Origin: Candidatus Nitrosomaritimum aestuariumsis
GTDB lineage: Archaea > Thermoproteota > Nitrososphaeria > Nitrososphaerales > Nitrosopumilaceae
Length of the DNA: 33,058 nt
NCBI GenBank assembly: GCA_013867335.1
Contig: JACEMX010000031.1
Span: 1-33,058, forward strand
Reading direction: 5' to 3'
Shown: positions 1 through 33,058 of the stretch, piece by piece
Numbering within the stretch: position 1 is the stretch's first letter
How the letters are laid out: each line of letters starts with the position of its first letter
Made by a program: the position numbers and the translations under genes
Notes under the pieces: model-generated
The model's database searches: none
What the model was told of the DNA's origin: nothing
Seen by the model: only the letters and a program-made list of their open reading frames with translations

Positions 1-59
1 CAGTTGGTTGTGTTATGTCGTCAGTTGGTTGTGTTATGTCGTCAGTTGGTTGTGTTATA
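1..59. repeat. 21-bp tandem repeat (cagttggttgtgttatgtcgt), at least 2.8 copies, truncated by window edge; encodes TQPTDDI on minus strand
   Basis: Direct reading: units at 1-21, 22-42 and 43-59 (partial, then diverging). Confidence 0.95.
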
Positions 60-727
60 GTTTCAAAAAACTCAAAATTTGTAGTAATTTCTTTTTCAGC
101 ATAATGAGCCTTGACAGAATAAACGCCATCTAATTTGAAATTAACACCTGCCTTGACTAGAAAACTAGTTGAAAATTCTAAATTTTTGTCAATTGTTCCA
201 AAATAAAATCCTGCTGGAGTTCCAAATGGATCATAAATTCCAATTAACACAGTTGGAGATTCCAATGAGGATACTAGCCCAGAAATTTTTACAGTTTCCC
301 CATCTGTATACACTTCTTTTTCTGTGGTCAATAAAATAATTTCAGGAATAATATCATCGTTTAGAATTGGATCCGGTAAGATTTCTCCCCCATTAATTAC
401 AAAAATCTCTTCTTGACTAATTTTCTTGTAGTCTATTTTTATCTTGTAGGTTCCAGAAATATCATAGAATGGAGAATCTAAAGAGATTACTTTAGAAAAA
501 GATCCCGTTTCATCCAATTCTAAATTATTTGCAGATAAAATTTTTCCATTTGGATCATAAACACTAACAGCAACTATCGGCATAGTGAATTCTGGAATAA
601 TTCCAGAAAGTGTCAATTTGTCTCCAGTTTTGTATTCTGATTTATCAAAATCAACTAAAATATCCTGTGCAAAGCTTTCCGAAATTAAAGATAAAGATAC
701 TACGGCTACCACTAGCAGCATCCACAC
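2..727 (-). CDS. Secreted/surface beta-sandwich repeat protein, partial (C-terminus beyond window start), with TQPTDDI heptad repeats
   Basis: Open minus-strand frame running off the left edge. By-eye translation begins (V)WMLLVVAVVSLSLISESFAQDILVDFDKSEYKTGDKLTLSGIIPEF (signal peptide plus domain) and ends in ...FFETITQPTDDITQPTDDITQPT. Start GTG at 727 or ATG at 721. Confidence 0.75.
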   Translation of the reverse strand, partial: MWMLLVVAVVSLSLISESFAQDILVDFDKSEYKTGDKLTLSGIIPEFTMPIVAVSVYDPNGKILSANNLELDETGSFSKVISLDSPFYDISGTYKIKIDYKKISQEEIFVINGGEILPDPILNDDIIPEIILLTTEKEVYTDGETVKISGLVSSLESPTVLIGIYDPFGTPAGFYFGTIDKNLEFSTSFLVKAGVNFKLDGVYSVKAHYAEKEITTNFEFFETITQPTDDITQPTDDITQPT

Positions 728-796
728 TTTGTTTCCTAGCACATATCTAAAATCGTAATTTTGTATTTAATAATCACGTAGAAATTATACTTTTAT

Positions 797-1978
797 CTAT
801 TTGATGTTAATTGATGTGGATAAAAAATCAGAAAGGGGTATTTGCTCTGACAAAGAAGTCCAAACAAAAGTTTGAATGGTAAAATTTCCAGAATTTTTTG
901 GAAGCCAAGATTGAGAAACATCTAGATTTTGATTTCCCGAAAGATTTCCTGAAACCCAGGAGAGGGATACAACTTTGTCATCTTGATCTTTTACCTGAAT
1001 TAAATATACAAATGGTTGATCAAAATTTTGTTCATTGATAATAGATCCAACAATTTGAATCCTGTTGTTAACGCCAAAAGAATCAAGTTGGTTTCCCATG
1101 CTATTGGTAAAAGAGATTGGAAGATTAGAAACACGTTCTAATGTTGGAATTGATGAATTTACTTTTGATAATGAAATGATTTCTAAATTATCTGCAGTAG
1201 TGTATGGTTTTGGCAACGTATAATCAATATATTTTGCATAAATTCCATCTCCTGGCAAAGCTAACAATCTACTTCCACTTGAAGACAAGTTTTGAGTAAA
1301 TGAAATTGTAGCAACGAAAACACCTGAACTTTCTGAAGTTTCAACAGCATCAACATCAATTCCAGCTAAATCCGAATCCGAAGATACTTCTACCATAATG
1401 GTATCTAAAGCCTCAGGATTAAGATTAAGATCAGGATCTATTACTCTAATCATGGCAGTTTTATCAGAAAGATAATTACTTTCAGAGAATTGAGTATCCC
1501 CTAAATTCCAAGATACAGGAACCGATTCAGTTAGAACAACTCCATCGGCAAATTCAAATGAAATTGTGATAGCAGAATCTCTTTCTGTTTCCAAAAATCC
1601 ACTTGTGGGCCCATTGCCCAAAGTCCGTGGCATGGTGTCAAACTCACCATCACCGTCAACATCATGAAGAAATCCAGTTAATGTAACTTCAGCTGTGAAT
1701 ATACCGGTGTTAGTTCCAGTTTCAGTGAATCTATAAGGTTCAAGGGATTTTTCATTGGTTGAAATTTTTATGGGGTTAAAATTGTCATCTCCAATTGTAT
1801 CAATCAAATGCCTATCAGTATTCCAGCTAGGCGCTAAAATTGTAATTCTCATTTTATCAGTCCAAGAGTAGGAAGGTTTATCGGTAAAAATTGGAGCATA
1901 TGGTTTTTCATAGTCAGGAATTTGTTGAGCAAAAGCAGGAGTGAAAAAAATTGCAAAAATTAAAAAATATTGTAACAT
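797..1978 (-). CDS. Secreted S-layer-like surface protein (thaumarchaeal)
   Basis: Signal peptide MLQYFLIFAIFFTPAFAQQ; repeated beta-sandwich domains; 'VIDPDLNLNPEALDT' motif also present in the 1069-aa protein at 21685-24894. Confidence 0.7.
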   Translation of the reverse strand: MLQYFLIFAIFFTPAFAQQIPDYEKPYAPIFTDKPSYSWTDKMRITILAPSWNTDRHLIDTIGDDNFNPIKISTNEKSLEPYRFTETGTNTGIFTAEVTLTGFLHDVDGDGEFDTMPRTLGNGPTSGFLETERDSAITISFEFADGVVLTESVPVSWNLGDTQFSESNYLSDKTAMIRVIDPDLNLNPEALDTIMVEVSSDSDLAGIDVDAVETSESSGVFVATISFTQNLSSSGSRLLALPGDGIYAKYIDYTLPKPYTTADNLEIISLSKVNSSIPTLERVSNLPISFTNSMGNQLDSFGVNNRIQIVGSIINEQNFDQPFVYLIQVKDQDDKVVSLSWVSGNLSGNQNLDVSQSWLPKNSGNFTIQTFVWTSLSEQIPLSDFLSTSINIK

Positions 1979-2029
1979 TAAGAGAATAACTATTTGATTT
2001 GATTTAATCTTTGACTTGGAATTAATTTT

Positions 2030-2260
2030 CTAGGATTCTTCATCTGGTAAAGAAATTGCCAAGATATTATCACCACGTAAAAGAATTTTTCCTAATTTTA
2101 TTGGGTTTTCTTCTGAAACATCTTCAGCATCATTCAGTGTCAGATTCATATGAACATCAAAGTCTACAAGATTTCCCTTTACAGTTTTGTTATTTCTAAG
2201 TCGTAATAAAACAGATTTGTCTTTACTTTGACTCATCAGATTAGAAATTTCGTCGGCCAT
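2030..2260 (-). CDS. Sm-like (LSm) RNA-binding protein
   Basis: 76 aa with Sm1/Sm2-like motifs: 'VLLRLRNNKTVKGNLVDFDVHMNLTLNDAEDV' and 'KILLRGDNILAISLP'. Confidence 0.9.
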   Translation of the reverse strand: MADEISNLMSQSKDKSVLLRLRNNKTVKGNLVDFDVHMNLTLNDAEDVSEENPIKLGKILLRGDNILAISLPDEES

Positions 2261-2272
2261 CTACTTCACTAA

Positions 2273-5200
2273 CTATTGTTTTTTCTTACTAACCTGCATG
2301 TAAAGGTCAACAGTACCACTTCCAATTGGAATGTTACTTCCGACAATAACATTTTCAGTGATACCTTTCAATTGCTCTATCTCTCCGCCTAATGCAGCAT
2401 GAGCTATTGTAGGTACTGTGATTTCAAATGCTGCTCTTGCAAGAACACTGTCTTTAGTTCCAGCAATTCCATGACGTCCAATTTGTTGCATGTATCCTTT
2501 AGAGCACATCAAATCGGCTACTAACATAATGTACCTATTATCAACTTCCAATCCTTGATCTCCAAGAGTATTGTTTAGCTCATCAATCAACGCATTTCTT
2601 GATGCCTCAATTCCTAGAGTTCCTGCAATTTCAAATACATTGTTTGTTCTAACATTTTTCTTATCAATTCCTTTTACTTCAAGAACTTTTGCAATGTTTG
2701 ATCCAGTTGTTTGGATTATCCACTCATCATCTTTTTGTACCAAAGTTACACGAGCAATGTCTGGAACTCCTTTTACAGTAGAATTGAGAACTTTGTTTCT
2801 AATTGCAATAACAGTAGGTGCATCAGATTCTTCAACCAGTTTTAAGGTAATTAGTTCCCCAGTTGTTTCTGTCTTGAATTTTTTGTTAGATTGTAATGCG
2901 GTTTCTACTTCAGTTATGCTGCAACCTCTGTTTCTTAACTTGTTAGGACTAAGTATTAGTCGGATTTCAGTGTTATAGTCAGTTTCACTATCTTCAATCA
3001 AGTCTGTAATTTTGGTTTGTAAAATATTTCTTGCAACTTCGATTGATTTTTCTCTTGATTTTTTAGACTCTTCATCAAGGTAAATATCCATAGTTGGAGT
3101 TACTGGTTTCTTTCGTGCATCAACTAACTCTATTAATCTTGGAAGACCCAAGGTTACGTTTCTTTCTTTAATTCCTGCAAAGTGGAATGTTCTTAGTGTC
3201 ATTTGAGTTCCCGGCTCACCAATTGATTGAGCAGTAACAATTCCCACGGCTTGACCAGGTTCAACTTTAGCCTTGTTATACAATGAAAGACCTTTTTTAC
3301 CTACAATAGTAACACCTTCTTTGCTTAATTTTGAGTCTATCAAGCCATCGGTTACAAGTTTCTTCAATCTTGGATTGAATGTTTTTGTGTATTTTTTGGT
3401 AATTTCCTCAATCTCATCTTTTGTTGCCTTCTTTCCAGAGTCAACAATGGTTTGAGATTCAATTAATCTATTGATGTTAAATGCCTCACCATGATCACTT
3501 TTTGCCACATCAATACCATCCTCTCCATATAGGAATTGGATGATATGTCCATGAGGATCTCTAACTGTTCCATCATATTCTAACCTAATGTGTTCAAGTG
3601 CGTTAATCAATCTACGCTGCATGTATCCACTCTGTTGGGTTCTAACTGCTGTATCTACCAGACCTTCTCTTCCACCCATTGCATGGAAGAAAAATTCTAG
3701 TGTTGATAGACCTTCTCTGTAATTTGATTTTACAAATCCTTTTGCATCAGGATTTGTTTCGTGTTCCTGGAAGTGGGGTAAAGCACGATTATGATAACCA
3801 GAGTGTAATCTATTTCCTCTTCTTGATTGTTGTCCCAATGCACCTGCCATCTGACCAATATTCAATGCAGAGCCTCTAGCTCCGGTTGTTGCCATTATTC
3901 TTCCAGAATTACTTTGATCAAGTGATTGATCTGCTGTGTTTCCTGCTTTGTCTCTGGCTTTACCGAGCTCATTTACAATGTATGCTTCAAGTGCTTCTTC
4001 TGGTTTCATACCTCTTGTTAGTTTTAGAGTACCTTTTTCATATTGATCTGTTAAATCAGAAATTACGTCATAGGTTTCCTGAATATCATCTAAGATTTGC
4101 TGTTTGTTTTTCTCAGGGATTTCCAAGTCTGCAAAACCATAACTGAATCCATAATGAGTAATGTATTGTTTTACCATAATCAAGATAGAGTTTAGGAAAG
4201 ATTTTGCTTCTGCATTTCCATAATCTTTGGCAATTCTATGCAGAACACTTTCTGGTTCTTCAGCACCGATTGAAGCCTTGTCAATTACTCCGCTGATTAG
4301 CTCACCTTGTTTGATTACTACATCTTTTGGTGCTCCTTTAGTTCCTTTGGACCATTTTGATGTTATGACATAATTGAAGTCTTTAGGTAAGAATAGGGAG
4401 AATAGTTGTTTTCCTGTATATGCGGGACCATCTTTTGTTTTTGTTCCGGGTTTTGGAAGTGGTCCAGAATAACCTCCCAACATTGCAAGGTTGGAAAATT
4501 CTTGAATTGAAAGAGTAGTATCATCTTTTGTAAGAAGATATGCACCAGTTACAAAGTCTCTTAGTGCACCGATAATTGGACCGCCATATCTTGGAGAGAT
4601 TAATTGGTCTTGAACTCTCATAAGTAAGATAGCTTCTGCTCTTGCTTCTTCGCTTTGTGGAACGTGTAAGTTCATCTCATCTCCATCAAAGTCTGCATTG
4701 TATGGTGGACAGACAGATGGATGTAATCTGAAGGTTCGTCCTGGCAATACTCTAACGTAGTGGGCCATAATGGACATTTGGTGAAGTGATGGTTGTCGGT
4801 TAAACATTACAATATCACCATCAGCAAGATGTCTTTCCACAAGATATCCTATTTCAAGGGTCTCAGCAATTATTGAACGGTCTTCAACAAAATCAAGTCG
4901 TATCTTTACACCATCAGGTCTTACAATATAGTTTACACCGGGGAATTTGTTTGGTCCATTAATTACAAGTTGTCTCATTCTTTCAATGTTCCATTCAGTG
5001 ACAATTTCTGGAATGGTAAGCTTCATGGCAATTTGTTCAGGCACACCGACCTCAGACAAATCGAGATTTGGATCAGGTGAGATTACAGTCCTACTTGAAA
5101 AGTCTACTCTTTTTCCAGATAGTGAGCCTCTAAATCTTCCTTCTTTACCTTTGAGTCTTTGTGTTAATGTTTTAAGTGGTCTTCCAGAACGATGGTGAGC

Positions 5201-6067
5201 TTGGGGAATTCCAGATACTTCGTTATCAAAGTAAGTAGTTGCATGGTATTGTAACAAGTCAACTAAATCCTGAACAATAAGAGGCGGAGTTCCTGCTTCT
5301 TTGCTTTCTTTTAGTCTCTGATTTACTCTAATGATATCTACCATCTTGTGTGTTAAATCATCTTCAGATCGTATTCCTGTTTCAAGGATGATAGATGGTC
5401 TTACCGTTACAGGAGCTACTGGCATTGCCTGTAGGACAAACCATTCTGGTCTTGCAGTGACAGGATCGTATGAAAGAAGTTTCAAGTCATCATCAGTAAT
5501 TTGGGAAAATCTTTCTCTAATGGTAATTGGAAGTAATCTGTGTTCTCCAATCTCTGTCTTTTCTACAAAGATAGTTGGTTTTGTAAATATTAGTTCGTAT
5601 TGTGTTTTTCCACAATGAGGACATTCTTTTGCCTTCTTTGCTTTTTCAATAATTTGTTCTGGAATACGTTTCTGAGAGATTAGGGTGTAGGCCAAATGCT
5701 TTTCTTTAATTGCTTGGAATTCATCAAGATCTTCTTGAGGTACTCTTAATCTAGCACATGATCTGCAAGTTGATTGTAATAGTTTGTGAATATTATCAAT
5801 AAATGCAATATGTAAAATTGGTTCTGCAAGCTCGATATGTCCAAAGTGGCCAGGGCATCTTGCAGCAGTGTTTCCACATGTAAGACATTTTTGTCCAGGT
5901 TCCAGGGTTCCTAGTCGTCCATCCATTAATCCTCCTTGAACAGGCATTCCATCTTCATCATAAGTTTCAGGAGCTGTGATTTCAGCAACAGAGTATTTTC
6001 TTATTTCAGTTGGGGACCATACTGAGAATCTTATCCCGTCAATTGATTTGATTGCTTGAACAGACAT
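2273..6067 (-). CDS. rpoA: DNA-directed RNA polymerase subunit Rpo1 (A), unsplit A'+A'' fusion
   Basis: Catalytic NADFDGDEMNLHVP, zinc motifs CLTCGNTAARCPGHFGH and CPHCGK, and A'' motif EPGQAVGIVTAQSIGEPGTQMTLRTFHFAG, all in one 1264-aa frame. Confidence 0.98.
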   Translation of the reverse strand: MSVQAIKSIDGIRFSVWSPTEIRKYSVAEITAPETYDEDGMPVQGGLMDGRLGTLEPGQKCLTCGNTAARCPGHFGHIELAEPILHIAFIDNIHKLLQSTCRSCARLRVPQEDLDEFQAIKEKHLAYTLISQKRIPEQIIEKAKKAKECPHCGKTQYELIFTKPTIFVEKTEIGEHRLLPITIRERFSQITDDDLKLLSYDPVTARPEWFVLQAMPVAPVTVRPSIILETGIRSEDDLTHKMVDIIRVNQRLKESKEAGTPPLIVQDLVDLLQYHATTYFDNEVSGIPQAHHRSGRPLKTLTQRLKGKEGRFRGSLSGKRVDFSSRTVISPDPNLDLSEVGVPEQIAMKLTIPEIVTEWNIERMRQLVINGPNKFPGVNYIVRPDGVKIRLDFVEDRSIIAETLEIGYLVERHLADGDIVMFNRQPSLHQMSIMAHYVRVLPGRTFRLHPSVCPPYNADFDGDEMNLHVPQSEEARAEAILLMRVQDQLISPRYGGPIIGALRDFVTGAYLLTKDDTTLSIQEFSNLAMLGGYSGPLPKPGTKTKDGPAYTGKQLFSLFLPKDFNYVITSKWSKGTKGAPKDVVIKQGELISGVIDKASIGAEEPESVLHRIAKDYGNAEAKSFLNSILIMVKQYITHYGFSYGFADLEIPEKNKQQILDDIQETYDVISDLTDQYEKGTLKLTRGMKPEEALEAYIVNELGKARDKAGNTADQSLDQSNSGRIMATTGARGSALNIGQMAGALGQQSRRGNRLHSGYHNRALPHFQEHETNPDAKGFVKSNYREGLSTLEFFFHAMGGREGLVDTAVRTQQSGYMQRRLINALEHIRLEYDGTVRDPHGHIIQFLYGEDGIDVAKSDHGEAFNINRLIESQTIVDSGKKATKDEIEEITKKYTKTFNPRLKKLVTDGLIDSKLSKEGVTIVGKKGLSLYNKAKVEPGQAVGIVTAQSIGEPGTQMTLRTFHFAGIKERNVTLGLPRLIELVDARKKPVTPTMDIYLDEESKKSREKSIEVARNILQTKITDLIEDSETDYNTEIRLILSPNKLRNRGCSITEVETALQSNKKFKTETTGELITLKLVEESDAPTVIAIRNKVLNSTVKGVPDIARVTLVQKDDEWIIQTTGSNIAKVLEVKGIDKKNVRTNNVFEIAGTLGIEASRNALIDELNNTLGDQGLEVDNRYIMLVADLMCSKGYMQQIGRHGIAGTKDSVLARAAFEITVPTIAHAALGGEIEQLKGITENVIVGSNIPIGSGTVDLYMQVSKKKQ

Positions 6068-9000
6068 TATACTTTCTCCTTTATCAATAGTCTTGGGGCC
6101 ACATTCAAACTCTGCATTTCTTGTAATAATAATTTGAATGCATATGCAACAGAGACTGAAGATACTTTGGCTTTATCACCACAAACTCTGCAAACATATT
6201 TTCTTTGTTTAACATCATGATAAGCAACTAATCCACATCTCTCACAAACAAAGATATCAGCTTTGTCAGACTCATCTAGTAATCTATCTTTTAAAATCAT
6301 GGAAGCACCATAAGCAATTAAACAATCTCGTTCCATTTCTCCAAATCTCAAACCACCACCTCTTGCTCTTCCTTCAGTTGGTTGCTTAGTTAACATTTGG
6401 ACTTGACCTCTTGCTCTTGCATGTATTTTGTCTGCAACCATGTGATGTAGTTTTTGATAATAAACAACTCCAATGAAAACTTCTACTGGGAATGCTTTTC
6501 CAGTTCGTCCATCATACATTATTTCTTTACCAGAATATTTGAAACCTGCTGCATCCATGACAGGCTTTACTTCTTCAATCTTTTCTCCAACAAATGCAGA
6601 ACCATCAAATTGACTTCCTCTTAGTGCACCTGCTTTTCCACAAATAGATTCCATCATCATCCCTACTGTCATTCTAGATGGGAAAGCATGGGGATTAATC
6701 AAAACATCTGGGGAAATTCCATCTGCAGTATATGGTAAATCTTCTCCTTTAGCTAAAATACCTAAAACTCCTTTTTGCCCATGTCTTGATGCAAATTTAT
6801 CTCCAATCTCAGGGATTCTCATATCCCTTGCTCTAATTTTATACATTTTTCCACCTTCATTTGATTGAGTCATTACGACAGTGTCTATTACACCAGTCTC
6901 TGATGGTCTAACACCAATTGAAGTATCACGTCGGTATGGTCCAGTTGATTCAAACTCTCTGTATTCTTCCATAAATCTTGGTGGACTTGTTTTTCCTATT
7001 AGGATGTCACCACCTTTTACTGAAGCCTCAGCTGCTACAACACCATCTTCTTCTAAAAGACGATATGCTTTTTCGCCTTTGTATCCTCTAATGTTATCTT
7101 CAGCATTAGGAATTTCAAAATTATCACGCATTCCACCTGGGTATTGTTTTGCTTCTGCATCATAAACTCTAAAGAAGAATGTTCTTCCTAAACCTCTATC
7201 AACTGAAGACTTGCTCAAAACAATTGCATCTTCAATGTTGTAACCATCAAAAGGTAAAACAGCAACAACACAATTTTGACCAGCAGGTCTGTCTTCTAGT
7301 CCAAGTAATTTCATTGCTTTTGTGTTTACCATAGGAGTTTGAGGATATAGCATCAAGTGTTGTCTGACATATGTACTGGTATTCATCATAGGTGTGGAAA
7401 ATCCTAAACTTTGTTTTGCCATTGCAGATTCGTATGTGTTTCTTGGAGATTGGTTGTGTTCTGGATATGGAATAATAGAAGCGCCAGCTCCCAGAATTGA
7501 TGGTGGGAATACTTCAAGATGGGTGTGTTTCTTGGTATCTTTTTCATCTAACGTAACATAGCAGTTTTCTTCTTCATTTGCATCAATTAATTCAAGAACT
7601 CCCATTCTCAAAAGATCATTCCATGAAAGAAGTTTCTTTGCCACTTTGTCTAAAAGTTCTTGAGTGAGTAATGATCTGCCATCTTTGATAATTATTAACG
7701 GTCTAAGAACTCGACCTGCATTACAATTTACATAGAGCCTTTTTGTTGCACCTTCAACATCTGATTGATGGAATGAAATTCCAACATGTGGATGAATTTT
7801 TGAATTCCTCCTTAACTCTCTTAGGGACTCGGCTAGTTGTTCGCCATCTTTGAAATATCCAATAAGACGACCATCAACAAATATTCTGGTTCCATCTTTT
7901 TTCAAGTCCTCTTTTGCATCAAAGAAATGTACCGTTCCAAGATCGTATAGTTTTTCAACAATTTCTTCAGATGGTATGTTAACTGAAATAATTCCTGAAA
8001 GTGCGAGATTTTTAACAAGGCCACAGTTTGAGCCTTCTGGTGTTTCACTTGGACAAATTCTTCCAAAGTGAGTAGCGTGAAGGTCTCTTGCCTCAAAGTT
8101 TGGTTGGGTTCTACTTAGAGGAGATTGAATTCTTCTAAGATGACTGATTGTTGAAAGATAATTTGTCCTATCAAGTAGTTGTGTTACACCTACTCTTCCT
8201 CTACCCCAGTTACCGGTTGCAATTGCATTGTTTAATTTATCACTAATAATTCCAGGACGAATTGCCGCAGCTACTGCATTGATTCCTCTTTTTTGTCCAG
8301 ATCTCTCTAATTGGTATTTCATATCTCGGACCAAATTTCTAAAGGCAGTTCTGAAAAGATCTGCTAACATTTGTCCTGCAAATTTGATAACCTTATTTCC
8401 ATAATGGTCCTTGTCATCAGGATCAATCCAACCTAGTCTTAACTCTAATAATTTACAAGCAGCTTCTCCCAAAAATTGTGCTTTTTCTTTTCTGTTTTCT
8501 GGATGTTTACCCAAGTGTGGTAATAAACCCCAGTCCAAAAGAGTTTCAGCTCTTTTTATCTGGAACTCTTCTAACATACCTGGAGCGATACGTTTACTGA
8601 TATACACAATTGAGTCTTTTGATGTTGGAACATCGGCTGCTTTTTCAAATGACCCTTCTAATTCATCTTGAACTTCATCAACTAAAGAAACTGCTGCTGC
8701 AATTTCTTTGTCTGATTCTAATCCAAGTGCCCTCATTAAAATTACAACTGGGATGTCTACTGGAGAGCCAGGAATTCTAGCTACAATAAGACCATCATTT
8801 TTCATTACTAGTTCTAATTTTGCACGGTAACCAACAATTGAAGAATATACTTTAGCTTTGAAAACAATATTTCCACCAACAGTTTCTCTATCGACAATTA
8901 TTTTGTTGTAAGAAAGATCTTCTAATCCAACAATTACTCTTTCAGAACCGTTAATGATAAAGTAACCACCAGGATCATTAGGATCCTCTCCATGTTCAAC

Positions 9001-9414
9001 TAATTTTTGGGATGAAAAGTTATTCAAAATACAGGCATTTGATTTTGCCATAACTGGTACATCTCCGATGTGTACAAATCTTGATTCAAGAATTTTTCCA
9101 TCCTCAATCACACTTGCCTCCATCATGACAGGTGCAGAGTATGAAACATTTCTTAGTCGAGCTTCTGCAGGAGTAATATGAGTAATAGAACCATCAAGCT
9201 CCATCATTCTTGGTTGTTGTAGTTTTACCTTACCTAGTTGAATTTTGTATGGATATTCTGCATTCTCAATTTCAATTTGTCCGACTTCGTTAATGATACT
9301 TTGAAGACCTCTTTCCAAAAATTCATCAAATGAATTAAGATGCTGTCTTGCAATTCCTTCTCTTTTGAGAATGTCTTGAATAATTGGCCAGCGTTTAGTT
9401 GAAGGATCTACCAT
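6067..9414 (-). CDS. rpoB: DNA-directed RNA polymerase subunit Rpo2 (B)
   Basis: 1115 aa; GRICPSETPEGSNCGLVKNLA, GDKFASRHGQKGVLG, and C-terminal zinc motif CERCGLVAYHDVKQRKYVCRVCG. Confidence 0.98.
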   Translation of the reverse strand: MVDPSTKRWPIIQDILKREGIARQHLNSFDEFLERGLQSIINEVGQIEIENAEYPYKIQLGKVKLQQPRMMELDGSITHITPAEARLRNVSYSAPVMMEASVIEDGKILESRFVHIGDVPVMAKSNACILNNFSSQKLVEHGEDPNDPGGYFIINGSERVIVGLEDLSYNKIIVDRETVGGNIVFKAKVYSSIVGYRAKLELVMKNDGLIVARIPGSPVDIPVVILMRALGLESDKEIAAAVSLVDEVQDELEGSFEKAADVPTSKDSIVYISKRIAPGMLEEFQIKRAETLLDWGLLPHLGKHPENRKEKAQFLGEAACKLLELRLGWIDPDDKDHYGNKVIKFAGQMLADLFRTAFRNLVRDMKYQLERSGQKRGINAVAAAIRPGIISDKLNNAIATGNWGRGRVGVTQLLDRTNYLSTISHLRRIQSPLSRTQPNFEARDLHATHFGRICPSETPEGSNCGLVKNLALSGIISVNIPSEEIVEKLYDLGTVHFFDAKEDLKKDGTRIFVDGRLIGYFKDGEQLAESLRELRRNSKIHPHVGISFHQSDVEGATKRLYVNCNAGRVLRPLIIIKDGRSLLTQELLDKVAKKLLSWNDLLRMGVLELIDANEEENCYVTLDEKDTKKHTHLEVFPPSILGAGASIIPYPEHNQSPRNTYESAMAKQSLGFSTPMMNTSTYVRQHLMLYPQTPMVNTKAMKLLGLEDRPAGQNCVVAVLPFDGYNIEDAIVLSKSSVDRGLGRTFFFRVYDAEAKQYPGGMRDNFEIPNAEDNIRGYKGEKAYRLLEEDGVVAAEASVKGGDILIGKTSPPRFMEEYREFESTGPYRRDTSIGVRPSETGVIDTVVMTQSNEGGKMYKIRARDMRIPEIGDKFASRHGQKGVLGILAKGEDLPYTADGISPDVLINPHAFPSRMTVGMMMESICGKAGALRGSQFDGSAFVGEKIEEVKPVMDAAGFKYSGKEIMYDGRTGKAFPVEVFIGVVYYQKLHHMVADKIHARARGQVQMLTKQPTEGRARGGGLRFGEMERDCLIAYGASMILKDRLLDESDKADIFVCERCGLVAYHDVKQRKYVCRVCGDKAKVSSVSVAYAFKLLLQEMQSLNVAPRLLIKEKV

Positions 9415-9666
9415 CTAAATTTCCACCACGTATCTATAGTAAAGGCTCTCTCCTGCAGTAGGACTTTTTCTAGTAATTTTTATCATGTCTCCTGGTTTTA
9501 CTCCAAGCTCCAGAATTGCGGGATCATTTACAAAAATTAATGGTAATTCAGTGGGTTTACAATTGTATTTTTTTAAAACATCTTCTGCTTCTTTTTTGGA
9601 TATAATCTCATGTTTTGGAACATAAACATGGTCAGGTACAAGGATTTGATTTTTCTTAGTTGCCAA
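9415..9666 (-). CDS. rpoH: DNA-directed RNA polymerase subunit Rpo5 (H)
   Basis: 83 aa; 'LVPDHVYVPKHEIISKKEAEDVLKKYNCKPTELPLIFVNDPAI...KPGDMIKITRKSPTAGESLYYRYVV'; directly upstream of rpoB. Confidence 0.96.
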   Translation of the reverse strand: MATKKNQILVPDHVYVPKHEIISKKEAEDVLKKYNCKPTELPLIFVNDPAILELGVKPGDMIKITRKSPTAGESLYYRYVVEI

Positions 9667-9838
9667 TTTTCATAACCTCACGACGAACATTAGATGTAGC
9701 GATAAATAATACACACAAACTGTCAAATTTTCGCTTTGAGGTTAATATATATCTAATCTGAAATTCGTCAGGGTTTTTTCTTTTTAGTCAATTATATTTT
9801 TCATAACGTTAAATAGTATAAATTTGAGCGTACAATTG

Positions 9839-10654
9839 ATGAATACTCATCTATCGGTGTTTGCCTTATTTGCGATCATGGTTGCAAGTATTGGAATGGC
9901 ACCAGCATTTGGACAAACAGTACAGCCAATCGTTGTTACTACTGACAAGACATCCTATTCAGAGGGTGAAACAATCATGGTGACAGGAGAAGTAAGTGAA
10001 ATTCTTTTCGGCTATGCCATTAGCGTCATGACAATTGCTCCTAACGGAAATCTTGTATCTATCGACCAAGTTATGGTTGGATCAGATAAAACCTTCAGCG
10101 CAGAGCTTTCCGCAGGAGGTTCACTCATGAAACAAAGTGGTGAATACACGATTCAAGTATTGTATGGAACCGAAAATCGAACTGCTGAGACCACGTTTAC
10201 CTTTGGAGGTTCTTCCGTAGTGTCTGGCCCAGAAGGTCTTGTACCAGTAGCTGGAACTGACTTTATGGTAGGATACGAAATCACAGGTGGAAAACTTATC
10301 TCAATTACGCCTGATGTAGACGCAAATTCTCTCATCATAGCAATAGATGCAACAGATGATGGTCAACTAACCATTACCTTGCCAAGAGAATTGATTGATG
10401 CAAAGATTGGAGATGAGGATGATGATTTCTTCGTCTTAGTTGATGGTGAAGAAGTTGACTTTGATGAAACAATGACATCCACAGACAGAACTCTAGTTAT
10501 ATCATTCCCAGCAGGTGCTGAAGAGATTGAAATTATCGGTACACATGTAGTCCCAGAATTTGGTGCAATTGCAGCTTTGATTCTAGCAGTAGCAATTATC
10601 TCAATAATTGCAGTTTCTGCAAAATCAAGACTTAGCATTATGCCAAGATACTAG
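9839..10654 (+). CDS. PEFG-CTERM surface protein 1
   Basis: Signal peptide MNTHLSVFALFAIMVASIGMAPAFGQ; C-terminus VVPEFGAIAALILAVAIISIIAVSAKSRLSIMPRY (PEFG motif, TM helix, basic tail). The ORF track starts at TTG 9824; ATG 9839 fits the upstream TATA-like element better. Confidence 0.85.
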   Translation: MNTHLSVFALFAIMVASIGMAPAFGQTVQPIVVTTDKTSYSEGETIMVTGEVSEILFGYAISVMTIAPNGNLVSIDQVMVGSDKTFSAELSAGGSLMKQSGEYTIQVLYGTENRTAETTFTFGGSSVVSGPEGLVPVAGTDFMVGYEITGGKLISITPDVDANSLIIAIDATDDGQLTITLPRELIDAKIGDEDDDFFVLVDGEEVDFDETMTSTDRTLVISFPAGAEEIEIIGTHVVPEFGAIAALILAVAIISIIAVSAKSRLSIMPRY

Positions 10655-10680
10655 ACCTACAACTTTTTTTCATTTTTTAA
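10550..10680 (+). repeat. 131-bp perfect direct repeat, copy A (C-terminal anchor codons, stop codon and 3' T-rich region)
   Basis: gtcccagaatttggtgcaattgc...ccaagatactagacctacaactttttttcattttttaa; identical by eye to 12402-12532. Confidence 0.92.
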
Positions 10681-10716
10681 ATATATAAATAGCCATATAG
10701 CGCGTGTTGAATCAGG

Positions 10717-11574
10717 ATGAATTTTAAATATTCAACAACATCTATTGCTTTAGTTCTAATGGCATTCTCAGTTTTGTCATTAAACTCAATACAGCAAGAT
10801 GCTTTTGCAGAATTTCAAGGAATGTCTTTGACTGCAGAAGCTGCAGATGGATCAGATATCATCAAAATTCACGGTCAAACAGCATCACAGGTAACAGACA
10901 TTACATTTACTGTAACATCACCTGATGGATTCAATGTCTTGGCAGCAGATCAAATAAAACCAGATGCACAAGGATTCTTTTCCACAGAATTCAAAATAGG
11001 TCCATCATGGAGTCAAGATGGTTTCTACACAATAGAAGCTATGCAAGGCGTAAGAGCAAATCCCTTGTACACAATGTCAGTATCAGTCGAAATAATCGAT
11101 GGTATGACACTTGAAACTTTAGAAACAGAATCTAATTTAGTAACAGGAATATTTGTTCCAGCACAAGAAGAAGTTGCTAAAAAAGGACTTACAATGAAAG
11201 CAAATGCTATGGAAGGTTCTACCACGATAGGAATTATCGGAAGCTCAGATAGAACTAATTTGGATGTTACATTGAAAGTTATTGCTCCAAATGGAAATGT
11301 TGTATCTGTAGAACAAATCACACCAGATTTGGACGGTAAATTTGCCAAAGACATTACAACCGGTGGTCCACTTTGGACACAAGACGGAATCTATACCGTA
11401 TCAGCACAGCAAGGTGAATCTCCAGATCATAAAGCTTCAGTAGAAGTTGAAATTGTAGACGGTGTTGTTATTCCAGAATTTGGTGCAATTGCAGCTTTGA
11501 TTTTAGCAGTAGCGATCATGTCAATAATCGTAGTTTCTGCAAAATCAAGACTTAGCATTATGCCAAGATACTAG
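10717..11574 (+). CDS. PEFG-CTERM surface protein 2, with two tandem copies of the beta-sandwich domain
   Basis: Signal peptide; two internal homologous blocks ('GMSLTAEAADGSDIIKIHGQ...' and 'GLTMKANAMEGSTTIGIIGS...'); C-terminus VVIPEFGAIAALILAVAIMSIIVVSAKSRLSIMPRY. Confidence 0.85.
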   Translation: MNFKYSTTSIALVLMAFSVLSLNSIQQDAFAEFQGMSLTAEAADGSDIIKIHGQTASQVTDITFTVTSPDGFNVLAADQIKPDAQGFFSTEFKIGPSWSQDGFYTIEAMQGVRANPLYTMSVSVEIIDGMTLETLETESNLVTGIFVPAQEEVAKKGLTMKANAMEGSTTIGIIGSSDRTNLDVTLKVIAPNGNVVSVEQITPDLDGKFAKDITTGGPLWTQDGIYTVSAQQGESPDHKASVEVEIVDGVVIPEFGAIAALILAVAIMSIIVVSAKSRLSIMPRY

Positions 11575-11636
11575 ATCCATACTTTTTTCAATTTTTAAAT
11601 ATACATAAATAGAGATTCTTGTGAATCGCATACAAG

Positions 11637-12506
11637 ATGAACAACCGTACGTCGTTCGCGCTACTGGCCGTTTTGACTGCAGTCGGTACTTTAACTGTGT
11701 CATCAGCATATGCTCAATCAGCATGTCCTGATTGTGAATTAGATGATCCAAGAATAATTGCAAAGCAATTATTGTTGGAAGATATTCCGATTTCACTTTG
11801 GACAGATAAAGCAACATATGATCATAAGGACACAATTATAGTAGAAGGCCGTGTAGCAAATGTAGTTTCTGGGGTTCCAGTAACACTTACTGTTATGAGT
11901 TCATTAAATTCAGTTATCACAATTGACCAAGTGGATGTTGATGATATGGGGAATTTTAGAACCACATTCAGTACAGAAGGTAATCTTTGGAAGTATGATG
12001 GAACATATTTCATTAAAGCCAATTATGGAAGTGCTGAGAAAAGCAACAAAGTATTGGTAGAATTAGTAAATGGAATGGTTTCCAAACCAACACCTGGACA
12101 ACCAAGCAAAGTATGTGGCACATCAGAATTATCCGTAATGGGTAATTGTGTACCATATAGTATTTCAGGAGGAGTGGTAACAGGAGCATCTGTTAACACT
12201 AACGATAATTCTCTTATCGTAAACATTAGTGCAAATGAAGATGGAACACTCACATTAAATCCATCCAAGAACGTTCTCGACGGTGCCTTTATGGTACTTG
12301 TTGATGGAGAAGAATGGGATGATGTAGAGATTAATGGAAATGAAATTTCTGTAATGTTCCTTGCAGGCGCAGAAGAGATTGAAATTATCGGAACATTTGT
12401 TGTCCCAGAATTTGGTGCAATTGCAGCTTTGATTCTAGCAGTAGCAATTATCTCAATAATTGCAGTTTCTGCAAAATCAAGACTTAGCATTATGCCAAGA
12501 TACTAG
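11637..12506 (+). CDS. PEFG-CTERM surface protein 3
   Basis: Signal peptide MNNRTSFALLAVLTAVGTLTVSSAYAQ; mature N-terminus has CPDC; C-terminus FVVPEFGAIAALILAVAIISIIAVSAKSRLSIMPRY. Confidence 0.85.
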   Translation: MNNRTSFALLAVLTAVGTLTVSSAYAQSACPDCELDDPRIIAKQLLLEDIPISLWTDKATYDHKDTIIVEGRVANVVSGVPVTLTVMSSLNSVITIDQVDVDDMGNFRTTFSTEGNLWKYDGTYFIKANYGSAEKSNKVLVELVNGMVSKPTPGQPSKVCGTSELSVMGNCVPYSISGGVVTGASVNTNDNSLIVNISANEDGTLTLNPSKNVLDGAFMVLVDGEEWDDVEINGNEISVMFLAGAEEIEIIGTFVVPEFGAIAALILAVAIISIIAVSAKSRLSIMPRY

Positions 12507-12532
12507 ACCTACAACTTTTTTTCATTTTTTAA
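12402..12532 (+). repeat. 131-bp perfect direct repeat, copy B
   Basis: Identical by eye to 10550-10680. A diverged third copy lies at about 11471-11574. Confidence 0.92.
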
Positions 12533-12577
12533 TTTTAGATAGTAAAGGAGATATAGAAACAATTAAGCATATTTTTT

Positions 12578-13384
12578 GTGAGCAGTAGGGGTTTCATAGT
12601 TTTAATTTTGTTAATGTCATCTACAATACCTGTTTTTGCACAAAGTGACATTCCTTTTCTCACAGTTAAAACAGATGATAATCATTATGATGAAGGAGAT
12701 ACCATTGTAATTTCAGGCCAAGTGGCCACGGTAATTGCCGATACTCCAATTATTCTTCAAGTATGGTTTGAAGGAAATATGATAGATATTGCTCAATTTT
12801 TCCCAGCACAAGATGGTAGTTATTCTCATACAATAATTGCAGAAAAACCATCTTGGAAACAAGAAGGAGAATACCTAGTGCGAGTTTCCCATGGAGAAGG
12901 AAACATTGCTGAAACCTCAATTGAGTTTACACCAAAAAAAGAAATTCTTGAAACAAAAGATAGTTTTGAAGTCCAAATCCCAAATGGTGGAACTTTTGAT
13001 GTAGAATATTCCATCAGAGGAGGAACGGTCAAAGATATGATTCTCATTCCGGATGATTACACCCTAGAAATTTCAATTGATGCTCCTGATGAGGGAAGTA
13101 TATCCCTTAAACTTCCAAGAGAATCAATAGATGCAGAAAAACCAAATGGTCAAGACGAAATATTCATTGTTTTGCTTGATAATGTACAATTTCCTTACCA
13201 AGAAACAGAAACTAACAATCAATTAAGATTGATTACAATAAATTTTGAAGAGGGCACCTCAATTATAGAAGTGATTGGAACTTTTGTAATACCCGAATTT
13301 GGATCAATGGTAATGGTTATTTTACTAATCGGAATAGTATCCGTAATAGGAATTACAAAAAATAAATTTCAAATTAAAATTTAG
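12578..13384 (+). CDS. PEFG-CTERM surface protein 4 (divergent C-terminal anchor)
   Basis: GTG start; signal peptide; same domain organisation; C-terminus FVIPEFGSMVMVILLIGIVSVIGITKNKFQIKI. Confidence 0.8.
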   Translation: MSSRGFIVLILLMSSTIPVFAQSDIPFLTVKTDDNHYDEGDTIVISGQVATVIADTPIILQVWFEGNMIDIAQFFPAQDGSYSHTIIAEKPSWKQEGEYLVRVSHGEGNIAETSIEFTPKKEILETKDSFEVQIPNGGTFDVEYSIRGGTVKDMILIPDDYTLEISIDAPDEGSISLKLPRESIDAEKPNGQDEIFIVLLDNVQFPYQETETNNQLRLITINFEEGTSIIEVIGTFVIPEFGSMVMVILLIGIVSVIGITKNKFQIKI

Positions 13385-13392
13385 ATTTTGTG

Positions 13393-14550
13393 TTAAAAAG
13401 AATATTTTTCTTTAAATGGAGAAACGGCACGAAGTTCTTCTACAACTGTCTTTAAAATTTTTACAGTTTCATCCATCTCTTCTATAGTATTTGAAATTCC
13501 CACAGTTAATCTAAGAGACCCGGTAATTTGTTCATGGGAGAAACCCATGGCCTGAAGAACATGAGATGCTTTTTGTATGTGAACAGAGCATGCAGAGCCA
13601 GTAGATGCGGCTACTCCGTTTTCGTCTAATTTAATTAAAAGATCTTCTCCATTTACACCAAGAAAAGTCAAGTGCACGTTATTTGGCAATCTTTTGTCAG
13701 GATCACCATTTAGCGTAACACTGGAAATTTCTTTTAGAATTTTATTTGAAAGGTGATTTCGTAATTCAGTCATTTTAGAAATATTGTTTACGAGATTTAA
13801 TCTTGCAATTTCGCATGCCTTGCCAAACCCAACTATATTAGCCACGTTTTCTGTTCCAGAGCGCAATCCCTTCTCTTGGCCACCTCCCAAAATTATAGGA
13901 TCTATTGAAATTCCGTTTTTAACATATAATGCTCCTACTCCTTTTGGACCGTTAATTTTATGAGAAGACATTGATAACAAATCTATTCCCAATTCTTTCA
14001 CATCAATGGGGATTTTACCTACTGCCTGAACTGCATCTGTATGAAAAATGATATTCCTTTTTCTGCAAATTTTTGCTATTTCAGAAATAGGTTCAATGGT
14101 ACCCACCTCATTATTTCCAAACATTATAGAAACTAACGATGTATTTTCATTGAGATTATTTTCAAGGGTTGCAGGATCAACCAATCCAAATTTATCTACA
14201 GGTAAATAAACAACATCAAATCCATCTTTTTCGAGATTTTTACATGGCTCTAGGATAGCATCATGTTCAATTAAGGAAGTGATAATTCTAGAGTTGGGAT
14301 TTTTTTTTCCAATCCCACGTAGAGCAGTATTATTTGATTCGGTCCCACCAGAAGTGAATAAAATTTCAGATGGCTCTGCATTAATTAATTTGGCAACTTC
14401 TTTTCTTGCTTTTCCTATTGCTTTTTGACCAAGCCGACCATATCGATGGATAGATGAGGGATTTCCGAATTGTTCCTTAAGATAAGGAAGCATAGCATCT
14501 AAAACTTCGCCATGAATTTGTGTGGAGGCAGCATTATCTAGATAAATCAA
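13393..14550 (-). CDS. Cysteine desulfurase (NifS/IscS family), likely sulfur donor for the adjacent LarE
   Basis: MIYLDNAASTQIHGEVLDAM...FGNPSSIHRYGR; PLP-Lys motif SMSSHKINGPKGVGALYVKNG; GGGQEKGLRSGTENV; ASTGSACS catalytic loop. Confidence 0.95.
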   Translation of the reverse strand: MIYLDNAASTQIHGEVLDAMLPYLKEQFGNPSSIHRYGRLGQKAIGKARKEVAKLINAEPSEILFTSGGTESNNTALRGIGKKNPNSRIITSLIEHDAILEPCKNLEKDGFDVVYLPVDKFGLVDPATLENNLNENTSLVSIMFGNNEVGTIEPISEIAKICRKRNIIFHTDAVQAVGKIPIDVKELGIDLLSMSSHKINGPKGVGALYVKNGISIDPIILGGGQEKGLRSGTENVANIVGFGKACEIARLNLVNNISKMTELRNHLSNKILKEISSVTLNGDPDKRLPNNVHLTFLGVNGEDLLIKLDENGVAASTGSACSVHIQKASHVLQAMGFSHEQITGSLRLTVGISNTIEEMDETVKILKTVVEELRAVSPFKEKYSF

Positions 14551-15347
14551 TCAGCAATCACGTTAATTTTTCCGGGTTTGTATCCTTCTGAATCTATTAT
14601 GACTTCAGAAAATCCAATTAATTTCAATTTGTGTGTAATTTCATCCAAAATTCCTGGAGAGTGTAATTTTGATATATCCTCTTTATTTACTTCAATTTTT
14701 GCTACACCTTGAATATCACGAACTCTAACTTGTTGTAATTTTGTAGTTTGTTTTACCATTTTTTCACCATATTCTATTCGTGCTAATCGCTCAGAGGTTA
14801 TCTGCTGCCCCCATGGAATTCTAGAGGCCAAACAGGAGTTTGATGGTTTGTCAAAAACAGACAGTCCTACAGATTTAGCAATTGTTCTAATCTCAGATTT
14901 GGTAAAATTTTTTTCAACTAATGGACTACGTATTCCATTTTGTTTTAGGGCAGCAATTCCTGGCCTGTAATCGCCCAGATCATCGACGTTTGTCCCATCT
15001 ACAATAAAATCAATTTTTTTCTCTCCTGCCAAATTTACGAGATGATTTCCTAATTCCTGCCTACAGTAAAAACACCGATTTGAATCATTTTTTACAAAAT
15101 TTTCGTTTTCCAATTCATTGTAATCTAAAAGAATTTGAGATATTCCTATTTCTTTGCAAATTTGTTTTGATGTGTCAAGTTCTTCTTGAGATAGAGTTTT
15201 GTAATCAGCTGTGACGGCAATTGCAGAGGAGCCTAATTTTTGAAAAGCAGCATATGCTACTAGGGCACTATCAACTCCCCCTGACAGGGCAATTAAGACA
15301 GTGTTTTTGTTCTCAAACCAATTTACAAGATCATCAAGTTTGGCCAT
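14547..15347 (-). CDS. larE: LarE-type ATP-dependent sulfur transferase (NPN cofactor biosynthesis)
   Basis: PP-loop LIALSGGVDSALVAYAA; NRCFYCRQELG; VDGTNVDDLGDYRPG; NSCLASRIPWGQQIT. Confidence 0.93.
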   Translation of the reverse strand: MAKLDDLVNWFENKNTVLIALSGGVDSALVAYAAFQKLGSSAIAVTADYKTLSQEELDTSKQICKEIGISQILLDYNELENENFVKNDSNRCFYCRQELGNHLVNLAGEKKIDFIVDGTNVDDLGDYRPGIAALKQNGIRSPLVEKNFTKSEIRTIAKSVGLSVFDKPSNSCLASRIPWGQQITSERLARIEYGEKMVKQTTKLQQVRVRDIQGVAKIEVNKEDISKLHSPGILDEITHKLKLIGFSEVIIDSEGYKPGKINVIAD

Positions 15348-16572
15348 TTCCTACATTCCTTTTGAGTATTTCTTTTCTAATCAATGATTCTGTTTCTCTA
15401 ATTGACTTTTTAAGAAAATCTGAAACTAGTTTCAAATCATCAAATTCCACCTTAAAGTTTGATTTGCCTTGAAAAAATGAAACCTTGTATTTGATATCGA
15501 ATTCTTTTCCATCAAAAGTTAATTTTATCTGATGCATAGAACGTGGAAGAATTATCCTATCAGAGAGAGTAACTCGTATGCCTAAAGTTCCTGTCTCATC
15601 TATTAAGATACTGGCAAGACTATCATAATTTTCATTATCGCAGATTACCTTTACAAGATTAGTTGGCCTTCCTTTTTTCGTAATTCCATGAGTAATGAAA
15701 GCATCTTTTGCTCCATTATTCATCATTTTTTCTATTAAATTCCCTAAAACTTCTCCGGATACATCATCTACATTTGTTTCAAGAACAATAACTGAATCTG
15801 AATCAAAAGTATTTTTCTTCAATCCTTTTACAATTTTTAAAACATTGGAGAATTGTTCAAAATCTTTTTTCCCAGCTCCATATCCAATTGATTCAATTTT
15901 CATAGAAGGATAGTAATTGATAGGAGAGTTTGTCAGATTTACAAGAATGCAAGCACCGGTGGGTGTGGTTAACTCGCTTTCAGCATTGCGTCCATGAATG
16001 ATTAATTTTGAATTTTTGAAAATCTCTAAAATAGCACTTGCAGGATTAGACATGACTCCATGTGAAAATGAAACTGTGCCATTACCCACACAAATGGGCA
16101 TTGAAAAAATTTCGTCTTCAAAAAGTTTCAGATCATCTGATGCAATAGCGACGCCTATAACATCAATAAGAGTGTCAATGCTGGACGCCTCATGAAAATG
16201 AACAGATTCTTCTGGAATACCATGGACTTTAGATTCTGCAGAAATTAAAGAGTTAATGCACCCCTCTGCAAAATTTTTTGCTTTTGCAGACAAATTAAGC
16301 TCAATTAAGGAATTTTTTATAGCTTCTTTGATTTCAGAGCCTTTTCTTTCGTGAGTGTTTTCTTCAATTTCTAAAATCAGTGATGTGGATTGTATTCCAT
16401 GTTTATCGATTTTGGTAAAATCTAATTTTTTAATTGTTGAATCGGGTAAAAATTTACCGCATTTTTTTATTCCTTCAAGGATTTTATTTTTATCTGCGCC
16501 AAGGTCAATTAAGGCACACAGAGCCATATCCCCAGAAATTCCCGCAATGTAGGGATCCACAACAATTACCAT
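15334..16572 (-). CDS. larC: LarC nickel insertion protein (nickel chelatase; NPN cofactor biosynthesis)
   Basis: N-terminal DPYIAGISGDMALCALIDLGAD; HFHEASSIDTLIDVIG; ELTTPTGACILVNL; LETNVDDVSGEVLG; 412 aa in a single frame. Confidence 0.93.
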   Translation of the reverse strand: MVIVVDPYIAGISGDMALCALIDLGADKNKILEGIKKCGKFLPDSTIKKLDFTKIDKHGIQSTSLILEIEENTHERKGSEIKEAIKNSLIELNLSAKAKNFAEGCINSLISAESKVHGIPEESVHFHEASSIDTLIDVIGVAIASDDLKLFEDEIFSMPICVGNGTVSFSHGVMSNPASAILEIFKNSKLIIHGRNAESELTTPTGACILVNLTNSPINYYPSMKIESIGYGAGKKDFEQFSNVLKIVKGLKKNTFDSDSVIVLETNVDDVSGEVLGNLIEKMMNNGAKDAFITHGITKKGRPTNLVKVICDNENYDSLASILIDETGTLGIRVTLSDRIILPRSMHQIKLTFDGKEFDIKYKVSFFQGKSNFKVEFDDLKLVSDFLKKSIRETESLIRKEILKRNVGNGQT

Positions 16573-16663
16573 GAATTAAAATTCATGAAAAATGCATATA
16601 AGTTCTGTCTAAGTGTATTTTAGTTTCATTAGATTTAATTATCGAAAATTTTCACCGAATTTT

Positions 16664-17578
16664 ATGATTACAATAATAGGATCTGGAAAAGTAGGCGGAG
16701 ATGCAGCATTATTTTCAGCATTAAAAAGATTAGACGATCAAATTTTACTTCTTGATGTAGTAGATGGACTCCCACAAGGAGAAGCCATGGATATCAACCA
16801 CATGCTATCTGAGCAAGGGATTGATGTAGAAGTAAAAGGTTCAAATAATTTTGCAGATATGCAAGGCTCCAACATTGTTGTGGTGGTAGCAGGTTCTGGA
16901 AGGAAGCCAGGTATGACCAGAATGGATCTTTTAAAAATTAATGCGAATGTTGTGAAAAGCGTAGTTGAAAACATCAAAAAATATGCAAGTGATTCAATGA
17001 TTATTCCAGTAACAAATCCGTTGGATCCAATGGCTTATGTTACATACAAAGCATCAGGATTTGATAAAACAAGAGTTTTTGGAATGGGAGGAATGTTGGA
17101 TCTATCAAGATTTAGACAATTCATACATGAGGCTACAGGTCATTCTAGAGATTCAATTCGTGCTTTAGTGATAGGAGAGCATGGAGAAAACATGTTACCC
17201 TTGCCAAGATTTTCCTCAGTATCTGGAATTCCTCTTTCTACATTCTTGCCAAAGGAGAAATTAGATGAACTAGTACAAAATACAAAACAAGTTGCAGCAA
17301 AGGTAATTGAGCTCAAGGGTGCAACTGTCCATGCACCGGGAAATGCAATTTCTGCTATTGTTGAATCAGTCGTAAGAGACAGAAAACAAGTCATTCCAGT
17401 AGCCACATTTTTGGATGGAGAGTATGGACATTCCGATGTTACGATAGGAGTTCCTGCAATAATAGGAAAGAATGGAGTAGAGAAGATTATAGAGTTAGAG
17501 CTAAACAGTGAAGAAAAAACAGCTTTTGATGCAGGTGTAAAAAATGTTAAAGACGCAATCTCAGGAATTGAGATCTAA
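16664..17578 (+). CDS. mdh: Malate dehydrogenase (LDH/MDH superfamily)
   Basis: [19 protein letters not shown] dinucleotide fold; [11 protein letters not shown] with Arg before KPG (malate-type specificity residue); [26 protein letters not shown] track begins upstream at 16613; ATG 16664 is the better start. Confidence 0.93.
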
Positions 17579-17611
17579 GCATTTTTTTATTCAAAAATTC
17601 TGTAACAATCA

Positions 17612-18394
17612 TTGGAAATTGAAGAAATTTTAAACTCATTAGAAAAAGGAAAGATCTCATCGAATACTGCAAAGAAACTTTTGTCATTATACTCGATTGA
17701 AAAAATTGAAAACATAGCACAAATAGATGTAAATCGAAAGAAAAGACGCGGAATTCCCGAAGTTGTTTTTGCCGAAACTAAGCAATTAGAGGAAATAAAA
17801 AAAATTATCAAAGCCACTTTGGAAAAGAATAACTCTCTAGTAGTGTCCAGAATAAAAAAAGAACATTATTCAAAAATTATTTCCTTTTCTAAAAGATTAA
17901 AAATCAAAATAAAAACCGGAAAAAATTCCTCATCTCTATTATTGTATAAAAAACCGATAAAATTGCATGGAGGTAAAGTAGGAATCATTACAGCTGGAAC
18001 TTCAGATATTTCAATAGCAGAAGAAGCCAGATTGATGTGTGAGGCAATGAATTGTAAATGCTTTACCAGTTATGATGTGGGTGTAGCAGGAATTCAGAGA
18101 ATATTTCCCATATTAAAAAAAATGGTCAATGAAGAAGTAGATTGTATAATTGTAGCAGCAGGAATGGAGGCGGCTCTTGCAACCCTTGTTTCATCTTTGG
18201 TAGACATTCCTGTAATCGGATTGCCTACCTCTATCGGATATGGATATGGGGAAAAAGGAATAGCAGCTCTTGCATCAATGCTTCAGAGTTGTTCATTAGG
18301 ATTATCAGTTGTAAATATTGATGGAGGTATTGCTGCAGGAGCCATTGCAGCAAATATTGCCAATAGGACAGTCTGGAAAAACCTAAAAAAATAG
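17612..18394 (+). CDS. larB: LarB (pyridinium-3,5-biscarboxylic acid mononucleotide synthase; NPN cofactor biosynthesis)
   Basis: PurE-like C-terminal domain: VGIITAGTSDISIAEEARLMCE, YDVGVAGIQRI, VAAGMEAALATLVSSLVDIPVIGLPTSIGYGYGEKGIAAL, VVNIDGGIAAGAIAANIA. Non-ATG (TTG) start. Confidence 0.93.
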   Translation: MEIEEILNSLEKGKISSNTAKKLLSLYSIEKIENIAQIDVNRKKRRGIPEVVFAETKQLEEIKKIIKATLEKNNSLVVSRIKKEHYSKIISFSKRLKIKIKTGKNSSSLLLYKKPIKLHGGKVGIITAGTSDISIAEEARLMCEAMNCKCFTSYDVGVAGIQRIFPILKKMVNEEVDCIIVAAGMEAALATLVSSLVDIPVIGLPTSIGYGYGEKGIAALASMLQSCSLGLSVVNIDGGIAAGAIAANIANRTVWKNLKK

Positions 18395-18399
18395 AAAAT

Positions 18400-18420
18400 A
18401 CAAAAAATTCGATTTTTTGT
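18400..18420 (+). terminator. Hairpin with T-run just downstream of larB
   Basis: Perfect inverted repeat ACAAAAAAT-TCG-ATTTTTTGT. Confidence 0.4.
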
Positions 18421-18477
18421 TGCTATCAAAGGGGTCAATTCTCGTAAATCATATATAACATGCCAAATCGAATCAGA

Positions 18478-20061
18478 ATGATATTGTCGGGTAAAAGAAT
18501 TGTTCTTACTGCTGATAGAAGCTTAATGACTAATTATCGAGGAAATTTTCTTTATGGATTTATTGCATGTGGTCCTTATGAGGTTCTACCAGAATGGGTT
18601 TTCGATAAAGTATTCTGTCCTGCTGTAGAAACAGACCCAATAACTGGAGAGTCAAAAGTCGCCCAAGTAGGATTACGTAGGGTAGAAAGCTCTCTTTTAC
18701 AAGGATACAACAGAGATGAGGTATTTGTTGCAAATCCTGACATGTTAGAAAAATCCATTGGGCCAGATACCAAAGTTGTTGGAATTAATGTAATGGATCC
18801 ACTTGGAATGGCTCCTGTGACAACTACAATGTCACCTGAAAAATTATCTTATGTTGCAATGAAATTTAAAAAAATGTGTGCAAGTATTATTCAGCTCAAA
18901 AAGAAATATGATTTCAAAGTCGTAGTAGGTGGTAACGGGGCATGGGAACTAGCAAAATCAGATAGAATGAAAATTCATGGAATCGATACTGTTGTGGTAG
19001 GAGAAGCTGATGAGCTTGCTTTGGATTTATTCCATGATCTGGAAAAAGGAGATGCTCCAGAATTGATGCATTGTTTTGTAAGAAATATTCAAAATATTCC
19101 AACAATTGAAGGACCTACAATTAATTCGTTAATTGAAGCTATGAGAGGATGTGGTAGAGGATGTGATTTTTGTGACGTTAACAAAAGATCCAAAAAAGAT
19201 CTTCCCTTAGACAGACTACAACACGAAGCAAAGATAAATCTAGATTATGGATTTGATTCTATTTGGTTACATTCTGACGAAATGTTGCTTTATGGATGTG
19301 ACAATAGAGATTTTGTTCCAAATAGAGATGCAATAACAGAACTATGGAGTGGCCTCAAAGGATTAGGTGCTAATTTTGTAGGTACAACACATATGACATT
19401 TTCAGCAGTTGCAGCAGATGAAAAGTTGATGCAAGAAATTTCTCACATTAATCAACAAGACCAAACTGGAAGATGGCTTGCAACTAATTTAGGAATTGAA
19501 ACTGTTGCTCCTAACTTGGTAAAAAAACATCTTGGTGTAAAAACGAAACCATTTTCTCCTGAAGAATGGGGAAGTGTTGTAAGAGAAGGAGCTAAAATTC
19601 TCAATGAAAATCATTGGTTCCCTGCTGCTACAATAATCATCGGATGGCCTGACGAAACACCGGATGACATTCAACATACAATTGACATGATAAGTGATTT
19701 CAGAGAGATGGACTTTAGAGGATTAGTTGCTCCGTTACTGTATCAGGACTTTAGTGAGAAAAATTCCATGCACTTTGGAAATCTAAATGAAGCTCAATTT
19801 ACATTGTTTTGGAGATGCTGGGAAAACAATCTACGTGTAATTAATGACATTATTCCAATTATACTTAGAAACAAAACCTATGGCCCTCCCATGAAAGTTT
19901 TCATGTATGGAATTCTAAAAGCTGGAACATGGGCGATAATGAGATATTTGAGAGGTTTATGCAAAGATCTCTTCAATGGACGAACACCAGATGAGATTAT
20001 TGACAAATATGCTCGTGCCAGATCCGTATCTGCACCAAAAATTCAAACAAAGAAACTATAA
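18478..20061 (+). CDS. B12-binding-domain-type radical SAM enzyme
   Basis: CxxxCxxC cluster motif MRGCGRGCDFCDVNKRS; Rossmann-like N-terminal domain VVGINVMDPLG...VVVGGNGAW...GIDTVVVGEADELA. ORF track starts at 18460; ATG 18478 fits the TATA-like element at 18450-18458. Confidence 0.88.
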   Translation: MILSGKRIVLTADRSLMTNYRGNFLYGFIACGPYEVLPEWVFDKVFCPAVETDPITGESKVAQVGLRRVESSLLQGYNRDEVFVANPDMLEKSIGPDTKVVGINVMDPLGMAPVTTTMSPEKLSYVAMKFKKMCASIIQLKKKYDFKVVVGGNGAWELAKSDRMKIHGIDTVVVGEADELALDLFHDLEKGDAPELMHCFVRNIQNIPTIEGPTINSLIEAMRGCGRGCDFCDVNKRSKKDLPLDRLQHEAKINLDYGFDSIWLHSDEMLLYGCDNRDFVPNRDAITELWSGLKGLGANFVGTTHMTFSAVAADEKLMQEISHINQQDQTGRWLATNLGIETVAPNLVKKHLGVKTKPFSPEEWGSVVREGAKILNENHWFPAATIIIGWPDETPDDIQHTIDMISDFREMDFRGLVAPLLYQDFSEKNSMHFGNLNEAQFTLFWRCWENNLRVINDIIPIILRNKTYGPPMKVFMYGILKAGTWAIMRYLRGLCKDLFNGRTPDEIIDKYARARSVSAPKIQTKKL

Positions 20062-20379
20062 TTTTTCTATTGCAACATCTGCAATGGTATTTCTCTTTGG
20101 AGTTAAAGATACGAAATAACTCTTATCTGCTCTTTCAATAGAATCAACTTTTTTGAATGATTTGGAGGCTACATCAAACTCATAAATCCCAGGTTCGAGT
20201 TCGCCTTTTGCATAAATCATTAGATATGTATCACCATTTGATCCACTTAATGGAATAAATGACATCACATAGCCTTTGTAGGAATTAACGGGCATAGTAT
20301 TTTTCATGGGTGGTGCTGCTGATGCCATATACATGAAAACATCCTCAATTGTATCAAATTCTTCATATTCTATTTGCAT
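20056..20379 (-). CDS. Conserved small protein of unknown function
   Basis: 107-aa ORF, convergent with and overlapping the radical SAM gene by 6 bp; no motif recognised. Confidence 0.6.
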   Translation of the reverse strand: MQIEYEEFDTIEDVFMYMASAAPPMKNTMPVNSYKGYVMSFIPLSGSNGDTYLMIYAKGELEPGIYEFDVASKSFKKVDSIERADKSYFVSLTPKRNTIADVAIEKL

Positions 20380-20463
20380 TGATTTTTCTAAATCTTTTTA
20401 GTATAATAACTTAGAGTGGGAATGCTAGGAAAAGTTATGAAATTACAAGAATTTCTTTTATTA

Positions 20464-20616
20464 TTATGACTTGGTTCTTTCTAATTTTTTATTTTTCATA
20501 ACTTTTACAACTATAGCTACAATAATTGCAACAAGTGTTACAATAAAAGCAATAACTCCAATTTCGATCTCAAATAAAAAAATTGAGGAGAGAAATGCCA
20601 AAAAGAAAAACATCAT
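20464..20616 (-). CDS. Small single-/two-pass membrane protein (about 50 aa)
   Basis: By-eye translation MMFFFLAFLSSIFLFEIEIGVIAFIVTLVAIIVAIVVKVMKNKKLERTKS*; absent from the supplied ORF track because of its length. Confidence 0.5.
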   Translation of the reverse strand: MMFFFLAFLSSIFLFEIEIGVIAFIVTLVAIIVAIVVKVMKNKKLERTKS

Positions 20617-20640
20617 AATTATTTGAAGTATGTCCAGAAA

Positions 20641-21630
20641 TTAAATTTTTGATTTTAATTGTCTGTGAACTGTAAATCCAATTGCTGCAGGTGCTGCAAC
20701 ATACATTCCTAAGTTCAATGCAATTACAGATATTCCTAGTCCTAAGACTTGAGCATCATTTCCATCTTCTGCCAAAGTCATTATAGACAATGTCGATATC
20801 ATTGGGGTAATAAACATCCTAACTGCTTCTTGGAATAATGGATTCTCCCGTTCCATATCAGCTATTGTTGGTGAAAATGAGTAGTATAGTTGGTTAAAGC
20901 CAGTCATAAATGCTGCACCAGATGTTGTACTCATAACTGTATTATCCCTAATTTCTCTTAAGAATTGAACTTGAGGAGCAAGTTCAGATCCGTATGCAGC
21001 TGTTGCAATTAAACATCCGCCTCCAGATGGTTCTTCATCTTTTACAACTTGGCAGATGCCATTAACTAATTCAGTTCCAGGACCACATGTGGGTTCTGGC
21101 TCAGGTTCTGGCTCAGGTTCTGGTTCAGGTTCTGGCTCAGGTTCTGGCTCAGGTTCTGGCTCAGGTTCTGGCTCAGGTTCTGGTTCTGATCCTGGTCCGT
21201 TATCTTGTCCGGGTAAAGAGGGCTCAAATTCCCCTCCAGTATACAACATTTTTGTTTCTCCTTTAATTGAGCCAAAGAATAATTCAATATTATAATCTCC
21301 ACTTTCTTTGAAAAGACTTCCGCCAGATACAAAATTAAAACTAAAGTCTCCATTAGAATCAGGTAAGATTTGACCAATGGTTACTATATTGCCAGTGGTA
21401 TCAGTAATTCGATAAGTTAGAGCAGTGTTAGAATGAATGTCAGGATCAAAGTCTCTAATTGAGCCATCTACATAGACTCTATCTCCGTTTTCATATGATG
21501 GTAATTCTGTTGAAGCAGAAATGGGTGGAATGTTATGAGAATCTGCAAAAGCTGAACCGCTGAACCCATAAGATAGAATAGATACGGATAATATTGTAAA
21601 CATCAGAAAACCAGCTAATCTCATTTTCAT
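20641..21630 (-). CDS. Secreted protein with beta-sandwich domain, (Glu-Pro)n linker, CFI-box-like motif and C-terminal TM segment
   Basis: Signal peptide; domain similar to PEFG proteins; EPEPEP linker; [24 protein letters not shown] motif; hydrophobic C-terminus. Confidence 0.8.
21092..21187. repeat. 12-bp-period low-complexity tandem repeat (ggctcaggttct-like units) encoding the Glu-Pro linker
   Basis: Direct reading of ggttctggctcaggttctggctcagg... Confidence 0.93.
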
Positions 21631-21684
21631 TTTGAATCAGGCTCGAGGGTATTTATGTATTAAATGAAAGAAAAATTGACCAGA

Positions 21685-24600
21685 TCATATTCGAATTATA
21701 CCTTTTTTTATCAAAAACTCAATTGCCAGTATAAAGTCATCATCAGAAATTTGATCATCTGACCACCATTTTGCCGTTGTTTTTATCCAATCAGGAATGT
21801 TCGTTGTCATCGAGGAACTTGGAGAGGATGGAATTCGAATAATTCCCTTATCGATTAGATCCTCCAAGCCATCAATAAATTCTGAATCAGGAATAACATC
21901 TGTTGACCACCATTTAGCGTTATTTTTTATCCAATCTGGAACGTCTGGCATTAGCACTGTAAACGAGACAGACCCTGCTTTCAATCCATTGTGAGTTAAA
22001 TTAATCCCATATTTTCCAGTTAAGGAATTGCTGTCGATTGTTAAGACAGCTTTGTAATCTCCAGAATTAGTCAAGGAGGCCTCAAAGTTTTGAGTTGCAC
22101 CATCAGGTCGAACCAATTCAACAATTAGAGGAAGACCAAACTTATGATTTGAAATATTTCCTGATAAAGTAATTTCTTTCAACCCACCAGAAATTGGTCG
22201 AATAATTTCGCTTTCACTTAATCCAGGAAAACTGGAAAATTGATTTTGTTGCTTGCTGGCTGAAAGACTGAAGATATTAGCCTCACCTGAGGCATCACGT
22301 GCATCATAATATTTTGCATCTAAACTTCCACCTGCTGATGAGATCAATTTGGTTCCAGATTTATCACAAATTTGTGAAGGCATTTTGAAAACCCCTTCAA
22401 AGACTCCTGTATCATAATCTGTTTCAACCAGGCTAAATCCAGTAGAACCTAATCCTCCAGTTTCTACTCCGTTGATTGTACATCGTTGATACCGAATATC
22501 TTTGATTAGAATTTCAAGTAAAATATTTCCATTGCTGCCAACAGTATCCACATAAGGAGAATTTGGATCGTTGATTACTTGGTAAGTGTCAATACGATCA
22601 TTTTTCAAATTAAGATCAGGATCAATTAATGTGAATTTTACTGGTTGGCCAAATCTGTATGTAGTAGACTCTAAAAATACTCCTCCAGAATTAGTTTTGA
22701 TATCTGACTTTACAGAAGTTGTAATAACTACTCCAACATCAGCTAAATCGGAATAATTAATTGATACTCCTTCTTCATCCACCATTCTATCAGTAACAAT
22801 GAATTTTATTTCATCATCAATAGTTCTTATCGTTTGAATAAAACTAGGATCAAAAATATTTAGTTGATTAGTAACTGCATATTCCAAGGTTCCTTCAAAG
22901 ATAGAAGAATTGTCACTTGTTTCTTCTAATTCAAATCTGTAAATGGAGTTATTTACGTCATCACCATTTACAATTCCAAAAGAAAAGAAATCCATTACAA
23001 TTGGTTGTTTGGTGTTTTCATTGGAGATTTTCCCTACACCAAAGCTATTTTCAGAAGCATCAAAATTGATTACAACATAAACAGATCCATTTTCAGAAAA
23101 AATTTCTTGGATATCAGAATCACTTAATTGAATAAATCCACTAGATGCCATTTGGCCTGGATTTACAATTGTGATAGGAGATGAGCTTAAACTTCCAATT
23201 AAGAGTTCAATAGAAGTGTCTGAAAAATCATTTACTTCCAAATCTCTTGAAAAAGATCTTAAATCATAATTTAGCCAACTTGTACCATCGGAGTTTGATT
23301 TTGATGTATCAATCAAAGTAGATTTCAAATTAGAGGCGGAAATTCCAAGGTTGAAGGAAATTTTTTCAAAATCAGAATTACCCAATTTTGATGTATCAAT
23401 TATCAGCCTATCAGAATTTTTATCAGGCACAGAAGAACCAGCAGAAATTCCAGAACTTGATAAATCATCATTTGAATTTGTGTAAAATTTTACATTTGAG
23501 GCAGATTCGAGGGTGACTGGATTCCCTATTTCCAAGGTAGGAATGAGAGCTGAGTCTCTGAAATTATCAAGATCATCTCTTGCGCCTGAATTAGTATTCT
23601 GATCTTGATCTTCAAGAATTACTGGAAATTCTGTACCTGCTCTTAGAGAAGTTGAACCATCTCCAATTTTCAGAGATGGTTCAAAGGAAACAGAGGCTGT
23701 TGAAAATCCAGATAATACAGATACTGACTGATCATCATATTCAATTCGACCTGTCTCTCCTCGTGGAGCATCTTCTAGTATTCTGATTGTGGATTTGTCA
23801 TTATGATCAGCAGTATCAAAATTTCCAGAATAAGGACCTTCTTCTACAAGTGTAATGATTTGTGAGAAAGAAGACAATCCATCAGTAACATATGTTTCCT
23901 TCTGTTCAGAATTTGTTGTTAATTCCATAATTTTTCCAAGGTCAGCTGATACGACTCCATTTCCTTCAAACCCTAAAGCAGAAAGATATGATTTCAAATT
24001 AACCAAACCAGGTCCACCATTTGCAGCATCTTGTCCATTGTTATCATATGCTTGATAGAATACTGCATTTGGAGAATCAAGGTTAAAAGTCCATGAATCT
24101 TCATCTGTAGGATCTTGGTTTAGTTGAATGTCATTTACAGTTAGAAACACTTCAGAGTTTTGAGGGTAGTTATCACGATCAATTTCTAAAGATATGTTTG
24201 GAATTTCATCATATTCCAAGTCTACTTGTTGAACTCCTCCACCTGGATTGTATTGGATTGTCACATCATCAAATGAATAAAGTTGAATGAATGGCCATGC
24301 ATCGTTATCAACACCAATTTGTCCACCTAATTCATTTGGGGAATCATTTGGAATACTCGTGTTTATTGCTTTTGCTTTTCTAACAACATTATTTTGATTT
24401 ATTCCAGAATTGTCTAAGGTTCCAGTACAAGAAGTAAAAGATACTTTTCCATTAGTAAAACTCCCTACATCTAAACCACTTGAATATGGAATGGCAACTC
24501 CGTCCGTTTCAGATAAATCAATTCCTAAGGAAGTGGTATTTCTGTCGCAAAAAACACCAAAGTCAAGTCCTTCTCCTTCTTTACCTACAGTTGAATCAGC

Positions 24601-24894
24601 AATCTTTGCTCTATCGACATTAGCAAAATAAGCATACCAATTCCCATCTGTGGCTTGAACCATTCTAAGAGATTTTCCGTTTATAGTTACATCAGGTTCA
24701 CCTTTTCCTTCATCAGTATCCCCAATGCTTGAATCACGAATTACAACCTCAATTACCATAGAACCTGAAAAATGATTATCAAATTTTGAATTTTCAGCAG
24801 AAACTGTCAAGTTGGGATTCATGGCAGCATCAGCTTGAGAAATTGGAATTAGCAATAATGAAAAGCTCAGCAAAAGAAGGAATTTTTTACCCAT
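21685..24894 (-). CDS. Large S-layer-like surface protein with two C-terminal WIKxxAKWW repeats
   Basis: 1069 aa, signal peptide MGKKFLLLLSFSLLLIPISQADA; many beta-rich segments; C-terminal PDWIKNNAKWWSTDVIPDSEFIDGLEDLIDKGIIRIP and PDWIKTTAKWWSDDQISDDDFILAIEFLIKKGIIRI. Confidence 0.85.
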   Translation of the reverse strand: MGKKFLLLLSFSLLLIPISQADAAMNPNLTVSAENSKFDNHFSGSMVIEVVIRDSSIGDTDEGKGEPDVTINGKSLRMVQATDGNWYAYFANVDRAKIADSTVGKEGEGLDFGVFCDRNTTSLGIDLSETDGVAIPYSSGLDVGSFTNGKVSFTSCTGTLDNSGINQNNVVRKAKAINTSIPNDSPNELGGQIGVDNDAWPFIQLYSFDDVTIQYNPGGGVQQVDLEYDEIPNISLEIDRDNYPQNSEVFLTVNDIQLNQDPTDEDSWTFNLDSPNAVFYQAYDNNGQDAANGGPGLVNLKSYLSALGFEGNGVVSADLGKIMELTTNSEQKETYVTDGLSSFSQIITLVEEGPYSGNFDTADHNDKSTIRILEDAPRGETGRIEYDDQSVSVLSGFSTASVSFEPSLKIGDGSTSLRAGTEFPVILEDQDQNTNSGARDDLDNFRDSALIPTLEIGNPVTLESASNVKFYTNSNDDLSSSGISAGSSVPDKNSDRLIIDTSKLGNSDFEKISFNLGISASNLKSTLIDTSKSNSDGTSWLNYDLRSFSRDLEVNDFSDTSIELLIGSLSSSPITIVNPGQMASSGFIQLSDSDIQEIFSENGSVYVVINFDASENSFGVGKISNENTKQPIVMDFFSFGIVNGDDVNNSIYRFELEETSDNSSIFEGTLEYAVTNQLNIFDPSFIQTIRTIDDEIKFIVTDRMVDEEGVSINYSDLADVGVVITTSVKSDIKTNSGGVFLESTTYRFGQPVKFTLIDPDLNLKNDRIDTYQVINDPNSPYVDTVGSNGNILLEILIKDIRYQRCTINGVETGGLGSTGFSLVETDYDTGVFEGVFKMPSQICDKSGTKLISSAGGSLDAKYYDARDASGEANIFSLSASKQQNQFSSFPGLSESEIIRPISGGLKEITLSGNISNHKFGLPLIVELVRPDGATQNFEASLTNSGDYKAVLTIDSNSLTGKYGINLTHNGLKAGSVSFTVLMPDVPDWIKNNAKWWSTDVIPDSEFIDGLEDLIDKGIIRIPSSPSSSMTTNIPDWIKTTAKWWSDDQISDDDFILAIEFLIKKGIIRI

Positions 24895-24988
24895 GATAAA
24901 TTAATTGGTTCGTTAATACCAAATAATCTTGTCGTATTATTCCTCCTTTTAGAATACATGTAATAGATAGAACTGACACTTGAAATAA

Positions 24989-26347
24989 ATGGAAATGTTT
25001 GTTCAGAGAACAAAAGTTCTTCAAATATCCCTTGTTGCGATATTTTCTGCATTTTTAGTAGAACTAATTTTCGGACTCATTTCCAATAGTTTGGGATTAA
25101 TCACAGACAGCATTCACGCTTTACTAGACAGTATGGTCACAGTTATCCTTCTATTGGCAGCTAGGATGGCGATAAAACCACCTGATGAAGAACATACTTA
25201 CGGTCATGGAAAAATTGAGTCCCTTGGTGGATTAATTGGAGGAATTGCAATATTTTTGATTGCAATTTTTTTCATTTACGAGTCAATTAACAGATTGCAA
25301 AGCCCACCACCAAGTATTTTGCCAGGATTTTTTGCAATAATTGGAGGATTATACACTATAGGAGTTGATATTTTTAGAATTGTTATTTTGAGAAGATCAA
25401 TTTCTAAAATTGGCGGGACCACTCTCAAAGCCGATTTTTATCATGCCCTAATGGATTTGGGTTCCACTCTTGTTGCCATTGCGGGAATTGTTCTGGTAAC
25501 CTATGGATTCTATAGTGGTGATTTTATTGCAGCTTTAATCTTAGGAGGAGTTTTAGCAGTACTAAGTTTGAAATTGATTTACAGAACTTCACAGGAATTA
25601 ACAGATATTATTTCGCCTGAACTTGTAAAAAAGGTAAGACAGATTATTTCAAACACTGAGGATGTAATTGAGGTTGGCGCCATTTTAATGAGGAGATCCG
25701 GAGATACAATATTTGCCGATGTAACTATATCATTGAGAGGAGATACCAGTTTTGACAAAGCTCATGAAATCAGTAATCGGGTGGAAAATAATATCAAAAA
25801 AGAAATTTCCAATTCTGAAATCACAATACATTTTGAACCAACTTGGGAAAATGTTCCATTAGATGCAAAAATTTTTGATATTGCAAAAAATATTCCTGGA
25901 GTTAAAGGAGTTCATAATGTTAGCACACACAAATCAAAAGGGAAAACTTTCTCAAATTTACACGTCATGGTAGATAGGGAAATTAATCTATATTCAGCAC
26001 ACAAGATTTCAGAAATAGTTGAAGAAAAAATTCAAGAAAGTATTCCTGAAATTGAACATGTAACAATTCATTTGGAGCCATTTCTTGCAGTTCCAGAAAG
26101 TTTTAACGTAGAGGATAAAGCAACTGAGAGAAAAATCAGCGAGATTTTGAACAAGTATCCAGAAATCAAAAATATTGGCCGTATTGTGTCGCTTAATTTT
26201 GAAAACATACTCAAAATAGATATTGATTGTTCTTTTGATAGAAACTTGTCAATAGAAAAAGTCCATGATTTAACATCGGAGATAGAGCATCTGATTCGTT
26301 CTGAAATTCAAAATGCTGTAATTACTATTCATCCTGAACCTGTTTGA
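24989..26347 (+). CDS. Cation diffusion facilitator (CDF) family metal exporter with three tandem C-terminal cytoplasmic domains
   Basis: TM motifs TDSIHALLDSMVTV and KADFYHALMDLGSTLVAI; PDEEHTYGHGKIESLGGL; three homologous C-terminal blocks each ending in VTIHxEP/EITIHFEP-like strands. Confidence 0.93.
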   Translation: MEMFVQRTKVLQISLVAIFSAFLVELIFGLISNSLGLITDSIHALLDSMVTVILLLAARMAIKPPDEEHTYGHGKIESLGGLIGGIAIFLIAIFFIYESINRLQSPPPSILPGFFAIIGGLYTIGVDIFRIVILRRSISKIGGTTLKADFYHALMDLGSTLVAIAGIVLVTYGFYSGDFIAALILGGVLAVLSLKLIYRTSQELTDIISPELVKKVRQIISNTEDVIEVGAILMRRSGDTIFADVTISLRGDTSFDKAHEISNRVENNIKKEISNSEITIHFEPTWENVPLDAKIFDIAKNIPGVKGVHNVSTHKSKGKTFSNLHVMVDREINLYSAHKISEIVEEKIQESIPEIEHVTIHLEPFLAVPESFNVEDKATERKISEILNKYPEIKNIGRIVSLNFENILKIDIDCSFDRNLSIEKVHDLTSEIEHLIRSEIQNAVITIHPEPV

Positions 26348-26351
26348 AATT

Positions 26352-27539
26352 CTAGATTATGATGCTTGTAAGGTACATTATGAGCATTCCTAAGGCAAAT
26401 CCAGAGGCAACTGCAGCACTTGATAAATTCTTGTCTCCTTCCTCACGAATCCATTTTAAAATAATTACTATGACTTGAAATATTGCTCCTGCTCCAATAG
26501 AAAGGAAAACCACTGAAGAGAAAGGAGAAAATGCAAACCCTCCTACCCAAGCGCCAAAAATTGCAGGTGCTCCCGCAATTAGACCCAAACCTAACAGCTT
26601 TCCAACAGTAGATTTACCTCGAGAAAGAGGAGCAGCTATTGCAAGACCCTCTGTTGTGTTATGTAGTGCAAATCCCACAATCAGAAATGTACTAAAAGCA
26701 ATTGATCCTAAACCAACAGCAGCTCCAATTGCAAGACCTTCACCAAAATTATGCAATCCAATTCCTATTGCAATCATTAATCCAATGGCAACAGGTTTGG
26801 AAATTTTAAGGGAGTCTGCACTTCCCGTTAATTTTTCTGAAGTATAATACAATCCTAAAAAGGATAAGACAATAGTAGTTGCGATCAATAATGCACCATT
26901 AAAACTTCCACTGAGGTTTTCATCAGATACATCAAAGGCCTCCTCAATAGAATCAATTCCTAAAAATAATAGCAGACCGGCAGTTAAAGCCAAAAAGAAA
27001 TGATATTTGCTTTTACTAATTTTTTTAATAAATGGTAGCCAGAGAAGACCTATCATTACAGGAATAATTCCTACATAAGTTCCAATTATTGCAAAAAATC
27101 CTGCAAACTCCAAGTCTGGCTTTAATGCTGGTGCAGCAGCTTCGATTTCTCTTTCAAATCTGGTCCCATCATCTATAGTCAAGCCGATAATGTATGGTTC
27201 TGCAACATTCCATTCAAAGGGAATTCTAACTAGTGCTGTCTCATACCTTTCAAGAAATCTGTCAGGCTCAATTGCGGCAGGTTGTATCCTATCATTAACA
27301 TCGGCCATTACAACCTCAACTGGGATGGGGCCAGTATTCCTAACGGTAACATGAATTTCAGATTCAGAAAATTCAATTTTTTCAAGTGATATTTCTGGTA
27401 GAGGGGTACCAAGATCTAAAAGATCAGATCCAGGACCAAAAATGTAGCCAATCATAATTATTAGAAGAATAAATGGTGCTATTCCGCTGGCAATAATTTT
27501 TCCTTTTGATGATTTTTTACTAACTTCCATAATCAACAT
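26352..27539 (-). CDS. ZIP family metal transporter with N-terminal extracytoplasmic beta domain
   Basis: HNFGEGLAIGAAVGLGS and HNTTEGLAIAAPLSRG motifs; multiple TM segments; about 150-aa N-terminal non-TM domain. Confidence 0.9.
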   Translation of the reverse strand: MLIMEVSKKSSKGKIIASGIAPFILLIIMIGYIFGPGSDLLDLGTPLPEISLEKIEFSESEIHVTVRNTGPIPVEVVMADVNDRIQPAAIEPDRFLERYETALVRIPFEWNVAEPYIIGLTIDDGTRFEREIEAAAPALKPDLEFAGFFAIIGTYVGIIPVMIGLLWLPFIKKISKSKYHFFLALTAGLLLFLGIDSIEEAFDVSDENLSGSFNGALLIATTIVLSFLGLYYTSEKLTGSADSLKISKPVAIGLMIAIGIGLHNFGEGLAIGAAVGLGSIAFSTFLIVGFALHNTTEGLAIAAPLSRGKSTVGKLLGLGLIAGAPAIFGAWVGGFAFSPFSSVVFLSIGAGAIFQVIVIILKWIREEGDKNLSSAAVASGFALGMLIMYLTSIII

Positions 27540-28575
27540 CCTCTATTGGTTTAGAAGGATTATCCCTTGCAAGGAAGATTCCAACCCATCCCTTCTCAGA
27601 AAACTCTACTTTGTGAGCATGGAACAGATATTTTCCAGGATAAATATACTCAAATTCCATAATTCCACGCTCTGTCTGTGAAAGGGTTATCATGTCGGTG
27701 TAAAAGGACGGAACAGTGTCAGTTCCAGTTGGATAGTAATGGTACAAATTTCCATGTAAATGGAAATTATTGATTGGATCAAACTCAACCATATTGACCA
27801 CATAAACTCGAATTAGCTCATTTGTGTTGATTTGAATGGGATGATGTTGATAATAAAATGGAATAGTATTTGCAGCATAGAAATTATTTTCTGTGTCAAA
27901 ATCAGTATCCAAACCATTTAGAACCATTACCATTTCATCAGCTGGTGCTCTTTTCTCTTTTGGATCAACTATGAAAACACCATACAATCCATGGACAATG
28001 TGTTCCTCAAGTGGCATTACATGGCAATGATAAGGATGAACTCCAACAGGACCTGCTCGGAATTCATACGTGAATTTTCCTCCGCCAGATCCTACAATCT
28101 CAAATACACCATCCATCTCGGCAGGATGGATACCGTGAAAATGTATAGTGTGTTCTTTTGAACCATTGTTGATGAATTGGATCCTAACAAGATCACCTTC
28201 GGTAGCTCTAATAGTTGGGCCTGGAACTGTCCCATTAAAAGTCCAAACATTATAAAAAACACCTGGAGATACCTCCATTATTTTGTCATCCTCAGCTATT
28301 ATTGTAAATTCTCTTAATGTTGTTCCATCAGGTAGAGTTGAGACTTTGCCATAATTGAAATCTCGCAAATACTCCATTGGATCAAATTCCATGGTCGATT
28401 CAACATAAACGGGATCAATGACTTCTCCAGAAGTGGTAATCACACCACCAGTATGAGTAACAAACGTCTTTTGTTCAGTTTGAGCTTCAGAAATCGTAGG
28501 GAAAATTAATCCAACTGAGATTCCAAACATTCCAAGGAAAATGAATATCATAAGATTTGATCGATTGAATTTCAA
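27520..28575 (-). CDS. Two-domain multicopper oxidase
   Basis: HFHGIHPAEMDG, HPYHCHVMPLEEHIVHGLYG, NNFHLHGNLYHYYPTG, YLFHAHKVEFSEKGWVG. Confidence 0.93.
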   Translation of the reverse strand: MKFNRSNLMIFIFLGMFGISVGLIFPTISEAQTEQKTFVTHTGGVITTSGEVIDPVYVESTMEFDPMEYLRDFNYGKVSTLPDGTTLREFTIIAEDDKIMEVSPGVFYNVWTFNGTVPGPTIRATEGDLVRIQFINNGSKEHTIHFHGIHPAEMDGVFEIVGSGGGKFTYEFRAGPVGVHPYHCHVMPLEEHIVHGLYGVFIVDPKEKRAPADEMVMVLNGLDTDFDTENNFYAANTIPFYYQHHPIQINTNELIRVYVVNMVEFDPINNFHLHGNLYHYYPTGTDTVPSFYTDMITLSQTERGIMEFEYIYPGKYLFHAHKVEFSEKGWVGIFLARDNPSKPIEDVDYGS

Positions 28576-28607
28576 AGTTAGCTTTTAAAAGCAAGATAGA
28601 ATATTTA

Positions 28608-28627
28608 TAATTTAGCCTAAGCTAAAT
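28608..28627. promoter_or_regulatory. Palindromic operator candidate AATTTAGC-CTAA-GCTAAATT (DtxR/MntR-like)
   Basis: Perfect 8-bp arms; abuts the TATA-like TTATAAATA element (minus strand) upstream of the multicopper oxidase start at 28575. Confidence 0.55.
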
Positions 28628-28714
28628 TTCTTACCCTGTGCTAAATTTTTTAGTTTAGTCTAATATTGCTATTGGAGAATTAGGTTTAAACTGAAGAAAA
28701 TTTAATCCAAAAAG

Positions 28715-29215
28715 ATGAAAAAATCTGGAATTGCTTTGGCCGTGGTAGGTGGCCTCATTGGAGTTGGAATTATTCTTTCATTCTATGGGAATTACATATT
28801 ATTCGAAGAACTGGTTCAGGGTAATGGAGAAGTAGGAGTTGGAGAAAACTTAGTTATCGAAGTTGAGTTAGATAGTTCTAAAAGCCAAACTGGAATTTAT
28901 GCAATACAGATTTTAGATTTTAAAGGAGGGGTAGTTACTGCAACCATTATTGATCCCTCTAACACAACAATAGAATCAGAAGATATCAACCAAGAAGTGT
29001 TTGAAGGGTTGTTTGAAGTTACAACATCAGGAAATTACAAATTGCTAATTGAAAACAATGGAGAGACAGAGAATGTTTTTGGAGTGATAGGACCACAACC
29101 AGATGAAGGTAAACGGGCTTTATCAAATATTTCTATGTATATTTTGGTAATAGGTTTGGTAGGAATGGCCAGTATAGCAGTTTATCTATTCATTAATCGC
29201 AGAAGATCTAGTTGA
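28715..29215 (+). CDS. Membrane-anchored protein of unknown function (N- and C-terminal TM segments, extracytoplasmic beta domain)
   Basis: 166 aa; hydrophobic N-terminus and C-terminal TM plus RRR; divergent from the multicopper oxidase. Confidence 0.7.
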   Translation: MKKSGIALAVVGGLIGVGIILSFYGNYILFEELVQGNGEVGVGENLVIEVELDSSKSQTGIYAIQILDFKGGVVTATIIDPSNTTIESEDINQEVFEGLFEVTTSGNYKLLIENNGETENVFGVIGPQPDEGKRALSNISMYILVIGLVGMASIAVYLFINRRRSS

Positions 29216-29522
29216 GGAAACTATCCATTTTTTCTAAACCTTCAATAGCAGCGCCAAAATTTTCCCCGTCTTCAACAACCTTAGATAGTTTTTCGATATT
29301 TGCAGAAAATGTTGTTTTTCCATCTACTTGTTTTTGAATAATAAAACCGCAAGTTATCAAATAAGAAAGTCTGTCGGTTACTTCGTTTTCAGATATTGTG
29401 GCTTTTTCAGAAAGATATTGTAAATTTTTTTCACCGTCTTCTAACTCTGCAATTAATGCAGATGTTATAGGATCGAACATACAATCAACTACTTTTTCTC
29501 TATCATAGGAGTCATCCATCAA
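29208..29522 (-). CDS. Winged-helix transcriptional regulator (ArsR-like)
   Basis: 104 aa; 'ITSALIAELEDGEKNLQYLSEKATISENEVTDRLSYLITCGFIIQKQVDGKTTFSANIEKL' resembles wHTH with beta-wing. Confidence 0.65.
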   Translation of the reverse strand: MMDDSYDREKVVDCMFDPITSALIAELEDGEKNLQYLSEKATISENEVTDRLSYLITCGFIIQKQVDGKTTFSANIEKLSKVVEDGENFGAAIEGLEKMDSFLN

Positions 29523-29550
29523 ATAGCATTCTCATCCTTCTAAATTAATA

Positions 29551-29570
29551 ATTTTCTAGATCTAGAAAAT
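29551..29570. promoter_or_regulatory. Perfect 20-bp palindrome ATTTTCTAGATCTAGAAAAT, candidate operator
   Basis: Self-reverse-complementary, about 29 bp upstream of the wHTH regulator start codon (minus strand). Confidence 0.6.
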
Positions 29571-29634
29571 ATTTGAGATATTAGAGCTAAAAATTGACCA
29601 AGAACATATTAAGAAAAATGACTTAGAATCAATA

Positions 29635-29787
29635 TTGCAAAAATTATGTGTAAATGACCCTTCTGGAAAAGGAGATCATTGTTTTTGTATAGACGTAGAT
29701 ACTAGAAGTGGAATTAAAAAGTGCTGTAAATGCAACCAATGGAATATTCATGGTACAAATTGGACCAAGGATTCTGACTTCAAATAA
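29635..29787 (+). CDS. Small Cys-rich (zinc-ribbon-like) protein or remnant; start uncertain, frame open further upstream
   Basis: In-frame translation (from TTG) (M)QKLCVNDPSGKGDHCFCIDVDTRSGIKKCCKCNQWNIHGTNWTKDSDFK*; no ATG in frame. Confidence 0.4.
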   Translation: MQKLCVNDPSGKGDHCFCIDVDTRSGIKKCCKCNQWNIHGTNWTKDSDFK

Positions 29788-29883
29788 CAGTAAATTTTAG
29801 ATGTTAATTGACGTCATTTTGTAATCACATCGAATCGACGCCTAGCATGGTTTTTATCGGGGAAATTTAGCATTTTTGAATAC

Positions 29884-30447
29884 TTGAGTAGTCAAGAATA
29901 TAATCACATTGTAAGGATAGTAGGAAACGATATTCCTGGAGAAAGAAAGCTCATCATAGGATTAACTCAGATCAAAGGAATTGGATATAATTTTGCTACA
30001 GCCATTTTAGATAATTTAAAAATTAATCCTAACTCCAACGTGGGATACCTCTCTGATTCAGAGGTTCAAGCCATTGAAAAACTAATAACAGATCCAAGTT
30101 CTGCAAATTTCCCAACTTGGTTCTTAAACAGAAGAAAAGATGTTGAGACAGGAAATGATCTTCACCTTTTAACTTCAGATATTGATTTCACTTTAAGAAA
30201 TGACATAGAAAGAGAAAGAGTTACTAGTAGTTGGAGAGGATATCGTCATCTTTACGGACTAAAAGTAAGGGGACAAAGAACAAGATGTACAGGTAGAAAA
30301 GGAGGAGCAGTTGGTGTAGCTAAAGGAGGAAAAGCAGCTCCTGTCAAAACAGCAGCACCAAAAGCAGTTGCAGCACCAACGGGTGAAGCAGCAGCCCCAG
30401 TTCCTGCAGCAGAAGTAAAAGCAGAGCCAGCGGAGAAAAAAGAATAG
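29884..30447 (+). CDS. rps13: Ribosomal protein uS13 (S13) with Ala/Pro/Lys/Glu-rich C-terminal tail
   Basis: [49 protein letters not shown]; then tail [17 protein letters not shown]...; TTG start. Confidence 0.95.
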
Positions 30448-30456
30448 GTGAATTAG

Positions 30457-31080
30457 ATGGGAGATCCTAAATATCCAAGACGTGTTTGGAGGAAGCCAAA
30501 GAGACCTCTTAATTATGATTTGAAGATGGAAGAGTTGAAAACTTTAGGTACATATGGTTTAAGAACTAAAAGAGAGTTATGGAAGGCTCACACGCAATTG
30601 TCAAACGTAAGACATCAGGCAAGATCTTTACTTGCTTTGCAACAAGATGTTAGAGAAGAAAAAGAACCTATCCTCATGAAATCATTAGCAAGAGTGGGTT
30701 TGGTAAGTGGCGATGCAACATTAGATGACGTTTTAAATCTGCAAGTAACTGATTTGTTAACAAGAAGATTACAAACACTTGTTTTCAAAAAATTTGGATT
30801 CAAAACTCCATATCAAGCAAGACAAGCAGTTGTACATGGTCACATTATGATAGGAGACAGAATAGTAAATATTCCATCATACACAGTAACAACCTCTGAA
30901 GAAGATAGTATCAAATTCACACCAGAATCAAAATTTCCAGAAATGCTAGAGAAAAGTAAAGAAACTCCAGTAGAAGCACCAGTTGAATCAGAAGAGGTAT
31001 CTGAACAAGAAGCAGCTGCAACTGAGGCACCACCAGCACAAGCTCCCGAATCTAAAGCCGAAAAACCCTCAGCTGAGTAA
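30457..31080 (+). CDS. rps4: Ribosomal protein uS4 (S4) with acidic/Ala/Pro C-terminal tail
   Basis: MGDPKYPRRVWRKPKRPLN...LARVGLVSGDATLDDVLNLQVTDLLTRRLQTLVFKKFGFKTPYQARQAVVHGHIMIGDRIVNIPSYTV. Confidence 0.96.
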   Translation: MGDPKYPRRVWRKPKRPLNYDLKMEELKTLGTYGLRTKRELWKAHTQLSNVRHQARSLLALQQDVREEKEPILMKSLARVGLVSGDATLDDVLNLQVTDLLTRRLQTLVFKKFGFKTPYQARQAVVHGHIMIGDRIVNIPSYTVTTSEEDSIKFTPESKFPEMLEKSKETPVEAPVESEEVSEQEAAATEAPPAQAPESKAEKPSAE

Positions 31081-31131
31081 TACTAGAACAAGCTAATTAG
31101 TAAATAAGCATCATTAACAGTTAGAATAATC

Positions 31132-32889
31132 ATGTGTTCAATTATTGGCTATTCAGGAGATGATATAGCGGCTCCAATTATTGTAAAGGGTCTAAGAAGA
31201 ATGGAGTATAGAGGCTACGACAGTGTAGGAGTAGCCACGGAGTCAAATAATCAAATTGAACTAAAAAAAGGAGTAGGAAAAGTTGAAGAAGTAAACTCCA
31301 AGGTGAATCTAGAACAATTGCCAGGAAAAATTGGGATAGGACATACCAGATGGGCCACTCATGGGAAAGTTACAGATGCTAATGCCCATCCACATCCTAG
31401 TACATCAGGAAAAATAGCAATTGTACATAATGGAATAATTGAAAATTTTGTAGAATTAAAAGAAAATTTGAAAAATGAAGGGTTTATTTTTCAGAGCGAC
31501 ACGGATAGTGAGGTTATTGCAAATCTTTTACAGAAAAATTTTGAATTATCAAAAAATGTAAAAGATGCAATGCTCAAAACAATTTCAGAGTTAAAGGGAC
31601 ATTATTCTTTCATAGCAATGTTTGAAAATGGTCAATTAGCTGCAGCAAGATTTCATGAACCGCTAATTATCGGAGTTGGTAAAAATAATTATTTTCTTTC
31701 CAGTGACGTGTTAGGATTTATCGAGCAAACAGATGAGGCCATTTACATGGATAACGGAAATTTTGCAATAATTAATCAAGATCAAATTCAAATTTTAGAT
31801 TTTCAAGGAAATGAAATAAAACCAGAAATAACAAAAGTATCAAAAGAATTTGCAGATGTCTACAAAGGAGATTATGCACATTTTACATTAAAGGAAATTT
31901 CTGAGCAACCAGAGACAATATTCAAAGCAGGGGAGAATACCAAAAATTCAATTAAAGCGGTCTCTGACTATCTAAAGCATTCAAGAAATATCTATCTTAC
32001 AGGTAGTGGGACAAGTTACAATGCATCACTGGTAGCAAAATACCTCTTAGCAAAATATGCAAAAATCAAATCCGAATCAATAATTTCAAGTGAATTACAG
32101 TTTTCCCCAGATAGCATTGAGCCTAATTCGATAGTAATTGCAATATCCCAAAGTGGAGAAAGTGCAGATGTTTTAGAGGCAGTAAATATTGCAAAGAAAA
32201 ATGATTGTAAAATAATATCTATTATCAATTCAATGACATCTACCCTTTCTAGAGAATCAGATATAGTAATAGGGATGAATTGTGGCCCAGAGATTGGCGT
32301 TGCTGCAACTAAAAGCTTTACATCACAATTAATCATCCTCTATAAGATAATACAGGAACTAAATGGAGATGTTGAGATTGATTTGGATGAAATTTCTTCT
32401 TCAATATCGAAAATATTAGAAGAGCACAATAATATTAAAAAAATTGCAAATGCACTAAAGGAAATATCTGACATTTACGTTTTAGGGCGAGGCATACACT
32501 ATCCGATAGCAATCGAATCTGCATTGAAAATTAAAGAGCTTACATATATCCATGCAGAAGGAATTGCTGGAGGAGAATTAAAGCACGGACCATTAGCATT
32601 GATGGATGACAATGTTTTTGTAATCATAATTAATCCCGAAGACTCTACATATCAGGATACTCTAACAAGTGCACGAGAGATAAAAGCTCGCGGTGCAAAA
32701 ATTATCGGAATTTCAGATAAGGAAAGTGATGCATATGATTACTGGGTAAAAATTCCAAAAACTAGTGAACTGACATACCCAATTGCTGAAACAATTCCAA
32801 TTCAGCTTTTGTCATATTATTGCGCTTTAGAAAAAGATACAGATCCGGACTATCCGCGAAATCTTGCAAAATCAGTTACAGTGAAGTAA
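31132..32889 (+). CDS. glmS: Glutamine--fructose-6-phosphate aminotransferase (isomerizing)
   Basis: MCSIIGYSG (Cys2 nucleophile), GIGHTRWATHGKVTDANAHPH, two SIS domains (LTGSGTSYNASLVAKYLL; YVLGRGIHYPIAIESALKIKELTYIHAEGIAGGELKHGPLALMDD), C-terminal DYPRNLAKSVTVK. Confidence 0.98.
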   Translation: MCSIIGYSGDDIAAPIIVKGLRRMEYRGYDSVGVATESNNQIELKKGVGKVEEVNSKVNLEQLPGKIGIGHTRWATHGKVTDANAHPHPSTSGKIAIVHNGIIENFVELKENLKNEGFIFQSDTDSEVIANLLQKNFELSKNVKDAMLKTISELKGHYSFIAMFENGQLAAARFHEPLIIGVGKNNYFLSSDVLGFIEQTDEAIYMDNGNFAIINQDQIQILDFQGNEIKPEITKVSKEFADVYKGDYAHFTLKEISEQPETIFKAGENTKNSIKAVSDYLKHSRNIYLTGSGTSYNASLVAKYLLAKYAKIKSESIISSELQFSPDSIEPNSIVIAISQSGESADVLEAVNIAKKNDCKIISIINSMTSTLSRESDIVIGMNCGPEIGVAATKSFTSQLIILYKIIQELNGDVEIDLDEISSSISKILEEHNNIKKIANALKEISDIYVLGRGIHYPIAIESALKIKELTYIHAEGIAGGELKHGPLALMDDNVFVIIINPEDSTYQDTLTSAREIKARGAKIIGISDKESDAYDYWVKIPKTSELTYPIAETIPIQLLSYYCALEKDTDPDYPRNLAKSVTVK

Positions 32890-33058
32890 AAATTCTATGA
32901 TATTCTTGTTCTGCCAACTCTAAGTATTTGGCATGATCGTTTCTTGTTTTTAGCATAGAGGCAATTATGCTTCCTCCAGCTCCGACTCCTTCTTTTGCAA
33001 ATCCTTCTGAAAACGCTCTTAGACCAGGGAATTTGGAATTCTCTAGGCGTGGATTTAC
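32876..33058 (-). CDS. C-terminal fragment of an unidentified protein (continues beyond window)
   Basis: Open minus-strand frame: ...VNPRLENSKFPGLRAFSEGFAKEGVGAGGSIIASMLKTRNDHAKYLELAEQEYHRIFTSL*; overlaps the glmS 3' end tail-to-tail. Confidence 0.5.
   Translation of the reverse strand, partial: VNPRLENSKFPGLRAFSEGFAKEGVGAGGSIIASMLKTRNDHAKYLELAEQEYHRIFTSL

Follow-up and report, generated by a model that had tools for sequence, protein, structure and literature searches.

What does a multicopper oxidase do when its gene is joined to that of a metal permease in an ammonia-oxidizing archaeon, and which metal controls the pair? This question is raised by a 33,058-nucleotide stretch of DNA from Candidatus Nitrosomaritimum aestuariumsis (hereafter the window), which is contig C150 of genome G000, a Nitrosopumilaceae-type archaeal MAG, in the set analysed here. 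The operon in the window is the known MCO1-ZIP pair of ammonia-oxidizing archaea, corresponding to Nmar_1131/1130 and NVIE_000600/000590. For years the MCO1 of these key ocean nitrifiers has been assigned in discussion either to copper uptake or to hydroxylamine oxidation, the pair being taken as a copper uptake system in PMC7785015 and MCO1 being put forward as a hydroxylamine-oxidation candidate in PMC5767755.

The oxidase-transporter operon

The genes considered at this locus are as follows.

26352-27539, minus strand: ZIP-family permease with an N-terminal membrane helix and a beta-sandwich ectodomain (from the ORF, Pfam and fold)
27520-28575, minus strand: two-domain multicopper oxidase of the MCO1 type (ORF with a TTG start)
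28715-29215, plus strand: small membrane-anchored protein of 166 aa, divergent and with an operator array in common with MCO-ZIP
29208-29522, minus strand: small winged-helix protein of 104 aa, weakly similar to CmtR, a sensor of Cd/Pb

An earlier sequence-only reading had described overlapping oxidase and ZIP open reading frames in one operon; both frames are present with an overlap of 20 bp, which shrinks to 11 bp if the ZIP starts at its second ATG (27530), and the single operon was borne out. The oxidase qualifies as a two-domain multicopper oxidase, with cupredoxin domains scoring above the Pfam cut-offs (Cu-oxidase_3, 79 bits; Cu-oxidase_2, 72 bits), a trinuclear copper site made up of four HxH motifs (H145/147, H183/185, H272/274 and H319/321) and a type-1 site (H142/C184/H192), and these copper ligands are kept with few or no exceptions among 109 homologues. 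The permease scored 21.5 bits against PF02535, below the cut-off of 35.1. Its predicted model (pLDDT 84) comprises the N-terminal membrane helix, the beta-sandwich ectodomain (residues 50-132) and a ZIP core, the best PDB matches are to BbZIP (E ~1e-5), and HN-x-x-E motifs at residues 263-267 and 293-297 are conserved among homologues. The fold of the ectodomain resembles that of the archaellum stator proteins FlaG/FlaF and, judging from the model, this domain might serve as an attachment for the oxidase or for the S-layer. Convergent to the ZIP gene, across a gap of 4 bp, lies a gene (24989-26347, plus strand) whose product is a CDF cation exporter and matches ZT_dimer several times.

The operator array at the promoter

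The following elements were located upstream of the oxidase gene, the operator cores being 14 bp long and scored against the consensus TTAGCCTAGGCTAA.

28602-28610, minus strand: TATA-like element TTATAAATA of the MCO-ZIP promoter, from sequence
28610-28627, minus strand: operator 1, 18 bp, touching the TATA box; core TTAGCCTAAGCTAA at 28612-28625, 13/14
28629-28646, minus strand: operator 2, 19 bp from operator 1; core TTACCCTGTGCTAA at 28631-28644, 11/14
28648-28665, minus strand: operator 3, 19 bp from operator 2; core TTAGTTTAGTCTAA at 28650-28663, 11/14

The sequence-only reading had reported a perfect inverted repeat, AATTTAGC-CTAA-GCTAAATT, abutting the TATA-like element. The repeat is indeed there and its 8-bp arms are perfect; it lies at 28609-28628, one base away from the position originally given, its 4-bp centre is not symmetric, and the TATA-like element overlaps its edge. 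The further 'half-sites' noted beyond it are likewise real sequences, although their description has to change: only three cores in the window, starting at 28612, 28631 and 28650, match the consensus at 11/14 or better, and since each lies 19 bp on from the last, the supposed half-sites are two complete, degenerate operators (2 and 3) in register with the first. The TTG start of the oxidase is ~30 nt from the TATA centre, and the MCO-ZIP mRNA is thus probably nearly leaderless.

Upstream regions of 137 MCO1 loci were collapsed to 112 distinct sequences, 110 of which contain a core of at least 10/14; a core of at least 12/14 was found in 98 of the 112 as against none of 2240 shuffles. The TATA-like element begins 1-2 bp past the core in 91 of the 110 promoters. 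A second core exactly 19 bp upstream scored 10.57/14 on average, compared with 3.76 at other offsets, and this partner reached at least 10/14 in 86/110 promoters, with a third site at 38 bp doing so in 11/110. The tandem-operator pattern, allowing two mismatches, occurred in 157 of 250 genomes of the family, mostly once in each, and summing the per-genome columns gave ~177 places versus 11 for a reversed control. A genome-wide scan for the motif at two mismatches was uninformative, since the control pattern gave more matches than the motif. Conservation, the shuffles and the 19-bp register rule out a chance palindrome. N. viennensis has a copper motif, TTCSGSMTTTGWACYANT, which is unlike the MCO1 operator.

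The predicted regulator

One protein of the same genome is the candidate for binding these sites.

G000:C90:12710: predicted MntR-type regulator, the only PF01325 protein detected in its own genome

Its Fe_dep_repress DNA-binding domain scored 67 bits (PF01325, above cut-off), its nearest PDB match is MntR (6kta, 7.3e-27), with IdeR/DtxR at ~1e-5 (DtxR, 5e-6), and it shares 41% identity with B. subtilis MntR over 119 residues. Against the NCBIfam MntR equivalog it falls just under the cut-off (135.7 bits; cut-off 138). All six Mn ligands (D8, E11, H77, E99, E102 and H103) are present, and the same set (DEHEEH) is found in 7/7 homologues adjacent to MCO1 and 6/6 adjacent to NRAMP genes. The family's other paralogue follows the DtxR/IdeR pattern, with Met/Cys ligands (MKSCEH), and the G000 MAG yielded no copy of it; Tyr22 is kept in the MntR-type protein and not in this paralogue. 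Counting against the assignment, recognition-helix residues 35-37 are SAP in this protein versus HPS in B. subtilis MntR; these residues read bases -5 to -7, so that their difference may explain the different inner sequence of the operator.

Gene order ties the regulator to its putative targets, the MntR gene lying directly upstream of MCO1 in three genomes (G038, G048 and G053), downstream of MCO1-ZIP in three more (G067, G090 and G098) and next to NRAMP in six. The regulator beside this type of operon carries DEHEEH rather than the Met10/Cys102-type site of the DtxR/IdeR branch. The box, which had been likened to those of DtxR/IdeR, is kept as a DtxR-superfamily operator whose nearest characterised regulator is MntR, not DtxR or IdeR. 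The winged-helix gene at 29208-29522 was discarded as a local regulator given its weak similarity to CmtR. The CDF exporter next door was also rejected as an MntR target, its upstream region being without a site (best match 9/14).

Other genes behind the same operator

The regulon was mapped by combining pattern searches with protein searches. Single-site matches away from MCO1 fell before genes for MntA/TroA-type ABC binding proteins (G005 and G046) and NRAMP transporters (G014 and G077). Across the family 37 of 38 distinct NRAMP promoters contain a core scoring 10/14 or higher, and all 15 promoters of MntA-type genes contain one scoring 11/14 or higher; most operator-bearing promoters of both kinds have the 19-bp partner. 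The palindrome was thus both conserved and present near metal genes when checked across genomes, and, as had been anticipated, it marks further metal-uptake genes. The NRAMP protein exceeds the cut-off of the NCBIfam MntH subfamily (458 bits; cut-off 430); the MntA-type binding protein gave matches to Zn and to Mn/Fe families, none of them above cut-off. In genome G053 two ZIP units and an ABC unit all stand behind the operator. If G053 is N. maritimus SCM1, as we assume, the ZIP genes would be Nmar_1130 and Nmar_1662 and the ABC genes Nmar_0328-0331. The names of these ZIP and ABC genes are taken from PMC6776035.

The divergent protein at 28715-29215 gave no match in Pfam or NCBIfam. Its homologues adjoin MCO1 operators in 102/137 loci, MntA operators in 13/15 and the NRAMP gene of G016, indicating that the protein tracks the operator and not one transporter, and it is a probable member of the regulon.

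Several other boxes were seen during these searches. The operator is absent before more distant ZnuA-like binding-protein genes, where a different common stretch, GGCATAnGnnTAATG-like, was found (L163, L164 and L165); it perhaps marks a zinc regulon. In G027 (L112 and L113) the boxes TTTAGCCTAGCCTAAA and GTTAGGCTAATCTAAC lie ~40 bp before SufB-like and reductase-like genes and possibly belong to the regulon of the DtxR/IdeR-like paralogue. Boxes of the TTAGGTTAACCTAA type occur in related families before a DtxR-family gene (L066, G089), where autoregulation is possible, and before a gene for a VIT1/CCC1-like transporter (L067, G076). At L359 (G161:C14) a tandem operator was also seen in front of an ABC transporter whose binding protein is PhnD-like.

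Exchange of MCO1 with Mn importers

Among the 250 family genomes MCO1 was present in 159, NRAMP in 44 and MntA in 15. MCO1 coincided with NRAMP only in G016 and with MntA only in G053, G154 and G046. Restricting the comparison to the 131 good genomes (at least 90% complete, at most 5% contaminated), NRAMP or MntA was carried by 33 of the 40 genomes without MCO1 versus 2 of the 91 with it (Fisher p ~1e-21, a value uncorrected for relatedness). Seven good genomes had neither an MCO1 call nor an alternative importer. MCO1 is split over contigs in one of these (G048) and the operator sits at a contig end in another (G018); in the remaining five (G104, G119, G164, G193 and G216) an alternative importer was not found, which counts against a manganese function.

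Exchanges between MCO1 and NRAMP/MntA occurred inside genera g1, g12, g15 and g18; g9 and g6 have NRAMP only, and MCO1 is missing throughout g9 and from many g12 genomes. Herbold et al. described Nitrosotalea as lacking MCO1 and having gained NRAMP, which they took as acid adaptation (PMC5767755). Since standard Mn importers stand behind the operator in lineages devoid of MCO1-ZIP, Mn uptake is the probable function of the pair.

Which metal does the operon serve?

We consider it likely, reasoning from comparative sequence analysis, that MCO1-ZIP is a Mn(II) uptake operon repressed by the MntR-type regulator. The sequences themselves show the array with its conservation and geometry, the type of regulator, the common regulon and the mutual exclusion with NRAMP/MntABC; that Mn is the metal used in vivo, that the operon is repressed, that metal is transported and that the oxidase has a part in it are what we infer. 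With Mn(II) sufficient, dimers of Mn-loaded MntR would occupy the row of 18-bp operators next to TATA/BRE and, bound at roughly -35 to -90, would block TBP/TFB. A fall in Mn would free the promoter, allowing synthesis of the oxidase and the ZIP and, probably, of the divergent membrane protein. The ZIP would import divalent metal, here Mn(II), and the oxidase would act outside the membrane where, as a best guess, its substrates are competitor ions, Fe(II) or Cu(I), or else ligands that bind metal, such that mainly Mn(II) reaches the ZIP; another guess is that it frees Mn from ligands. The role of the oxidase is the weakest link of this model. On balance we lean towards a broader proposal, that the oxidase-coupled ZIP may be the main Mn importer of most Nitrosopumilaceae, with a copper enzyme as obligate partner, repeatedly swapped for NRAMP or MntABC behind an unchanged MntR switch.

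The sequence-only reading had suggested Fe or Cu, a choice at odds with a nearest regulator that is MntR, with the retention of the Mn ligands and with operator-bearing alternatives that are MntH-type NRAMP and MntA-type ABC transporters. Uptake of iron(II) by the same operon, with Fe sensed by the MntR-like protein or by the DtxR/IdeR-like paralogue, keeps some plausibility because the same transporters (NRAMP, Mn/Fe ABC importers and ZIP) can also carry Fe(II); moreover N. maritimus has no importer specific for Fe, a task for which its ZIP and Tro genes have been proposed (PMC6776035), DtxR boxes are alike in sequence, and in G027 boxes of a similar kind lie before SufB and a reductase gene. 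We nevertheless judge iron unlikely, given that the regulators adjoining MCO1-ZIP and NRAMP are all DEHEEH and never MKSCEH, and that an oxidase making Fe(III) would counteract a ZIP for divalent ions.

Copper uptake, in which MCO1 turns Cu(I) into Cu(II) for import by the ZIP, is the published view (Kerou 2016, as cited; PMC7785015) and accords with the high copper need of ammonia-oxidizing archaea. In Cu-limited N. viennensis there was a mild rise of MCO1 and ZIP (log2 0.81 and 1.33, respectively), a response that favours copper over manganese, although it is dwarfed by that of MCO4_b (6.99 log2), and MCO1 patterns in N. maritimus are contradictory (PMC7785015). The operator is common to Mn-type importers and none was seen here at copper genes, the regulator is of the MntR type, and the pair gives way to NRAMP or MntABC, neither of which imports copper, so that copper seems to us very unlikely. 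The lowest probability falls to a role for MCO1 in ammonia oxidation (hydroxylamine or NO chemistry) with the ZIP merely supplying metal: the idea is prompted by the conservation of MCO1 in most ammonia oxidisers (PMC4010524, PMC5767755), but 40 of the 131 good genomes lack MCO1 and metal importers occur instead behind the same switch. We accordingly rank both published roles as less likely than Mn(II) uptake.

The MCO1-ZIP pair was already known; the switch and its meaning appear new, the operator, the MntR link and the exchange with Mn importers not having been found for MCO1-ZIP in the open-access literature searched. A defined operator, regulator and regulon make the role of MCO1 directly testable through its response to Mn. 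If our reading is true, Mn would join Fe and Cu among the metals sensed and scavenged by ammonia-oxidizing archaea, MCO1 gene counts would no longer be a copper marker, the oxidase plus ZIP would be a new kind of Mn importer, and oxidase-coupled Mn import would overturn the copper-uptake and hydroxylamine roles of MCO1.

Comparison with known systems

The transporter half of the window ZIP is like BbZIP, its best fold match, and differs in the extra N-terminal helix, the FlaG/FlaF-like ectodomain and the HNxxE in both helices; it also lacks the metal-2 ligand E240 (BbZIP numbering). As in Fet3-Ftr1 iron uptake, an extracytoplasmic multicopper oxidase is paired with a metal permease. In contrast to that system the partner is, by Pfam and fold, a ZIP-like permease for divalent ions and not FTR1, and the regulator and the replacement genes point to Mn.

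The closest parallel is B. subtilis MntR, whose regulon is mntH and mntABCD. In cryo-EM each of its dimers occupies an 18-bp site, a 9-bp inverted repeat, with 1 bp between sites; T stands at -7 in 19/20 half-sites, and cooperative arrays need Tyr22 (PMC11275975). The archaeal arrays likewise have a 19-bp period, with 18-bp operators 1 bp apart and T at -7 and -6, and the regulator is of the same family with the six Mn ligands and Tyr22, its targets including NRAMP and MntA-type ABC transporters. The differences lie in the operator sequence (half-site TTTAGCCTA), in residues 35-37 of the recognition helix and in the TATA/BRE promoter, and, unlike the B. subtilis regulon, the main archaeal target is an operon of a copper oxidase and a ZIP.
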